Positions 1 through 64,000 of a stretch of 64,000 bases of DNA are shown in pieces. Each line of letters opens with the position of its first letter. Within the stretch, counting starts at the first letter, position 1. Source of the stretch: Methanothrix soehngenii GP6 (GTDB taxonomy: Archaea; Halobacteriota; Methanosarcinia; Methanotrichales; Methanotrichaceae); contig NC_015416.1 in the NCBI RefSeq assembly GCF_000204415.1, positions 186,001 through 250,000 of the forward strand, given 5' to 3'. Under the pieces are notes generated by a model that had not been told where the DNA came from, did not search any database, and saw only the letters and a program-made list of their open reading frames with translations. The position numbers and the translations under genes were made by a program.

Positions 1-768
1 AATCCAGATAAGCTTAATGTTAAACTTACAGATATACGTCTGGAGATCTATCCTTTTAATCTACCATTGCCACCAGGTAGTCCACAGAAGATTATTAGAT
101 CTAATCGAATTGCATTGGATGGAAGTAACTTCGATATCAAGGCTTTCAATGGAACTTTAGATCGGAGAACAAAGAAGGTGGCCTTGAAATTTGTCATCAT
201 TCTGGATCCTGATAAGATCCCAGAAATGAAGGCGCTTGGAATTAGAGAACCTTTAAAGGCGATAGCCATTGAGGAAGGCACTATGGATATCGAAAAAGGT
301 CTTATTGCTACTTATTCAGAGCCATTTAATCTGGGCTCCGGTCCCCAATACATAACCGTGTCAGGAGATCAATTCAGTAGCTGTAAACCCGCCTTTTCAG
401 ATTGCTCTTCAGATCCTCTCAGTTGCTGTTCCGGGAGTTGCGTTTTTGGCATATGTGATTGTATTGAGGTTGGAGAAAGAATACCATCTGGATCTTCCGA
501 GGATGTCTGTTGCTCAGGAGATGCAAAGGCGAATTTATGCTGCGCTAAAGATGGGATGGAGACTGATGAATCATATAATTGCTGCGAAGGTCTTACTTAT
601 TCAAGAAGATCCGGGCGTTGTCTCACTCCAACCGATGCATGTATAGAAGATGGCTGCCAATGGACAAGATCATCTTGTTCTTGTGAAGAAAGAGATTGTT
701 TGCGGAATCCTTATTGTGTATGGACTGGACGAGATTGTTATTGTGAAGACATGCCTGAGACGGGGTAA
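1..768 (+). CDS. Cysteine-rich protein, 5' end outside window
   Basis: The frame is open from base 1, so the true start lies upstream; 255 codons are visible. The first ~115 residues look like a compact, probably beta-rich domain without a motif I recognise. The C-terminal ~130 residues carry more than 25 cysteines, many as CC pairs or CxC (for example SCCSGSC and CDC), like extracellular disulfide-knotted repeats. Inside the cell such a protein would be unusual, so export or cell-surface location is inferred; the signal peptide would be outside the window. The stop is followed by a low-coding region. Function unknown. Confidence 0.7.
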   Translation, partial: NPDKLNVKLTDIRLEIYPFNLPLPPGSPQKIIRSNRIALDGSNFDIKAFNGTLDRRTKKVALKFVIILDPDKIPEMKALGIREPLKAIAIEEGTMDIEKGLIATYSEPFNLGSGPQYITVSGDQFSSCKPAFSDCSSDPLSCCSGSCVFGICDCIEVGERIPSGSSEDVCCSGDAKANLCCAKDGMETDESYNCCEGLTYSRRSGRCLTPTDACIEDGCQWTRSSCSCEERDCLRNPYCVWTGRDCYCEDMPETG

Positions 769-874
769 GTGAACGAATCAGGTAGAGCCTACTTATTTTA
801 TTTTTTCCCTGATAACCAATGGCGTGGATTCTGGCAAGGGCTATTCGGAGCTGGCGGATTTGATAACGAGTTAG

Positions 875-1057
875 CCAGATCTATGCCTGGTTTTGGCCTT
901 TGAGGGAACTGTCTGCCGGGGCAGGAGGCCGGAGGTGGGGGAGACGGTGCGATTTCTGTCCGAGCACTACATGATGCAGAAGGTGCACTCGGGAGCGGTG
1001 GTGCACTCCGAAGGGATGCGAGGGAGGATCGAGGGAATCGATTTGAAGGTGCATTGA
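875..1057 (+). pseudogene. Possible gene remnant in 389-bp intergenic stretch
   Basis: Between the cysteine-rich gene and the flavoprotein gene (769-1157) no complete gene is visible. One frame stays open for about 60 codons and is GC-rich with coding-like composition (it reads [19 protein letters not shown]), but has no good start and no ribosome site. It could be the 3' end of a decayed gene. The rest of the gap is AT-rich upstream DNA of the next gene. Confidence 0.25.
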
Positions 1058-1157
1058 TATAATCTAAAATTTTTTATTTAAATTCCGTTTGCCAAGCCTT
1101 CTGGGTTAAGCTTTTCTCCTTCTTGATCCCTGCCACAGACAGGAATTCAATGAGAGA

Positions 1158-2522
1158 ATGACATTGATGCGGGCTGTATTCATGCGGCAAGAAGTTGAAG
1201 ACCAGAGTGAATTGGAGCAGAAAGGGCTTCTTGATGATTGCCCTGGCAGGAGATATGATCTGATCGTCATAGGCGCAGGTCCCGCAGGCCTATTTTGCGC
1301 CATAAACTGCCGGCAGAACGCCAGAAATGATGATCATCGAAGAGATAACAGGCGTATCCTCATCCTTGAAAAGAAAGGATCCCCCGGAAGGAAGCTTCTC
1401 CTATCCGGCTCCGGCCAATGCAACATAACCCATGAGGGAGAAATCCGCAACTTCCTCAATCACTACGGAGAGCATGGCCGATTTCTTCGGCCGGCCATCA
1501 TGGGCTTCACAAACCAGGATCTCATCTATTACTTTAAGGCAAAAGGGCTCGAAATGGCAAGCGAGCCCAGTGGCAAGATATTTCCCCAGACCCGCAGGTC
1601 AAAGGATGTGCTCGACATCCTGATCGAGGACTGCAAGAAGGCTGATATTGAAATCCAATGCCGGAAGGATGTCAGGACTGTCAACAGAATAGAGGACGGA
1701 TTCGCTCTCTTGGGTGACGGCTTTAGTTATCGATCCTCCATTCTGGTCATTGCCACCGGCGGATGCTCCTATCCTGCCACAGGTTCCTCTGGAGACGGCT
1801 ATAGATTCGCTCGCTCCCTCGGCCACAGGGTGACAGAGATCGGGCCAGCTCTGACCCCAGTTATCATAAAAGACTATCCATTTCATGATCTAGCAGGTAT
1901 ATCCTTTGAGAATATAAAAATTTCTTTAAATAATCTCAAGAAGACCAGGGAGGGGCAGGGCGACATTCTGCTCACTCACGAAGGGCTTTCCGGTCCTGCT
2001 ATTCTTGACCTGTCTCGATATATCCAGCCAGAAGATACCTTGAAGCTCTCTTTTGTCCCGAAAGAGAAGCGTGCAGCTCTGGAGGGATGGATTCTGGAGT
2101 TATCTGGAAAGGAGGGTAGCCGCACGGTAAAGTCGCTCCTATCCAGTATCCCCTGCTCCGTCCCTCTGCCATACAGGCTGATTGGGCGAATTATTGAGAT
2201 CTGTGGGATCGATCCAGATCTCGGCCTCTCTCAACTGAGAAGAAGGGAACGAATGCATCTGGTAGATATCCTGGTCGGCCTGCCGCTGACCGTATCAAGG
2301 CCGGATGGCTTTGAAGCAGCCATGGTCACAAGGGGAGGAGTGGACTGGAGAGAGGTCAATCCCAAGACGATGCAATCAAGACTGGTAAAGGGGTTATATC
2401 TGGCAGGAGAGGTGCTCGATGTGGATGGCGATACAGGAGGATACAACTTGCAGTCCTGTTTTTCCACAGCAATGCTGGCTGCCAGAAGCATAAGAAAGAG
2501 CTGGGATGGCAAAATGAATTAG
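1158..2522 (+). CDS. BaiN/HI0933-family NAD(P)/FAD-dependent oxidoreductase
   Basis: Flavoprotein of the HI0933/YhiN/BaiN family, 454 aa. After an unusual ~30-residue N-terminal extension comes the FAD dinucleotide-binding motif GAGPAGL, then the family signatures SGSGQCN and GGCSYPATGSSGDGY, and a C-terminal GEVLDVDGDTGGYN motif that closes the FAD site. Family members reduce C=C bonds in small molecules, but the archaeal substrate is unknown. In-frame ATGs at 1167 and 1182 would shorten the extension; no strong ribosome site separates them. It stands alone, convergent with the TPR gene downstream. Confidence 0.88.
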   Translation: MTLMRAVFMRQEVEDQSELEQKGLLDDCPGRRYDLIVIGAGPAGLFCAINCRQNARNDDHRRDNRRILILEKKGSPGRKLLLSGSGQCNITHEGEIRNFLNHYGEHGRFLRPAIMGFTNQDLIYYFKAKGLEMASEPSGKIFPQTRRSKDVLDILIEDCKKADIEIQCRKDVRTVNRIEDGFALLGDGFSYRSSILVIATGGCSYPATGSSGDGYRFARSLGHRVTEIGPALTPVIIKDYPFHDLAGISFENIKISLNNLKKTREGQGDILLTHEGLSGPAILDLSRYIQPEDTLKLSFVPKEKRAALEGWILELSGKEGSRTVKSLLSSIPCSVPLPYRLIGRIIEICGIDPDLGLSQLRRRERMHLVDILVGLPLTVSRPDGFEAAMVTRGGVDWREVNPKTMQSRLVKGLYLAGEVLDVDGDTGGYNLQSCFSTAMLAARSIRKSWDGKMN

Positions 2523-2562
2523 CCTCTCAAATGAAGAGCATTGCGACCTGGGAAAATGAATA

Positions 2563-3081
2563 TTAGCCTTTAAAGCCTAATTCTCTGGCTTTGGCGAGGG
2601 CCACATCCGCTTCTGCTTTACGATTAAGATCATTGAGTGCCAGATGCTTCTGGTACCATGCATCTACATAATGAGGATCTAGTTCAATGGCTCTATCCAG
2701 ATATACCAAGGCATCCTTGTGCTTATTCTGGCAATTAAATGCCCAGCCCTTTATGGTCCAGCAGGAGACATGTCTTGGATTGATTCGCAAAGCCTCATCC
2801 AGACATGCATGAGATTCTTTGTACTTCTTCAATTTAATAAGGGCATAGCCTTTTGAACACCAAGCTCTCGGCAAGTTGGGATTTAGCTTTAGGGCCTCAT
2901 TGTAGCAATTGATTGCATCTTTATAGGACCCTTTTTTAACAAGCTCATGTCCCTTATTTACCCACTGATTAGGAATATCAGGCTCAAATGGATCTGTTTC
3001 ATGCCCGCTCGGTCCTGTAGAAAATGGATCAGTTCCAGTCCAACTACCCGCATTTTGGTCGTATGGATCAGTATTTTTCAT
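2563..3081 (-). CDS. TPR-repeat protein
   Basis: 172 aa. An acidic, proline- and glycine-rich N-terminal ~45 residues precede about 3.5 tetratricopeptide repeats with the usual W-x-x-K-G-x-A-L and L-x-x-Y/H-x-x-A spacing (for example AWCSKGYALIKLKKYKES). TPRs mediate protein-protein contacts; the partner is unknown. No signal peptide, so probably cytoplasmic. A second TPR protein with a signal peptide lies at 55.3 kb. Confidence 0.82.
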   Translation of the reverse strand: MKNTDPYDQNAGSWTGTDPFSTGPSGHETDPFEPDIPNQWVNKGHELVKKGSYKDAINCYNEALKLNPNLPRAWCSKGYALIKLKKYKESHACLDEALRINPRHVSCWTIKGWAFNCQNKHKDALVYLDRAIELDPHYVDAWYQKHLALNDLNRKAEADVALAKARELGFKG

Positions 3082-3212
3082 GCGGATAAGCCTATTTTCA
3101 TGCTGTATAGCTTTTGTGCCTGAAGAAGAGGTGCAGTTTTATCCGAAGTCACAGGCCTGGCAGTCTCTTGCCATTTCCCTCGAAACAGCTATATCATAAC
3201 ACGGCATATTGG

Positions 3213-3374
3213 ATGGACATGGCAAACGACAATACCATCAAGAACCTGATCATTCTGGCCCTGGCAGTCATAATCGTCATCGCCATCTGGAGAGCCATCT
3301 GGTACCTGGCAGGAGTGGCAGTATTCATCCTCCTGGTCTACTTCGTCTACCAGCTTCTCAAGGGCAAGCTGTGA
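3213..3374 (+). CDS. Small membrane protein (paralogue of 20.7-kb gene)
   Basis: About 53 aa with two closely spaced hydrophobic segments separated by a tryptophan pair (IWRAIWYLA) and ending in basic LLKGKL. The frame is open further upstream, but ATGs at 3213 and 3219 sit just before the hydrophobic part, so one of them is the likely start. The pattern W-x-x-x-W-x-L-A, then F-I-x-x-V-Y-x-x-Y-x-x-L-K is shared with the small gene at 20703-20885. Function unknown; probably a membrane peptide. Confidence 0.6.
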   Translation: MDMANDNTIKNLIILALAVIIVIAIWRAIWYLAGVAVFILLVYFVYQLLKGKL

Positions 3375-3485
3375 TTGCTGCGCTGCTACCAGCAAAATGC
3401 CGCAGGAGACCGCAGAAGCGATCCTGCCTCCCAACCCGGCGGCAAAGATCGACCGGTCCATAATGTCATTTGGGCTGTAATTGCC

Positions 3486-3740
3486 CTACCATCTCGGCCC
3501 TGATAAAGCCCTCTTACCAAGACTTGTCAGCCCTGCGGCAGTTATGCCGTTAGGGAGACTGGAGCCCTCCATATCTGCTTCGCTCAGGGTCTTGACAAAC
3601 CCTTGCATCTCCAGTCCTCCCAGTCGCGCGCCGAGCTCCTCTGGATCTATATTTGCCATGGAGAGAATCCTATCCGCTTTGGGATAGGGCACCTTGAGGC
3701 TGGCAATTGCTTTTATGATATCGAAGTCTGTTGTATCCAT
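3486..3740 (-). CDS. Small winged-helix-like hypothetical protein
   Basis: 84 aa. The order of predicted helices (DFDIIKAIASLKVPYPKADR, then IDPEELGARLGGLEMQGFV) resembles a winged-helix DNA-binding domain, with the LGGLEMQGFVK stretch like a recognition helix followed by the wing. No operator is evident. It is divergent from the ribose-1,5-bisphosphate isomerase gene, with starts about 100 bp apart, so it could regulate that gene or itself; this is inference only. Confidence 0.55.
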   Translation of the reverse strand: MDTTDFDIIKAIASLKVPYPKADRILSMANIDPEELGARLGGLEMQGFVKTLSEADMEGSSLPNGITAAGLTSLGKRALSGPRW

Positions 3741-3841
3741 CGTTTGTCAACCGAGGACAATTAAAGAGATGCAAAGTTATAGTTATTGTTCTTCTCAGGG
3801 CAGGAAATAGATTTAACTCTAGCAGGCGAAAACAACCCCGA

Positions 3842-4774
3842 ATGAAGCCAATAGATCGGGTTACGGAGACTGCAGAGAAGATCAGCAGCATGGAGATCAG
3901 AGGTGCAGGGAGAATTGCCACTGCCGCAGCTGCCTCTCTGAAGGAATATGCTCTGGCCGTCCAGGCGGAGAGCTTCGAGGACTTCAACCAGAAGACCGCG
4001 GTTGCCGCAGACCTGCTCCTCAAGACCAGGCCCACGGCAGTCTCCCTCTCCAATGCCATAAGAATGGTGATGAAGTATAAGGCAGATGACATCGATGGCG
4101 CCCGCCAGGCCATAGCCACCAATGCAGATCGCTTCATCGAGAACTCCCAGAAAGCGGTGGAGAAGATCGGCCAGATCGGCAGTAAGAGGATCAGAGAAGG
4201 GGATACTGTCCTCACCCACTGCAACTCAAATGCCGCCATCTCCGTGATCAGTGCTGCCCATAAATCCGGAAAGAATATCAAGGTGATAGCCACCGAATCC
4301 CGCCCCAGATTCCAGGGAATCACCACCATCGGCATGCTCGACCAGATGGGCATAGAGACGGAGCTGATCGTGGACTCGGCGGTGCGGAGCGTTATGAACG
4401 ACGTGGACCTGGTGGTGGTGGGAGCGGATGTGATAACCGCCAACGGCACCCTGGTCAATAAGATCGGCACCGCCCAGATCGCCCTGTGCGCCCGCGAGGC
4501 CAGGACCAGCTTCATGGTGGCTGCCGAGACCTATAAGTTCAGCCCGGAGACGATTTTAGGGGAGCTGGTCACCATCGAGGAGCGTGAGGCCACAGAAGTA
4601 CTGGCCGATATCTCCAAATACAAACACGTCAGGGTGCGCAACCCCGCCTTCGATGTCACCCCCCATCAGTACATCGACCTGATCTGCACTGAGGCAGGGG
4701 CCATATCGCCGGAGATGAGCTACTTGATCATCCGGGAACGGCTGGGCTGGGAGATGAAAGTGGAGAGCAGCTGA
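3842..4774 (+). CDS. Ribose-1,5-bisphosphate isomerase (e2b2-type)
   Basis: 310 aa from the ATG at 3842; an upstream in-frame extension lacks family similarity. The enzyme converts ribose 1,5-bisphosphate to ribulose 1,5-bisphosphate in the archaeal AMP pathway that feeds form III RuBisCO. It belongs to the eIF2B-alpha/MtnA-related fold. Visible signatures are THCNSNA (catalytic cysteine region), ATESRPRFQG, VVGADVITANGTLVNKIGT (catalytic Asp in GADV) and the C-terminal DVTPHQYIDLICTEAGAISP. Length matches the family. Divergent from the small winged-helix gene. The RuBisCO and AMP phosphorylase genes are not in this window. Confidence 0.92.
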   Translation: MKPIDRVTETAEKISSMEIRGAGRIATAAAASLKEYALAVQAESFEDFNQKTAVAADLLLKTRPTAVSLSNAIRMVMKYKADDIDGARQAIATNADRFIENSQKAVEKIGQIGSKRIREGDTVLTHCNSNAAISVISAAHKSGKNIKVIATESRPRFQGITTIGMLDQMGIETELIVDSAVRSVMNDVDLVVVGADVITANGTLVNKIGTAQIALCAREARTSFMVAAETYKFSPETILGELVTIEEREATEVLADISKYKHVRVRNPAFDVTPHQYIDLICTEAGAISPEMSYLIIRERLGWEMKVESS

Positions 4775-4873
4775 GTGAGATGAAGATGAATTGAAGGTCA
4801 TGATCGATGATCAATAAAAGGTGATGGAGACCAGATCATCTCCTGCCCCCAACCAAATCCTCGCATTATTGTT

Positions 4874-5347
4874 TCACAGCATTATCTCATAGCTGTCCTT
4901 ATGCGGATTTATGAGCAGCTTTTCTGCAATCTCCCGGGCAGTGATCTCCGCCTCCGGCCGGAGGAGCCTGAAGTACAGCTTCCAGACGGTCGCCTTCTTC
5001 ACGTCCACCACATTCTGGTAGCCTAACCTCTTTCTGAGCCTGTCCCTGATGGCAATTGCCTCGCCATCCTCTATATGCAGGGCAACCTTAACCGGCACAT
5101 AGCCCTCCTCGAACTCCAGCCGGTCAATCAGGATCTTATGGCTCTCTTTGTTCTCATTGACCAGCTCCCGGGCAAAAGCCCTGGCCAGTTCCTCAGGATC
5201 CCCGGAATCGACCTGGATGGAAATGAGCCGCTCCTTTTTCACATCCTCTAAAACCTTTCCATAGCTCAGTCGCCGGACAAGGGTGTTCTTCACCGTGGCC
5301 GCTTCTGCATCCGGTATCTTCAGCCAGACGCGCAGATTGATCAACAT
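4874..5347 (-). CDS. purS: Tandem two-domain PurS, FGAM synthase subunit
   Basis: PurS is the small structural subunit of phosphoribosylformylglycinamidine synthase (purine biosynthesis step 4), bridging PurL and PurQ. The usual protein is about 80 aa; this one is 157 aa and contains two PurS-like halves: residues ~1-75 (VKNTLVRRLSYGKVLEDVKK, then ARAFARELVNENKESHKI) and ~85-157 (IRDRLRKRLGYQNVVDVKKA, then IAEKLLINPHKDSYEI). It overlaps the end of purQ by 7 bp and is the last gene of purL-purQ-purS. The fusion would supply a PurS dimer as one chain. Confidence 0.87.
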   Translation of the reverse strand: MLINLRVWLKIPDAEAATVKNTLVRRLSYGKVLEDVKKERLISIQVDSGDPEELARAFARELVNENKESHKILIDRLEFEEGYVPVKVALHIEDGEAIAIRDRLRKRLGYQNVVDVKKATVWKLYFRLLRPEAEITAREIAEKLLINPHKDSYEIML

Positions 5348-6150
5348 GACTCCACCTCTATGTAGCGCTTCATCGACTCAAAGATCCTCCTTCCAGGACC
5401 CGGCTCATTGGGCCTGTGCTTTCTCGGATCGAAGGAGGGAAGCTGCCAGGCAAAGAACGCCCTCTCCGGATGGGGCATCATTCCCAGGACGTTTCCTTCT
5501 GGATTGCAGATGGCAGCAATGCTCTCTGTGCTGCCGTTAACATTCACAGGGAACTCGTCTATCACCCGGCCGTTGCGGTCGCAGTAGCGGAAGACCACCT
5601 GCTCCTGATCATTGAGCTTCTTGATCAGGCCAGGCGATGCAGTTACCAGGTTTCCTTCTCCATGGGCTATCGGTATCTTCAGGAGAGCGCCCATCTCAAT
5701 CTGGTACGAGCCGCTGCACCTTCTGGATGAGGCATCGTGCCGCAGGTACACCCAGTCGCAATAGTAGCCCCGGCGGACGATCTCCCCTTCAGAGACCATC
5801 ACATTCTGGGCCAGAGCCATCTGTACCTTTCCCGTGCCAGGGACCAGACCAGGCAACAGGCCAGCCTCGACCAGGATCTGAAAGCCATTGCAGATTCCCA
5901 GAATCGGCTTACCTAATGCCGCCTCCTCATTCAGGGCCTTTAAGACCGGCTCCTTGGAGGCGACGGCTCCCGCCCTAACCCTATCCTGATAGGAGAATCC
6001 TCCCGGAATGATGAATCCATCAAAGCCGGACAGCTCCTCCTCTGGCCGGTTCCAGCGGAAGATCTCGCCCTCCATGCCCACCTCTTTGACTGCCACCAGG
6101 GTTTCGAACTCGCAGTTCGTCCCGGGGAACTGCATCACTGCGATCTTCAT
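5341..6150 (-). CDS. purQ: FGAM synthase glutaminase subunit PurQ
   Basis: Class I glutamine amidotransferase delivering ammonia to PurL. From the ATG at 6150 the protein is 269 aa and begins MKIAVMQFPGTNCE, the family N-terminus; ten upstream codons lie inside purL. The nucleophile elbow is GICNGFQ and the catalytic His-Glu pair is in MMPHPERAFF. The start overlaps the purL stop as ATGA, which implies translational coupling. The downstream overlap with purS keeps all three complex subunits in one operon. Confidence 0.95.
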   Translation of the reverse strand: MKIAVMQFPGTNCEFETLVAVKEVGMEGEIFRWNRPEEELSGFDGFIIPGGFSYQDRVRAGAVASKEPVLKALNEEAALGKPILGICNGFQILVEAGLLPGLVPGTGKVQMALAQNVMVSEGEIVRRGYYCDWVYLRHDASSRRCSGSYQIEMGALLKIPIAHGEGNLVTASPGLIKKLNDQEQVVFRYCDRNGRVIDEFPVNVNGSTESIAAICNPEGNVLGMMPHPERAFFAWQLPSFDPRKHRPNEPGPGRRIFESMKRYIEVESC

Positions 6151-8480
6151 CTCATCGCCTCCGCGAGGCCACGGGTCCATGCATTCCTCGCCAGATCCAG
6201 GTCCAGGTCGGCCACCGTCTCCCCCTTTCTGGTTATCCTGATCCTTCTTTTCGCCGTCACTCTGCCGATCTTTGCCGGCAGGAGGTCGTAGCTTTTCAGT
6301 AGCTCCTCCAGCCTCTTCTCCTTTCCTGCTTTCGCTTCCAGAAGGAATCCCGAAGACTCTGAGAAAAGCAGTTTATCGGTTCTCAGATCCAAGTCGCCGC
6401 ACACCACCCCATCCAGGTCCAGCTCCAGGCCGAACTTAGCTGGCCGGGTTACGGCCATCTCCATTGCCGTCGCCGCCAGCCCGCCGTTGGATATGTCATG
6501 GGCTGCAGCAATCAAGCCCTCATCAATGGCATCGATGACGGCATAGATCATGCTCCTCTCCAGGTCAAATCGAACCCGAGGGACATTTGCTCCCATGACC
6601 CCAAGGATGGTCTGATAATACTCCGAGCCTCCCAGCTCATCGAACCTGGGGCCGATAAGATAAAGCTCCTCGCCAGCCGCCTTCAGATCCATAGTGATCG
6701 CTTTGTCGAAATCCCTTATGATTCCCACACAGGCGATCACGGGCGAGGGGTCCACAGAACCCTGGGGAGACTCATTGTAGAAGCTCACATTCCCTGAGAC
6801 TATGGGTACGGGAATTCTCTCATCCTTATAATCCTTCAGCCAGAGGTTCTTGCAGGACTCGGCCAATCCCTTCACCCCTTCCCTAAACTCCCAGAAGGCC
6901 TCGGGCTTCTCCGGATTGCCGTAGTTCAGGCAGTCGGTGAGAGTGGCTGGCGTCGCGCCTATGGCAGCCACATTTCTCATCGCCTCAGCCACTGAGGTCG
7001 CTCCCCCCCAATAGGGGCTGATCCGGCCGTAAAAGGGATTGGAGTCCACGGCCAGTGCCACGCCGAACTTCTCCCCCCGCACGGGGGCGATGAGCCCTGC
7101 ATCCGCCTCGCCCGGCCTGATCACCGCATTGCCCATGACCTCGGTATCGTAGTATCGGTAGATATGCTCCCGGGAGGCGATGTTCGGCGAATTCAGGATC
7201 CTGAGCAGAACCTCATTGTAGTCCTCAGGCTCTCGGGATTCGGGCTCAGATTCGCTATAGACCCTCTCGGATTCAGCCCTTTGGTAGCGGATGCCCGCTG
7301 TGAGGTGCTGGATGGGCACATCGCATACCGTCTCTCCCTTATGCCGGACGACAAACCTGTCGCCGGTATTGATCTTGCCCACAACGCTCGCCCTTGCTCC
7401 CTCGTAGACGTTGGGCAGATCCCAGTCCTCATTGTAGATATTCAGGATCTTCTCTCTCAGCTCTTCAGGGGCGATGATCAAGAAACGCTCCTGGGTCTCG
7501 GCTATGCTCAGCACTTCGGGAGGAAAGTCTGCAGCTTTGTGCATCTCGTCCAGGTCGATCTCCATGCCAAAGCCTCCAGCAGCCCCCATCTCCGATGTGG
7601 CACAGGTGAAGCCCCCGCCTCCAAGGTCTTTGAACCCGATCTCGATTCCCGACTCCCGCACCATGCGGAATAGATCGCTGTTCGCCTTGAAGAGGACGTT
7701 CTTCAGGAAAGGATCCGGGATCTGCACTGCTCCCCGGTTGGTCTCCTCGTCCTCCTCTCGCAGGGCTTCAGAGGCAAAGGTGACCCCGCCCAACCCGCTT
7801 GCGTCCGTGGGCTTTCCCACCAGGATAACGTCGTAGCCTTTCTCCCCCGCCAGCGGAGGAGCGCGGGATCGGATAATCTGGTCGCGCCGGACTATTCCCA
7901 GGGATACCACGTTCACCAGGCAGTTATCGTCGAAGCTCTCACTAAAGACCACATCCCCGGCTATGTTCGGCACGCCCAGGGCATTGCCGTACTGCCAGAT
8001 TCCGTCCACCACCCCCTCTGCCACCCAGCGAACCTTGTTTGCCTTGGGGCCGAAAGGATCTCCGAAGCGCAGAGGGTCCGCGGTGGCAACCACAGTTGCC
8101 CCCATGCAGTTCACATCGCGGACGATTCCCCCGATGCCCGTTGCTGCCCCCTCATTTGGCAGGATCTGACTGGGATGGTTGTGGCTCTCATGGGATATGA
8201 CCACGCACCATTTGTCATCTATGGCCACTATTCCCGAGTCCTCGACCGGGCCCATTACTACATTGGGGGCATCTGAGGGCAGGAATTCCTTTAAAGTGGC
8301 GCGGGAGCTCTTGTAAGAGCAATGCTCCGACCACATGGCATCGTAGCAGAATAGCTCGGTGAGGGTTGGATCGCGGCCCAGAACCTGGGCGATGGAACGC
8401 GCTTCATCGACGGACATGCCTATGCCCGCCCCGCGGAGACTTGATTCTACTTCAGGATCGGCAAGACCGATTATCTTCAA
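6147..8480 (-). CDS. purL: FGAM synthase large subunit PurL
   Basis: ATP-dependent synthetase subunit that converts FGAR to FGAM. Signatures: MWSEHCSYKSS near the N-terminus, SHESHNHPSQ and GAATGIGG in the first half, and AHDISNGGLA in the second. I chose the TTG at 8480 (777 aa) because GAGGTG sits seven bases before it; an ATG at 8513 gives 788 aa but lacks a ribosome site. Both are longer than the common ~720-740 aa small PurL, owing to a short N-terminal extension. First gene of purLQS. Confidence 0.94.
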   Translation of the reverse strand: MKIIGLADPEVESSLRGAGIGMSVDEARSIAQVLGRDPTLTELFCYDAMWSEHCSYKSSRATLKEFLPSDAPNVVMGPVEDSGIVAIDDKWCVVISHESHNHPSQILPNEGAATGIGGIVRDVNCMGATVVATADPLRFGDPFGPKANKVRWVAEGVVDGIWQYGNALGVPNIAGDVVFSESFDDNCLVNVVSLGIVRRDQIIRSRAPPLAGEKGYDVILVGKPTDASGLGGVTFASEALREEDEETNRGAVQIPDPFLKNVLFKANSDLFRMVRESGIEIGFKDLGGGGFTCATSEMGAAGGFGMEIDLDEMHKAADFPPEVLSIAETQERFLIIAPEELREKILNIYNEDWDLPNVYEGARASVVGKINTGDRFVVRHKGETVCDVPIQHLTAGIRYQRAESERVYSESEPESREPEDYNEVLLRILNSPNIASREHIYRYYDTEVMGNAVIRPGEADAGLIAPVRGEKFGVALAVDSNPFYGRISPYWGGATSVAEAMRNVAAIGATPATLTDCLNYGNPEKPEAFWEFREGVKGLAESCKNLWLKDYKDERIPVPIVSGNVSFYNESPQGSVDPSPVIACVGIIRDFDKAITMDLKAAGEELYLIGPRFDELGGSEYYQTILGVMGANVPRVRFDLERSMIYAVIDAIDEGLIAAAHDISNGGLAATAMEMAVTRPAKFGLELDLDGVVCGDLDLRTDKLLFSESSGFLLEAKAGKEKRLEELLKSYDLLPAKIGRVTAKRRIRITRKGETVADLDLDLARNAWTRGLAEAMR

Positions 8481-8635
8481 TTGGGTACACCTCTGGTAGC
8501 TAATCTTATGCATACGAGGAACGTTATGAATTTATCGATTCGGGTGGATGTTGGAGGAATTAATCAATACAAAAATAGAGGGATTAATTGCAGCTATAAT
8601 CCCATTGCTTTACTCGATTGAGCACTTCCAGGGGC

Positions 8636-8917
8636 TTATCCTATCTTGGCCTCCACCATCTCTTCTCTGAGCATGCACAGGTTTTCTGCTCCCCGGATGT
8701 AGAACCAGTAGTGCACAATCACCAGGATGCCCCATCCGACTGGCGAGTACCACATTGCCAGGGCAGGATCAATTTTTATATAGCCCATCATGTTCAATAT
8801 CAGCCAAATTATGTTCACTACCAGATATATAGCGATGTGGAGTTTGAAGAGCTTCATCTGGTCAGCAACAGTGGCTTCTCGGAAGAGCTTTTTATACTCA
8901 TCAATTTTTCCCGCCAT
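8636..8917 (-). CDS. 2TM-domain membrane protein
   Basis: 93 aa. An amphipathic N-terminal helix is followed by two membrane segments (IAIYLVVNIIWLILNMMGY and WYSPVGWGILVIVHYWFYI) and a short charged tail. This is the layout of the widespread 2TM domain family. AGGTGA precedes the ATG by a few bases, supporting the start. Function unknown. The gene is not tightly linked to its neighbours. Confidence 0.75.
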   Translation of the reverse strand: MAGKIDEYKKLFREATVADQMKLFKLHIAIYLVVNIIWLILNMMGYIKIDPALAMWYSPVGWGILVIVHYWFYIRGAENLCMLREEMVEAKIG

Positions 8918-9040
8918 TCTTTCACCTACCCTTGATTTGATTAGTATCTATATTGCACTTATGATTATTTAAAGATGTTGAATATGATTGTTAACTGGAA
9001 TAAAAATTATAACCGTCTGGATTTTTGCAGACTCTAGATC

Positions 9041-9745
9041 TTATCTATCCAGGCTTTTGCATCCCTTCCATCTTTTTTTAAGGGTAGGAATCATTCTTCG
9101 AACCTCTTTTTGGTAATTAATATATTCCTGGCCAAACTGTTTGATGAGCCTGCTCTCCCAGTGAACTGATCCCATGAAAAGATAAGCCGTAGTCAGGAGA
9201 TATACCAGCAATAGGTTCTCAGTCATGAAGGGGGTGAGCCATATGAGCAGAAAGCCAGAGAGAAGAAATGGATCGCGAATCCAGCAATATATCCCTCGAA
9301 TTCCCAGGGCAAATTCGCCCGAGCTGTGCCCTTCGCCAAGCTGAGCGCGTATCAGGAAACGGTGTGGGGCATCCAGAAAAGCCCTCAAAGAAGCCAGTCC
9401 AACCACAATCTGGGCGGCAAATGCCAGCCAGATCCATGGACTGGGCAGGATATAGATCAACTGGCCGGGAAAGAAGAACAGAATCACAGCCAGAGGGAGA
9501 ATGGTGATAGCAGCCACCGCAGAGAAAAAGATCGGATACCAGGGGTCGACCTTAGAGCCGAAATGAGCCTTTGCAATCCTTTTGGCGGGCAAGCTGGCAA
9601 GAAAGCTATGCAGTGCTGCAAAGCCAATTAGATAAATGACCGGATAAAGCGATGTGCTATCGATAGGCATGACCTCCATTTGCTTTGAATATTTATGCTC
9701 ATACCAATCGCTCAAGTGATTAATTGCTCTATCGGTCAGCGTCAT
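9041..9745 (-). CDS. NnrU/isoprenylcysteine methyltransferase-like membrane protein
   Basis: 234 aa with about six hydrophobic segments. The C-terminal half has the arrangement of membrane methyltransferases of the ICMT/phospholipid-methyltransferase/NnrU group: GIRGIYCWIRDP (R-x-P-type loop), a hydrophobic hairpin, then the E-x-x-L-x-x-x-F-G-x-E-Y-x-x-Y pattern (WESRLIKQFGQEYINYQKEV) expected near the SAM site. The substrate cannot be read from sequence. In-frame ATGs at 9679 and 9670 are alternative starts, and no ribosome site decides. Confidence 0.65.
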   Translation of the reverse strand: MTLTDRAINHLSDWYEHKYSKQMEVMPIDSTSLYPVIYLIGFAALHSFLASLPAKRIAKAHFGSKVDPWYPIFFSAVAAITILPLAVILFFFPGQLIYILPSPWIWLAFAAQIVVGLASLRAFLDAPHRFLIRAQLGEGHSSGEFALGIRGIYCWIRDPFLLSGFLLIWLTPFMTENLLLVYLLTTAYLFMGSVHWESRLIKQFGQEYINYQKEVRRMIPTLKKRWKGCKSLDR

Positions 9746-9907
9746 TAGAGGGCTGCGCTATAGTAGCAAGCCAATCGATTACCACCCTATTCGTAATTGT
9801 CCAATTGCCGATTGGCCTGTTGTTGCGGCAGGGATTTATATCTTGAAAAATGATACACGAAAGATACAATAAAGCAATGAACTCAGTAAATTGAGAAAAG
9901 GCTCTTT

Positions 9908-10399
9908 ATGATTTTTAAAATGCCCTCGATGAAAAAGCAGGAGTACGACCGGCTGATAGAAGAGGAGTTTATCTGTCGCATAGCCTTTAATGGGGAGAGC
10001 CATCCCCATGTAGCCCCGTTCCTGTACGTATTCGATGGCAAGTTCATGTATTTCCTGTCCACAAAATATGGCAAGAAAGTCCTTCACTTCAGGAAGAATC
10101 CCGCGGTTACAGTGGAGGTTGAGAGATACAGCCCGGACCTCTCCAGCTTTTCATTCGTCGCCCTGCCCGGAAGGCTGGTGGAGGTAGAGGACCCTGAAAC
10201 CAAGTCCCTTGTGAGAGAGAGGTTTGTGGAGCTGATCCAGAAGAAAAACCTCTCCTCCAATGTGCTATCAGCCCTGGGGCATTCTCCAGATGAACCTGTA
10301 GAGGCATTGCTCACCGAGGGTCGCAACAGCGTCTGGAAGCTGGTTGGTGTTAAAATGGGAAATATCTCTGGTTTGAAGCACTCGGATGGATCAAAATGA
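9908..10399 (+). CDS. Pyridoxamine 5'-phosphate oxidase-family flavoprotein
   Basis: 163 aa split-barrel protein. The N-terminal EYDRLIEEEFICRIAFNG, then PHVAPFLYVFDGKFMYFLST and KVLHFRKNPAVTVEVE, follow the FMN/F420-binding pattern of small PNPOx-like proteins in archaea. The likely role is an FMN- or F420-dependent reductase; the substrate is unknown. An ATG at 9923 is an alternative start. Its 3' end overlaps the convergent photolyase gene by 9 bp. Confidence 0.78.
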   Translation: MIFKMPSMKKQEYDRLIEEEFICRIAFNGESHPHVAPFLYVFDGKFMYFLSTKYGKKVLHFRKNPAVTVEVERYSPDLSSFSFVALPGRLVEVEDPETKSLVRERFVELIQKKNLSSNVLSALGHSPDEPVEALLTEGRNSVWKLVGVKMGNISGLKHSDGSK

Positions 10400-11728
10400 A
10401 TTGATCTTCTCGATGTAGGCCTTGATATCGAACTTGGTTTTTGCTCCATTGTAGCTCATGTAGCGCACCTTGCCGAAGATCGGCCTCTCCTTCCAGGCAC
10501 GATCGTGCACTCCCCCAATAGACCAGGCGATCCCAGTATATCCGTTGGGGTCCCTTCCGTCCAGCTCGTATCTATTGTTAAGGTATATGGCAATATCCAT
10601 GGCCTCTGCAGGAGAAGAAGTCCACTCCAAGATCTTCTTCGCCCAGTACATCCTCATGTATCCGTGCATCTTCCCCCGGCAGACCATCTCCGTCTGGGCC
10701 GCATTCCATAATTCGTCATTGGTCTTTGCTTCCTCCAGCTCCTTGATGCTGTACAGGTATTCGCGCGGATCGTTCTCATGCTGCCTTAAGGTCTCCTGCG
10801 CCCAGTTGGGAAAGCCCTGCACAGAGTCGTAGTGAGGATTATAGTAGCAGAAGTTATCTGCCAGCTCGCGTCGCACCACCAGCTCCTCCAGGAACGGGCT
10901 GGAATCGGTCATGCCAGACAGCGCCATCAGGGCCACCCTCTGAGCGGATATCTGGCCGAAATGAAGGTAGAATGAGAGGCCTGACTGGCCGTTTTTCACT
11001 GGATTGTTCCGATCAGAGTCATAGAGAACAAGCCCCTGATCGATGAACTCATTCAGATGCTTCTTCGCCGCCCTCTCCCCAGGCTGTGCCCAACTCATAT
11101 CGGAGATATGATCCGCTCTGATCGCCATCTCTGCTCCCCTCCAATCGTTGTCCACTGCCTCCGGCCAGGGGAAGGGGTGAGCTTTGAGCGCAGGAAAGTC
11201 CGTCAAGTACTCATCCAGGAGACGGTGGATCTTCGGCCGGAAGCTGTATGCCGCCCACTCCTGCTTTAGAGAAGCCTGCCAGCAGGGGACGATGTTGTGG
11301 CCATCAACCTCATAGCATGGAATATTGACCTCTTTAGCTATTGATCTTTGCCAGATCATCTTTATTCGCAGAGGAGAGAAGTCCGAGACCAGGATTCCTG
11401 CTTCATGAGATTGGAGAAACTGCGGGATCTCTTTTGCTGGATCTCCAGAGAGCAGATAGAGTGGGATATTCAATTCAGCAAGATCAGTCTCCACCTCTTC
11501 CAGCCCTTTAAGCATGAACTTATATTGAGAGCTTGTTGCCTCCAGGAACTGGGGCGAGATGCAGAAGAGCACCGCCAGGGGAGACTTTTCTCTTATGGCC
11601 AGTTCCTGAGCAAATAGCAAAGGCCAGTTATCAGCCACCCGCTGCTCTCTGCTCATCCAGTAAAATACAGCACCTTTTCTCTCTTTAGCCCAGACCAGCA
11701 CTCTGGCTCTCTTAGGATTTACTGGCAT
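10391..11728 (-). CDS. phr: Class II CPD photolyase
   Basis: 445 aa deoxyribodipyrimidine photolyase, which splits cyclobutane pyrimidine dimers using light and FADH-. The N-terminal Rossmann-like antenna domain starts around GAVFYWMSREQRVADNWPLL. The class II signatures of the FAD domain are clear: TEMVCRGKMHGYMRMYWAKK, NRYELDGRDPNGYTGIAWSI and GGVHDRAWKERPIFGKVRYM near the C-terminus. Length is normal for class II enzymes of Methanosarcinales. It ends against the convergent PNPOx-like gene and starts near the IS110 element. Confidence 0.95.
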   Translation of the reverse strand: MPVNPKRARVLVWAKERKGAVFYWMSREQRVADNWPLLFAQELAIREKSPLAVLFCISPQFLEATSSQYKFMLKGLEEVETDLAELNIPLYLLSGDPAKEIPQFLQSHEAGILVSDFSPLRIKMIWQRSIAKEVNIPCYEVDGHNIVPCWQASLKQEWAAYSFRPKIHRLLDEYLTDFPALKAHPFPWPEAVDNDWRGAEMAIRADHISDMSWAQPGERAAKKHLNEFIDQGLVLYDSDRNNPVKNGQSGLSFYLHFGQISAQRVALMALSGMTDSSPFLEELVVRRELADNFCYYNPHYDSVQGFPNWAQETLRQHENDPREYLYSIKELEEAKTNDELWNAAQTEMVCRGKMHGYMRMYWAKKILEWTSSPAEAMDIAIYLNNRYELDGRDPNGYTGIAWSIGGVHDRAWKERPIFGKVRYMSYNGAKTKFDIKAYIEKINSF

Positions 11729-12020
11729 TGTCCATATCCTCCATCTCCTTGATGATGACTTCTCTGCTGTATGATGATCTCTCCTTCAAGTATGATGATC
11801 TTTCTCTTCTTTTATTCACTATAGCTGCCGGTCTTATCTTGCTGCCGGCCGGGTCTTGCGCCGCATGGCATATTATATTCTCTAACCAGATAACAATCTC
11901 GAAATCTAGTTAAACTAAGCTGCCCATATTCCGAAGCATAATTGAAACGCCCATGAGCCCAGGCAGGGGCTCACACGTGACGGATGGAAAACCAGATATT
12001 TTAATCCGTCCATGTTAAGT

Positions 12021-12167
12021 CTGATATGGGCAGTGAAGGCTGACAAGTTTATGGGACGCTTGATCCCGCGATTGAAACCAGCCAATATCCCTCGAATACG
12101 GGACTGCGTCATAGAACGCGTATGGGAAATTATCCCATATAAGGGAATGATCATCTGCCCATATCAG
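12021..12167 (+). ncRNA. Candidate IS110 bridge RNA region (copy 1)
   Basis: About 150 bp directly upstream of the IS110 transposase, bounded by CTGATATGGGCAG (12021-12033) and its reverse complement CTGCCCATATCAG (12155-12167). Inside are further hairpins, such as GGGA/TCCC around 12054-12067 and ATGGGA/TCCCAT around 12122-12138. The second IS110 copy (53688-53830) has the same boundary repeats, the same GTGAAGGC after the first one and AAGGGAA before the last, but different hairpin sequences. IS110-group elements encode their guide (bridge) RNA in this upstream end, so this is the probable bridge RNA; transcription is not shown. Confidence 0.6.
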
Positions 12168-12179
12168 GCAGAGACATAT

Positions 12180-13499
12180 ATGAAAAAACGAAGAGAAAGA
12201 GTTTGCGGTGCAGATGTCCATAAAGATCTGATCGTTGCCACAATAACTGGCGACGAAGTGCCGTCGATTCGAGAGAATTTTGGGACAACAAAATCCGAGC
12301 TTGATAGATTCAGAAACTGGCTTGCAGACAACAAATGCGAACAGGTTGCATTTGAAGCTACAGGAGTCTATTGGATCCCGATTTATGATGTTCTGAGCCG
12401 AACCATAGATACCATTGTTGCCAATCCGCTGCAGATAAAGTCCATTCCAAACGATAAATCAGATTCAAAAGATTCAAAGCGTATTGCAACTCTGTGCTTG
12501 AATAATCAAATCAAGAGATCTCGGGTTTTTTCCGATGAAGACCGAGAGCTCAGGAACCTAACGCGAGCCAGGTCAGGATATGTCAAGACACGAACTCAGT
12601 TCAAGAATCGGATACACAAATATCTCTCATCAAACGGCATTAAACTCAGCTCTTCTATGGACGACATATTCTGCAAATCAGGAACACATATCATAAGAGG
12701 TCTGGCTGAAGACAAGCCCGTCGAAGAGATCCTGAAAGGCATACCCTCCGGAAAGATCAGGAAAAAGCAAGACGAGATCAGATCAGCACTTGCCAATGAA
12801 CTGAGCGAGACAAATCGAATGCTGATCAGCGATTCTCTTGAAATCATGGACAATGTCGAATCCAAAATAGAGAAGACAAGCCTAAACATTCTGAAAAAGA
12901 TTCAAAATAAGAGCAAGGATCTGGCTATCGTTATGTCCATTCCTGGAATCGCATTTATCTCAGGTTCGGTCATCCTGTCAGAGATCGGAAATTACAGAGA
13001 TTTTCAGACCCCTGAACAGCTGGCGAAATGGTGTGGCCTCAATCCTGGAGAAAATGAATCTGCCGGCAAAAAGAGGAAATGCGGGATCACAAAGCGCGGT
13101 TCCAAGTATATCCGAGTTGTACTTGTCGAGGCTGCCCAGACAATAGCTAATATGAAAAATACAGGGCTGTCCAGATTCTACAAGAGGCTGAGCAAAAAGA
13201 AGGAGCACAATGTGGCAATCGTTGCCGTAGCCAGGAAACTCATCTGTCTGATTTATCATCTTCTGATCAACCAGGAGTTCTATCAAGAGGTTGATTGCAG
13301 AAAGAGGAAAAAAGGTCGAAATGAGTCCTGCCATGAACCTTCTTTGAAGGATGAGCATCTGACGGATAAGGTAGCTGCAATTGTAGATGCCTTTTATGGA
13401 ATGAGCGATAGTAGCCGGAAGAAGGCTCTCTTGCGAGCGCTTGAAGATATTTCTGTGAACAAGCCCGACCAGAAAAGGTCATCTGATGGAGGTGGATAG
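12180..13499 (+). CDS. IS110-family transposase
   Basis: 439 aa from the ATG at 12180. The N-terminal RuvC-like DEDD domain shows CGADVHKD, FEATGVYW and SDSKDSKRIA. The C-terminal transposase-20 domain has SIPGIAFISGSVILSEIGNY and GLNPGENESAGKKRK with the catalytic-serine region. The reading frame runs upstream to 12012 through the non-coding leader, which I regard as chance because it crosses the repeats shared with copy 2. No terminal inverted repeats are expected for this family and none were found. The gene appears intact. Confidence 0.92.
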   Translation: MKKRRERVCGADVHKDLIVATITGDEVPSIRENFGTTKSELDRFRNWLADNKCEQVAFEATGVYWIPIYDVLSRTIDTIVANPLQIKSIPNDKSDSKDSKRIATLCLNNQIKRSRVFSDEDRELRNLTRARSGYVKTRTQFKNRIHKYLSSNGIKLSSSMDDIFCKSGTHIIRGLAEDKPVEEILKGIPSGKIRKKQDEIRSALANELSETNRMLISDSLEIMDNVESKIEKTSLNILKKIQNKSKDLAIVMSIPGIAFISGSVILSEIGNYRDFQTPEQLAKWCGLNPGENESAGKKRKCGITKRGSKYIRVVLVEAAQTIANMKNTGLSRFYKRLSKKKEHNVAIVAVARKLICLIYHLLINQEFYQEVDCRKRKKGRNESCHEPSLKDEHLTDKVAAIVDAFYGMSDSSRKKALLRALEDISVNKPDQKRSSDGGG

Positions 13500-13517
13500 C
13501 TAGCCTCTTGCATTTGA

Positions 13518-13525
13518 TTTTTTTT
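13518..13525 (+). terminator. Oligo-T terminator after IS110 transposase
   Basis: Run of eight T residues 18 bases after the transposase stop, the usual archaeal intrinsic termination signal. Confidence 0.5.
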
Positions 13526-13605
13526 GGTTTTCCATGGGAAACTTGGATTCGGAATGCATGTTTAAAAGAGCGATATTAGTTAAGAAAAACAAGGAGATGG
13601 CTTAA

Positions 13606-14625
13606 GTGACCGATGTATTAGCAGCCTGGAACGTTAGAGAAGAGGACTTCCCCGTGAATGGCGACCTCTGCGATCAGATAAAGGGCCTGCTCAAGTATGC
13701 TGTTTTAGCTCCATCCGGGCCCAACACTCAGCCCTGGAAGCTGGCAATTGATGGAAACGAGGTATCAGTAATTGCGGACTTTGACCGTGCTTTGCCCAAC
13801 GTTGACCCCTCCAACAGGACTCTTTATCTCAGCCACGGCTGCCTTCTGGCTAATATCCTCATGGCAGCGGAACACTTCGGCTTTGGATATGATGTTTCAT
13901 GCCTTCCTGATGGCCCTTCAGGCGAGAGGACCGCGGCTATAAAGCTGAAAGGATCGGCCGGCAAAAAAAAGCTTCCCGATCTGTTCAGTCAGATAACCAG
14001 ACGTCATACAAACAGAAAGGAGTTTGAGAAGAGAGCAATAGAGGATGCAAAGCTCAGGGAATTGAAGGCCTGCGTGAAAAGGGATGGATTTGATCTGAAT
14101 ATCCTGATCGATGAAGCCGGCAAGTCGGCGATGTCCGAGATCCTCGCCCAGTCTCATAAGATCCAGCTGGGGAATAAAGCCTTCAGAAAGGAGCTGGCAA
14201 GCTGGGTGAGGTCCAATACGGGAGGAGAAAAGGACGGTCTGCCAGGCTATTCGTTTGGCTATTCGGATTTCCAGTCCTACTTCGGAGCATTCGTCTTCGG
14301 GACCTTTGATATGTCTACATCCCGGGCGAGGGTTGAGACCGCTTATATGAAGGCCTCGCCAGCGGTAGGAGTTCTATCAACCGATCAGGACGATATGATG
14401 ACCTGGCTTAAAGCAGGATTCCTCTTTGAGATCCTGTTTCTTAAGGCCACGGAGATGGATGTCAGGTTTGATCTATTCAGCCAGCCCATAGCCATTCCCG
14501 AGCTTAGGGAGGATATGGCAAGGATATTGAAGGTGAAATATCCTCAGCTGCTCATCCGCATGGGTTATGCAGAGCCGAGCAAGCACACGCCCAGAAGGCC
14601 GCTGGAAGAGGTTTTATTACCCTGA
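13606..14625 (+). CDS. Nitroreductase/Acg-like protein
   Basis: 339 aa starting at GTG, preceded by AAGGAGATGG. The N-terminal segment AVLAPSGPNTQPWKLAI is the nitroreductase FMN-site signature, and ITRRHTNRKEF matches the Acg/Rv3131-type subgroup, which has two nitroreductase-like halves. The C-terminal KAGFLFEILFLKATEMDVRF and YPQLLIRMGYAE complete the fold. Acg-type proteins are often poor reductases and may sequester flavin, so activity is uncertain. It follows the IS110 element but has its own ribosome site. Confidence 0.82.
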   Translation: MTDVLAAWNVREEDFPVNGDLCDQIKGLLKYAVLAPSGPNTQPWKLAIDGNEVSVIADFDRALPNVDPSNRTLYLSHGCLLANILMAAEHFGFGYDVSCLPDGPSGERTAAIKLKGSAGKKKLPDLFSQITRRHTNRKEFEKRAIEDAKLRELKACVKRDGFDLNILIDEAGKSAMSEILAQSHKIQLGNKAFRKELASWVRSNTGGEKDGLPGYSFGYSDFQSYFGAFVFGTFDMSTSRARVETAYMKASPAVGVLSTDQDDMMTWLKAGFLFEILFLKATEMDVRFDLFSQPIAIPELREDMARILKVKYPQLLIRMGYAEPSKHTPRRPLEEVLLP

Positions 14626-14693
14626 CTGGTAATAGCCAGCCGGATATGCAGGATCAAATCCCGCCTGCTATCATTTTCCAGGGATGATTTGCT

Positions 14694-14840
14694 TCAAATC
14701 GATTTGAGCTGCTCATCTATTTTTTTAATCTGATTGGCGCATTCCGCCAGCTTCATCAGCAGAAAGCGGCGCTCGGCCATCAGCTTATTCTTCTGAAACA
14801 GCAGCGAGTATGATGCTTTTTTCCGGCCATTTGCTTCCAT
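14694..14840 (-). CDS. Small charged helical protein, 48 aa
   Basis: Starts MEANGRKKASYSLLFQKNK and ends KKIDEQLKSI; almost entirely helical with heptad-like leucine spacing and strong charge, so probably a short coiled coil. GACGGGAAAA precedes the ATG. It lies 10 bp downstream of the 48-aa membrane gene and on the same strand, forming the last gene of a three-gene operon of tiny proteins. No family recognised. Confidence 0.6.
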   Translation of the reverse strand: MEANGRKKASYSLLFQKNKLMAERRFLLMKLAECANQIKKIDEQLKSI

Positions 14841-14850
14841 TTTTCCCGTC

Positions 14851-14997
14851 CTACCATCCAGCCCTTAGCATAACAGCCGCAAGACCTATGCCGATGAATG
14901 CTCCCAGGCTGAGGAATATCTCAACCAGATGGGTATTTTTCGATCCATAATTCTGGTTGACAAGGACATCATAAAGGTCCCTAAAGTATCTCTTCAT
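14851..14997 (-). CDS. Small membrane protein, 48 aa
   Basis: The N-terminal half is polar and aromatic (KRYFRDLYDVLVNQNYGS). The C-terminal half is one membrane helix (EIFLSLGAFIGIGLAAVML) ending in RAGW. Its ATG overlaps the stop of the upstream 74-aa gene as ATGA, strong evidence that both are translated and coupled. Middle gene of the tiny-gene operon; function unknown. Confidence 0.65.
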   Translation of the reverse strand: MKRYFRDLYDVLVNQNYGSKNTHLVEIFLSLGAFIGIGLAAVMLRAGW

Positions 14998-15218
14998 TGG
15001 AATGCCCCCATTCTGGCCATTATATCCATGGAGAGGACGGATCCAAATATCAATACAGTCAAGGCCAGTGCGAATAAGATCTCATCTGCTTGCCGGATGC
15101 TGTCTGCCTGAGCTCTCACGTAGCCTGCTTTAGGGCCAAACAGCCTGGCCCCAATTCCAGAGAACTCATAATGCTCATTAGGCCTATAGTTTTTGCTTAT
15201 TTCATCTCTTCCGATCAT
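14994..15218 (-). CDS. Small single-pass membrane protein, 74 aa
   Basis: A soluble ~45-residue N-terminal part (DEISKNYRPNEHYEFSGIGA) is followed by one membrane segment (EILFALALTVLIFGSVLSMD) near the C-terminus. First gene of the operon 15218 to 14694; the stop overlaps the next start (ATGA). The size and single helix recall small subunits of methanogen membrane complexes, but I see no specific match to MtrB, MtrF or MtrG. Function unknown. Confidence 0.62.
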   Translation of the reverse strand: MIGRDEISKNYRPNEHYEFSGIGARLFGPKAGYVRAQADSIRQADEILFALALTVLIFGSVLSMDIMARMGAFQ

Positions 15219-15603
15219 TTTCTACTTCCCGAAAGGATTTGACGCCGCGCTTTTAGCCTTCAATCCGTCAGAATATTCGATTCTCCATCGATGGAGAAGC
15301 AGGGACTCCAACGCGGCCAATATCATTAAGAGACCGGCAATCTCTTATGCGGCCCATCCTTCCAATTCAGGTTGTTTTTATAAGTCTATTCCATCCAATT
15401 CGATAACGCTATGCAGCGATCGAACATTCAACACCCAACCCAGATCAAACAGGATTGGGTCTTACAGTCCCGGTTTACTTATAGATGCATCTAAGGACGC
15501 ATCGCTGCCGTGCTCCCTACTAAAAATGGAACTGCTGAGCTTCGACATGTTATTCAGTCTCAGCACAACCTATATTAATTTTGCTGTCGAAAGCCAGGTG
15601 TGC
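15219..15603. other. Intergenic region without recognised gene
   Basis: 385 bp between the divergent tiny-gene operon and the DDN-like gene. A frame continuous with the downstream gene crosses it, but the translation has no family character and the composition is AT-rich, so I regard it as non-coding. Promoters for both directions must lie here. Confidence 0.5.
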
Positions 15604-16074
15604 ATGCTTAAATCAATTCAAAGAGCTTTATTCAGAATATTCAATAGCTATATAATTGTGCCCGCTTTTCAGAGGAACCTTGGCAAATACATTTCAAATC
15701 CCATTATAGGCAATATCATGGTCATCAAAACGAGAGGCAGGAAGACCGGGAAGACTCGCTTCACCCCTGTGTACCACGCTCTGATCGGCGAGAGCATTTA
15801 CTGCTACCAGGGCAAGCATCTAAAGGGCCAATGGTATCTGAATGTTCTGGCGAATCCTGATGTAGAGGTTCTCCTGCCAAGCGGCACTCTGAAAGGAATT
15901 GCAGAAGAGGTGAGCGATCCAAAAGAGGCTGCCTATGCCATCCGGCAGATATTGAAGAGCAGTGGAGTCTGGGCATTTCTGTATGGATTCAATCCATTCA
16001 CCATCGAGGATGCAGTTTTGGAAAAGAAGGTGCAAAAAATGCCCGTGATCAGGATCAAGAGGGCGATAAAATAA
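15604..16074 (+). CDS. F420H2-dependent (DDN-type) nitroreductase-family protein
   Basis: 156 aa from the ATG at 15604. The family core reads VIKTRGRKTGKTRFTPVYH, then WYLNVLANPDVEVLLPSGT, the pattern of deazaflavin-dependent nitroreductase/quinone reductase proteins that bind F420. Members reduce quinones or other lipophilic acceptors with F420H2; the exact acceptor is unknown here. F420 is abundant in methanogens, so the role is plausible. The frame extends upstream without family similarity. Confidence 0.82.
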   Translation: MLKSIQRALFRIFNSYIIVPAFQRNLGKYISNPIIGNIMVIKTRGRKTGKTRFTPVYHALIGESIYCYQGKHLKGQWYLNVLANPDVEVLLPSGTLKGIAEEVSDPKEAAYAIRQILKSSGVWAFLYGFNPFTIEDAVLEKKVQKMPVIRIKRAIK

Positions 16075-16293
16075 TTTGCAGCGACCATTTTGCCGTTTCT
16101 CTATAATTCCCTCGCTTATACCCTCCGCTCTGGCATTCCTGCCCCAAGCCGGATCAATTCCGCCAGATCGCTATTTGTTGCATGCCCATCATGCTTTCGA
16201 TCATAAATAATGCCATCATGAAACTCATCACATGCCTTATTCCAGATAAGCTTTTAATAAGATTGACAGCATTTGTTAATAGGTGTTTTTGAT

Positions 16294-16692
16294 ATGTCCA
16301 ATAATGATAAGATATCTATAGACACGAACAGAGATGTGTCGCCTTTCCTGACCCCAGCAATCAAATGTCTCGCTGCAATCATGCTGCTTCTCATTCTGTC
16401 AATTCCAGTCCTCGCTCACTCTCCTTCCCAGGTCCTCCTCGCTTATGATAATACGAATCAGACATTGAATGCGACCGTAACCCATACCTCAACAAATCCC
16501 AGCCACTACGTCCGGGAGGTTGTAGTGCAGAAAAATGGCGATGATGTCCTGAGAAAAGAATACGCTAACCAGACTGCTGCCAACACCTTCAGCTATTACT
16601 ATCAGATTAATGCCACTGCAGGAGACATCCTTAAGGCAACGGCCTATTGCAGCATCTCCGGCAGCAGATCAGCCCAGATAAAAGTGCAGTGA
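16294..16692 (+). CDS. Exported or membrane-anchored protein
   Basis: 132 aa from the ATG at 16294, which has AGGTG eight bases upstream. The N-terminal ~25 residues are polar, then a membrane segment (CLAAIMLLLILSIPVLAHS) is followed by a ~90-residue beta-rich domain with several N-x-T/S sequons (NQTLNATVTHTSTNPSHYV). The helix could be a cleavable signal or an anchor. The outside domain resembles small immunoglobulin-like proteins; no specific function. Confidence 0.65.
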   Translation: MSNNDKISIDTNRDVSPFLTPAIKCLAAIMLLLILSIPVLAHSPSQVLLAYDNTNQTLNATVTHTSTNPSHYVREVVVQKNGDDVLRKEYANQTAANTFSYYYQINATAGDILKATAYCSISGSRSAQIKVQ

Positions 16693-16695
16693 AAA

Positions 16696-17148
16696 TCAAT
16701 TCTCTGCCGCCTTTCTCGCCTGGACCGCCAGCCCCCTTTTAATCTGCATCATCTCCTCAGGCGCGAGGACGGCTGTGCCCGTGGCTAAAAGCCGATCCTG
16801 CGAGTCAACAACCAAAACCTCCTCACCGGATCGAATCTCCGGGTCGACGGCAATGACGTGCCTGGCGAATAGATTGCCACCTTTGGCGATGAATGGCGCA
16901 GCATCATCCGAGGCCACCACTCGAAGCCTAGGGCTGCAGAACAGATCATGCAGCCTCTTTGCGCCGATCATGCTCAGGGTCAGGAGGTTGTCCCTTGCTC
17001 GGACAGTGGCCACCCTCTCCTCTTCCCAGTAGAGATATCTCAGCCGGCGAGTCTTGGAGAGGCTGTATGTCGTGCCATCGGGAAAGAGGGCACTGCCCGA
17101 GCCCCTGCCAAATTGGTAGTCAGCGATAGTCCTCGCTCTTATAAGCAT
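16696..17148 (-). CDS. PUA-domain protein (archaeosine TGT C-terminus-like)
   Basis: 150 aa from the ATG at 17148, preceded by AAAGGTAAT; a TTG 24 bases upstream gives 158 aa. The N-terminal ~75 residues (DYQFGRGSGSALFPDGTTYS) match the C2-type domain preceding PUA in archaeosine tRNA-guanine transglycosylases. The C-terminal ~75 residues form a PUA RNA-binding domain (GGNLFARHVIAVDPEIRSGE and GTAVLAPEEM). Such stand-alone proteins probably bind tRNA or rRNA, possibly assisting base modification. Convergent with the exported-protein gene, 3 bp apart. Confidence 0.8.
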   Translation of the reverse strand: MLIRARTIADYQFGRGSGSALFPDGTTYSLSKTRRLRYLYWEEERVATVRARDNLLTLSMIGAKRLHDLFCSPRLRVVASDDAAPFIAKGGNLFARHVIAVDPEIRSGEEVLVVDSQDRLLATGTAVLAPEEMMQIKRGLAVQARKAAEN

Positions 17149-17286
17149 CCAGATTACCTTTGCAGGAGGCAATAAAAGAGTTATGGTGCCAGTGCCAGAG
17201 CTTCATATCTCGGGCTCATACCATAATCTATTTTGCCCTCCTCAGTAAACACCACCCATCTCGCTAATTAGCACCGGTGATTCGAT

Positions 17287-18531
17287 TTGAAATCCCTAGA
17301 TATTGTAGATCCCGAAATCGCAGCCGCGATCCAGTCTGAGCTGGAGAGGCAGCGAAATAATATCATCCTGATTGCATCAGAGAACTTCACCAGTAGAGCG
17401 GTCATGGAGGCGCAGAGCTGTGTCATGACCAATAAGTATGCCGAAGGCTATCCCGGCAAACGCTACTATCGCGGCACAGGCTGCGTGGACCTGGCCGAGA
17501 ATCTGGCAAGAGAGCGCTGCATTAAGCTCTTTGGCGCAGAGCATGTTAACGTCCAGCCCCATAGCGGCACCCAGGCCAACATGGCTGCCTACTTCGCCGT
17601 ACTCAACGCGGGCGATACCATCATGGGCATGAACCTCGCTCACGGCGGCCACCTCTCCCACGGCAGTCCGGTCAACTTCTCAGGCAAGATGTACAAGATC
17701 GTCCCTTATAATGTCTCCCGAGAGACGGAGATGCTCGACTACTCCGAGATGGCAGACATCGCCCGAAAGTCCCGCCCCCAGCTCATTGTGGTGGGCGCAT
17801 CCAGCTATCCCCGGACCATCGACTTCAAGGCGGTGAGGGAGATCGCCGATGATGTGGGGGCTCTGGTTATGGCGGATATCGCCCATATCGCCGGCATGTG
17901 TGCGGTGGGCGCTCATCCCTCTCCCGTGCCCTATGCGGATATCGTCACCACCACCACTCATAAGACCCTGCGGGGACCGAGGGGTGCAATAATCCTCTGC
18001 AAAGAGGAGCTTGCATCGGCCATTGACCGCTCTGTTTTTCCCGGGACCCAGGGGGGGCCGTTCATGAACTCCATAGCAGCAAAAGCGGTGGCATTCAAGG
18101 AGGCCTTGACCCCGGAGTTCAAGGAATATCAGTTCCAGGTGATCAGGAATGCCCGGGCTTTGGCTGAGCGTCTGCTGAAGAACGACTTCGATCTGGTCAG
18201 CGGTGGGACGGATAACCATTTGCTCCTGGTCAAGCTGCTGAAAGAGGGGATCACCGGAAAGGTGGCTGATGAGACTTTAGAGAGAGCGGGAATCACCCTG
18301 AACAAGAACATGATACCCTTCGACCCGGCCACGCCATTCGTCACCAGCGGCATTCGGATTGGCACCCCGGCCATGACCACCAGAGGCATGCAAGAGAAGC
18401 AGATGGCCCAGATCGCCGATATGATCACCATGGTGCTCCGCGACATCAACAATGAGAAGACCATAGCTAGGGTTCGCTCTGAGGCCAAGGCCCTCTGCGA
18501 CCAGTTCCCCCTGTATCCAGATATGGTGTGA
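17287..18531 (+). CDS. glyA: Serine hydroxymethyltransferase
   Basis: 414 aa PLP enzyme interconverting serine and glycine with a tetrahydropterin one-carbon carrier. TTG start with GGTGA upstream. LIASENFTS near the N-terminus, HSGTQAN for PLP phosphate binding and [13 protein letters not shown] with the Schiff-base lysine at about residue 226 are all present. The stop overlaps the start of folD (GTGA), so the two form a translationally coupled pair. The coupling to FolD suggests folate rather than methanopterin as the carrier, as in Methanosarcinales. Confidence 0.96.
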
Positions 18532-19391
18532 TCGAACTGACAACTATAATAGATGGAAAGGCTCTTGCCGGTGAGGTGGAGGCGGAGACGCTCGAGAGGG
18601 CGAAAAAGCTTGCTAATAAGGCTATAGTTCCCGGCCTGGCTACAGTTTTAGTGGGAGAGAACCCGGCCTCGCAGATGTACATCCGTCTCAAGCACTCCGC
18701 CTGCTCCCGGGCAGGAATAAGATCCGAGAACGTGCTTTTGCCGGAAAGCAGCACAGAAGAGGAGATCATCGCCAAAATAGAGGAGCTTAACCTTCGGGAG
18801 GATATCAACGGCATACTGCTTCAGCTGCCCCTCCCTGGGGGACTGAATCCTCAGAGGGCGATGATGAGCATTCTCCCCGAGAAGGATGTGGATGGATTTC
18901 ATCCCCGGAATATGGGGGCATTGCTTTTGGGAGCGGAGAGGCTGGTGCCCTGCACTCCTCTGGGGATCATCTATGCCTTAGAGAGGCTTGATAAGAAGCT
19001 GGAGGGGACGGAGGTTGTCATTGTCGGCCACAGCAATGTGGTGGGCAAGCCCCTGGCGGCCATGATGCTCAACCGCAATGCTACGGTGCAGGTATGCCAT
19101 GTCTTTACCCGCGACCTGGCCGAGCACACTCGCGATGCAGATATACTGGTGGTGGCCGCCGGAGTTCCAGGCCTCATCAAAAAGGAGATGGTCCGGCCTG
19201 GAGCCTATATTTTTGATGTGGGCATAAACCGGGTAGGAGACAAGACGGTGGGAGATGTGGACTATGAGGAGGTATCCCAGATCGCGGGAGCGATAACACC
19301 GGTTCCAGGCGGGGTTGGGCCGCTCACCGTGGCCATGCTCCTTCGGCAGACCCTGAATGCCACAGAGGATCAGACAAAGGACCAACAGTAA
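18528..19391 (+). CDS. folD: Methylene-THF dehydrogenase/cyclohydrolase FolD
   Basis: 287 aa bifunctional enzyme oxidising methylene-tetrahydrofolate to methenyl- and then formyl-tetrahydrofolate for biosynthesis. GTG start overlapping the glyA stop. [12 protein letters not shown] holds the catalytic Y-x-x-x-[13 protein letters not shown] and DVDGFHP follow, the NADP site is [12 protein letters not shown], and [15 protein letters not shown] ends the domain. Partner of GlyA in a folate one-carbon branch separate from the methanopterin pathway. Confidence 0.96.
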
Positions 19392-19447
19392 CGGAATAGG
19401 ATCAAAAATAATGGGCATAGAGAAAAGGCTTAGGAAAGGATCAGAAG

Positions 19448-20044
19448 ATGTCCCTGGTAGTCGCCCTGACTAAGAGCAAGGAAGCGGTGATAGGAGGCGA
19501 CAGGCGTTCCATCACCTTCCTGGGCAGCTGGCCCGAGCTCGAGGAGGAGCTCTATTGTGGCCGGATCTCGGATGATGAGGCTCTTTTGGCCAAAGCTATG
19601 GAGATTGGGGCCATTCTGCAGGTAACAGACGGCAGGGACAAGGTCTGGAGGCGGGGCGACCTTTTGGTGGGGGAGGTAACAGAGATCACCCCCCAGCTGG
19701 AGAGGCGCAGAAGGATCTACCTCGCCCCTGGGAGCCAGCTGCAGGTCGACATCACCGGGAAGGAGGTCAGGATCCGAGATCGCGGAGCTATGGGATGCAT
19801 CATTTATGGAAATCGGTTCACCCAGCAGATTGCTGTATCTATTGTCGTTCAGGCCGACGGCCGGGTGGATGAGGCTCTGATCCGGAAGATCTTCCAGGAG
19901 GCAGCAGAGAGAACGGCTTCTGTCAGCCAGGAGCATGTGATATTGAAGAGCGAGAGGATGCTCTCCAACCCCCAAAAGGCTCTGGAGAAAGCCCTGGAGG
20001 AGGACTGCCAGGAGAATGGCTGGAAGCTATGCGATCCGCTATAA
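19448..20044 (+). CDS. DUF2121-family archaeal protein
   Basis: 198 aa, starting MSLVVALTKSKEAVIGGDRR, the characteristic N-terminus of the methanogen DUF2121 family. The start region resembles an Ntn-hydrolase/proteasome-type strand (AVIGGDRRSI), but I cannot see a free nucleophile, so enzymatic activity is doubtful. The middle EEELYCGRISDDEALLAKA is also family-typical. Its end overlaps mobA by 16 bp, indicating co-transcription. Confidence 0.78.
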   Translation: MSLVVALTKSKEAVIGGDRRSITFLGSWPELEEELYCGRISDDEALLAKAMEIGAILQVTDGRDKVWRRGDLLVGEVTEITPQLERRRRIYLAPGSQLQVDITGKEVRIRDRGAMGCIIYGNRFTQQIAVSIVVQADGRVDEALIRKIFQEAAERTASVSQEHVILKSERMLSNPQKALEKALEEDCQENGWKLCDPL

Positions 20045-20697
20045 TCCTGGCAGGAGGAAACAGCCATCGCCTGGGTGTGGAGAAGGCGCTCTTGGAGTTT
20101 GGTGGAAGGCCGCTCATCTGCTGGATGGCCAAGACTCTCCTCTCTGCTGCCGATGAGCTTGTGGTGGTGGCCAGAGATCAAAAGCATGCGAAGAGGCTAG
20201 CAGAGATCGTATCGGACAGAACTCTCTTGGATCAGACCCATTCAGATCGAGTCCGGATTCATTTCACCTGGGACAGAGTCAGCGGATTCGGGCCGGTGGC
20301 GGGGCTTGAAGCGGGATTGGGGATGGCCAGGGGCAGGTTCGCCTTTGCGGCAGCATGCGATCTTCCTTTTCTGAACGGGATGGTAATCCAGAGGCTTTTT
20401 GAGCTGGCGGACCCAGGAAGGGGCTATGAGGCGGCTGTTCCTGTGCAGCCTAATGGATATTTCGAGCCCCTCCATTCCGTCTATGAGAGGGAGAAGATGC
20501 AAGCATCTTGCCAGAGGGCTTTGGAGAGCGGGGAGAGAAGGATTCATGTTCCCCTGCAGGAGCTGGTCGTCAATCGGGTCTCAAAAGAGCTTCTGCTGCC
20601 GATGGACCCCGAGCTTCTCTCTTTTTTCAACCTCAATACCAGAGAGGATCTGGAAAAGGCAAGAGCTCTATGGCAGGAGAAAGGCAAAAAAGGCTGA
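20029..20697 (+). CDS. mobA: Molybdenum cofactor guanylyltransferase
   Basis: 222 aa nucleotidyltransferase that attaches GMP to molybdopterin. N-terminal AIILAGGNSHRLGVEKALL is the LAGGxSxRxGxxK signature, and AACDLPFLNG is the metal-binding D-x-P region. Bis-MGD-type cofactors are needed by formylmethanofuran dehydrogenase, encoded 8 kb downstream. The gene overlaps the DUF2121 gene and probably shares its transcript. Confidence 0.9.
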   Translation: MRSAIILAGGNSHRLGVEKALLEFGGRPLICWMAKTLLSAADELVVVARDQKHAKRLAEIVSDRTLLDQTHSDRVRIHFTWDRVSGFGPVAGLEAGLGMARGRFAFAAACDLPFLNGMVIQRLFELADPGRGYEAAVPVQPNGYFEPLHSVYEREKMQASCQRALESGERRIHVPLQELVVNRVSKELLLPMDPELLSFFNLNTREDLEKARALWQEKGKKG

Positions 20698-20702
20698 TTA
20701 AT

Positions 20703-20885
20703 TTAGAAATACCGCTTCAGAGCGTAATAGATCATGTAGACTATCGCTATGAAGAGTGCTAATTTAGCCAGAGACCAGAAGCTGTTCCAGAGGATTAGGG
20801 CCACTATGACGGCCAGCAGTATCAGCACTAGATTCTTCTCGCGGCTCATTGATGGCTGCTGAAGTTTGTACATCCGCCTTGGCAT
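20703..20885 (-). CDS. Small membrane protein (paralogue of 3.2-kb gene)
   Basis: Up to 60 aa; ATGs at 20885, 20870 and 20849 are all possible starts, and the last (MSREKNLVLILLAV) gives a 48-aa protein resembling the 3.2-kb gene. Hydrophobic segment, then W-x-x-x-W-x-L-A, hydrophobic segment, VY-x-x-Y-x-x-L-K and a basic aromatic end. Convergent with mobA, 5 bp apart. Function unknown. Confidence 0.6.
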   Translation of the reverse strand: MPRRMYKLQQPSMSREKNLVLILLAVIVALILWNSFWSLAKLALFIAIVYMIYYALKRYF

Positions 20886-20989
20886 GAAAGGTCATCGTCG
20901 GAATTAGTATTAATCATTTTTCCCAAGCTCAACCTCAGAACCAAAAGCATTATACATCCTTATTCCTTTCCTGGGCTGGTGAATTTGAT

Positions 20990-21949
20990 TTGGACAAGCT
21001 CGAGCTGGTGATGAGGAATACAGAAGAGATCGTGACCGTAGATGAATTGAAAGGACTGCTGGAGAAGCCCAGCCGCCCGCGGGCTTATGTGGGCTATGAG
21101 ACCAGCGGCAAGGTCCATTTGGGCCACATGCTGACCGCCAACAAGCTTCTCGACCTGCAGAGGGCGGGCTTCGATGTGGTCGTTCTTTTAGCCGATCTGC
21201 ATGCCTTTCTCAATGAGAAGGGAACTCTTGAGGAGGTGCGCCAGATCGCCGACTACAACCGGGACTGCTTTATGGCTTTGGGCCTCGACCCGGAGAGGAC
21301 GGAGTTCGTCTATGGCACAGATTATCAGCTCCAGCCGGATTTCATGCTCAAGATCCTGCAGATGGCCAGAAATACCTCTCTCAACCGGGCCAGGCGCAGC
21401 ATGGACGAGGTCAGCCGGAATGCAGAGAACCCCATGGTTTCTCAGATGATATATCCCCTGATGCAGGCGGTCGACATCGCCGACCTGAAGATCGATCTGG
21501 CGGTGGGAGGCATAGACCAGCGGAAGATCCACATGCTGGCCCGCGAGGAGCTGCCCCGCCTGGGACTGCCCGCGCCCGTATGTCTGCATACGCCCCTGAT
21601 TCCAGGACTGAACGGGGAGAAGATGTCCTCCTCTAAGGGGAATAATATCGCGGTGGACGAGCCGGCTCAAGATGTGGAGAAAAAGATCAAGAGCGCCTTC
21701 TGCCCGGCAAAAGTGGTAGAGAACAATCCGGTGCTGGCAATATGCAAGTATCACGTCTTCCCCCGGATGGAAGTGGGGATGACCATCAGCAGGCCGGAGA
21801 AGTTCGGCGGTGATGTGCATTATGCCAGCTATGAGCAGCTGGAGGCGGATTTTGTCAGCGGGGCCATGCATCCCATGGACCTGAAAAAGTCTTGCGCAGA
21901 GTGCATGATCGAGATCCTGGCACCAGTGCGGGAGAAGATGAAGGTGTGA
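20990..21949 (+). CDS. tyrS: Tyrosyl-tRNA synthetase (archaeal type)
   Basis: 319 aa class I synthetase. TTG start with GGTGA seven bases upstream. The HIGH motif is HLGH at residues 43-46 and the KMSKS motif is KMSSS at 211-215; YVGYETSGKVH forms the tyrosine/ATP pocket. The short archaeal/eukaryotic form lacks the bacterial S4 domain. Monocistronic in appearance, divergent from the small membrane gene. Confidence 0.97.
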   Translation: MDKLELVMRNTEEIVTVDELKGLLEKPSRPRAYVGYETSGKVHLGHMLTANKLLDLQRAGFDVVVLLADLHAFLNEKGTLEEVRQIADYNRDCFMALGLDPERTEFVYGTDYQLQPDFMLKILQMARNTSLNRARRSMDEVSRNAENPMVSQMIYPLMQAVDIADLKIDLAVGGIDQRKIHMLAREELPRLGLPAPVCLHTPLIPGLNGEKMSSSKGNNIAVDEPAQDVEKKIKSAFCPAKVVENNPVLAICKYHVFPRMEVGMTISRPEKFGGDVHYASYEQLEADFVSGAMHPMDLKKSCAECMIEILAPVREKMKV

Positions 21950-22041
21950 AAAAAATTCGAGGCTTTTGGTCGGGATGCTTTGAGGTAGATGGAATCACAG
22001 AGAGATTCGTGGCCGAGATTCTTTGAAAGCTTTCAATATTC

Positions 22042-23313
22042 TCACTCCACCCTCACCCTTGCCCCCAGCCTCTCCATCTCCCTGAAGAATCCCGGATAGC
22101 TCACATCCACTGCCTCAGCGGTATCGATCCTCGTCTCACCGGCCACAAGGCCCGCCACTGTCAGCGCCATGACGATCCTGTGGTCGTGATAGCCGTGAAC
22201 GCTCGCCCCGTGCAGCTTTCCGCCCGTGATCTCCAGGCCGTCCGGCCGCTCTTTGACCTTCGCCCCCATCTTCGTCAGCTCGACGGCCATGGCATGAAGC
22301 CTGTCCGTCTCCTTGTGGCGGACGTGCTCCGCATTCACAACCGTCGTCGTGCCCTTTGCCACTGCACCCAGGACGGCGATGGTAGGAACCAGATCCGGCG
22401 TTCTGCCAGCATCGATCTCTATTCCCTCCAGCTCTCCTCCTTTGATCCTCAGATCCCCTGATTCCCTGTTCCAGGAAACCTGGGCCCCCATGAGGGTCAG
22501 GATATCGATGATGGCCGAATCCCCCTGTCTGGAGGGCAGGATCCCTTTCACCATCACCTCCGATCCGGTGACCGCAGCGGCGGCCAGGGGGTAAGAGGCA
22601 GAGGAGAAGTCGCCAGGGATGGTATACCTTTCCAGGTCGAAGCTCTGGCCTCCAGGTACAATGAACTCCTGCTCCCCTTCCTCTATCGTTATCCCTGCAT
22701 CATGGAGCATATCCAGTGTGATCTCTGCATAGGGGCGGGACTTCAGCTCTCCCACAATCCGAATCCTCGTCTCCCTTTCCGCCAGGGGAGAGGCAATGAA
22801 GAGAGCAGAGAGAAACTGGCTGCTCAGCCCACCTTGCAGGTGCGCTGTGCCGCCCAACATCTTCCCTCTGATGACCAGGGGGGCTTTGCCGTTATTCTTA
22901 ATGGAGAAGGCATCCGCTCCCAGCTCTCTGAGGGAGTCAAGCAACGGTCCATTGGGCCGGGTGCGAATGGAGGAGTCACCTGTCAGCACTGCCCCATCGG
23001 TGAGCGCTGCCACCGCCGAGCAGAAGCGCAGCGTGGTGCCTGAGTTCAGCACGTCTATCACATTCTCTGGGGTCTGGGGCAGATCTCCCACCCCATCTAT
23101 AAAGAGGTCGTCCTTTTTCTCTTCTTTCCCTATCTTGGCCCCGAAGGCCTCGCTGGCAGATATCGTGGCCAGGGTATCGGCAGAGAGCAACGGCCGCAGG
23201 ACTCTCCCTCCCGGGCCAAGAGAGGTGATCAGAATAGCGCGGTGGGTGTAGCTCTTCGAGGGAGGGGCATAGACCTCGCCGGATACAGCAGAGCACTCGA
23301 CTGAGGCGATCAT
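22042..23313 (-). CDS. aroA: EPSP synthase (shikimate pathway)
   Basis: 423 aa from the ATG at 23313 (MIASVECSAVSGEVYAPPSK). Transfers enolpyruvyl from PEP to shikimate 3-phosphate. PPSKSYTHRA, NSGTTLR and TGDSSIRTRPNGPLLDSL are the phosphate- and PEP-site motifs, and RHKETDRL is the C-terminal catalytic segment. An upstream in-frame extension of 30 codons is hydrophobic and lacks family similarity, so I exclude it. Confidence 0.95.
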   Translation of the reverse strand: MIASVECSAVSGEVYAPPSKSYTHRAILITSLGPGGRVLRPLLSADTLATISASEAFGAKIGKEEKKDDLFIDGVGDLPQTPENVIDVLNSGTTLRFCSAVAALTDGAVLTGDSSIRTRPNGPLLDSLRELGADAFSIKNNGKAPLVIRGKMLGGTAHLQGGLSSQFLSALFIASPLAERETRIRIVGELKSRPYAEITLDMLHDAGITIEEGEQEFIVPGGQSFDLERYTIPGDFSSASYPLAAAAVTGSEVMVKGILPSRQGDSAIIDILTLMGAQVSWNRESGDLRIKGGELEGIEIDAGRTPDLVPTIAVLGAVAKGTTTVVNAEHVRHKETDRLHAMAVELTKMGAKVKERPDGLEITGGKLHGASVHGYHDHRIVMALTVAGLVAGETRIDTAEAVDVSYPGFFREMERLGARVRVE

Positions 23314-23515
23314 GAACGGGAGATGAATGAGGATGTATAAGAAATGAGTGCCATGATATAGCCTGACACGATGGCTTGAAAAGGAAGAGAGAGAAGCCCC
23401 CACTCCTCTACCTTCTCTGCCGCTATTACGGCATTCAACGTAGATACGACATAAGTCGAATATAAGCCTTGCGGCCTGTACTGGATCGTGCTCGAGGACG
23501 GGTGATAATCGTTCT

Positions 23516-23899
23516 TCAGTAAACCTTAATGTTCAGCTCAGTCACTTTGGCAATGGACAGGAAATCTCTATCCTTCGTCATCAAGGTCTCACCACCGCTT
23601 GCCACTGCAATGCCGGAGATGAGTATATCGAAGGCATTGATGGAAATCCCCAGATCCATGAGCCTGGCCATGATCTCGCTCGACCTTTCCGCAGCGGTTA
23701 AATTAAAATCCAATATTCTAATATCGGAAAAGAATCTTCGAAAGAATTTCTCCTCAGTTTTTGATCTATAACGTCTTATGCCAACAAATATTTCATAATA
23801 ATTTATTATAGTAGTTGTGACATCACCACCTATCACACCTTTAACCTCCTCGCCACCTCGAAACAGGTCAATAAGAGCGCTGGTATCCAGGACGATCAA
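23516..23899 (-). CDS. vapC: VapC-family PIN-domain toxin
   Basis: 127 aa ribonuclease toxin. PIN acidic residues are visible: LDTSALID (Asp5), NYYEIFVGIR (Glu), NAFDILISG (Asp) and TKDRDF (Asp). Such toxins cut tRNA or rRNA. The start overlaps the vapB stop (ATGA), the usual coupling in this module. No disruption is seen, so the toxin should be active. Confidence 0.92.
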   Translation of the reverse strand: MIVLDTSALIDLFRGGEEVKGVIGGDVTTTIINYYEIFVGIRRYRSKTEEKFFRRFFSDIRILDFNLTAAERSSEIMARLMDLGISINAFDILISGIAVASGGETLMTKDRDFLSIAKVTELNIKVY

Positions 23900-24114
23900 A
23901 CTCTCGACCTCGCCATCTCTCTTATCCTCTTAGAATCTGCTTCCAGCCGGTCTAAAATCGGATCTTCCTTAAGAGCTCCAAAGTATTCAGATAGATTGAC
24001 TTTATCCTTCTTGAGCAACCTTTCTATTGCATCGCTAAAGCTCTCTTCTTCTCTCTTTGCATCTTTAAGCAGTTTATATACATCGTCTCTAATGGAAATG
24101 GTCTTGGATGCCAT
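23896..24114 (-). CDS. vapB: VapB-type antitoxin
   Basis: 72 aa from the ATG at 24114. The N-terminal ASKTISIRDDVYKLLKDAKR is a ribbon-helix-helix-like DNA-binding strand-helix of the archaeal VapB family, followed by an acidic C-terminal part that would wrap VapC. The TATA-like box 26 bases before the ATG implies a leaderless transcript. A longer frame upstream crosses the promoter and is not coding. Confidence 0.88.
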   Translation of the reverse strand: MASKTISIRDDVYKLLKDAKREEESFSDAIERLLKKDKVNLSEYFGALKEDPILDRLEADSKRIREMARSRV

Positions 24115-24116
24115 GC

Positions 24117-24144
24117 ATCTGTGTATGTATGCACAGATATATAC
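24117..24144 (-). promoter_or_regulatory. vapBC promoter with operator palindrome
   Basis: A perfect 7-bp inverted repeat ATCTGTG (24117-24123) and CACAGAT (24132-24138), with an 8-bp spacer, lies immediately before the vapB ATG. The minus-strand TATA-like box GTATATAT (24137-24144) overlaps its distal arm. The box is centred about 26 bp from the ATG, so transcription should begin at or beside the start codon. VapB-VapC binding here would block initiation (inference). Confidence 0.6.
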
Positions 24145-24226
24145 GGTTTGGGATGTGGAACTAAAAGCAGCAGAATTGTGCCTCAAAGGATAATTATAAA
24201 GGCAAATCTCAATGGTGATTCCCGGT

Positions 24227-25564
24227 ATGAAAATCATCTGCGCCTACCCGGTAAATCTCGATGCGTTATACGACCTCGGTGAAGAGAGGATATCCCGTTT
24301 CATCCAATCAGCCGATCCTTCAGGGATAAAAAGCGAGATGAAGGGATCGATCAGGAGCCGGGAGGATCTCATATCCTCACTCCTATACTGCATCCAGCAG
24401 GGATCGGGTGCGGAGATCCTGGTCGAGAGCCTGCAGCTGGCAGAAGAGATTGAGGCCTCCTTTCCCTGGAGCTTCCGCCTGGGGGGTAACGCCGGAATCA
24501 TGGCCAACCTACTGGCCGAACTGGGGGCCAGGCCGATTCTGAATGCACCAGCCCTCGAACCCAGGCTGGGAGCGCTACTTCATCCCGGTGTGGGAATTCC
24601 AGTCTCTGGACGCCTTATCGAGCCATCCCTGGCGGCGGAAAGGCCGGATCTAAGCTCAGAGGTGCTGCATTTCGTCTTCCAGTTCAAAGAAAGCGATCGC
24701 ATCCCCTCACCTCAAGGGCCGATATCTGCAGCCAAAGACAATCGCTTCATAGCCACCTACGATCCGGTGAACACCAGAATGGTATCGAACCAGGACTTCG
24801 ACGCCTACTGTCAGGATCATATCCAGGAAATCGAAGGTGCCATACTATCCGGCTTTCACCTCGCTCCCCTGGACCGGTACCGAGAGATCTTCCCCCCCAG
24901 GATCGAGCAGATCAGGAGCTGGAAAGAGGCGAACCCCAATATCTACATCCATGTGGAGATGGGCTCATTTCAAAGCCCGGGGATCGCCAGGCACTTTCTC
25001 CGGCTCCTCGAAAAGGCAGACAGCCTGGGCCTGAACGAGGATGAGCTGGAGACGGCGACAGCAGAATATTCCGCGATTGGTTCATCGACTGTTTTATCGA
25101 CTGTTTTATCGACCGCCAGGCCAAAAATGAGCCAGTGGCAGGAGAGGATGCAAAAAGCGGCGGGACTGAGAGAACATCTGGGCATCTTCAGGGTCTCAGT
25201 CCATACCAGAGACTACATTCTGAGCATTATGGAAGAGGGAAAGATCACTGCAAAAGAAGAGCTTCTCTCTCTGCAAAAAGGCGCAGATGCTGCGGCCGCT
25301 CTGGCTGCTACCGGCTCGGCAAAGGGAATGCCGCCAAATGAGGTCAATCCCAGGGGTCTGGAGGCCCAAAGGGAATTCTGTCGACTGGGGGCAGAGGCTG
25401 CAGGAGTGGGACGGGGAGCTTTTCACAAAAGAGATGGGCTGGTGGTATCCTTGATGCCTTCCCTTCTGGCTAGAGAGCCGCGCATCACCGTGGGCCTGGG
25501 TGATACCGCTACTGCCGCCACCTTCTACCAGGAGCTGCAGGCGATCAAGCGAGATCGGATCTGA
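24227..25564 (+). CDS. ADP-dependent sugar kinase (phosphofructokinase/glucokinase family)
   Basis: 445 aa from the ATG at 24227, with GGTGAT eight bases upstream. The family uses ADP to phosphorylate fructose 6-phosphate or glucose. The C-terminal [14 protein letters not shown] contains the GxGD catalytic aspartate, the N-terminal [17 protein letters not shown] is the substrate-side NxxG region, and HVEMGS and SVHTRDY fall in the nucleotide lobe. A short direct 12-bp duplication around 25086-25112 adds [11 protein letters not shown] in a variable loop. The 3' end overlaps the convergent DUF2117 gene by 20 bp. PFK versus glucokinase specificity is not decided. Confidence 0.85.
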
Positions 25565-26819
25565 TCTCTTTTCTCTCTAAAAGAAGCTCGCCCGCCAATT
25601 CTTTCACCCTATCCGCCAGATCAGGGGCGCTGATAGAGATCCTATCCTCACCCCGGAAGATCTCTTCTCTTGCCCGCCCTCCCACGATATCATCGTAGCC
25701 CGGCCGAACCCTGATGATGATGCTGCCCGGCAAGATGGTCAGGCTCCCGGCGAGGCGATCGATGTCCCCGTCCACGATCCCGACCACAGCAATTCCCAGG
25801 CGGGCGAGAATATCGCCGGCAATGGCCGTGGTGTCGTCTCCCACCGTCAGGGCCACGGCTGCTCCTCCTGCCGCCTCGAAGGCATCTTCTGCACAATGGT
25901 CGATGAATGCTGCACCCTCTCCCCGATTCTCTCCTATCCTTGGCCTGACAGTGCTCCGCCTGATGGAGCCGCTGCGGATGATAGCCTTTTCCAGATCTAC
26001 CCGATGCAGCTTTTCCAGGCCGTGCATTTTCGGCTCGGCTCCTTTCAGGTCAATTATCTTTCCCCCTTTGGCCTTGATCTCCACCTCTGCTCCGATTGCC
26101 CGGCCGATGACCGTACCGTTAACGGATATCAGCTCTCCGGGAATCACCCCGGTCATAATGCGCCGTACAGTATCCCCTTGGATCAGGGTGCAATCCCTGG
26201 GCCTGGGCCGCAGCAGATCCAGCCCCAGATCTGCTGCCAGCCTGGCGGCGACTGCCAGACCCTCTTCATTGATGTCTTCAGAATCTGAAGCGAAATGGCT
26301 GAGGGTGAGATCGGCCACAAACCTCCCGCCGCAATCGATCTGGATCAGGGGTTTATCGATTCCGGCAAGCCTTGCCACCATTGTCCCGAAGGCCAGGCCG
26401 GTCTCCCGGCTCTTGGCCTGGTTGAGAATGATGACAATATCCGAATCCGCTGCCATATCCCGGATGGAAATGCTCGGCCGCCTTCTGGTGTTGATGGTTA
26501 TGACCCCCTCCAGATCCGCATCAATGACCGCCACCCTGCCCATGGTCCCTCCCAGAACGGCGTTCACCCTTCCCATCTGCTTCAGGTGATTTATCAGCTG
26601 CACAGCTCCGCCTGAGTCTATTATCTCCGGACCGTGTACTACCACCCCGATTCTCTTGCTGGATGGGGGGATCATTTTCTCAATATGGAAGCCCTTAGAG
26701 GATGCTTGTTCTTCCTTAAGTAGATTGAGAACTTCCTGGAGCCCTTCTCTTCGAGAAAAGCATACATTGCCGTCTAGAATTGCCTCTAGCTTCCCAATAG
26801 CCTCAACTATTCTTGACAT
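25545..26819 (-). CDS. DUF2117-family methanogen protein
   Basis: 424 aa. [20 protein letters not shown] and [20 protein letters not shown] are the signature of a protein conserved in methanogens (DUF2117). The N-terminal half looks like a nucleotide- or sugar-binding Rossmann-type domain, and the second half is glycine- and aspartate-rich. No known reaction. It starts the minus-strand series of methanogen-specific genes that leads toward the fmd operon. Confidence 0.75.
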
Positions 26820-26934
26820 GCCACATTATTACGCACAGCCAAAACCCAAGCCTATTCCGGGCGGATGGGGTCAATCCTTGCCGGGCTTTTCGCCCACCCT
26901 TCCGCCGGTGACTCATCTATCCCAAAAGGCTGAC

Positions 26935-27216
26935 TTATCCGCCAGTCTCCAGGTTTTCATCCTGCATCTTGGCAGCATCCATCATCTCTTGCGTCTGCTT
27001 GAACCTCTCCTGGATCTGCTCGAGCGTCATGCCCTCAAGCTCCTTTCTCTCCGGTGGCTTCTCAATAAGCTCCAGTGTATCAAGCTTGTAGTAGAGCCCA
27101 GTGCTATCCAGATAGGCCCAGACGGTTCCATCATCCTCTGTCTTCAGCACCTTTACCTTTCCAATGGTGCCGGTGCCCATGTACCTGACCAGACTGTCCT
27201 CTCTTATCTCTGCCAT
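26935..27216 (-). CDS. DUF2098-family protein
   Basis: 93 aa from the ATG at 27216 (MAEIREDSLVRYMGTGTIGK). A small SH3-like beta barrel (VRYMGTGTIGKVKVLKTEDD, TVWAYLDSTGLYY) and a C-terminal helical tail (MTLEQIQERFKQTQEMMDAA). DUF2098 is conserved in methanogens without known function. An 18-codon upstream extension is possible but unsupported. Confidence 0.75.
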   Translation of the reverse strand: MAEIREDSLVRYMGTGTIGKVKVLKTEDDGTVWAYLDSTGLYYKLDTLELIEKPPERKELEGMTLEQIQERFKQTQEMMDAAKMQDENLETGG

Positions 27217-27342
27217 CACCAATTCGCCTCTGCTTTCCCTATATCCCCATTCAAGTAATCCAGCATCCAATGCCAGTTCAGCTATAGTCTTTCAGCAGCC
27301 AGCATTCTTGCTGCCGGCAGAAAATCCATGCATTTCATCGGT

Positions 27343-27810
27343 CTAGAACCTTTCCACCGTCACCGATGCTATCTGCCCGCCCGCCGGCCAGCCCCTGACC
27401 TCTGCTCCTCCTGATTCGGCGATGATCTCCAGGCCGTGAAACTCCTCCGATCCGCAGAGCACATTCTGCTCGGGATGGGTTCCCGGCAGAATCATGCAGC
27501 TCAGACGGGTGGAGGGGCCTATGGATACCACCGTCTTCAGCCGGGGGGAGGCAGGATGGCCCTTGGGGAGGACGATCAAGGGCGCTTCCAACTCCCTGAG
27601 CTGAAAGAGGGTGCAATGCAGACCCCGCCTGATCTTCTCTCCCCGGCCAAAGGAAGAGGCTACCATCAATTCCTCTGGCTCAGTGAATAGAACGATCTCC
27701 TTTTGCTCCGTCTCCAGATAGAAAAAGTGCCCTTTGGTCTTAGCCATAGCTATGGTGCCATTCTCGCCCTCGATATAGGCGATCTCTTCCTCATTCAAGA
27801 GTATATGCAT
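27343..27810 (-). CDS. Conserved methanogen hypothetical protein
   Basis: 155 aa, soluble and rich in beta strands, with an N-terminal MHILLNEEEIAYIEGENGTI and a basic middle (RLKTVVSIGPSTRLSCMILP). No motif that I recognise. Same strand as the DUF2098 gene upstream and the zinc-ribbon gene upstream of fmd; probably one of the methanogen-associated hypothetical genes often grouped there. Confidence 0.6.
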   Translation of the reverse strand: MHILLNEEEIAYIEGENGTIAMAKTKGHFFYLETEQKEIVLFTEPEELMVASSFGRGEKIRRGLHCTLFQLRELEAPLIVLPKGHPASPRLKTVVSIGPSTRLSCMILPGTHPEQNVLCGSEEFHGLEIIAESGGAEVRGWPAGGQIASVTVERF

Positions 27811-27866
27811 GACCTATGAATGAACCAATAGACTTCCAATGGACTTGTATGGATTCGGATTCCAGT

Positions 27867-28019
27867 TCAGACTGCCTTTACATTCCTTGACTTGCAGGAA
27901 GGGCACATGGGCCTTCTTCCCATGCCCTGGAACTTGTTATTGCAGTCCAGGCACTCATAATCCTTGGCAACCAGAGTCTCAACCTCGCCTATGTCCGGTC
28001 CGCCACCGACAGTACACAT
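27867..28019 (-). CDS. Small zinc-ribbon protein, 50 aa
   Basis: MCTVGGGPDIGEVETLVAKD followed by YECLDCNNKF and MCPSCKSRNVKAV: two CxxC knuckles forming one zinc ribbon. An excellent ribosome site (GGAGGTG, eight bases before the ATG) confirms expression. Too short for ordinary gene calling. Lies just downstream of fmdB on the same strand, so may be read from the fmd transcript or from its own AT-rich promoter. Role unknown; possibly RNA-binding or protein assembly. Confidence 0.75.
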   Translation of the reverse strand: MCTVGGGPDIGEVETLVAKDYECLDCNNKFQGMGRRPMCPSCKSRNVKAV

Positions 28020-28168
28020 GCCGCCTTCACCTCCTCCTTTTTCATTAGGCTATCAGATTATTTAAAACAATTGGCATTACAATGCAAAAATTCGCTCATA
28101 GGAATGAGGAAAAGGGGATACGATCATTTTTTCCCCAACCTCAGTCCATTCCGATCTCTCGACCCCCT

Positions 28169-29479
28169 TTACTTTCCCTTTATCCTTTTCACCCGCTTGA
28201 ATATCTGGTTCATGGTATCGACATTGCTCTCTGTAAAGGAGAAGGGCGAGCTGGTGAACGGCTGGAAGTAGATGGGCACATCGTCCAGACGGTAGAAGGT
28301 GCCGTCGCACTCCATGGCATCGATCACTCCCGGCAGGACCACATCAGAGATCATGGTGGTCGGACAGGGAGCGATATCTATGCAGGCCACGGGAATTTGG
28401 GCCAGATACTCCGAGCACGCAGCGGGAAAGTGGGAGACCAGATCCGCCGATAGGATGAAAGCGGCATCTACATCCCGATCCCTGAGGACATCCACTGCTG
28501 TGTACTCTCCCGGATTGTAGCGGGGATAGCCGCGAGCGAAATCCAGACCGAAGGGGAAACCGTAAAGATATGATGCTATCTGGTTGAATCCGGCCACATT
28601 GCAGTGCCCTCTGAGCGCCCCGATCACGAACTTGGTGTGGCTGTTCAGCTCCTTTACCAGGTTGAAGGCCAGCTCTGCATTGCGGTGCTTTCCGTATGAG
28701 GAAGCGATGCCCAGGCCCACATAAATGGCCCCGTAGTTGCAGCTCTTCATCATCTCCAGCATCCTTTCCATCTCGGAGATGGAGACGCCCGTCACCTCTT
28801 CAACCGTTTGGTGCGGCCTTTTGCCGTGCAGGAGGGTGAGAAGGGCACTGAGCAGCTCATAGTCGGTATTGGGATTGAGCTGAATGTGCAGGTCCGCATT
28901 CTCAGCGGTGATGCTTCTCCTGGGGTCGACGCAGATGACCGTCCGGTCAAACCTCCCCCTTTGGGTCCAGTAGCCCCGGGGATAGACGGCATAACGGGAC
29001 ATGTGCCTGGGCATGGACTCCAGGGGATTGGAGCCCCAGTAGACCGTCAGGTCCGCCCTCGACTTGCTCTGTCCGGCGGTAGCCCCCACCCGTCCAGCCT
29101 CCTGAATGCCCATGGTGGTGGGCCCGTGACAGACGGTGGAGTTCGAGTCGGCTATGCCCCCCAGGAACTCTGCCATATGGATTCCCACCTCCATTGCCTC
29201 AGTAGAGGTCTCGCTGCCCATGAAAAGCAGGGGACGCTCCGAGTTTGCCAGGATCCTCGCTGTCATCTCAATGGCCTCATCCCAGCTCGCCCGTCTCAGA
29301 TCTCCATCCACTCTTACAAGCGGCTCCTTAATTCTGTGAGGGCTTACGACCTCCTGGAACTTGGCATTGCCCATCTTGCAGGCATTCCTGACCGTAAGAC
29401 CCTGACCCTCCAGCTCCACCTGAATATCATCACAGGAGGCCCCGCAGACTGGACAGACAATATTTTTTGTTACCATCAT
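28169..29479 (-). CDS. fmdB: Formylmethanofuran dehydrogenase subunit B (catalytic)
   Basis: 436 aa molybdopterin-dependent subunit that reduces CO2 to formate, which is transferred to methanofuran. The N-terminal CPVCGASC plus Cys34 bind a [4Fe-4S] cluster, and STVCHGPTTMG holds the metal-ligand cysteine at residue 117. The cysteine ligand means the enzyme is not selenocysteine-dependent. Mo or W cannot be told from sequence; I use fmd because the gene order matches the Mo-type operon of Methanosarcina. The ATG directly follows the fmdD stop. Last gene of fmdFACDB. Confidence 0.95.
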   Translation of the reverse strand: MMVTKNIVCPVCGASCDDIQVELEGQGLTVRNACKMGNAKFQEVVSPHRIKEPLVRVDGDLRRASWDEAIEMTARILANSERPLLFMGSETSTEAMEVGIHMAEFLGGIADSNSTVCHGPTTMGIQEAGRVGATAGQSKSRADLTVYWGSNPLESMPRHMSRYAVYPRGYWTQRGRFDRTVICVDPRRSITAENADLHIQLNPNTDYELLSALLTLLHGKRPHQTVEEVTGVSISEMERMLEMMKSCNYGAIYVGLGIASSYGKHRNAELAFNLVKELNSHTKFVIGALRGHCNVAGFNQIASYLYGFPFGLDFARGYPRYNPGEYTAVDVLRDRDVDAAFILSADLVSHFPAACSEYLAQIPVACIDIAPCPTTMISDVVLPGVIDAMECDGTFYRLDDVPIYFQPFTSSPFSFTESNVDTMNQIFKRVKRIKGK

Positions 29480-29878
29480 CTAACCCCGCTTTTGCAGCTT
29501 GTATAGCTTTGCTGTTAGCTCCTCCGCCGAGAGGACCATATCATTTGAGGGCTCAACTTTCACCGGCGAGCCCTTGTAAAGGGGTGAGCCGGAAGAGAAG
29601 GTCTCCGGGTCCACCACCACATTGGACCAGATGGCTCTGGGCATGAAGACCTGGCCAGAAGAGAGCTTCTCCGCTCCATAAGCATAAACTACAACCGAGT
29701 GGCCGTCCCTGCTGGTTACTTTAACTCTATCAGGTGAACCCATGGCCAGGAAGTCCGCCAGGTTCATCTCGCAGACGGCGCATTCCCGGGTATAGTCATC
29801 GGTGAGCTTGCTTCCCCCTTTGGCCAGTCTGCCCTCCTCGATTGTGCTGCCGGTGTTCAGCAGAAACACTCCCGTCAT
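29480..29878 (-). CDS. fmdD: Formylmethanofuran dehydrogenase subunit D
   Basis: 132 aa molybdopterin dinucleotide-binding domain that completes the cofactor pocket with subunit B. Family segments are LNTGSTIEEGRLAKGG, CAVCEMNLADFLAMG and VKVTSRDGHSVVVYA. The start overlaps fmdC by 4 bp (ATGA) and the stop abuts fmdB, so expression is tightly coupled and stoichiometric. Confidence 0.94.
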   Translation of the reverse strand: MTGVFLLNTGSTIEEGRLAKGGSKLTDDYTRECAVCEMNLADFLAMGSPDRVKVTSRDGHSVVVYAYGAEKLSSGQVFMPRAIWSNVVVDPETFSSGSPLYKGSPVKVEPSNDMVLSAEELTAKLYKLQKRG

Positions 29879-30684
29879 TCTCCCACCTCCTGGGCCATTC
29901 TGGAGTAAAGCATCCCCTTGGGATTCTTGCCGACGGCATAGTCGCCCATGAAACGAGCAAACCTCCCCTCCAGCTCGATCTCGCCGATCTTGGGATTGAT
30001 CTCGATTCCCTGATGGACAAAGCCTGGGGAGAAGTTCTTCACCTCCCCTAAAATCACCACCGTGCCACCGCTCATCTCCGCTCCCAGACCTCGAACCGCA
30101 TTGCCCTTGATGATTAGCAGGCCTCCTGCCTGGCGGATGGCGCAGAAGTTCTCAACGTTGCCCTCCACAGTTATCGATCCTCCCGCCAGGCCGCCGCCCA
30201 GCTGGCTCCTCGCATCTCCCTGGATTATGATCTGGCCGCCGGTCATCCCCCGCCAGCTGCCTCGGTAAGCAGAGCCCACATGATCTCCCGCGTTCCCGGA
30301 TATCTGCAGCAGGCCTCCTTTCAATTCCATGCCTGACCAGGAGCCGGCATCGCCTCGGACCAGGATCTTGCCCCCTGTCATCTCTGCTCCGGTGTACATT
30401 CCCGCCGGTCCCAAAATCTCGATCATGCCGGAGTTCATCCCCTGGCCGATGCGCTTTACCCGGGATACATCCCCATCGATTATGATCTTCGTCTCCTCTG
30501 GAGAGCCATTCCCCTGAATATCCACCTCAAAGAACTGGCTCAAGGGCAGCTCTTTAGGTCCTTGCCAGACCAAAAGCTCCTCTATCTGCTCTTTTGTCTT
30601 TCCGGCAAAAAGGTCGGGACGGATGACCTCAGCCTCTACAGTAATGCCAATCTTGCCCCTGGGAACGAGCTTTATTTCTGCCAT
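29875..30684 (-). CDS. fmdC: Formylmethanofuran dehydrogenase subunit C
   Basis: 269 aa. The middle region is a run of GxxGGxxxxxG-type repeats (for example GAEMTGGKILVRGDAGSWSG and GMELKGGLLQISGNAGDHVG) forming a right-handed beta helix, as in the structural subunit that supports subunits A, B and D. The four-base gap after fmdA and ATGA overlap with fmdD fit one transcript. The domain is also seen in glutamate synthase C-terminal parts, but the context fixes the role. Confidence 0.95.
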   Translation of the reverse strand: MAEIKLVPRGKIGITVEAEVIRPDLFAGKTKEQIEELLVWQGPKELPLSQFFEVDIQGNGSPEETKIIIDGDVSRVKRIGQGMNSGMIEILGPAGMYTGAEMTGGKILVRGDAGSWSGMELKGGLLQISGNAGDHVGSAYRGSWRGMTGGQIIIQGDARSQLGGGLAGGSITVEGNVENFCAIRQAGGLLIIKGNAVRGLGAEMSGGTVVILGEVKNFSPGFVHQGIEINPKIGEIELEGRFARFMGDYAVGKNPKGMLYSRMAQEVGE

Positions 30685-30688
30685 CTTC

Positions 30689-32473
30689 CTACCTCCTCAC
30701 CACTGCCTCCATGGGCATGTTGACCGGTATTGGGACCGGGTTTTTCAGGTACTTATCGGGGACGGGATAGTTGGCAAAGCCAACTGTATAGTATTTGAAC
30801 CAGTCCCGAACATCCCTCATCATCTCTTTTTCCACATCTTCGTCCATATGGGGCTGGCAGTAATATCTCCGGCCCTCGGGCACATAGACGATCTCTCCCT
30901 TCCGGGCGACGATCTGGCCATCCTTAATGGTGAGATCAGGCCGACTGAACCGGGAGACGATATACGATGGATCGTTGACATTCAGATCCCCAGGATCGAT
31001 ATCATAGATGGTCACATCGCCGTCTGCGCCCACTCCCAGGTGGCCTTTGCGGTGGGCCATGCCTATGGTTCGGGCAGAGTTGGCTCTGGTGAGGATGGCA
31101 ATATCATAAAGGCTCATCTCCCGGTCCACCCCGCCCAGGCTGGACTTATCATAAGCCCATTTGTGGCACTCCTTGGCGGTATCGTCCCTAGCTTTCCTGG
31201 ACATGAGCCAGGCGATCACCTGAGGATACTGGCTGAACAGGCCTCCGTTGGGATGGTCGGTGGTCATGATCGTCTTCCAGGGATCATCGATCAGCAGGAG
31301 CACCTCCAGGCCTATGGCCCACATGGTGGCATGGACCGGGCTGCTCTTGAGGTACATCAAGGAGAGGACTCCGGAGCCGCATTCCATCTCTATGTCGCAG
31401 TTGGACCACTTCTGGCCGGTCAACATGTAGAGGTCATGCTGGGCCGGGCCGTCGCCGGTCATGGTGGTAGCCGGGCCAAAGGGGACTGAGCCGCTGTCTA
31501 TGACCACGTTCTCCGTCTGGTTGATGTATTTGGCCAGATCGGGAGCGCCGGAGCAGAAGTCCCTCCATGAAGATCCTCCATAGCTGTTGAACTGAGCATG
31601 AGCCAGGTAGACGGTCTGTTTTCTTTTGGCGCTCTCACGTGTCTGGGCCCATTCCAATTCCGTCTTGCTGTTCGGTTCCAGAGAGGAGGTGATCATCAGC
31701 GAATCTCGGGCTGTCTCCCAGTTGCCAGGATGGCCCAGGTTGTTGGCATGCAGGTGAAGTGACATGGGAAGGCCCAGCAATTCGTTGACCTCAGCCAGGC
31801 CCCGGATGATCTCCCTGGAGGTGACCTCGAAATGGATGTTGGGCTCATCCAAGCCTTTCACGTTCTTGGCCCAGCCCCAGTTCTCAACCCCCGCGGGATT
31901 GACGCATTTTATGCCGTAGGCCTTGTGAGTTCTCATCATCCAGGCCACATAGGCCGCTGCCTTCTCGATGTCGCCATCCTTCAGGTAGCGCATGACAAAC
32001 CAGTTGTTGCCAAAGACCATGTAGGCGCCCATATCCAGGATGGGGGTGGCCCTCATCTCCTCATGGGTATGGCGGGCCTCCAGTGGTGGCATGGCCGCCT
32101 CGAAGACGGTGGTATAGCCCATAGCAGCATAGTCGTACCCTTGCTTGTATACGGATGGGACGGTGTAGCCGCTGCCCGAGTGGGTGATATCCGTCTTCTT
32201 GCGGACGGATTTGTAGTGATCCTCGGGGCGCATGAGCCGGCCGGCGTTGACCTTGGTTCCTGCCACATGGGAATGGGCGTCAACCCCTCCAGGCATAACT
32301 GTCTTTCCCCGGGCATCGATTACTGTGGCATCTTTAGCCTCCGGGCCGGAGAGGGAGGAGACCACCTTGCCCTCTCTTATGAAAATGTCTTTTACCTCTC
32401 CATCAATTGCATTCAGAGGATCGAAGAGATATCCATTCTTGATGATCATCGTCTTGGTAGAATTTGCTGCCAT
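30689..32473 (-). CDS. fmdA: Formylmethanofuran dehydrogenase subunit A (amidohydrolase)
   Basis: 594 aa from the ATG at 32473; a longer frame runs back into fmdF and is not used. This subunit condenses formate with methanofuran at a binuclear metal site. The metal-site motif DAHSHVAG follows the N-terminal beta domain, and LPMSLHLHANNLGHPGNWE and MTGDGPAQHD provide further ligands. GAGGTG precedes the ATG; the fmdF stop and this start overlap as TGATG. Slightly longer than the ~570-aa relatives. Confidence 0.96.
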   Translation of the reverse strand: MAANSTKTMIIKNGYLFDPLNAIDGEVKDIFIREGKVVSSLSGPEAKDATVIDARGKTVMPGGVDAHSHVAGTKVNAGRLMRPEDHYKSVRKKTDITHSGSGYTVPSVYKQGYDYAAMGYTTVFEAAMPPLEARHTHEEMRATPILDMGAYMVFGNNWFVMRYLKDGDIEKAAAYVAWMMRTHKAYGIKCVNPAGVENWGWAKNVKGLDEPNIHFEVTSREIIRGLAEVNELLGLPMSLHLHANNLGHPGNWETARDSLMITSSLEPNSKTELEWAQTRESAKRKQTVYLAHAQFNSYGGSSWRDFCSGAPDLAKYINQTENVVIDSGSVPFGPATTMTGDGPAQHDLYMLTGQKWSNCDIEMECGSGVLSLMYLKSSPVHATMWAIGLEVLLLIDDPWKTIMTTDHPNGGLFSQYPQVIAWLMSRKARDDTAKECHKWAYDKSSLGGVDREMSLYDIAILTRANSARTIGMAHRKGHLGVGADGDVTIYDIDPGDLNVNDPSYIVSRFSRPDLTIKDGQIVARKGEIVYVPEGRRYYCQPHMDEDVEKEMMRDVRDWFKYYTVGFANYPVPDKYLKNPVPIPVNMPMEAVVRR

Positions 32474-33504
32474 CAGACCACCTCTCTGGGAACCAACCGG
32501 ATCGCATCTGCCGGGCAGATCATGCTGCAGGTGGCGCATGAGCCGCAGACTTCCTGATCGACCACCTTGACTGTGCCATCTCTGACCTCCAGGAGGGGTT
32601 TTATTTCCAGCTCGTTCAGATGGCCGGCGGCAAGATATGGATCGGAAAGGGCATTGACCGGGCAGGCGATGACGCAGTTTCCGCAGCCCAAACACGCAAT
32701 CTCATCCGTCTCCAGGCAAGAGGTGAGAGTGGGCCTGGGAAGAGGAAGGGCGAGCTTCTTCTCAAAGGCTCCTTTGCCCTTCATCTCCGGGATGATAGCG
32801 GTCTTGGAAACCACAATCGCTCGCACCGGACAGGCCTGGGCACATGCTCCGCAGTATATGCAGGCATCAGGCCGGTGGCTGACCTTCTCTCCCCTCTCCC
32901 CCGCCTTCCATTCCCGGTTGAACAGGGCATTGGCAGGACAGGTGTGAACGCATGTCTTGCAGGCCTGGCAGACGTTATCGTCACGGCTGAAGGTCCCGGC
33001 GAAGGGTTTTTCAAAGGATATAGCCCCCGTCGGGCAGACCGAGGCGCACCAGCCGCAATGCACACAGCGCTCCAGGTCAATTATCGTCCGGCCGCCGACC
33101 TTGAGGCTGCCGTCCTCTGCCAGATGCCTGTCCTCTAGCTCAATGCAGGCCTGGGGGCAGACATCGCAGCACAGGCCGCAGTGAACGCACTTCTCGCTGT
33201 CGACGACGGTGGACTTGATCGCGACGCTGAGATAGGAATTATCCATCTCTGCAATGCCATTCTTTCTGAACTCCAGGGCGCCAGTGGGACAGACCCGGGA
33301 GCATAGCGCACAGAAGGCACAGGCCCCGCTCATTCTCTTCTCAATGAAGTCCTTGTCGATCAGGCCGCGGACCACAGCTCCAACCGATCCAATGATCAGC
33401 TCCCCTTTGGGGCAGACCTGAACGCAGGTTCCGCAGCCGATGCACCTGTCCGGCAGATAAAACTGCGCTCTGTCTTCTCGGGATTCCAGCAATACCTCTC
33501 TCAT
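32473..33504 (-). CDS. fmdF: Polyferredoxin subunit F with eight [4Fe-4S] sites
   Basis: 343 aa iron-sulfur protein carrying electrons to the formylmethanofuran dehydrogenase. I count eight CxxCxxCxxxCP motifs in order: CIGCGTCVQVCP, CAFCALCSRVCP, CVHCGLCCDVCP, CVHCGWCASVCP, CQACKTCVHTCP, CIYCGACAQACP, CLGCGNCVIACP and CGSCATCSMICP, so eight clusters are predicted. First gene of the operon; fmdE, which precedes it in Methanosarcina, is absent here. An inverted repeat lies directly before the ATG. Confidence 0.95.
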   Translation of the reverse strand: MREVLLESREDRAQFYLPDRCIGCGTCVQVCPKGELIIGSVGAVVRGLIDKDFIEKRMSGACAFCALCSRVCPTGALEFRKNGIAEMDNSYLSVAIKSTVVDSEKCVHCGLCCDVCPQACIELEDRHLAEDGSLKVGGRTIIDLERCVHCGWCASVCPTGAISFEKPFAGTFSRDDNVCQACKTCVHTCPANALFNREWKAGERGEKVSHRPDACIYCGACAQACPVRAIVVSKTAIIPEMKGKGAFEKKLALPLPRPTLTSCLETDEIACLGCGNCVIACPVNALSDPYLAAGHLNELEIKPLLEVRDGTVKVVDQEVCGSCATCSMICPADAIRLVPREVV

Positions 33505-33550
33505 CTTAACCCTGCCTTCTGGGCATCGATTTAGGCAGGAATGGGTTAAG
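33505..33550 (-). promoter_or_regulatory. Inverted repeat in the fmd leader
   Basis: Plus-strand CTTAACCCTGCCT (33505-33517) pairs with AGGCAGGAATGGGTTAAG (33533-33550): 8 bp plus 5 bp with a 5-base bulge and a ~15-base loop. The promoter-proximal arm ends right at the fmdF ATG, so in RNA it would cover the ribosome-binding region, or in DNA it could be an operator. Possible control point of the whole operon. Inference from sequence only. Confidence 0.45.
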
Positions 33551-33699
33551 AATGTTTTCGTAAAAATCTCGGGACATCATATCTATTCTACCAGAAGCCA
33601 TTTGCACCAGAAGGGCTCAAGCAGAATACAAAGCAGGAATAGATGCCGCCCGATGAGGGGAATTGAGCCATGCGCCCCGAGGGTGGAAGTGGAGTGGAA

Positions 33700-33894
33700 A
33701 TGCAGATCTATATGCCGGATGGGAGCAGAGTGGAATTGGCAGCGAAAGACCGTCTCATTGAGGAAATATTAAAGGAGCTGAAGATAAACTCTGAGGAAGT
33801 AATAGTGACTTTGAACGGCAGAATAGTGGCGGAAGAGGAGACTGCTGGCGGCTCAGATGAGTTGAAGATATTTAGAATAGTGCATGGCGGATAG
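33700..33894 (+). CDS. Ubiquitin-like sulfur carrier (SAMP/ThiS/MoaD type)
   Basis: 64 aa from the ATG at 33700, preceded by GGAGTGGAA; a longer frame starts at 33670. A beta-grasp pattern (MQIYMPDGSRVEL, LIEEILKELKINSEEVIVTL) ends in the diagnostic C-terminal Gly-Gly (FRIVHGG), the site for adenylation and thiocarboxylation by the E1-like enzyme encoded 68 bp downstream. Could serve tRNA thiolation, molybdopterin or protein conjugation. Confidence 0.88.
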   Translation: MQIYMPDGSRVELAAKDRLIEEILKELKINSEEVIVTLNGRIVAEEETAGGSDELKIFRIVHGG

Positions 33895-33962
33895 ATCAAA
33901 TCCCCATTAAATCCTCTGCAAAATCCTTAATAGATCAGTGCAATTCCAATCCGGGTGATCAG

Positions 33963-34688
33963 ATGCTGAGCGATGCCGAAAGGGAGAGGTACTCCCGTCA
34001 GATCCGCCTCTTTGCTGAGGAGGGCCAGGAGAGGCTGAAGAAAAAGAGAGTCTTCATAGCAGGAGCAGGTGGTCTGGGCTCTGTCATCTCATTATACATG
34101 GCGGCCTCGGGCTTTGGCAGGATTCGCATAGCGGACTGTGATTCAGTTGACCTGAGCAACCTCAACCGACAGATCCTTCATGGCAGCCTGGACCTGGGCC
34201 GGAGCAAGGCCCAGTCAGCTCTGGAGACTCTGAGCGATATCAACCCGGAGGGAGAGATCGAAGCCCTGCAGGAGAAAATCTCCGCGGAGAACATCAATGC
34301 ACTGGTGCAGGGCTGTGACATGATCATGGACGCAATGGACAACTTTCCGGCCAGGTATCTGCTGAACCATGCCGCTTTAGAGAGAAGGATTCCCCTCTTT
34401 CACGGCGCCATCAGCGGATTTCAGGGGCAGGCAACGACAATATTGCCAGGGAGGACTGCCTGTCTGCGCTGCATCTTTCCCCGCGCTCCGCCGGCACAGG
34501 AGTCTCCTGCCCTGGGCTCGACCTGCGGGGTCATCGGCTCCATTCAGGTTAATGAAGCCATAAAGTTCGCCCTTGGCAGAGGCGAGCTTCTGAAAAACCG
34601 CCTTCTCCTCTGGGACGGTCTCTCTTCCACCCTGGAGGAGGTTTCCTGTGAGAAGAGCATGAGCTGCATGGAATGCGGATCCATCTAG
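33963..34688 (+). CDS. E1-like adenylyltransferase (UbaA/MoeB/ThiF family)
   Basis: 241 aa. GAGGLGSVISLYMA is the ATP-binding loop, DLSNLNRQIL the adenylation signature, and TCGVIGSIQV contains the conserved cysteine. CLRC and CMEC form the structural zinc site. It activates Gly-Gly-ended carriers; two such carriers lie nearby (33700-33894 and 35665-35943). Without a C-terminal rhodanese domain, so sulfur must come from another protein. Confidence 0.92.
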   Translation: MLSDAERERYSRQIRLFAEEGQERLKKKRVFIAGAGGLGSVISLYMAASGFGRIRIADCDSVDLSNLNRQILHGSLDLGRSKAQSALETLSDINPEGEIEALQEKISAENINALVQGCDMIMDAMDNFPARYLLNHAALERRIPLFHGAISGFQGQATTILPGRTACLRCIFPRAPPAQESPALGSTCGVIGSIQVNEAIKFALGRGELLKNRLLLWDGLSSTLEEVSCEKSMSCMECGSI

Positions 34689-34787
34689 GGGATTGAGAGC
34701 AGCAGTCCCGCCGCATGGAATAATCTATTAAGCTCGACTGAGGATATCTGAATCGAATCAGGATTATCAAGATCAAGGGATGAGCGT

Positions 34788-35237
34788 ATGACCGAAGGCA
34801 AGAAGGCGCTGTTGGTGATGGGCTGCCCGGAGGTGCCGGTGCAGATCAGCATTGTGATCTATCTCGCCCATAAGCTAAAGAAAGAGGGCTGGGATGTCAC
34901 TGTGGCGGGAACAAATGCCCCAATCAAGCTGCTCAAGACAGCAGATCCTGAGGGCTATTATGTGCAGAAGACGGCGGACCTGGACTGGATCATACAGGAG
35001 ATCGTGGAGAAGAAGATGGACTTCGACGCCTGCTTTGCTTTCATGCACAGCGATGCCGGCATGGCATATGGGGCCACTTTCAGCGCCATATCCAAAGCCG
35101 TGCATTATGCGGTCGTCTTCGGCAAGAATGCAGAGGCGCTTGGTGAGAGCATAGATTATCCGACGGAGAAGATCGTGGCCAAGGCGACCCATAATCCTGG
35201 GCCTCTGAAGAGCAAGATAGACAAGGTGATCATTTGA
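34788..35237 (+). CDS. DUF1890-family methanogen protein
   Basis: 149 aa. LLVMGCPEVPVQISIVIYLA and GWDVTVAGTNAPIKLLKTAD are the DUF1890 signature, which suggests a Rossmann-like domain with a conserved cysteine. Known only from methanogens. The following DUF1894 gene overlaps its stop, and this pair is conserved together. Function unknown. Confidence 0.82.
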   Translation: MTEGKKALLVMGCPEVPVQISIVIYLAHKLKKEGWDVTVAGTNAPIKLLKTADPEGYYVQKTADLDWIIQEIVEKKMDFDACFAFMHSDAGMAYGATFSAISKAVHYAVVFGKNAEALGESIDYPTEKIVAKATHNPGPLKSKIDKVII

Positions 35238-35626
35238 GCTGCATTGAGCAGATGAAGTACAAGCTGTACCTGGAGAGGACCTCATTTAAAGAGGCGCGGG
35301 AGTTTATAGAGAAGAACTCTGAGGAGGTCTACTACGTCGAGCCAGGATACAGGATCTTCAAGGACTATTTCATAATTGGCGTGCCGCCGGTGGCATTGGG
35401 GATAAGGGGGGATGAGGTTCTCTTCACCTATGTCAAACCCTGCCACGGCACATTCGTTATGGGTGTAGATTCTTCTGAGGAGATCGCCCGGCTGAGGGAG
35501 AAAGAGGAGAAGAAGATCAAGAAGACGCTGAAAGAAGGTCAGAAGCAAGGTTCAGAAAAGGACAGGACAGAGGCAGATACAAAAACATCTATCATCAGCT
35601 ATGGTGATGTCTATAAAAATAAATGA
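35234..35626 (+). CDS. DUF1894-family methanogen protein
   Basis: 130 aa. TTG start overlapping the DUF1890 stop, with AGGTGAT five bases upstream. YKLYLERTSFKEAREFIEKN, DYFIIGVPPVALGI and TYVKPCHGTFVMGV match DUF1894. The C-terminal ~40 residues are lysine- and glutamate-rich and variable. It probably works with the DUF1890 protein. Overlaps the frame leading into the MoaD-like gene. Confidence 0.82.
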   Translation: MSCIEQMKYKLYLERTSFKEAREFIEKNSEEVYYVEPGYRIFKDYFIIGVPPVALGIRGDEVLFTYVKPCHGTFVMGVDSSEEIARLREKEEKKIKKTLKEGQKQGSEKDRTEADTKTSIISYGDVYKNK

Positions 35627-35664
35627 ACGGTGAACAAAGTCATCGGGAAGAGGATCGACAGCAA

Positions 35665-35943
35665 ATGCTGGTAAAGGTCAGGGCATTCGCCCAATTTCGA
35701 GAGATCCTGGGAAAGGAGATGGATATGAATATCCCGGAGGGCTCGACTGTTCTTTCCCTGCTGAGGAGCATTGGAGCATCCTCTCCTGCCTTCAGGGAGC
35801 AGGCCTTTTCTGGCTCTGGGGGGCCCAATGACTATATCCTTTTAATGATCAATAGGAAGAGGATTGATCCATTGAATGATCTTTCCATTCCTCTGAACGA
35901 TGGCGATGAGCTGGCCATATTACCGCCGGTCGCAGGAGGTTGA
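35665..35943 (+). CDS. moaD: MoaD/ThiS-family sulfur carrier
   Basis: 92 aa from the ATG at 35665 (MLVKVRAFAQFREILGKEMD), the typical MoaD start; an ATG at 35623 overlapping the upstream stop would add 14 polar residues. Beta-grasp fold ending in LPPVAGG, the Gly-Gly tail that carries the thiocarboxylate. Directly followed by moaE, so it is the likely small subunit of molybdopterin synthase. Confidence 0.88.
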   Translation: MLVKVRAFAQFREILGKEMDMNIPEGSTVLSLLRSIGASSPAFREQAFSGSGGPNDYILLMINRKRIDPLNDLSIPLNDGDELAILPPVAGG

Positions 35944-35949
35944 ATAGAA

Positions 35950-36345
35950 TTGTTCAAGATCACTGCAGAGGAGATCTCTATAGAGGAGATGATCCAGAGG
36001 GCGAAGAGGGAGGATTCCGGTGCCACGGTCGCATTCCTGGGAACGGTCAGGGACGACGGCATCCAGATGATGGAGGTAGAGGCGTTCACTGAGGCGGCTG
36101 AAGCCGAGCTTGAGCAGATACGCCTTGAGGCCATTGAACGATTCGGCCTCACATCGGTGCAGATCGCCCACCGCACCGGCAGGCTGGCGGTAGGGGAGAG
36201 CATCGTAGCCATAGTCTGCACTGCAGCTCATAGAGCTGAGGCTTTCGATGGGTGCAGATACATCATCGATGAGCTGAAAAAGAGAGCCTCTATCTGGAAG
36301 AAGGAGATCGGAGAGAATGTCGAGCGATGGGTGGGACAGGGCTAA
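35950..36345 (+). CDS. moaE: Molybdopterin synthase large subunit MoaE
   Basis: 131 aa. TTG start with AGGAGG upstream. GATVAFLGTVRD, AHRTGRLAVGESIVAIVC, AHRAEAF and DELKKRASIWKKE carry the conserved catalytic lysines. Together with MoaD it inserts two sulfurs into precursor Z. Six bases downstream of moaD, so the two are co-expressed. Supports cofactor supply for the fmd enzyme. Confidence 0.95.
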   Translation: MFKITAEEISIEEMIQRAKREDSGATVAFLGTVRDDGIQMMEVEAFTEAAEAELEQIRLEAIERFGLTSVQIAHRTGRLAVGESIVAIVCTAAHRAEAFDGCRYIIDELKKRASIWKKEIGENVERWVGQG

Positions 36346-36355
36346 CGATCAGATT

Positions 36356-36709
36356 ATGGGCAATAAAGGGAATCAAGACAAAACACTGGGTAATGGCCAC
36401 AGAGTGGTGCTCTGCACCGCTTCTCCCGATAATGGCGAGATGATAGCAAAATCGCTGATAAAAGAGCATCTGGCAGCTTGCGTTAACATCTCAAGTGTCA
36501 ATTCTTGCTATTTATGGGAGGGCAAGCTCAACCTGGATCGCGAGGCTCTATTGATCATAAAGACGGAGCAGACCAGGATTAAAGAGATGATATCGAGGAT
36601 CAGAGAGCTGCACAGCTATGAGCTTCCCGAGATCATCGTCCTCCCGATAATCGACGGCTATCAGCCATATCTTGACTGGATATCGCAATCTGTAGACGGC
36701 TCCAGCTAG
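36356..36709 (+). CDS. cutA: CutA1 divalent cation tolerance protein
   Basis: 117 aa from the ATG at 36356. The core reads CTASPDNGEMIAKSLIKEHL, AACVNISSVNSCYLWEGKL and IRELHSYELPEIIVLPIIDG, the PII-like trimer fold of CutA1. Possible metal binding; physiological role poorly defined in archaea. Eleven bases after moaE, suggesting operon membership. Confidence 0.93.
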   Translation: MGNKGNQDKTLGNGHRVVLCTASPDNGEMIAKSLIKEHLAACVNISSVNSCYLWEGKLNLDREALLIIKTEQTRIKEMISRIRELHSYELPEIIVLPIIDGYQPYLDWISQSVDGSS

Positions 36710-36785
36710 CATAATGATACTAGTGATAAGATAATGATATTCTTGAGAGGATAATGATATATTTTTGCAGTGCATAAGGCTCTCT

Positions 36786-37133
36786 ATGGCCCGAGATCTG
36801 AATGAGCGCGATATAGAGATTCTGAGAAAGCTGGCACCAGAGATCGTGGAGATGGAGCGGCATGGCTACCAGATCGAGTACATGAACATTCTCCCTCCAT
36901 TGGCGAACCATCTCTCCCGCGGGCTGGCAGACTTCGAGCAGAGGCTGAAAAAACTATCAGTCGATGATATGCAATACCTCACGGACATGATTCTCCAGGG
37001 GATGGAAGGACTGAGCTGTCTGGAGCCTGATTATGCCGAGGTCTTCTCCACCATTGCCGGGCAGAGGCTATCGAGCGATGTGGCAGACAGGATTCGCGAG
37101 GTCTATGAAACCGGGGAAGGATGCGGCGCATAA
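36786..37133 (+). CDS. Conserved archaeal hypothetical protein
   Basis: 115 aa, all-helical and acidic, from the ATG at 36786 (MARDLNERDIEILRKLAPEI). No motif that I recognise and no membrane segment. Follows cutA by about 75 bp on the same strand; the intervening AT-rich sequence could hold its own promoter. Confidence 0.65.
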   Translation: MARDLNERDIEILRKLAPEIVEMERHGYQIEYMNILPPLANHLSRGLADFEQRLKKLSVDDMQYLTDMILQGMEGLSCLEPDYAEVFSTIAGQRLSSDVADRIREVYETGEGCGA

Positions 37134-37158
37134 ACCCGGCATAGCATGACATTTAGGG

Positions 37159-37971
37159 ATGACTAGGATGGCTCTTTATCCAGAGGCTATGGACGCCAGG
37201 ATCAACATCGATGACGGTGGAAGGGGTGGATTGCCGGTGGTATTTGTCCATTCCCTTGCTGGAAATGCATCCCAATGGTCCATGCAGCTCGATCACCTCC
37301 GGAAGGAGCGAAGGGCGGTGGCCTTTGACATGCGGGGGCATGGCCTGTCCGATCCGTCATCCGATGGCGACTACTGGGTGGAGACTCTGGCCAAGGATAT
37401 CGGTATTGTGGCACGGTCCCTGGATCTGGAGCGGTTCGTCCTGGTAGGGCACAGCCTTGGTGGCTCGGCTTCAATTGCCTATGCAGGTGAGAATCCCCAT
37501 AGAGTCAGAGGCTTATTGCTTGTCGATCCATCCGGTGATGGAAGAATGTTGCCCAACGAGATAATAGAGCCGTTTCTAGCTGCGCTGCAGTCCGATGATT
37601 ATCTGCGCACTATCAGGGATTACTGGCAGACGTTGCTGGTTGGGTCCAGCCAGGTGGTTGCAGAGAGGGTTATGAACGATCTGTATGCCACCCCGAAAGA
37701 CGTGGTTGCAGGTGCCTTCAGGGATAGCCTCTTATTCGATCCGGTCTCCATGCTCCAGCGTTATTCAGGGCCAAAGCTCTCTGTTATAAGCCACCTGAAT
37801 GATGCCCCCTACAGCCTTCATAATCTTGTTTCTGATCTTCCTTTCATAAAAATATCAGGCACCGGACACTGGCTGCAGATGGACCAGCCTGACGAGTTTA
37901 ACTGGATTCTCGATCAGTTCCTCCACTCAGTGGAAGGCGGGGGAAAATGGCCGGAGGATGGCGGAAGATGA
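37159..37971 (+). CDS. Alpha/beta hydrolase
   Basis: 270 aa. Oxyanion region VVFVHSLAGN, nucleophile elbow GHSLGGSAS, and catalytic histidine in GTGHWLQMDQP. Serine hydrolase of the epoxide hydrolase/esterase clan; substrate unknown. The stop overlaps the proC start as ATGA, so it is coupled to that gene. Confidence 0.87.
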   Translation: MTRMALYPEAMDARINIDDGGRGGLPVVFVHSLAGNASQWSMQLDHLRKERRAVAFDMRGHGLSDPSSDGDYWVETLAKDIGIVARSLDLERFVLVGHSLGGSASIAYAGENPHRVRGLLLVDPSGDGRMLPNEIIEPFLAALQSDDYLRTIRDYWQTLLVGSSQVVAERVMNDLYATPKDVVAGAFRDSLLFDPVSMLQRYSGPKLSVISHLNDAPYSLHNLVSDLPFIKISGTGHWLQMDQPDEFNWILDQFLHSVEGGGKWPEDGGR

Positions 37972-38780
37972 CCGCATACGGCATCATTGGCACCGGCCAC
38001 ATGGGAAGCATGCTGGCAGAAGAATTTATTCGCAGGGGAGCGATCAATAGAGAGGAGCTCTGGGTGAGCAATCGCAGCCAAGAGAAGGCCCAAAAACTGG
38101 CAAGAAAGCTGGGAGTGCGAGCTGCAGATAACCTGAAGGTGGCGGAAAGGTCGGATGTTCTATTCCTGTGCGTGCGGCCTGTGGACCTCAAAGGGGTAAT
38201 AGCTGAGACTAGTGAGCTGCTCACCCCGGAAAAGCTGATCGTATCGGTGGCAGTGGACTTTTCCCTCCGGCAGCTGGAGAGCCTATGCCGGGCCAGGGCG
38301 GCCCGGGCCATTCCCAGCGTCGCCAGCGGTAAAGGACTGGGAGTCACCCTTCTCGTCCTGGGAAGCGGTGCCTCAGAGGATGATAGATCTCTAGTCTTTC
38401 GGCTCTTCGGGTCCATTGGCTGGCCGGTGGAGGTGGCAGAGGAGCAGCTGGAGGTGCTATCCGATCTCACCAGCAGCGGGCCCGCGTATATATCTGCCAT
38501 CCTCAGGGAGTTCGCCCTGGAAGCCTCTATGCGGGGTGCAGGGGTGGATAAAGATCTGGCTGAGCAGTTGATCAAAAAGACACTGATTGGGACTGCGGCT
38601 CTCTTGGAGGATGAGAGCTTTGATGATCTGATTGCGATGGTGGCGACCAGGGGAGGGATAACTGAGGAGGGCGCAAAAGTGATCGAGGCCCTATCGCCGG
38701 AGATGTTCCGCCAGCTCTTTTCGGCGACCTCTGCCAAGCATCGGCTGGTAAAGGATAGGATAGGCAATGTGGAAGAATAG
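37968..38780 (+). CDS. proC: Pyrroline-5-carboxylate reductase-like protein
   Basis: 270 aa from the ATG at 37968 with GGAGGATGGC upstream. N-terminal YGIIGTGHMGSMLAEE binds NAD(P)H; the C-terminal helical domain has the P5CR signature region (LTSSGPAYISAIL and ATRGGITEEGAKVIE). It forms proline from pyrroline-5-carboxylate. The family signature is somewhat divergent, so a related imine reductase cannot be excluded. Confidence 0.85.
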   Translation: MTAYGIIGTGHMGSMLAEEFIRRGAINREELWVSNRSQEKAQKLARKLGVRAADNLKVAERSDVLFLCVRPVDLKGVIAETSELLTPEKLIVSVAVDFSLRQLESLCRARAARAIPSVASGKGLGVTLLVLGSGASEDDRSLVFRLFGSIGWPVEVAEEQLEVLSDLTSSGPAYISAILREFALEASMRGAGVDKDLAEQLIKKTLIGTAALLEDESFDDLIAMVATRGGITEEGAKVIEALSPEMFRQLFSATSAKHRLVKDRIGNVEE

Positions 38781-38992
38781 CTGATGCGCTTGATTGCGCT
38801 GATCGCATTGCTATGGGTCATTGCATCCAACCATCTCACTATCCCTCATTTCTTCCTCGCGGCGGAATGTCTCACTCGCGTGAGACGGCGGTTTATTTTG
38901 GCTTTAATGATATCGATTTTATTGATAAAGTGGCCAATATTTGCCATTCACTCAGTTGGGCACTGGATGCCCAGGTCCACAAAGCCGAAAAG

Positions 38993-39028
38993 TTTAAATA
39001 GCAATTTATACACTAACTAGAAGTTAGT
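38993..39028 (+). promoter_or_regulatory. cdc48 promoter with HSR1-type heat-shock operator
   Basis: TATA-like TTTAAATA (38993-39000) and TTTATA (39005-39010) are followed by the perfect palindrome ACTAACT-AGA-AGTTAGT (39012-39028). Its core fits CTAAC-N5-GTTAG exactly, the site reported for the heat-shock regulator HSR1 upstream of the hsp20-cdc48 operon in Archaeoglobus fulgidus. The operator lies at the expected transcription start, so repression by steric block is likely. Confidence 0.7.
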
Positions 39029-39045
39029 AATATCAGGTATCAAGA

Positions 39046-39102
39046 ATGATGATTCGAGAATTGATGTGGCCCAGGGAATGCAGGCCTCAAAGGATGAATT
39101 GA
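39046..39102 (+). CDS. Short leader ORF 1 (18 aa) upstream of cdc48
   Basis: MMIRELMWPRECRPQRMN, preceded by AGGT seven bases upstream. The stop overlaps the start of the next short ORF as TGATG. May be a leader peptide or chance; the linked TGATG junctions suggest translational coupling toward cdc48. Confidence 0.3.
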   Translation: MMIRELMWPRECRPQRMN

Positions 39103-39239
39103 TGGCGAATCGCCCTCTGGGGAGATCAACCTTTTACAGAGGAATGAGCGCCCCACATGATCAGAATAGCAGCAAAGATAAAAATCATTCAGGTGACGAC
39201 AAAGCAAGAGAATACAAAAAAAGAAATGGAGGATTCTGA
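39102..39239 (+). CDS. Short ORF 2 (45 aa) coupled to cdc48
   Basis: A polar, basic 45-residue ORF (starts [14 protein letters not shown]) with AGGATGA upstream. Its stop overlaps the cdc48 ATG as TGATG. No family recognised and no membrane segment. Could be a small partner of Cdc48 or merely a translational coupler; real protein status uncertain. Confidence 0.4.
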
Positions 39240-41410
39240 TGGCAGGAGATATCACGCTTAAGGTAATTGAAGCCCGTCCCACTGATGTGGGAAGGGGCAT
39301 CGCCCGGGTTGACCCGCAGGTATTGAACGATATGGGCTGGCAGGCAGGCGATGTAGTCAGCATTCAGGGAAAGAAGAAGACTGCGGCTTTGGTCTGGCCT
39401 GGATACCCTGAGGACACTGGCCATGGCGTCGTGCGCCTGGATGGAAACACCCGCCGAAATGCTGGAGTTAGCATCGACGACAAAGTACCCCTGAAGATCG
39501 CTCAGGCCACTCCCGCAGAGGTTGTGCTTTTCGCTCCCACCGTTCCCCTTCGGATCACCGGCGGGGAGGAGTATCTTAAGAGGTATATGGAAGGGCGGGT
39601 CATCACCCGTGGGGACATAATTGAGATCTCTGTGATGGGCAGAAAGATAGAGCTCATGGCCACCCGGGTCGCTCCCCCCAAGGAAGGAACGGTGATTGGC
39701 GAGCGGACGAGGATCGATATCACCGATAAGCCGGCCAAGGAGGAGAAGGTCGGACCGCGGGTCACCTATGAGGACATCGGCGGCCTCTCTGCAGAGATCA
39801 AGAAGGTCAGGGAGATGATTGAGCTTCCCATGAAGCACCCTGAGCTCTTCGAGCGGCTGGGGGTTGAGGCTCCCAAAGGCGTTCTGCTCTATGGTCCGCC
39901 TGGCACGGGCAAGACTCTGCTGGCAAAAGCACTGGCCTCAGAGACCAATGCCCACTTCGAGACCCTGAGCGGCCCGGAGATCATGTCCAAGTACTATGGC
40001 GAGTCGGAGGAGAAGCTCCGCCAGCTGTTCAAGACGGCAGAAGAGCAGGCACCTTCGATCATCCTCATCGATGAGATCGACTCCATCGCCCCCAAGAGAG
40101 AAGAGGTAACGGGCGAGGTGGAGCGCCGGGTGGTAGCTCAGCTTCTGGCTCTGATGGACGGCATGGAGACGCGCGGAAAAGTGGTGGTCATCGCTGCTAC
40201 CAACCGGCCGGACTCCATCGATCCAGCCCTGCGCAGGCCGGGAAGGTTCGACCGGGAGATTGAGATCGGGGTTCCCAACAGGCAGTCGCGCCTGGAGGTA
40301 CTGCAGATCCACACCAGAGGAATGCCCCTGGCCAAGGACGTGAACCAGGAGAAGTTCGCTGATGTAACCCACGGATTCGTGGGAGCGGATCTCGCTGCTC
40401 TGGCCAGGGAGGCGGCTATGCGCGCCATCCGCCGGGTGCTGCCGGAGATCGACCTGGAGGTCGAGTCCATACCGGTGGAGACGCTCAATAAGATCGAGGT
40501 CAACAACGAGGACTTCCTGGCAGCCCTGCGGGAGATGGAGCCTTCGGCCATGCGTGAGGTGATGGTCGAGTCCCCCAATGTGCATTGGGATGAGATCGGC
40601 GGACTGGCTGAGGTCAAGCAGCAGCTGATAGAGTCTGTGGAGTGGCCCCTTACCTATGCCAGGCTCTTCGAGCACATGGACGCCAAGCCGCCCAGAGGAA
40701 TCCTGCTCTACGGCCCGCCTGGAACGGGCAAGACCATGCTCGCCAAAGCGGTAGCCACGGAGAGCCAGGCCAACTTCATCAGCATCAAAGGCCCGGAGTT
40801 CCTGAGCAAGTGGGTGGGCGAGTCGGAGAAGGCAGTGAGAGAGACGTTCCGCAAGGCCAGGCAGGCTGCACCCTCGGTGGTCTTCCTGGATGAGATCGAC
40901 TCCATCGCTCCCTCCCGTGGAGGGATGAGCAGTGACTCTCATGTCACCGAGAGGGTGATCTCTCAGATCCTGACTGAACTGGATGGCCTGGAGTCCCTGA
41001 ACGACGTGATGGTGATCGCGGCCACCAACCGGCCGGATATCATCGATGCCGCTCTGCTCCGTCCCGGAAGGTTCGACCGGCTGATCGAGATCAGCTTACC
41101 GGATGAGGAGGCCAGAAGGGAGATCTTGAAGATCCACACCTCGAAAAAGCCCCTGGCGGATGACATCGACCTGGATGATATTGCCAAGAGGACAGACAAG
41201 TTCTCAGGCGCAGATCTTGGTGCGGTGGTCAATGAGGCGGTTATGCTCGCCATCCGTGAGTATGTCCTGAGCGGCCAGTGCAAGGCGGACGAGGAGATCT
41301 GCGAGTATAAGGTTTCCAAGAAGCATTTCGAAGAGGCCTTAAAGAAGGTCACGCCTACGGCTATAGAGCTGGACCTGTACAAGAGATTCGCATCCGGCAA
41401 AGCGGCTTGA
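39239..41410 (+). CDS. cdc48: Cdc48/VAT AAA+ ATPase
   Basis: 723 aa. N-terminal double-psi barrel and four-stranded domain (residues 1-~165) are followed by two AAA modules: Walker A GPPGTGKT at 219-226 and again at about 492-499, Walker [14 protein letters not shown] and [13 protein letters not shown], then the arginine-finger region [11 protein letters not shown] and [10 protein letters not shown]. It unfolds proteins for degradation by the proteasome. Lacks the long C-terminal tail of eukaryotic p97. Heat-shock control is suggested by the operator upstream. GGAGGA lies before the ATG. Confidence 0.97.
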
Positions 41411-41462
41411 ATAGCGGGAAAGAGAGAGCGAGAATGAGGCTGGAGAGAGGTCCGGCCTCGCA

Positions 41463-41470
41463 TTTTTTTT
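41463..41470 (+). terminator. Oligo-T terminator after cdc48
   Basis: Eight-T run about 50 bases after the stop, preceded by a GC-rich stretch with partial symmetry (GAGGCTGG, then CGGCCTC). Confidence 0.55.
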
Positions 41471-41637
41471 AATTTATTTCTTGTTTTGCTTCAATATCCG
41501 ATCATCGGATCATTACATTACATTTCCAAGAGTGGCCACAAACAGGGGGCAGTGTACTGCGCCTCTGTAGTGAACCGCTATGCTCTGACCTAACCACAGC
41601 GAAGCAGAGGCGCAAAGGCAATAATTTCTGCCAGAAA

Positions 41638-42411
41638 TCACCCACACAATTCAGCGAAAAGCCAATTATTTAGTTGTGACTCAAGTTCAATAGCAGCTGA
41701 TGATGATGTCTTTAGAACTGAAATATGATTTTTCAGAAGGTTTCTGGCATAATTCATATCCTGCAAGGATTGCTCCAATTCGAAATCCGATCCTGCAATT
41801 CTGGCCGCAAAGTACCACATGCCTTGATTGCATCGTTCTGGATTAATATTGCACTCCTTACAACGATCAACAATCCATTCTGCAATTGCTCTATTATCCA
41901 TTTCGCTCGAATTATTCAATGACTGAACTATTCTGCGAATCCAGATATCTACTGGCTGCAAAAGCCATCTATCCTTGATAGGCGTCAAATTATAATTCAC
42001 AGCGACATCACGCAGAAAGAGCGATGCAATCTTATTTCCTACTCCACGTATTCTTTTCAATCGATCATGAGCCGCTTTGATCTGATCTTTATTCAAATCT
42101 TCCTTCGATGCAGAGACTATGTTTTCAGAACCTAACGCACACCAAATACACATTTCATTAGTATTGCATGAGTTATCATCGTGATACAAAGGATTTATAT
42201 CTTTATTTAATCCTTTATTGCGGAGAGAATTACCAAAATTTTTCCATATATCTTGGGGAGAATCATGGTTATCTTCAGACTTCTTTATTGCTTTTACAGC
42301 AGCGGGCGGATAGGAAGGGCTTCTGCCCTGATGCTCAAAAGCATATCCTCTAAAAAATATACATACTGCATCAATGGTATTCCCCAGATGGCTGCAATAC
42401 TTCCCCCACAA
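41638..42411 (-). CDS. HhH-GPD-glycosylase-like protein
   Basis: 257 aa from a proposed TTG at 42411; the frame is open back to an ATG at 42474. N-terminal FFRGYAFEHQGRSPSY is conserved in a little-described family. The middle LKRIRGVGNKIASLFLRDVA is a helix-hairpin-helix, followed by LLQPVDIWIRRIVQSL, where the aspartate matches the catalytic Asp of HhH-GPD DNA glycosylases. Cysteines in CIWC and RCKECNINPERC could hold a metal or cluster. Glycosylase or base-sensing activity is inferred. Last gene of the Nmad3/nuclease island. Confidence 0.6.
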   Translation of the reverse strand: MWGKYCSHLGNTIDAVCIFFRGYAFEHQGRSPSYPPAAVKAIKKSEDNHDSPQDIWKNFGNSLRNKGLNKDINPLYHDDNSCNTNEMCIWCALGSENIVSASKEDLNKDQIKAAHDRLKRIRGVGNKIASLFLRDVAVNYNLTPIKDRWLLQPVDIWIRRIVQSLNNSSEMDNRAIAEWIVDRCKECNINPERCNQGMWYFAARIAGSDFELEQSLQDMNYARNLLKNHISVLKTSSSAAIELESQLNNWLFAELCG

Positions 42412-42806
42412 TGGCTCTTGATAGGAAGCTCTAAAGAGGACTGAAACGGCCTCGAACATCTTGGCTCCAGCCAATAAGATACTCGCCCATCTCTTCCTCC
42501 TCGATGAACGTTTTCCTTCACTTCCGAGGGCAGCATCACAAATGAATTTGGTTTTTCAAGCACATCATTTACTATGACCCAGAAGTCTCCTCCAATATTG
42601 TCCAGACTACCTCCCATTGGCACAGAATTGCGTTTTCTCAGAGACTTGACTTGAATCCCTTTAAAACACGATCCATCGCTATTGTATGCTACGATATCGA
42701 TCCCACGCGCATTGCGCGCGGTAGGCATTACATTCCAACCTCTTCGTGATAATTGATAGCAGGTGTAATACAGACCGACGTTTCCGATGATATGATTACC
42801 TGGCAC
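42294..42806 (-). CDS. PD-(D/E)XK (Mrr-like) nuclease-like protein, probably frameshifted at 3' end
   Basis: 170 aa from the GTG at 42806, with AAGGAG upstream. NHIIGNVGLYYTCYQLSRRG, then ARGIDIVAY and FKGIQVKSLRKRN give the Asp and Q-x-K of Mrr-type restriction-endonuclease folds. After VSYWLEP near 42465 the translation loses family character and overlaps the downstream gene by more than 100 bp. A single-base shift there would instead end the protein at the TAG at 42431, just before the glycosylase-like gene, so a frameshift is likely. Probable DNA-targeting partner of Nmad3. Confidence 0.6.
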   Translation of the reverse strand: MPGNHIIGNVGLYYTCYQLSRRGWNVMPTARNARGIDIVAYNSDGSCFKGIQVKSLRKRNSVPMGGSLDNIGGDFWVIVNDVLEKPNSFVMLPSEVKENVHRGGRDGRVSYWLEPRCSRPFQSSLELPIKSHCGGSIAAIWGIPLMQYVYFLEDMLLSIRAEALPIRPLL

Positions 42807-42824
42807 TCTTCCCACTCCTTCTGC

Positions 42825-43504
42825 TCAACGATCAATTTGAGATTCTTCAATCTTATTCCTGGCCCACTCTTCTACACCATTATTATCCATGATGACAAAT
42901 TCCTGTCCCCTTCCCGCCGATTTGAAGTATCCATCTTTCCAAGGTTTTTTATGATAGCTGATTTTTGCTTCTTTAAAACAGTCGGGCAGGGCCCACTTGG
43001 ATTTTGAGTATCCTCTCTTAGTTAAAACAAGTCTATCGCTGAAAATGAACCTTCCCGCTCCAGGAAGCGACTCACTCCAACTTAGATGATCCCTGGCTAC
43101 ATAAATGGTGTTTGTTTCGTTACTCTTTCTCGCATTATTAGCATGGGGATGATAACTCATCCACTCAGGCACATCGAATTTCTGGTCTACCTTAATTATG
43201 TCTCCTATCTGGAGATATCCGAAAATAACATGCATCTCTTTTTCATGGGGATCGTATGCCAGCTTACCATCATCGTTTCTGGTTTTCCTGAAGCTTCCAA
43301 AGAATAGAAACAGATCGTCTCTTCTAACATCTTGCTTTTGCAGGTGACCTTGTGCTGCATCCACCTGGCCAAACAAAGGTCTCCAATTTGGCTCTCGATG
43401 GATAGCATTTTTAAAGATATCGGGATCCAAATGACACCCAAAATCATTACTAAGATCTATTCGTTCGTTGCTCGACTTTATGCTAGGCATGAGATCTCTC
43501 ATTA
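42825..43504 (-). pseudogene. Nmad3 gene, C-terminal fragment
   Basis: Carries most of a nucleotide-modification-associated domain 3 protein: GCHLDPDIF, WRPLFGQVDAAQGHLQKQ, RRDDLFLFFGSFR, then HVIFGYLQIGDII and GAGRFIFSDRLVLTKRGYS. The N-terminal 55 codons lie 1.9 kb away (45378-45543) beyond the IS1634-like element. Joining both fragments and removing one copy of the TCATTA duplication restores an in-frame protein of about 280 aa. Nmad3 proteins are predicted to act with DNA-base modification systems; the function is not known. Confidence 0.78.
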
Positions 43505-45383
43505 CCTGAACAGCGTGGCACTTACTCCCCACTAGAATTTATCCTTCTGTTAATGAGCCATTTCTGAAACTGATTTTCCAAAATAAGCCACTATATTAAA
43601 TTATCCTCGTACCGAAATATACTTATGCTTGTAGGGAGTATACTCCCCACATGGCTATCAAAAGGCGCAAGCGAGGAGGTCATGTTTACCTTGAGGAATA
43701 CAAAACCACAAGGGAAGAGGGAAAAGTAGTCAGTAAGTTCGTGCGCTATATTGGACGAGAAGATGCCAAATCCGATACCTATAAACCTCGTAAGAAGGTC
43801 ATAGATCGACTTGATTTGTCCAGATCATATCGAGCAGGTGACGTTCAATTGCTCTGGTCGATTGCCGAGGATCTTGGTTTTATCCAGATAATCGACGGAA
43901 TCTGCTGCTCCGATTCAGGCTTAAACGGCGTCTCTCCAGGGAAATTGCTGACTGTTTGGGCAATAAACCGTGCGATCGACCCAGATAGTGCTACTATGCT
44001 TGAGCGATGGGTGCAAACTACAGATCTCCCGCATCTTGCAGGTCTTCCCGCAGATGTCTTCACAAAGGATGCATTCCTTTTTGCACTTGATTTCGTATGC
44101 AAGGAAGACAAGACCGCAGCTTCTATTACCGATTTGAGTTCGAGGATAGATGACGCTCTGTACCATAGATGGCGAAAAAGCCATCCACTCCCTGCCGATG
44201 AAAAAGAGACATTAGCTTACGACCTTACAACTTTGCTGTTTTTCGGAGTTAGTTGCCCTCTTGCTGAGCTTGGATATAATCCTGATAGAATTCGTCGGCG
44301 TCAAGCTAACCTCGCGATTCTTGTGTCAAAACGAGATCGATATCCTCTTTCGCATTTTGTGTACAACGGAAGCCGTCACAGCATATCCACAGTGAAAAAC
44401 CTGCTGAATCGCTTATCTAAAATGGCCATTGAACCTGGAACTCTAATATGGGATCGCGGAAACGTATCAAAAAAACATGTGCAAATGGTAGATGAGTCTG
44501 GGTGGAAACTGATATGCGGCGTACCTAAAACATCGAAAGAAGCAAAAGAAATCATCGGCAAAACCAAAATCCCAATTAGCCCTGATTCGCTTGTCCGCAG
44601 CAGTCATGCGGGGCATATCTATGCGATAAAGACAGAAAATGAACTTTTCGGAAAAGAACGCTCTACAATCGTTTATGCCAATCGCGAAAGAAGCGTGAAG
44701 GATGCTGATGCAAGAAATGAAGCGCTTTCCGTAATCGGAGAAAGCCTCAACGAGCTAAGCCAGACTGGAAAAGACTGGTCCGAAAAACGACTCCATGATC
44801 GAATAAAAAACATAGTCGGACAGTGGTCTGGCTTTATTGATGCCAGCGTGCGCAGAAAAAAAGACGGGCCTAGGATTGAATGGAGTTATGATCGACAGAG
44901 ACTCCGATCTGCGGAAAAATATGATGGAAAATGGCTCATATTATCTACTGATTACTCATTAAATGCAAATAATGCTGTGAACATGTATCTGGAAAAGGAC
45001 TTCATAGAGAAAGTCTTTCGTGTTTTGAAAACACATGAAGAGGTCGAACCTGTTCGACACAGATTGGAGCATCGTGTGAAAGCTTACCTTTTCGTCTGCA
45101 TGCTTGCATATCGATTGTTGGCTGTGCTTCAATGGAAGCTCAAAGAGGCTTCTGGCAAAGAAGGATCTTGGGAGAGCGCGGATATGTTTTTGCGGGATCT
45201 GGCCGTGGTGCAAAGAGTCGAGGTTCGATTTGGCAACGAGGTCAAAACATGGTATCTCAATATGACCGATTCTGTTTCTGCAAGATTAAAGGAGATCGGA
45301 ATGAGTGCGTTATTCAAAGAGGAGACTCGACTCGTCGGCTAACGAGAGATGTAGGGAGGAAGTCATCGCTGATCAGGTCATTA
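43499..45383 (+). mobile_element. IS1634-like insertion sequence with 6-bp target duplication
   Basis: Element 43505-45377 (1873 bp) flanked by TCATTA at 43499-43504 and 45378-45383. Left end CCTGAACAGCG, right end CGCTGATCAGG: 10 of 11 bases are inverted repeats, with further similarity inward (ACTTACTCCCC versus ACTTCCTCCC). One transposase fills it. Both ends and duplication are intact, so insertion is recent. It interrupts the Nmad3 gene. Confidence 0.9.
43651..45342 (+). CDS. IS1634/IS4-superfamily transposase
   Basis: 563 aa DDE transposase. The N-terminal YLEEYKTTREEGKVVSKFVR is typical of the IS1634 group. Catalytic-core segments are ETLAYDLTTLLFFG (first Asp), GTLIWDRGNVSKKH (second Asp) and the C-terminal EKDFIEKVFRVLKTHEEVEP (Glu in the Y/D-x-x-R/K-x-x-E-like region). 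The frame is uninterrupted, so the element may be active. Codons are less GC-rich than in neighbouring housekeeping genes. Confidence 0.92.
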   Translation: MAIKRRKRGGHVYLEEYKTTREEGKVVSKFVRYIGREDAKSDTYKPRKKVIDRLDLSRSYRAGDVQLLWSIAEDLGFIQIIDGICCSDSGLNGVSPGKLLTVWAINRAIDPDSATMLERWVQTTDLPHLAGLPADVFTKDAFLFALDFVCKEDKTAASITDLSSRIDDALYHRWRKSHPLPADEKETLAYDLTTLLFFGVSCPLAELGYNPDRIRRRQANLAILVSKRDRYPLSHFVYNGSRHSISTVKNLLNRLSKMAIEPGTLIWDRGNVSKKHVQMVDESGWKLICGVPKTSKEAKEIIGKTKIPISPDSLVRSSHAGHIYAIKTENELFGKERSTIVYANRERSVKDADARNEALSVIGESLNELSQTGKDWSEKRLHDRIKNIVGQWSGFIDASVRRKKDGPRIEWSYDRQRLRSAEKYDGKWLILSTDYSLNANNAVNMYLEKDFIEKVFRVLKTHEEVEPVRHRLEHRVKAYLFVCMLAYRLLAVLQWKLKEASGKEGSWESADMFLRDLAVVQRVEVRFGNEVKTWYLNMTDSVSARLKEIGMSALFKEETRLVG

Positions 45384-45543
45384 GATCGTAACAAGTCGAG
45401 TCACCCGCCATAACATCTGAGTATCTTAGCTCTTCATTTTGATCGGGAATAGGGAGCGAGATCATTTGCCCATTTGGAAGGATTGGGCTGGGATACCCAC
45501 CAAACTCGGAGTCAAATCCTTTTCTGCTCAAGATGACTTTCAT
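45378..45543 (-). pseudogene. Nmad3 gene, N-terminal fragment
   Basis: Begins MKVILSRKGFDSEFGGYPSP, with ILPNGQMISLPIPD next, the family N-terminus, and continues GDSTCYDLM up to the insertion site. The remaining open frame runs only two codons into the IS. See the C-terminal fragment at 42825-43504. Fifteen bases downstream of the VOC gene on the same strand. Confidence 0.78.
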
Positions 45544-45557
45544 TATTAAAGCGCTCC

Positions 45558-45947
45558 TCATCCTATCGTTTGTAGTTGTATCAAGTTGCCACAGGTATCG
45601 TCGAAGACGGCTATGGTCACATTCTCCATTACTTCTGACGGCTGCATTGTGAACTTCACCCCGAGATTCTTCAGTCGTTCATACTCTGCGTGGACATCAG
45701 AAACGCCGAAGTTTATCGCGGGAATGCTCTGCTCGAAAATTGCTTTCTGATAATTTTTTGCTGCTGGATTATCATTCCGTTCAAGTATAAGCTCGGTGCC
45801 GTTTTGATCCTCAGGCGAGACAACGGTAAGCCATCTGTAATCCCCCGCGCCAATGTCGCTTTTCTTCACAAAGCCCAGGATTTGTGTGTAAAACTTCAGG
45901 GCTTTATCCTGATCGTTAACGAATACTTTGGTGTATATGATTTTCAT
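45558..45947 (-). CDS. VOC-superfamily (glyoxalase/bleomycin-resistance-like) protein
   Basis: 129 aa with two beta-alpha-beta-beta-beta halves: KVFVNDQDKALKFYTQILGF, and later FGVSDVHAEYERLKNLGVKF with VAVFDD-like FDDTCGNLIQLQ. Metal-dependent isomerase, lyase or binding role unresolved. It heads the minus-strand set VOC, Nmad3, nuclease-like, glycosylase-like; whether it belongs functionally is open. Confidence 0.85.
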   Translation of the reverse strand: MKIIYTKVFVNDQDKALKFYTQILGFVKKSDIGAGDYRWLTVVSPEDQNGTELILERNDNPAAKNYQKAIFEQSIPAINFGVSDVHAEYERLKNLGVKFTMQPSEVMENVTIAVFDDTCGNLIQLQTIG

Positions 45948-46009
45948 AATTAACCTTGCTATTATCTATGCTATTTAACTTACGATCTATGCTCCCCCAT
46001 CCATTAGAT

Positions 46010-46774
46010 TCACCGCGAGATGTTGTCTATTGTGGCCAAGCTCTGTTCTGCGCCTCTGAAAGCGTTCTTAAAGCGAACTTTAATTTTTTGCGATGTTTCT
46101 GGCCTGGAGTAGATGAAGGTATCATCAACCTCTTTCTCTGATATGATCACCTGAGAATCAACCACCATACCATCTTTACAGAGCTCCAGGTGCAATTTAT
46201 TTCCATCTATGTCTATGGACTGGATCAAAAGCTCATATCCTTCTTCCAATCCTAAAGGCGTCCCGGAGTTCATTGTGCGGGATCTGGAGTCGGCAATCAA
46301 TATTGGATTAGGATCGACCTCTGAAGTCTGCCACAGGCCATCTATTGTAGCCAGATTCTGATCTGCACCTCTGAATGAGTTCTTGAAGTGAACTCTAATT
46401 TCTTGCGATGTTCCTGGACTGGAGTAGATGAAGGTATCATCAACTTTGTTCGCGGGCATGATTATCTTGGAATCGATAACAATTCCATCTTTGTAGAGCT
46501 CCAGGTACACTCTATTTCCATCGATATCTATGGACTGGATCACCAGCTCATATACCTCTTCCAATGCCATAAGCGTCCCTGAAGCCACAGTATGGGATTG
46601 GGAGTCGGCGATCAGCATTTTAACTGGATTAGCCTCTGAAGTCTGCCACAGGCCATCTATTGTAGCCAGATTCTGATCTGCACCTCTGAATGAGTTCTTG
46701 AAGTGAACTCTAATTTCTTGCGATGTTCCTGGACTGGAGTAGTTGAAAGTATCATCCACTTCGTTCGCGGGCAT
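46010..46774 (-). CDS. Repeat protein fragment of S-layer duplication-domain type
   Basis: 254 aa made of about 2.5 copies of a 105-residue unit. Each unit contains IDIDGN-x-L/V-x-LEL-x-KDG-x-VVDS, a short linker, then RVHFKNSFRGADQNLATIDG and LWQTSE. This resembles part of the Methanosarcinales S-layer duplication domain. The first unit starts in its middle; the frame upstream soon ends in a stop and no signal peptide is present, so the gene is 5'-truncated and probably non-functional. Confidence 0.6.
   Translation of the reverse strand: MPANEVDDTFNYSSPGTSQEIRVHFKNSFRGADQNLATIDGLWQTSEANPVKMLIADSQSHTVASGTLMALEEVYELVIQSIDIDGNRVYLELYKDGIVIDSKIIMPANKVDDTFIYSSPGTSQEIRVHFKNSFRGADQNLATIDGLWQTSEVDPNPILIADSRSRTMNSGTPLGLEEGYELLIQSIDIDGNKLHLELCKDGMVVDSQVIISEKEVDDTFIYSRPETSQKIKVRFKNAFRGAEQSLATIDNISR
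46320..46774 (-). repeat. 315-bp tandem repeat within S-layer-type gene
   Basis: The stretch beginning CTGAAGTCTGCCACAGG at 46321 recurs at 46636 with very few differences over at least 125 bp, a period of 315 bp (105 codons). A third, degenerate copy ends near 46010. Indicates recent internal duplication or recombination. Confidence 0.7.
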
Positions 46775-46978
46775 GATTATCTTGATGCTCCAACAAACGT
46801 ATTTGAGGGCTTCAAAAATACTGGATCTAAAGGAAGATACCTAGCGACACAGATTTAAGGAATATATAGATATGCTAGAGTATGATGCATATTAGGCTTA
46901 ATGAGAATGAATTTAACGAATTGAGGTGTCCTTATTACTATTATTACTGGTAATGATGCATCCTGCCTAATTGAGGCC

Positions 46979-47425
46979 ATGATCGACTCGAAGACTCAGA
47001 CTCAGATGTGTGGTATGGAGCTGACAGTTCAGAAGATAGAGCGCTTCACATCTTCCGGGGCGGTGGCCTTTGAAAATAGTGAACGAAAGCTGCCGGATAC
47101 GGCACCACTGGATTTCGACCAATCCGGCTGGATCGATCTATCCGCCGGAGCCTATCTGGTGACGTTCAATGAGATCGTAAATATTCCCGGAGATGTGGCT
47201 GCCCTGGCAAGGGCCCGCTCTACCCTCCTGCGTTGCGGGGCTAGCCTGGAGACTGCCCTTTGGGATCCGGGATACCGGGGGCGCAGCCAGAGCTTGCTCG
47301 TGGTCCATAATCCCTCTGGACTGCGGCTGAAGAAGAACGCCCGGCTGATGCAGCTGGTGTTCATGAGGCTGGAGAATGAGGCGGAGAAGCTGTATGAGGG
47401 GAGGTATCAGGGGGAGAACATTTGA
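46979..47425 (+). CDS. dut: dUTPase-family pyrophosphatase
   Basis: 148 aa trimeric dUTPase/dCTP-deaminase fold. VAALARARSTLLRCGA is the subunit-interface and phosphate motif, WDPGYRGRSQSLLVVHN is the uracil-pocket motif, and LKKNARLMQLVFMRLEN follows. The C-terminal glycine-rich lid is short (YEGRYQGENI), as in several archaeal enzymes. GAGGCC precedes the ATG. It hydrolyses dUTP to dUMP. Confidence 0.87.
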   Translation: MIDSKTQTQMCGMELTVQKIERFTSSGAVAFENSERKLPDTAPLDFDQSGWIDLSAGAYLVTFNEIVNIPGDVAALARARSTLLRCGASLETALWDPGYRGRSQSLLVVHNPSGLRLKKNARLMQLVFMRLENEAEKLYEGRYQGENI

Positions 47426-47433
47426 GGTAGGTG

Positions 47434-48243
47434 ATGACATCCCCAGGATCAGCTAAGAGGTCCACTCTCAAGTTCTTCATCTTGCTCTTCGCACTATCAG
47501 TACCATTCTGGCTGGCAGGTGGCATGGCTGAGCAAGAGCTTCCTCTTCCCTTCAGTCTGCCTGCAGGCGCACTCGTGCTCGTCTGTCCGATGGCTGCAGC
47601 ACTGATCCTCGTCTACAGAGAGGAAGGATCCAACGGCATAAAGCAGCAGTTTTCAAGATGCTTTGATTATGGAAGAATCAAATCGAAGGTCTGGTATTTG
47701 CCCATCCTTTTTTTGATGCCCCTCCTCATGGCGCTGGAGTATACGGTGATGAAGCTGACCGGGATGCCAGTCCCTGATCCCCAGTTCACTTTTATTGCGC
47801 TGCCAGCATTCTTCATCCTCTTCTTCGTTGGCGGGGTGGGGGAGGAGATCGGCTGGACGGGATATGCTACCGACCCATTGCAGGCTCGCCGGACTGCATT
47901 GGAGGCCAGCATCATCCTGGGGATAATCTGGGCGATATGGCATGCAATCCCTTATATTCAGGGCCATAATGCACCACTCTGGATTTTGGGCCAGTGCGAA
48001 GCCGCAGTTATGCTGCGAGTTCTCATCGTCTGGATATACAACAACACAGGAAAAAGCCTGTTCGCAGCGATAGCATTTCATGCCAGCGTCAACCTCAGCG
48101 AATTGGTTTTATTCCCCATATATGGTTCTTATTACGATCCAATCATTGCCTTTTTCCTTCTGGCAGTCACGGCTGCCGCTGTGGTAATCCTATGGGGGCC
48201 CAAGACCCTGGCTGATTACAGATATGCCCGTTCAAAGGCTTGA
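47434..48243 (+). CDS. CPBP-family intramembrane metalloprotease-like protein
   Basis: 269 aa with about eight hydrophobic segments. GGVGEEIGWTGYATDPLQAR provides the EExxW/R motif, IIWAIWHAIPYI the F/WxxxH motif, and AIAFHASVN the HxxxN/D motif of Abi/CAAX prenyl proteases. The start is the ATG at 47434 after GAGGTAG, or the adjoining GTG. Substrate unknown; eight bases after dut. Confidence 0.88.
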   Translation: MTSPGSAKRSTLKFFILLFALSVPFWLAGGMAEQELPLPFSLPAGALVLVCPMAAALILVYREEGSNGIKQQFSRCFDYGRIKSKVWYLPILFLMPLLMALEYTVMKLTGMPVPDPQFTFIALPAFFILFFVGGVGEEIGWTGYATDPLQARRTALEASIILGIIWAIWHAIPYIQGHNAPLWILGQCEAAVMLRVLIVWIYNNTGKSLFAAIAFHASVNLSELVLFPIYGSYYDPIIAFFLLAVTAAAVVILWGPKTLADYRYARSKA

Positions 48244-48502
48244 GGAGATATTTTTGGGAGAATACATTGGGTGCTGATTTAGGCCTTCTAAAGTAAATCT
48301 CGCGCATTTCTGGATCTTGGTGATCATCCATTGTACTGTGGCAGGCTTCGTAGCTTAGCTTGTATTCATCTTTTTGCAGATTTGGCTCTAATGTATTCGT
48401 TTTTTTTTATGCCTTAGAGATATATTATCACCAGAATTTATTAATATCATCCAAACTATTTATCTCAATAAGTTCTTATGCTTAAAGCTCTAAAGGGCAT
48501 TT
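48244..48502. other. Promoter region of protease operon
   Basis: 259 bp, AT-rich, without a gene. Contains several TATA-like stretches (for example around 48415-48470) that may drive the zinc-ribbon/membrane/C11-protease operon. Confidence 0.35.
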
Positions 48503-48661
48503 ATGAAGGTAAGATGTCCACAATGCAATGGAGATATTTTTGAGGTAGAGATTGATCGAGATACTATTGCACGGGGTTCAAAGAAGGCGGTTTCGAGGGA
48601 TATGATAGTATATTGTCCTAAGAACCATCCAAATAAGATCCATCTGGAACTCGATGATTAG
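48503..48661 (+). CDS. Small zinc-ribbon protein, 52 aa
   Basis: MKVRCPQCNGDIFEVEIDRD followed by a basic middle and VYCPKNHPNKIHLELDD: CxxC plus C-x-x-x-H form one zinc site. Twenty-eight bases before the membrane-protein gene on the same strand. Too short for usual gene calls, but codon use and linkage support it. Probably a small regulator or adaptor. Confidence 0.6.
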   Translation: MKVRCPQCNGDIFEVEIDRDTIARGSKKAVSRDMIVYCPKNHPNKIHLELDD

Positions 48662-48689
48662 CCTGAGATAAAATATATGAGGCGGTTAA

Positions 48690-49343
48690 ATGGATGATGG
48701 AGTATTAATAGGAGAGGTTCCCTCCATCGAAGAAGTTGAGTGGGTAACGCTAGGGAAGGAAATGCGTAAGGATACACTGAAGACGCTCAACGAAGATGCA
48801 AAAGGATTGGCAACACTGGGGTCGTCTCTATTGCTGGTATATACAGGGGCTTTGACATTGTTCAAGCTTCCTGAAAACGCCTCATATCTTGGATTGGGGA
48901 TTATGGCAATCCCTATTGTCCTTTGGCTGGTTTGCATCTTTTTTGCCTCCAGCATAAATTTCAGCGAATTATCCCGCATATATGTCAATGATCCCAATGA
49001 TGTTAAAAATTTTATAGAAAAAAGGATTAAGGAAAAATATGACAAGCTAATATGGAGCAGAAGGTTATTTATTATGAGCATTGCTGCTTCAGCGATTGTA
49101 TTATTCCTTGGGGGAACATCATTTCAGGAAGAAGATCCAGCGCCACAGACAGTTCAATTTTTAGTTTCTGATAACTCATCTCCAGACTATAAGAATGCTT
49201 CTATCTCAGTTAATGAGTCGACAGGAAAGACAGATCCTGTTAAATTGATCGCAGTATCAGACGAAGCATATAAGGTAAGGTCTGCTCAAGGAACTGTTGT
49301 TGAGTTCAATAAAGATATGGCTAAAGCAATAATATATAACTAG
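48690..49343 (+). CDS. Membrane protein linked to C11 protease
   Basis: 217 aa. The cytoplasmic N-terminal ~40 residues are acidic, then two adjoining membrane segments (SSLLLVYTGALTLFKL and YLGLGIMAIPIVLWLVCIFF), a helical charged loop, a third segment (LFIMSIAASAIVLFLGG) and a ~75-residue outside domain. Seven bases before the C11 protease gene. No family recognised. It could be an effector, receptor or substrate of the protease. Confidence 0.7.
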   Translation: MDDGVLIGEVPSIEEVEWVTLGKEMRKDTLKTLNEDAKGLATLGSSLLLVYTGALTLFKLPENASYLGLGIMAIPIVLWLVCIFFASSINFSELSRIYVNDPNDVKNFIEKRIKEKYDKLIWSRRLFIMSIAASAIVLFLGGTSFQEEDPAPQTVQFLVSDNSSPDYKNASISVNESTGKTDPVKLIAVSDEAYKVRSAQGTVVEFNKDMAKAIIYN

Positions 49344-49350
49344 TGTAATT

Positions 49351-50292
49351 ATGTTACTGGATAATGGCAATCCCTATGAGAATGGCCGGCCCCAGAGTAT
49401 AATCCTATCACCCGAGGACTTTTCATTTAACATATCTGATAGGAACCTCAATGCGATTGATCGCAGAGCAAAATGGACGGTTTTTATATATATGGCAGCC
49501 AACTGCGATTTGGCAGCTCACTTATTCGAGGATATTCTGGAGATGAAAGCGATTGGATCGGATGAAAATGTAAACATTTGCGTATTTTTCGTTGGTCCTC
49601 TAATCACTGATTCATTCTTTGCCAGATTGAATAAAGGGACGCCTCTTGGAGAGGATATCATCTTTCGGTTTTTGACGCTATCAGCAAGCGAACCGAAAAT
49701 CCTGAAAGAGGTCATAAGCAATAACCTAATTTTATATCCTGCAGAAAATAATCTTGTTATACTGGCGGGTCATGGACTCGGATGGAAAGGCGCTTTGGAG
49801 GACTATGCCATAGGGAAGATGTATATTGAGCAAGGCAGATTCTCTCTCCCCCCAGGTGATGACGGTTCGCATTTAAAATACTGCTATGATCGCGCAATCA
49901 AGGCGATTAATGAAAAAAGATTGCAGAACAGGATGGCAAAGGATTCGATCAATGATGGAAACAAATCAAAGATTAACATAATCGCCTTTGATGCATGCCT
50001 TATGGGAAATATCGAGGCAATCAATCATTTCAAAGATTTATCAGAAATAATTGTCACTTCTGAGGATGTGTTCCCCGGATCGGGCTATCCTTATGATAAA
50101 ATATTGCAGAAATTAAAAGCGGATCCCAATATAGATCCTAACGTAATGGCCATAAATATAATCAATCAAACAAAAGATTACTATAAAAATAAATTTGGTA
50201 ATATAGTAATTACTCAAGCTGCCTTGGATTGCCATGAGCTCAAAGGCCTCAATCAAATGATATACAATTTGGCAAATAAAATGACAAAATAC
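49351..50292 (+). pseudogene. C11 (clostripain-like) cysteine protease, N-terminal fragment
   Basis: WTVFIYMAANCDLAAHLFED starts the caspase-like fold. Catalytic His is in LVILAGHGLGW and Cys in NIIAFDACLMGN. The frame ends at a stop 12 bases into an inserted element (TAG at 50302). The downstream C-terminal part lies at 51881-52350. The truncated product would keep the dyad but lose about a third of the protein. Confidence 0.72.
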
Positions 50293-51880
50293 GGCACTAT
50301 CTAGAAATCAAGTGAAATTTGTTTTTTACCAGCGATAGATTGTCTCATTTATGATATTATTGCTAATGTGGTTACACAAATCGGCCCATTTGGTTTGATT
50401 AAAGCAAATTTATCAGAATAATTTATAAAATAATTTTGTATTTTAAAAAAAATTACTAAGCTAACGCTATTGTTTTAGAATCTGGTTAGGCGATGCCGAA
50501 TCTTTTAACCCGTATCTAGAAAAGGAATGAACATAAAGAATGCATTGAGTAGAGACTTTTGAGGCCTTCCAAAGACTCCTGCTCTCTTTAGCGCAGAGAG
50601 CTTTATCTGCTCTTTGATTCCTGGTTCCTCTAATTGTTTTTTTCTATGAGTCTTGAGACTTGTTGAATAGTAATTTTCTATGGGATTGTTTGTAGCCGGG
50701 GCATTATCGGTAAAGTAAAATGCTGTAAGGTTTGGCCAAAGCTCTTCGATTTTATCCAGCCTCTTTCTAACGGATATCATAAACGAGTCGGATTGCATCT
50801 TTAAAAATTTAAAATTATTTAAAGCTTCATGATAAGTTCTTTGCTCAAGGTTTTTGCTTTCTCTTCTACGTCTCAATTCCAGACGTCGAACAAAATCATA
50901 AAATAGGTGCTTGGCTTCTGCAATCCATGATTTGTATTCCTTGTTGCTTCTCTGTCTCATCATTTTCTCTTCTTCGATCAAGGTGGAAAGGAATTCAATC
51001 TCAAGTTCACGGTTAAAAAATATGTTAAGCATTTTGTATTTAAGCAATTCCTGTTCGATGCTTGTTTTTCGAGGAAAATCATTGACTATGAGCTTATTCA
51101 AGTGGAGCAAACAGAATTGATGGATTACCTTGTTGCCGAATACTCTTTTAAAAACATTGCTGTATCCTCTGTAAAGGTCTGTGACAATAAATATCTGCTT
51201 TTGAGTGTCGAGATTTCTTCGAAGGAAACCTTCGATAGTATCGGCATCTTTTGAATCGAAAAGCTCATCCGCGATTACTTGCCTTGTTACCGAATCAAGG
51301 AGTGTCAAACGATACTTTTGGTTTCGTCCTGCCTTGGGATGTTGCTCGTCATAATGCACGAACTGGATATTTTTGACCGAAGGGACATCTGTCTCCTCAA
51401 TCGCGCACTGGACCATGTTCCGGATGGTATCTTTATCCCGAGGATACAGATAGCCCATTATCGATTCTATCACTTCATAAGATACGTGATTAAGCCTCAG
51501 ACGTGTGCAGATTTCCGTGACAATCCCGAAGAAGTCTGTCTTTAGCTTGATCCAGAAGTCTCGATCTTCTTCGGTTGACTTCCCGCAAGCGCCACATAAA
51601 TATTTCCCGACGTTTGCCCCTCCGAGATGTCTCTTCTGGCAGGTGTTAAAACCATTATGGCTCATTGGATGGCCACATTCGGGACATAATGGCGGCACTA
51701 TTTTCCGAAAAATACCGCTCGCAGTAAATTCAAAGTCGTTTGAGTAATCCTGGAAGATATTTGAAAGCATTTCACGATACGGAAAATTTATCAAGCTTAA
51801 TTGCATCTCAGTCATTGTAGGGTCACACAGGGTACATGATTATCATAATATTAATAACTTGTGATAGAATGTGCCCTGCC
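50293..51880 (-). mobile_element. Insertion sequence breaking the C11 protease gene
   Basis: About 1.59 kb between the two protease fragments. Left end GGCACTATCTAG and right end (reverse strand) GGCACATTCTAT plus a shared CAAGT suggest imperfect terminal repeats; TAC on each side (50290-50292 and 51881-51883) may be a 3-bp duplication. The exact right end could be 51875 instead. One DDE transposase on the minus strand. Confidence 0.6.
50505..51815 (-). CDS. DDE transposase with N-terminal zinc finger
   Basis: 436 aa. N-terminal CPECGHPMSHNGF, and then YLCGACGK, form a zinc finger. The acidic core residues are in QFVHYDEQHPKAGR, FIVTDLYRGYSNVFKR and PATNNPIENYYSTS. Archaeal IS type; I do not assign the family. 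Frame intact, so it may still be active. Confidence 0.85.
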   Translation of the reverse strand: MTEMQLSLINFPYREMLSNIFQDYSNDFEFTASGIFRKIVPPLCPECGHPMSHNGFNTCQKRHLGGANVGKYLCGACGKSTEEDRDFWIKLKTDFFGIVTEICTRLRLNHVSYEVIESIMGYLYPRDKDTIRNMVQCAIEETDVPSVKNIQFVHYDEQHPKAGRNQKYRLTLLDSVTRQVIADELFDSKDADTIEGFLRRNLDTQKQIFIVTDLYRGYSNVFKRVFGNKVIHQFCLLHLNKLIVNDFPRKTSIEQELLKYKMLNIFFNRELEIEFLSTLIEEEKMMRQRSNKEYKSWIAEAKHLFYDFVRRLELRRRRESKNLEQRTYHEALNNFKFLKMQSDSFMISVRKRLDKIEELWPNLTAFYFTDNAPATNNPIENYYSTSLKTHRKKQLEEPGIKEQIKLSALKRAGVFGRPQKSLLNAFFMFIPFLDTG

Positions 51881-52350
51881 TACATCACTTATTTAGGAGA
51901 TTGTGCCCAAAATACTTGGGAAACGATAAAGAGGCAGCAAATGTGATCAAATCGTGCATTGAGAATGCATTCAATTTTGGAGAGGGCTATAGAGACCTAA
52001 AGAATATTGCCGAATCTCTCCTAGATTGCCAAATACCATACAATCTAAGCGTAGCGGCAAGGTCTTTAAAGGATTTCTTCGAGCAATCCGGGCTGATTTT
52101 AGCATCCGATGTGCCCGGCGGTAAGGGCATGCCAGCTGGCATATCGATTTACTGTCCTGATCCTGCTGAATTTGATCCCCAATATCTTCGTGCTGTAAAT
52201 TCATCGGATATGGGTTTTTGGCCTTGGTTCCTCGGAATGTATGCTTTGTGCACTCTAGGACAAGATGCAGTAAATAGTCCGCTCATAGGATTAATAGATG
52301 AAACCATGAAGGATTTGATGGGAAAAGGAGAGTACAGGCCGAATAATTAA
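51881..52350 (+). pseudogene. C11 protease, C-terminal fragment
   Basis: After the IS, the N-fragment frame continues as YITYLGDCAQNTWETIK and then shifts near 51930 (A-run) into the frame with ENAFNFGEGYRDLKNIAESL and SLKDFFEQSG, a typical C11 C-terminal region ending GEYRPNN. So besides the insertion, a one-base deletion is likely. No function expected. Confidence 0.6.
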
Positions 52351-52429
52351 ACTATAATTTTATCTATCTTTATATTTAATGTGTCTTTGCTATGAAAAAC
52401 ATCTAATAAAGGATAACAAGGGGTTCATT

Positions 52430-53675
52430 TCACCCCCCTTGAGAATCTTTTTTAACAAAGTAGCCTGCACCAACTAACACCTCAATCATCTCGTCTAAGC
52501 TGGGATAATTTGACTCTTCCGAAAAGCTGACCTTAACATTCTTTGGCTTGGCTAAGCCATCATCTTTGTACATCTCTTGGTTGATGAGGAGATGATGTAG
52601 CACTACCAGCATTTTTCTGGCTAAAGCAACAGTAGCTATATTTTTCCCTCTTCTGGCCATAATTCGCAAGAAGAACCTCTTTAATTGCGTCTTGGCTTTA
52701 GTCCTTGATAATGCATGGGGGCACTCGATTATCATCCTTCTGAGGTACTTTGATCCCATTTTAGTGATCTTGCCGTTATACCTTTTTCCTGCAGATTCAT
52801 AAACAGAAGGATCGAGTCCAGAGAACGCTGCTAACTTTTTCCCAGATGCAAAATTCCTGTAATCTCCTATCTCAGATAGAATCGCTGCCGCGGATACAAA
52901 ACCAATTCCTGGAATAGACATCGCGATCTCAACATCCCTTTTTCTCGCCTTAAGAAGTCTGCTGATCTGTGCATCCAACTGCACGAGTTTCTTATCGACT
53001 TCATCTATCATTTGAATATGAGATTTTATGAGGAAAATGCTGATTGGTGAAAGGCCAGCTATAATGGCTTGCTTGATCATCTCTTTATTCTTCTTCACCT
53101 TCTTGGAGGGTATCGACTCGACTATGACATCCGCACTTCTGCCATCAACTAGTCCTTGAAGAACGTGTCTTCCAGACTTCCCGAAAACATCTGAGAGTTC
53201 TGATGCAAGCTTAATGGTGCATGCCTCCAATTCCTGAATGGTTCTGGCCTTAAGCTTAGACCTGAAATCAACATAGCCCTTTCTTGCCCTGGTTAGCGCC
53301 CTTAGTTCGCGATCTTCTTTAGGAAGAATCATTGAGGGGTTCGATCTGGTTATTTAGACACAGTTCCGCAAGCCATTCTGCATCTCGTTTATCCGTTTTA
53401 GCACCAGAATGACGACGAGTTTTGAATGCATTTCCTAGGATGAACTCAAATTCGTCGTCTAATACCTGGTAGACTAAATGCCAGTAATTGCCTGTAGACT
53501 CTACTGCTACCTTTTTGCAGTTATTATCCTTCAACCAGGATGCGAAACAAAGAACGCCTTCTACGGTCATATCGAACCGATTTAGGACTTTTGAGCCGTC
53601 CCTGGAGAGAATGCAGGCCATCAAAAATCTCTTGTGAATATCTGCACCACAAGCTTTATTCTCTTGTCTCTTCAT
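52430..53675 (-). pseudogene. IS110-family transposase with frameshift (copy 2)
   Basis: N-terminal piece 53319-53675 (CGADIHKRFLMACI, VAVESTGNYWHLVYQ, GAKTDKRDAEWLAEL) and C-terminal piece 52430-53332 (RELRALTRARKGY, MSIPGIGFVSAAAILSEIGD, GLDPSVYESAGKR). They join at GAACCCCTCAATG near 53325; removing one C gives EPSMILPKEDREL, matching copy 1. Probably inactive, unless the C-run allows slippage. About 40% similar to the 12-kb copy, so not a recent duplicate. Confidence 0.85.
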
Positions 53676-53687
53676 TTATTCCCTCAT

Positions 53688-53830
53688 CTGATATGGGCAG
53701 ATTAAAGTTCCCTTAAAGGGTTCGCATTGCTATTCACGTTCAAGGACGCATTCGGGTGCTCGATAGTCTTGGCCGGTTTTATGACGGGCTGTAAGCCCCA
53801 AGGCACATCGGCCTTCACTGCCCATATCAG
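53688..53830 (-). ncRNA. Candidate IS110 bridge RNA region (copy 2)
   Basis: Upstream of the copy-2 transposase (read on the minus strand): CTGATATGGGCAG arm at 53818-53830 and its complement at 53688-53700. It shares with copy 1 GTGAAGGC after the first arm, AAACC-x-GCCAA in the middle, TGCGTC then GAACG, and AAGGGAA before the last arm. The first inner hairpin is GGGCT/AGCCC here versus GGGA/TCCC in copy 1: same place, different sequence, as expected for guide loops. Confidence 0.55.
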
Positions 53831-54056
53831 CCTCGTCTATGGAGTCTACCTGGTTTTTCATCTTTCGGGTGCGATTCCAAAGCCTGCCTTCAAAAAAAAA
53901 GAATCATGCTGTTTTGTGGTTTTGTGGACTTATTCAATATCTCTGATGTCCTGCTGAACTTCCTGCTGGTGGTTGGCTGGCAGAAATAATGCAGGGATAT
54001 TCTTAAAAAGGAAAAGATCTAAAGTGTCTGCCAGAGGCGAAATAAGAGGTGACAGC

Positions 54057-54194
54057 ATGCCCGTGAGCAAGAAACAGCTGGAGAAGCTGAACAAAGTGAA
54101 GAAGGCCAAGGCAGAGGAGCTTGCAAAGCAAGCAGCTGGAGGCAGCGAATCTGCCAAGAAGAAGCTCAAGAAGCTCCAGAAAAAGATCAAGTAG
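54057..54194 (+). CDS. Small lysine-rich basic protein, 45 aa
   Basis: MPVSKKQLEKLNKVKKAKAE, then a short GGSES break and KKKLKKLQKKIK. More than a third of residues are lysine. GAGGTGA lies five bases before the ATG, an excellent ribosome site; a longer in-frame start at 53973 is not needed. Probably binds nucleic acid or ribosomes. Stand-alone, followed by an oligo-T terminator. Confidence 0.72.
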   Translation: MPVSKKQLEKLNKVKKAKAEELAKQAAGGSESAKKKLKKLQKKIK

Positions 54195-54206
54195 ATCCAT
54201 ATTTTC

Positions 54207-54213
54207 TTTTTTT
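54207..54213 (+). terminator. Oligo-T terminator after basic protein gene
   Basis: T-rich TTTTCTTTTTTT shortly after the stop, archaeal type. Confidence 0.5.
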
Positions 54214-54409
54214 GGCAGCAGAGCACATCCCGAAGACCTTCAGGATGTAGATGAGCCCGATGTGGCAGAGATTTTTTAGGCTCTTTGCTGAATCCGAATT
54301 ATGTGGGTGAGGCCCGGCAGAGATTAGCCTTCTGTTCTTCTTCAAGTTCCATTCCAGGCTATTCCTGTGGGCCATCGGAAGAAAAATGGGAGTCGGATGA
54401 TAGATCCGA

Positions 54410-54766
54410 TTATTCCTTTGCTTTCATGTCCATTTCCCAGATTCCAAAGGCATTATTCTCGGTGTCCAGACAGACCACGAAGTAGCCCATTCCAGGGACG
54501 GACATCTTGGGAACTATGATCTTGCCGCCCAGCTTCTCCGCTTTCGCCGCATACTCGTCAACCGACGGCACTCCTATGTAGTTTATGATCTGCTGTTCCG
54601 GATGCATCCTCTTCATCATGCCTCCACCAGGTGCGCCAAAGGTGTCTATCATTGTATAATCCATCCCAGGCATGCTCTCCATCCTCCATCCAAAAAGGTC
54701 GGAGTAAAAGGTCTTTGCTCGCTGAATGTCGTCAGCAGGTATCTCAAAATGTACAATACTTGTCAT
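54410..54766 (-). CDS. VOC-superfamily protein (glyoxalase-like)
   Basis: 118 aa. IVHFEIPADDIQRAKTFYSD, then LFGWRME at the N-terminus and VDEYAAKAEKLGGKIIVPKM, GMGYFVVCLDTENNAFGIWE at the C-terminus: the usual paired-barrel module with possible metal residues His6 and Glu near the end. Typical of stand-alone archaeal VOC proteins; substrate unknown. Confidence 0.87.
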   Translation of the reverse strand: MTSIVHFEIPADDIQRAKTFYSDLFGWRMESMPGMDYTMIDTFGAPGGGMMKRMHPEQQIINYIGVPSVDEYAAKAEKLGGKIIVPKMSVPGMGYFVVCLDTENNAFGIWEMDMKAKE

Positions 54767-54827
54767 TTATCTTACCTCACCATTTTATAAAGCTCTTAAT
54801 TCCATCATATTCGTAGATCTTCTTGTT

Positions 54828-54864
54828 GTGAACTCCTCCCACGGCCTAAAGGCCGGGGCTTCCC
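54828..54864 (-). repeat. IS200/IS605-type 3' end hairpin
   Basis: On the minus strand, GGGAAGCCC is followed by the stem CGGCC-TTTA-GGCCG (54842-54855) and GTGGGAGGAG, the terminal structure that follows tnpB in many IS605-group elements and forms the end of the guide (omega) RNA. It lies ~80 bp after a TnpB C-terminal relic on the same strand. Confidence 0.5.
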
Positions 54865-54940
54865 TGCTGCTTCTTCGTTTTTACGCCGTCATAGCCCTCT
54901 GGCATCGGGGCGCGTTTCGCGGGAATTTTCGGTTTCCGTT

Positions 54941-55072
54941 TCATTGGCCCAAACTTACATCAGATTCGCGATGCAGAGGTTCAGATCTCATTGGACAGAT
55001 TCGGGGTGTTCCCTCCCTACTCTGTGGAATTGTCTGGCGAATCCAAAATCTCCCCGAGAGAGAAGTGATCGA
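54941..55072 (-). pseudogene. TnpB C-terminal relic
   Basis: A 43-codon frame ending in REGTPRICPMRSEPLHRESD followed by VSLGQ and a stop, like the last residues of IS605-type TnpB proteins. The rest of the gene is gone. No start codon or ribosome site. Together with the hairpin at 54828 it marks an old element of this group. Confidence 0.5.
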
Positions 55073-55196
55073 TCATCCAAGTAGCACTTGAAGCCTGCAT
55101 GGAATCATGTCTTAGTTAAGTGGAGGGAATGACGGGATATATAGGTGATCTATGCGGGACGAATGTAATTGGGGCAAAGGACTCCGCTTTCATCCT

Positions 55197-55237
55197 GTTG
55201 CGACTTCGTCGCAACTCCCCCGGACTCGCAATCCGGG
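55197..55237. repeat. Two adjacent hairpins in IS605-relic region
   Basis: Perfect GTTGCGAC-TTC-GTCGCAAC (55197-55215), then CCCGGA/TCCGGG (55219-55237). They are followed by AAAGGATGGGGACTTCCCG, which looks like an element end. Could be the other end of the IS605-type relic or a small structured RNA. The 55073-55304 stretch has no gene. Confidence 0.4.
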
Positions 55238-55304
55238 AGACCTCTCTAAAGGATGGGGACTTCCCGAGTTGGCCTATCGAGATGCATCGATTGCCGTTCT
55301 TGAC

Positions 55305-56090
55305 TCAACTGGAATACCCCAGCTCTTTCGCTCTGGTATAGGCAACATCTGCCTCTTCGTCCCGACCCTGAGCCTTGAGGGCTTCGCCACGGTTGTACCA
55401 GGCGTCGGCAAGATCGGAATCGAGCTGGATCGCCCTGTCCAGTGCCTCCAAAGACTCATCATACCTTTCCAGTCGCCAGAGAAGTTCGCCCCGATTGCTC
55501 CAGGCAGCAGGATAGTCTGGCATCAGCCTTATGACCTCATCGACTGCAGTTATGGCCTCCTGGTAATCGCCCTGTTCATAAAGAATATCAGCTTTAAGGG
55601 ACCAGGCAATAGTACTATCCGGCTCCAGCCTTATGGCCTCTTCAATCGCAGTGAGGGCCTCATCGTACTCTCCCTGAAAATAGAGAGCAGATCCCTTAAG
55701 GCTCCAGATCGAGCCATTCTCCGGCTCCAGACCTATGGCCTGGTCAAGAGCGACAATCGCCTCATCATATTCCCCCAGCTCATGGAGTGCGCCGCCTTTA
55801 TAGCTCCAGGCACTAGCAAGCTCTGGGTCTATCCTTATGACTTCATCAAAGGCCTGTATAGCTTCCTCGTATCTTCTCTGATTGATGAGTGCTGTGCCCT
55901 TATTGCTCCATGCCACGGGATTCTCTGGATCCAGCCGGAGGGCTTCATCGTATGCCTCAATGGCCTCTTCGTAATCCCCCTGGCTAAAGAGCTCATTGCC
56001 TCTTTCCAGCCATTCCTCTGCATTCTCTTGACAGGTTGACGGCGCCGCTATCGCTATTATAAGAATGAATAAGGGATAAATCAGTTTCAT
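55305..56090 (-). CDS. Exported TPR-repeat protein
   Basis: 261 aa from the ATG at 56090. Signal sequence MKLIYPLFILIIAIAAPSTC with a lipobox-like Cys, then seven TPRs of very regular form (for example GDYEEAIEAYDEALRLDPEN and AWSNKGTALINQRRYEEAIQ). Probably surface-attached or extracellular, organising protein complexes. An upstream frame extension to 56240 lacks TPR or signal character. Confidence 0.85.
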   Translation of the reverse strand: MKLIYPLFILIIAIAAPSTCQENAEEWLERGNELFSQGDYEEAIEAYDEALRLDPENPVAWSNKGTALINQRRYEEAIQAFDEVIRIDPELASAWSYKGGALHELGEYDEAIVALDQAIGLEPENGSIWSLKGSALYFQGEYDEALTAIEEAIRLEPDSTIAWSLKADILYEQGDYQEAITAVDEVIRLMPDYPAAWSNRGELLWRLERYDESLEALDRAIQLDSDLADAWYNRGEALKAQGRDEEADVAYTRAKELGYSS

Positions 56091-56411
56091 GATGGTCTTA
56101 TACGCGCTCGAAAGAGATATGATTATCGGACTTGAGAGGGTATTGTGCATTGTCAGGTTATGATTCGGGGCCACTTTCGAAAATCCAGTTATTGGGATTT
56201 CTGGTTGCGGAGCCCTTAATGATCGTAGTATCCCCTGCATTTATCTGATGGTGGGTGGCCTCGATCTGGCGCTGGGGTGAGATAGTTCCAATAACTATGG
56301 CGCCTAAGATTGCACATGTTCATGTTTTCAATATCAATATCAATCCCTCAATCCACCCCTTCATAGCTTGTCTAGCTGTCATCATGCTTTGGAATGCTCA
56401 TCGGATCGTTC
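56091..56411. other. Intergenic region without recognised gene
   Basis: About 320 bp between the TPR gene start and the reconstructed end of the MazF-like toxin. AT-rich, with no frame of coding character; it includes the promoter of the TPR gene. Confidence 0.45.
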
Positions 56412-56761
56412 TCAGATTGAAAGGGCCTGCGGCAAAATCTTATTTATTTTCTTTCTCAGCTCCTCATTGGCTTCGCCCAATTTCCTTTCCACCATGATTC
56501 TCTTGACAATAGTGATCCAATGGACCTTAACCACAGAAGGATATATTAGACCCCCCTAATGCTCATAGGAGTGCCCAGCGAGATCACAATATCGCAAAGG
56601 CTTGGGTTGGCGGGAACTTTGCTTGATATGTATGCTACAGTGAGTTGCCTCACATCGATATCATGATACAAAACCAGCGAAGGCCGGAGCTTGTCATTAA
56701 CCAGATCTGAATAGGAAAGAGGTGCTAAGACTATATCACCTTTTTTAAAATCCTCATTCAT
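56412..56761 (-). pseudogene. MazF/PemK-like toxin, frameshifted in a G6 tract
   Basis: From the ATG at 56761: MNEDFKKGDIVLAPLSYSDL, then LRPSLVLYHDIDVRQLTVAY, the PemK/MazF RNase signature. The frame stops at 56546 after SIRGV. One additional G in the six-G run at about 56551-56556 would continue it as SVVKVHWITIVKRIMVERKL and end at 56412, giving the normal length of about 116 aa. So this is a frameshifted toxin or one that could switch by slippage. Its antitoxin overlaps the start. Confidence 0.75.
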
Positions 56762-56906
56762 ACGCTGGCTCATCTTCCAGTACATCGGTAAGCGAAAGAG
56801 CTGCTATCTCCATCAAGCCTTCTACAATCTCCTCATCGGTCTTCTCAACATCAGACTCGTAGGGAATGGGTCGCTTTCGGTCTTTGCGTTCCAGACTCTC
56901 AAGCAT
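56754..56906 (-). CDS. Small antitoxin partner of MazF-like toxin
   Basis: 50 aa: MLESLERKDRKRPIPYESDV, then an acidic helical stretch (DEEIVEGLMEIAALSLTDVL) ending DEPAYE. The stop lies 8 bases inside the toxin gene, the usual antitoxin-toxin overlap. No DNA-binding domain is obvious. Shorter than common antitoxins, but the context is clear. Confidence 0.65.
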   Translation of the reverse strand: MLESLERKDRKRPIPYESDVEKTDEEIVEGLMEIAALSLTDVLEDEPAYE

Positions 56907-57136
56907 ATGTATAGCTTTCGTCTCATGCTATTTAAGACTTGATCATCAATGCCAACGATAGTAGACATGTCGCCAAGCAAGGATTTCAGAGCAGCCTACA
57001 ATTCGAACTATGACGTCTCGATCCTCTGCATGGAAATGGTGCTTCCTGCGATATCTCGTCGTGTTTTCCTTCCAGATCAGCTGCAACCCCCTGTCCAGAG
57101 GAAAATTTCTTATTCCCTGCCGTCTAGATAACATCG

Positions 57137-58231
57137 ATGATAAAGAAGGTTTTTTGCTCTGGTATCAAGAGGTCGGGGGAGATTGTATCTCTCATCCTGA
57201 TTCTCTTCCTGATATGCGGATCGGCTCTGGCGGCCACCATCACCGTCCAACCTGGGGAACGCATTCAGGAGGCCATCGATCAGGCCCGCACAGGCGACAT
57301 CATCGAGGTTATGAGCGGCACCTACCAGGGAACCCTGGATATTAAAAAGGAGGTTGCCCTGATGGGCATCGACTCTGGAGAGGGCATGCCGGTAATAGAC
57401 GCCGGATCTATCCTCGGATCGGTGTTCATGACCGCAAACAACAGCCAGATAAGCGGATTTAGAATAGTGAACCCGAATGGAGACGGGATTGACGTCACCT
57501 CCAGCCACAACACGATCAGCAATAACACCATAGAGGCATGTGGAGCTGCAATCTACCTCATGGTCTCAGATAAAAATAAGATCGTCAACAACAATGCCTC
57601 CGTCCGCTGCCAGGGGGTGATGGGCCTTCTCTCCAGCGACGGCATCATGCTGGCCCACTCGGACGAGAACATCATCGAGGGCAACACTGCATCCGGCGCA
57701 TCCATGGGCATATACCTCTACTATTCCCACAACAACACCATCCTCAATAACGCCGCCCTGAGCAACGATCATGGAATCGCCATCAAGGGCTCAAGAGATA
57801 ACATCATTCAGGAGAACCGGGCCATTGGCAGCAAAGAGGAGGGAATCGGCCTTCTCAATGGCTGCTCGGGAAATACAGTGACAAAGAACAATGTGACAGG
57901 CAACTCAATCGGGATCTACCTGCGCGAATCAAACCAAAACACAATCTATCTGAACGACTTTATAGATAACCTCCAGAATGCCCTGTCCTCTGATTCAGAG
58001 AACATCTGGCACTCTCCTGAACAGATCAGCTACTCATCTGCAGGCAAGAGCTACACCGGCCTATTGGGAAACTACTGGTCTGACTATAAGGGCAATGACT
58101 CGGATGGCAACGGCCTGGGCGATGCCAGCTACAGCTTTGAGTATGATGGCCAGGATGACCATCCACTGATGACTCCCAGTAGCGATCTGATCAAGCCCAA
58201 GATAACACATAAGGGCATGGTAATAGGTTAG
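57137..58231 (+). CDS. NosD-like secreted right-handed beta-helix protein
   Basis: 364 aa. Signal region SLILILFLICGSALAA is followed by ITVQPGERIQEAIDQARTGD, the NosD/CASH entry segment, then parallel beta-helix repeats rich in asparagine ladders (HNTISNNTIEACGAAIYLMV, ENIIEGNTASGASMGIYLYY). The end LLGNYWSDYKGNDSDGNGLG is typical of archaeal surface proteins of this class. Probably a cell-surface carbohydrate- or metal-binding protein. Confidence 0.85.
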   Translation: MIKKVFCSGIKRSGEIVSLILILFLICGSALAATITVQPGERIQEAIDQARTGDIIEVMSGTYQGTLDIKKEVALMGIDSGEGMPVIDAGSILGSVFMTANNSQISGFRIVNPNGDGIDVTSSHNTISNNTIEACGAAIYLMVSDKNKIVNNNASVRCQGVMGLLSSDGIMLAHSDENIIEGNTASGASMGIYLYYSHNNTILNNAALSNDHGIAIKGSRDNIIQENRAIGSKEEGIGLLNGCSGNTVTKNNVTGNSIGIYLRESNQNTIYLNDFIDNLQNALSSDSENIWHSPEQISYSSAGKSYTGLLGNYWSDYKGNDSDGNGLGDASYSFEYDGQDDHPLMTPSSDLIKPKITHKGMVIG

Positions 58232-58266
58232 CCTGAGCAATGGATGGAGATGGAGCGACGAATCTC

Positions 58267-58273
58267 TTTTTTT
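58267..58273 (+). terminator. Oligo-T terminator after NosD-like gene
   Basis: Seven-T run about 35 bases after the stop; marks the end of the transcript against two convergent GNAT genes. Confidence 0.5.
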
Positions 58274-58323
58274 GCTGCCCAGGCCGTTTCTCCATCCTTT
58301 CTCCAAGCAGGCCAGAAAGGTGC

Positions 58324-58824
58324 CTACAATGGCAGCTCGTACTTGACCTCGGTTACCGTGCTCCCCCAGATCTCATGAGTCAGCCTCTCCCTTTGAACAA
58401 ATCCCACCGATCGATAGAGATTTGCTGCTATGTAAAGGGCCTCCACCGTCCAGAGGAAGATCGATTCATACCCAGAGATGCGGCTGAAATCCAGGGCCTC
58501 TTCAACCAGCCACCTGCCGATTCCTCGCCCCCGGATCTCCGGCTCCAGGAGAAGCCAGCGAAGCTGGGCCTCCTTTTGCGAATGCCTCACTATGGCCATC
58601 GAGCCCGCAATCCGATCACCGTCTTTTAGAATCCAGATGCGCTCCTGCGGGGATTGGGATTGAGCGAACTCGGCCAGGGGCAAAGCAACATAAATATCAA
58701 AGGTATAGTCCCAGCCCTGCTCGGGAGCATAAAGAACGGCGTGCATGTAAGTTATATATCCAATATCCCCCGGCCAAATATCGTGGCATACAGAGATCGT
58801 TGAATGGGGAAAAGGTTTTTTCAT
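58324..58824 (-). CDS. GNAT-family N-acetyltransferase (copy 2)
   Basis: 166 aa. LRWLLLEPEIRGRGIGRWLV provides the acetyl-CoA P-loop (RGRGIG), followed by EALDFSRISGYESIFLWTVE and AANLYRSVGFVQ. About 70% identical to the upstream gene at 58838, so a tandem duplication; the N-terminal PGDIGYITYMHAVLYAPEQG is conserved. Acceptor unknown. Confidence 0.9.
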   Translation of the reverse strand: MKKPFPHSTISVCHDIWPGDIGYITYMHAVLYAPEQGWDYTFDIYVALPLAEFAQSQSPQERIWILKDGDRIAGSMAIVRHSQKEAQLRWLLLEPEIRGRGIGRWLVEEALDFSRISGYESIFLWTVEALYIAANLYRSVGFVQRERLTHEIWGSTVTEVKYELPL

Positions 58825-58837
58825 TTTGCCCCTCCAG

Positions 58838-59338
58838 CTAAAGAACTAGCCTGTACTTAACCTCGTTCACAATGCTTCCCCACCTCTCATGCCGAACCCT
58901 CAATATCTGCTCGAATCCCACCGATCGATAGAGCTTCTCTGCTATGGGAAGGCTCTCTGCCGTCCAGAGCACAATGGATTCATACCTCATGTCCCGGCTG
59001 AAATCCAGGGCCTCTTCTACCAGCCACCTGCCAATTCCTCGCCCCCGGATCTCCGGCTCCAGGAGAAGCCAGCGAAGCTGAGCCTCCTCCTCTGTGCGCT
59101 TGACTATGGCCACCGAGCCCGCGATCCGATCACCCTCCTCCAGGATCCATATCTTCTCCCGGCTGGATTTGGACTGGGCAAACTCCGCCAAAGGCACAGC
59201 CACATAAACCTCAAACGTATGGTCCCAGCCCTGCTCGAGAGCATGGAAGATGCCGTGCATGTATATGATATATCCGATATCCCCTGGATGGAGGTCATGC
59301 CTCATGCCGAGGGATGGATCGGGAAAGGGCTTATTCAT
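58838..59338 (-). CDS. GNAT-family N-acetyltransferase (copy 1)
   Basis: 166 aa. Same layout as its neighbour: N-terminal PGDIGYIIYMHGIFHALEQG, P-loop RGRGIG and C-terminal EKLYRSVGFEQ. Thirteen bases lie between the two genes, so they are probably co-transcribed. Acceptor-side residues differ, which may mean distinct substrates. Confidence 0.9.
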   Translation of the reverse strand: MNKPFPDPSLGMRHDLHPGDIGYIIYMHGIFHALEQGWDHTFEVYVAVPLAEFAQSKSSREKIWILEEGDRIAGSVAIVKRTEEEAQLRWLLLEPEIRGRGIGRWLVEEALDFSRDMRYESIVLWTAESLPIAEKLYRSVGFEQILRVRHERWGSIVNEVKYRLVL

Positions 59339-59489
59339 TGTATCGGGGGCTAATACTCAGCTTCGCATAAATAATGTCCGGGGGTCCCTCCCTCCGACTC
59401 ATCCAGGCTGCTGATTCATTCCGGCCTCATATCGTCCGAGCCGTGTCGGCCCAGGGTGTGATCAACCTGGTCTACCAGGCGAGTGATCT

Positions 59490-61355
59490 TCATTCACCGC
59501 CCTCGACGGTCCAGATCCTCCCGTAGTTGCTGGGGATGCAGATCTCTAGCCACTCCCCTGCCCCTGCCCTGAAGCTGTCCTCCCCATGAATCTCCTCATA
59601 GTAATCGCCTCCCAGCGGGAAGGAGAAGTATGCCTTCTGATCGCTATCTGTGAAGTTAAGGGCCACCAGGCTGAAAGCGTCACCTGCCCGCCGGGAGAAG
59701 AGCAGCAGTCCTCGGGACTGGTATCTCTCAGGATCATCATAAAACCAGTGCTCCCCCCTCAGGAACTGCGCCTTCCGTCTCAGCTTCATCAGCCTTCTGG
59801 TCAGCCAGATGGTCCTCTTTCCAATGGGATCGTAGAAGTAGTCCCACCTCATCGGCCGGAACATCACCACCCTCCCCATGCCGCTCTCCGGGAGGAAGTA
59901 GTTCTCGCACAGCTCCTGGCCCTGCCAGATCAGGGGAATCCCCCTGGCAGTCATGATCGCTATCAGATAGGGCTGGACCTTGTACCAATACCTTCTGTCC
60001 CCCTCCTTCAGTAGATCGTTGTCATCCCTGCTGATGGTGCAGAAGTTGCAGACGAACCGGTAGTGGTCGTGGTTCTCAATATACTGCAGGGCGCTCTTCT
60101 GGATGGTGTCCTCATTGATCTTCTCCTTCGCTGGATAGCCGACAAGGCCCAGCCGATGGCCAAGATAGGTCAGACGGCCCGCTAATTCACTGGCTTCGGC
60201 TCGGGCCACGGCAATGGCAGCATCAAAGGTCTGGTTCTGCCAGGTGCTGCTGCTGTAGGTCTTCTCCAGCACCTCCACCGGCTCCTCCAGCTGCTCTGCA
60301 CACTGGATAAGGTGGATCTCATCCCCCTCGAAGAACCTCTGCCAATGGTCCTGAGATCCTCTCATTCCAAAGACCAGCTTGTAGGTCTGATAGACCAGAT
60401 TGGCATAACCCAGGCCCGTGGGTCCGTCCCAGTAGTTGGGAACGCAGTCGTACCTGAACCCATCCACGTGATAGGTGCTCAGCCAGTGGTGATTGACCGT
60501 ATAGAAGAAGTCCCGGGTTAGGGCTCGATTGAAGTCGGTGCTCTCTCCGAAGAGGTCTTTGGCGAAGGACCCCAGAAACGGATTCTCCCCAAAGCCCATC
60601 TCTCGGTAGAGGTAGGAGTAGGGAAATAGGCTGTCCGTATGGCCGTAGACCATATCCAGGATCACAGCTATCCCTTTTTGATGGGCGGAGTCGATCAGCC
60701 TCTGCATATCTCTTCTTTTGCCAAACCTCTCGTCCACCCCGAAGTAGCCGATGGGCAGAAATCCCCAGTCTGTGGTGTTGGATATATTGGTGACCGGCAT
60801 GATCTCTATGCAGTTGACTCCCAAGTCTTGCAGGTATTCCAGATGGCGGGTGGCAGTCCTCATGTCCCCGCCGAACTCATTGATCATCAGCTCATAGACT
60901 ATGAGATCCTCTTGCCTGGGAGTCTTCCATAGCTCTTCTTCATCGCTCCAGATATGAGGCTCGTAGCCTAATGTAAAAGCGGAAAGCTTCCCGATGCCAA
61001 ACTCCCTGGCATAGGGGTCTATGATCCAGTCGATGGGCTCATTATTCCTTCTCTCCAGAAAATAGCGGTATACATATCTTCCCGGCTTGCCCCAGGCAGA
61101 TTTCTTATGGGGCTTCTCAGAGGCGTCTATCTCCACCTGGCCGTGCCAGTATTCTCCATAATTCGGATCAATAGAGCATTCCATCTCGAAGGTCTTTGCC
61201 GGAACATCTTGAAGGAACTGGTCATTCTCATGGATGAGCTTAACCCCGAGCCCAACTCCATCTGAATCCGATACCCAGGGCAAGAATACGCCAAAGTCTG
61301 CTCTGCCCTCTGGCGTGCATCTGGCCCCCAACTTTCCCAGTGGCAATAGATTCAT
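59490..61355 (-). CDS. GH13 alpha-amylase-family glycosidase/branching-type enzyme
   Basis: 621 aa. The N-terminal CBM48-like beta domain (residues ~15-130) resembles glycogen branching and trehalose-forming enzymes. The barrel shows GVNCIEIMPVTN, ILDMVYGHTDS (region I), VDGFRYDCVPN (region II, nucleophile Asp), an acid Glu likely in LIQCAEQLEEP, and YIENHDHYRF (region IV). Exact product (branching, debranching or trehalohydrolase) is not settled. No signal peptide: intracellular glycogen metabolism likely. Confidence 0.85.
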   Translation of the reverse strand: MNLLPLGKLGARCTPEGRADFGVFLPWVSDSDGVGLGVKLIHENDQFLQDVPAKTFEMECSIDPNYGEYWHGQVEIDASEKPHKKSAWGKPGRYVYRYFLERRNNEPIDWIIDPYAREFGIGKLSAFTLGYEPHIWSDEEELWKTPRQEDLIVYELMINEFGGDMRTATRHLEYLQDLGVNCIEIMPVTNISNTTDWGFLPIGYFGVDERFGKRRDMQRLIDSAHQKGIAVILDMVYGHTDSLFPYSYLYREMGFGENPFLGSFAKDLFGESTDFNRALTRDFFYTVNHHWLSTYHVDGFRYDCVPNYWDGPTGLGYANLVYQTYKLVFGMRGSQDHWQRFFEGDEIHLIQCAEQLEEPVEVLEKTYSSSTWQNQTFDAAIAVARAEASELAGRLTYLGHRLGLVGYPAKEKINEDTIQKSALQYIENHDHYRFVCNFCTISRDDNDLLKEGDRRYWYKVQPYLIAIMTARGIPLIWQGQELCENYFLPESGMGRVVMFRPMRWDYFYDPIGKRTIWLTRRLMKLRRKAQFLRGEHWFYDDPERYQSRGLLLFSRRAGDAFSLVALNFTDSDQKAYFSFPLGGDYYEEIHGEDSFRAGAGEWLEICIPSNYGRIWTVEGGE

Positions 61356-61465
61356 GAGGCTCTGACACTTGCACTTGCCATTTATTCTAGATAAAGATTA
61401 TGAATGATTAATGCAGTATCGAGGATCACAGATTTATCCTATAGATGATATAGAACGCTCCAGCC

Positions 61466-62044
61466 ATGTACACAATCATCGCCTGCGGCATCTTCAAGGA
61501 TGAGATCGAGAGATTGAGAGCCGATCTCGGATTTCCCTTTAAAGCTCGCTACCTGGGCCCTGGCCTGCATGTTGATTTCGACGAGCTTAAGGATGCCCTG
61601 GAAGAGGAGTTGAAGAGAGCTTCATCGGATGGCAGCCAGGGGATTATAGTGGCTTATGGACAGTGCCATCCCAAGATGGATGCGATCCTGAAACCCTACC
61701 ATGCCGCCTTAATGGATTGTCAGAACTGTGTGGATGCCTTCATATCCCGCCAGGCCGTAGAGAAGAAGGCACGCGAGGGCCTCTTCTTCTACCTCTCCCC
61801 AGGCTGGCTGGATGCCTGGAAGGATATATTCAAGCGATTGGGCTGGGATCCGGAGATAGCACGCCTGCATATGGGCTCATTCAAGGGTTCGGTTTATATC
61901 GATACTATGAAAGATGCTCAGGAGAGGGAAGAGGAGCTCTTGGAGTTCTTCGATTTCACCAACCTTCCCTTCACCATCATGCCCATGGAGCTGGACCACT
62001 TCAAATCACTGATCATCAAAGCTATAAAGAGCTTGGAGGATTGA
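61466..62044 (+). CDS. DUF1638-family protein
   Basis: 192 aa. YTIIACGIFKDEIERL at the start, YGQCHPKMDAILKPY and NCVDAFISRQ are typical of DUF1638, found mainly in methanogens and some bacteria with methyltransferases. Cysteines at CH and C-x-x-C (DCQNC) suggest metal or corrinoid association (inference). Overlaps the region read by the thioredoxin gene's upstream frame but ends before it. Confidence 0.85.
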   Translation: MYTIIACGIFKDEIERLRADLGFPFKARYLGPGLHVDFDELKDALEEELKRASSDGSQGIIVAYGQCHPKMDAILKPYHAALMDCQNCVDAFISRQAVEKKAREGLFFYLSPGWLDAWKDIFKRLGWDPEIARLHMGSFKGSVYIDTMKDAQEREEELLEFFDFTNLPFTIMPMELDHFKSLIIKAIKSLED

Positions 62045-62046
62045 GC

Positions 62047-62454
62047 TTGGACGAGCTGGAAGAGATTAAGAAAAAGAAAATGGAGAAGATGATGAGCGAG
62101 ATTAACAAACCCCATGAGCCAACCGTAGAGCTGCCAGGAAAGCCGATCATTGTCACAGATGCAACCGTTGATGCCGCTTCAAACCAGTACCCTCTTCTGA
62201 TCCTGGACTGCTGGGCGGAGTGGTGCGGCCCCTGCCGCATGATCGGCCCGATCATCGAGGAGCTGGCTGCAGAGATGAAGGGACGGGTGGTCTTTGGCAA
62301 GTTGAATGTGGATGAGAATCCTCAGACTGCCAATAGGTTCAGGATCTCGGCGATACCCACCCTGATGGTCTTCAAGGATGGAAAGCTCATCGATAAGCTT
62401 GTGGGCGCCTATCCCAAGCCCTCGCTGGTGGCAAAGATTCAAAAGTACCTCTGA
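62047..62454 (+). CDS. trxA: Thioredoxin
   Basis: 135 aa from the TTG at 62047, with GGAGGAT upstream and only two bases after the DUF1638 stop. A lysine-rich N-terminal extension (DELEEIKKKKMEKMMSEI) precedes the thioredoxin fold with WAEWCGPCRMIGP and the cis-proline in SAIPTLMVF. Reduces protein disulfides; co-transcription with DUF1638 suggests a redox link. Confidence 0.93.
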   Translation: MDELEEIKKKKMEKMMSEINKPHEPTVELPGKPIIVTDATVDAASNQYPLLILDCWAEWCGPCRMIGPIIEELAAEMKGRVVFGKLNVDENPQTANRFRISAIPTLMVFKDGKLIDKLVGAYPKPSLVAKIQKYL

Positions 62455-62473
62455 AGGTCTCTTTTGATTCGTC

Positions 62474-62481
62474 TTTTTTTT
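62474..62481 (+). terminator. Oligo-T terminator after thioredoxin
   Basis: Eight-T run 20 bases after the stop. Confidence 0.5.
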
Positions 62482-62514
62482 GCATGAATGCGATTGCCCA
62501 GATCCTTTGCCCCC

Positions 62515-63000
62515 CTAAGGTATGCTGCCGGAAAGCATTACTCGTGGATATCCGGAGACGTTGTAGACCTCTCTGGTGGAGAGATTATCCGGAGTTATAT
62601 ATGAGGGCTTGGTTCTCATGTACTGATTCTTGATGAAGAACGGGGTGTAGATATCTGAATTGAATTTGAATTTCGATACCGATCCCTGCCGCTGGCTGAG
62701 GTTGAGTTCGGATTTCGTCTCAAGGCCAATCTTGATGCCAGCCGTTCGGCGGCTGCTCTTCCATCCCAAAGCCTTTGGGGCCTTGATGCTCTCGCTTCCA
62801 GCGCGCAGGACTTTTACATCTTCGGCGGCATTCCTGGTCTCATTCGATGCGATGCTTCCTTGGGCGTTCAAGGTGATATTGGATGTCATATTTGGGGCCA
62901 TATTCTCGTCGCCCTTCGGCACTTCCCCCGCATAAGCCAGGGATACGACCGCCGCCATGATGGTCAAGGCGCTCACCAGGCAGAAGACAGCATGTACCAT
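62515..63000 (-). CDS. Exported protein
   Basis: 161 aa. Signal peptide AVFCLVSALTIMAAVVSLAY-AGEV, then N-glycosylation-like N-x-T/S sites (NMTSNITLN) and a soluble basic domain. No known family. Ten bases after the membrane-anchored gene upstream, so both are likely one operon for cell-surface proteins. Confidence 0.65.
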   Translation of the reverse strand: MVHAVFCLVSALTIMAAVVSLAYAGEVPKGDENMAPNMTSNITLNAQGSIASNETRNAAEDVKVLRAGSESIKAPKALGWKSSRRTAGIKIGLETKSELNLSQRQGSVSKFKFNSDIYTPFFIKNQYMRTKPSYITPDNLSTREVYNVSGYPRVMLSGSIP

Positions 63001-63010
63001 GTCATACCCT

Positions 63011-64000
63011 CTAATTCATCAATTGGCCCTGTCTTCTCATTCTTCGGAAGAGGATTATGGCCAGCATTGCCACTCCAGCGAGACCGGCTGGAAGGCCTGA
63101 GCTCTTTGTCTCATCCGCATTGCTTCTCACTACTATCGGCTTGGCCTCGATGATGTTCTCCTGCAGGTCTACTATGCTGCCATCCTGCCCGATCAGGGCG
63201 GTTTGTAGCTGATAGACCCCCGGCTCGAGGGTAGAATTCCAGGTGATCTCCACCGTCTCATCATCCCCGGAGAGAAGAACGGGGGTCTTCTTCTCGGTGA
63301 TATTGAGCACCTCTCCCCCACCAGAGAGGGTGAACCTGAGGAGCCCCTCAAAAGGAACCCGGGAGTCGCCCATGACGGTGGCGCTTGCCCCTGTCTCATC
63401 CTGATAGGTCTCAGTTATCTGGGCATCCTCAATCGCCACAAATGGGTTCATAAAGGCCCTGGTCTGATTGTGGTTCAGCTCCACAATCTTGACCCGGCCC
63501 TCATATGTCTGGCCGTTCTCCAGTATGGGCTTCCATTTGTAGTCCTTTTCAACGGCCATGGACATGAGCCCAGAGATGGGCACTGCCCTCTCCCGGGTTA
63601 CATATAGCGCTCGATCTCCCTGAACCAGCATGTAATAGATGTCCACAATGGTCGGATCGCTGGCGCTTATCGCCAGGTGAAGGCCCCGGGAATCGGAACG
63701 AAAATCGCGCACATCAAACCTTACCGGCTCAACTCCGCCATAATAGAACCGGTAGCATCTCCGGGACTGCACCGCACCATCCTTTATCTCGCCCGCATCA
63801 TCGCTTCTGTTGTCCTTCGTCCCATCATCTCGCAGAGTTGCGCAGACCGAATAGCTTCCCTTATCGACTTTGAGATTTGGCCAGCGCACTACATAGGTGC
63901 CGGGGCCATCGATATCCAGTTTTCTGCTATTCAGAACCTTGTTGTCCTGGGTCAGATCCATCTGAAGAATCCCTTCTCCTCCTCCCACCAGTGTGATATC
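63011..64000 (-). CDS. Membrane-anchored surface protein, 5' end outside window
   Basis: The frame is open to the last base, so the N-terminus is missing; 329 codons visible. Several beta-sandwich domains (for example YVVRWPNLKVDKGSYSVCA, VYQLQTALIGQDGS) are followed by a C-terminal anchor GLPAGLAGVAMLAIILF with a basic RRMRRQG tail. Probable envelope protein; ligand unknown. Confidence 0.72.
   Translation of the reverse strand, partial: DITLVGGGEGILQMDLTQDNKVLNSRKLDIDGPGTYVVRWPNLKVDKGSYSVCATLRDDGTKDNRSDDAGEIKDGAVQSRRCYRFYYGGVEPVRFDVRDFRSDSRGLHLAISASDPTIVDIYYMLVQGDRALYVTRERAVPISGLMSMAVEKDYKWKPILENGQTYEGRVKIVELNHNQTRAFMNPFVAIEDAQITETYQDETGASATVMGDSRVPFEGLLRFTLSGGGEVLNITEKKTPVLLSGDDETVEITWNSTLEPGVYQLQTALIGQDGSIVDLQENIIEAKPIVVRSNADETKSSGLPAGLAGVAMLAIILFRRMRRQGQLMN

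Follow-up and report, generated by a model that had tools for sequence, protein, structure and literature searches.

The question raised by this locus of Methanothrix soehngenii GP6 is whether a perfect palindrome in front of a cdc48 gene is the operator of a heat-shock repressor, which regulator would bind it, and which other genes would share its control. Methanothrix is an important acetate-using methanogen of digesters. To our knowledge, no more than two dedicated heat-shock repressors of archaea have been characterized, both in hyperthermophiles. The site of HSR1 from Archaeoglobus fulgidus is given as CTAAC-N5-GTTAG in PMC9133787, where binding is proposed to repress at normal temperature and to be lost on heating. 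The regulons of Phr and HSR1 comprise an sHSP and an AAA ATPase, without the thermosome, according to PMC10653856. None of the literature found on Methanothrix and heat shock, searched in titles and abstracts with few subscription journals, appeared to treat such a circuit, and the string CTAAC-N5-GTTAG was not met beyond one source in a search of similar coverage.

The palindrome in the cdc48A promoter

The window, i.e., the whole stretch of 64,000 nucleotides that was analyzed, corresponds to C1:186001-250000 in a genome of 3,026,645 bp distributed over two contigs (chromosome, 3,008,626 bp). Reading of the sequence places an exact CTAAC-N5-GTTAG at 39013-39027, 226 bp 5' of the cdc48 ATG at 39239, and the elements preceding the gene follow the order CCGAAAAG-TTTAAATA-GCAATTTATAC-ACTAACTAGAAGTTAGT. 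The earlier note had described a match to the Archaeoglobus HSR1 site, embedded in a longer perfect palindrome and placed just past a TATA box, and each of these observations is borne out. The motif equals the published site (PMC9133787) and belongs to the 17-bp palindrome ACTAACT-AGA-AGTTAGT (39012-39028), which begins 12 bp past the box at 38993-39000. Its arms (39012-39018 and 39022-39028) are 7 nt each and 100% complementary around a 3-bp centre, as found by repeat search. The features of the locus are the following:

38986-39000, + strand: BRE (CGAAAAG, 38986-38992; BRE-like by sequence) and TATA box (TTTAAATA, 38993-39000) of the cdc48 promoter
39012-39028, no strand: predicted HSR1-type operator, the palindrome containing CTAAC-N5-GTTAG, overlapping the expected transcription start
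39028-39040, no strand: degenerate second operator unit in 14-bp register, TAAT-N5-GTAT, proposed from the family scores at +14 and the conserved columns
39029-39238, + strand: cdc48 5' leader, about 80-210 nt across the family and without conservation
39239-41410, + strand: cdc48A, CDC48-family AAA ATPase of 723 aa (TIGR01243; Pfam AAA twice, CDC48_N, CDC48_2)

The cdc48A product scores 1044.8 bits against TIGR01243 (cut-off 802.65), and its closest named relative, from a Methanotrichaceae MAG, is 82% identical. A terminator-like stem, GTCTCAC-TCGC-GTGAGAC, followed by a T-rich stretch, lies at 38868-38887, 3' of the upstream gene (ORF 37947-38780), and sets that gene apart from the cdc48 promoter. 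On the other side, 3' of cdc48, a 563-aa ORF with an IS transposase-like look occupies 43651-45342. Reading of the sequence did not reveal an operator of the Phr type, composed of TTTA, TGGTAA, and AAAA elements surrounding the start site; TGGTAA is absent at 38990-39050.

The number of motif copies is unremarkable. The exact pattern occurs once in the window, against none in 100 shuffles, and this is also the only copy in the 3.03-Mb genome, where the reversed pattern used as a control occurs four times. Allowing one mismatch, the motif is found at 10 places and the control at 90, so the motif is depleted in the genome. Since neither the exact nor the one-mismatch scan revealed an excess over the control, the argument rests on position and conservation.

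Conservation was followed in 50 Methanotrichaceae genomes, 42 of which contain the exact motif, in 51 copies altogether. Comparison of motif positions with the coordinates of cdc48 and hsp20 and with locus contents assigned 48 of these copies to proteostasis genes, namely cdc48A (38, including two at a contig end or assembly gap that were assigned through the flanking sequence), hsr1 (4), hsp20 (4), and an HtrA-like protease (2); the remaining three lie elsewhere. Two more cdc48A promoters carry a 9/10 match (L117, L138). In one genome (G014), cdc48A appears to be missing although its promoter is present, because a run of N representing an assembly gap (L175:2160-2420) begins inside the leader. 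The HtrA/DegP-like serine protease genes of two genomes (L171:2038-3129 and L182:1780-2875; G003 and G016) have the exact site about 40 bp before the start, and no close homologue of this protease was found in the GP6 genome.

The comparison of 23 cdc48A promoters that are less than 70% identical in pairs over 105 bases delimits the element. Within ACTAAC and GTTAGTA, each column shows at most one exception, positions two and four of the five-base spacer favor A, and the flanks hold nearly zero information. An A-rich stretch followed by TTTAAATA is conserved between roughly -26 and -13 relative to the site, and so are the columns +15 to +18 and +24/+25. The distance from operator to start codon ranges from 95 to 226 bp across the family. 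When 25 cdc48A promoters were scored for a second unit, the best offset was +14, with a mean of 5.4 of 8 matches, weaker than in the hsr1 promoters described below.

The regulator and its predicted targets

The earlier note had proposed a search for an HSR1 homologue, and the genome encodes one. The gene at C1:2457314-2457952 specifies a winged-helix protein of the ArsR type, 213 aa in length, which matches Pfam HTH_5 with E 1.1e-14. Among NCBIfam models, that of the Phr heat-shock regulator fits it best, with E 7.8e-26 and 90.8 bits, far below the 320-bit cut-off. Among solved structures, Phr (2P4W) is the best relative, with E 6.8e-19 from the single sequence and 4.4e-33 from the profile, and it is also ranked first by Foldseek for a model whose pTM is only 0.41. 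An alignment with Archaeoglobaceae regulators of hsr1-cdc48-hsp20 operons showed that the HTH region is well conserved, including the segment around PK-x-V/I-I-x-H-L. The gene, here called hsr1, overlaps a second cdc48 (cdc48B, C1:2457943), which in turn overlaps lonB (TIGR00764, above cut-off), forming an hsr1-cdc48B-lonB operon with hsr1 first.

Sites also precede the regulator gene itself. The hsr1 promoter of GP6 contains two degenerate 8/10 sites, ATAACCTAACGTTAC and CTAACCATAAGTTCA, 14 bp apart and just past the TATA box, an arrangement consistent with autoregulation. Several relatives have an exact or 9/10 site at the equivalent place; most hsr1 promoters of the genus and family have imperfect ones. 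In 43 hsr1 promoters, the best position for a second unit was again +14, with a mean of 6.7 of 8 matches versus 2.2 overall.

The earlier note had also proposed to look for further copies before hsp20, thermosome, or proteasome genes; one was found before hsp20 and none before the other two. Among the nine other one-mismatch places, a 9/10 site at C1:1669008 lies right past the TATA box of the hsp20 gene at C1:1669054 (PF00011 and NF041800, above cut-off), the only one of the four hsp20 genes in the genome with such a site. Across family loci, this site retains at least 8 of 10 positions in 24 of 30 and at least 9 in 21 of 30; stretches of 200 bp drawn at random from family loci reached 9 as their best score once in about 2,000, with the exact sites by which loci had been selected set aside. 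No site of at least 9/10 was found near the three other hsp20, four thermosome, and two proteasome genes in any locus examined, and two 8/10 matches near genes of these classes were not taken as operators. The absence at thermosome genes agrees with the published Phr and HSR1 regulons (PMC10653856).

An additional target is probable from sequence comparison. The gene at C1:464540-465037 (L163:1551-2048) encodes a conserved 166-aa protein with a HEYIHSLG (HExxH) motif, and it is preceded at C1:464490 by a 9/10 site, GTAAC/CTAAC-N5-GTTAG/GTTAC, that recurs in 22 of 22 family loci. Searches of Pfam, NCBIfam, and the PDB returned no match or relative for the protein, and its structure model has low confidence; it is possibly a small stress protease.

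The proposed circuit and competing readings

A common operator is thus present at these promoters. Because the genome encodes the regulator and similar sites precede hsr1, an hsp20 gene, and the cdc48 genes of dozens of relatives, the palindrome is very probably (roughly 85%) the operator through which the HSR1/Phr-family winged-helix repressor C1:2457314-2457952 controls cdc48A, with binding, repression, and the heat signal carried over by analogy from A. fulgidus HSR1. At normal temperature, an HSR1 dimer would occupy the site between the TATA box and the transcription start, which is presumed from the usual archaeal spacing to fall at about 39019-39024. So placed, the dimer would keep polymerase from being recruited or from starting transcription. 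Under heat stress, HSR1 would be released and cdc48A would be made. The same repressor would also control its own operon, hsr1-cdc48B-lonB, and hsp20 (C1:1669054), and probably the HExxH protein gene at C1:464540.

The operator might be as described while the signal is not chiefly heat. In a mesophile, which Methanothrix likely is, general protein-folding stress caused by oxidants, ammonia, acetate, or oxygen could take its place, and the targets, cdc48, lonB, hsp20, and the HtrA-like protease, are general proteostasis genes. However, heat is the signal for the only characterized members of the family, Phr and HSR1 (PMC9133787 and PMC10653856), and proteomics of Methanonatronarchaeum connects this family, together with CDC48, to high temperature (PMC5852551). 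A signal of this general kind is considered rather unlikely.

The mode of action may also differ among promoters. In all 22 loci of the HExxH gene, the site sits immediately 5' of the TATA box, which raises the idea that HSR1 activates some promoters or works there in a dual role. This is improbable, as a site covering the BRE can repress too, and cdc48A, hsp20, and hsr1 all carry the site 3' of the TATA box, where archaeal repressors act.

Many ArsR/MarR-type dimers bind palindromes of 15-17 bp, and binding by the HSR1 homologue is itself deduced, so that another regulator could in principle recognize the element. Yet the site matches the published HSR1 site exactly and co-occurs with the promoter of hsr1 itself in Methanosarcinia, Archaeoglobaceae, and Methanoplasma, and recognition by a different regulator is accordingly given very little weight. 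The idea of a chance sequence, or of a hairpin in the leader RNA, to which a genome-wide count no higher than the control might point, is largely refuted by the family distribution, by divergent promoters in which only the palindrome is conserved, by its position astride the expected transcription start, and by the comparable one-mismatch site at C1:25001 before a glutaredoxin-like gene (C1:24718), which behaves as a chance site, being kept in 1 of 30 loci, and was rejected.

With HSR1 retained as the predicted repressor, the comparative evidence places such a circuit, its targets listed by name, in Methanothrix, and yields a small set of promoters plus a single protein as candidates for tests. 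The circuit type is already known; some novelty lies in how the genes are scattered, in the involvement of a second cdc48 paralogue, in tandem units 14 bp apart, and in the HExxH protein as a probable target.

Paralogues and the history of the operon

The earlier suggestion of a conserved cdc48 circuit stands in one respect, the retention of the site before cdc48 across the family, and needs correction in another, the identity of the gene. In a quick tree with SH-aLRT support only, cdc48A of the window joins a cdc48 from Methanoperedens (support 95), within the half of the tree that also holds Thermoplasmatota and Bathyarchaeota, and cdc48B groups with the cdc48 of the Archaeoglobaceae HSR1 operon and that of Methanocellales (support 99). 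As they fall in separate clades, cdc48A of the window is not the orthologue of the Archaeoglobaceae operon gene; descent from that gene is a trait of the A. fulgidus operon and not of the operator. The palindrome itself is real, and with this correction the earlier interpretation is supported by the sequence comparisons. As far as these go, cdc48A and cdc48B are distinct paralogues, and the former, which is not linked to hsr1, was brought or kept under the same predicted operator.

Other lineages retain linked forms. In the loci examined, hsr1 has an exact site past its TATA box in Archaeoglobaceae (L024, L026) and Methanocellales (L034), both with hsr1-cdc48-hsp20, in Methanoperedens (L018) with hsr1-hsp20-cdc48, and in several further Methanosarcinia families. 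In one hsr1 promoter of Methanoplasma, TTAAC-N5-GTTAG occurs with a second unit behind it. The presence of the cdc48A-type paralogue inside the hsr1 operon of Methanoperedens suggests that a linked set was scattered in Methanotrichaceae while the operators were retained, and the family would show how a regulon is carried once its operon breaks up. A fuller scenario, tentative and put at slightly below even odds, holds that pieces of an ancestral hsr1-cdc48-hsp20 operon kept or gained operators, that a second ancient cdc48 paralogue and the HExxH protein were recruited, and that HSR1 may act in cooperative units spaced by 14 bp, whose number and quality would set promoter strength.

The likeness to A. 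fulgidus HSR1 (AF1298) extends to the operator sequence, its TATA-proximal placing, the cdc48 and (predicted here) hsp20 targets, and an hsr1-cdc48 operon with a site in its own promoter. GP6 differs in that a second cdc48 paralogue and hsp20 are unlinked, each with its own operator, in that the hsr1 operon ends in lonB rather than hsp20, and in having the HExxH gene as a probable new target. The Phr protein of Pyrococcus furiosus (PDB 2P4W) belongs to the same regulator family (arCOG01684 according to PMC5852551) and likewise has hsp20 and AAA ATPase targets. The differences are that the target of Phr is a region of 29 bp containing the elements TTTA, TGGTAA, and AAAA (PMC9133787), and not the CTAAC-N5-GTTAG palindrome, and that the GP6 regulator reaches only 90.8 of the 320 bits in the NCBIfam Phr model. 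In Methanonatronarchaeum thermophilum, an HSR1-family regulator and CDC48 with adjacent locus tags (AMET1_0853-AMET1_0852) rise together at high temperature; the accessible text of PMC5852551 does not mention an operator.

Methanosarcina-like genomes (L250, L251, L258, L263) keep hsr1-cdc48-hsp20 with an hsr1 promoter devoid of CTAAC-N5-GTTAG, so the circuit can be rewired; the loss suggests a changed specificity or a rewired control. In seven Methanomicrobiales loci (L043, L046, L050, L053, L055, L062, L063), the cdc48 promoters have a conserved CTAAC-N4-GGTAAA just past the TATA box, which recalls both the HSR1 palindrome and the TGGTAA element of Phr.
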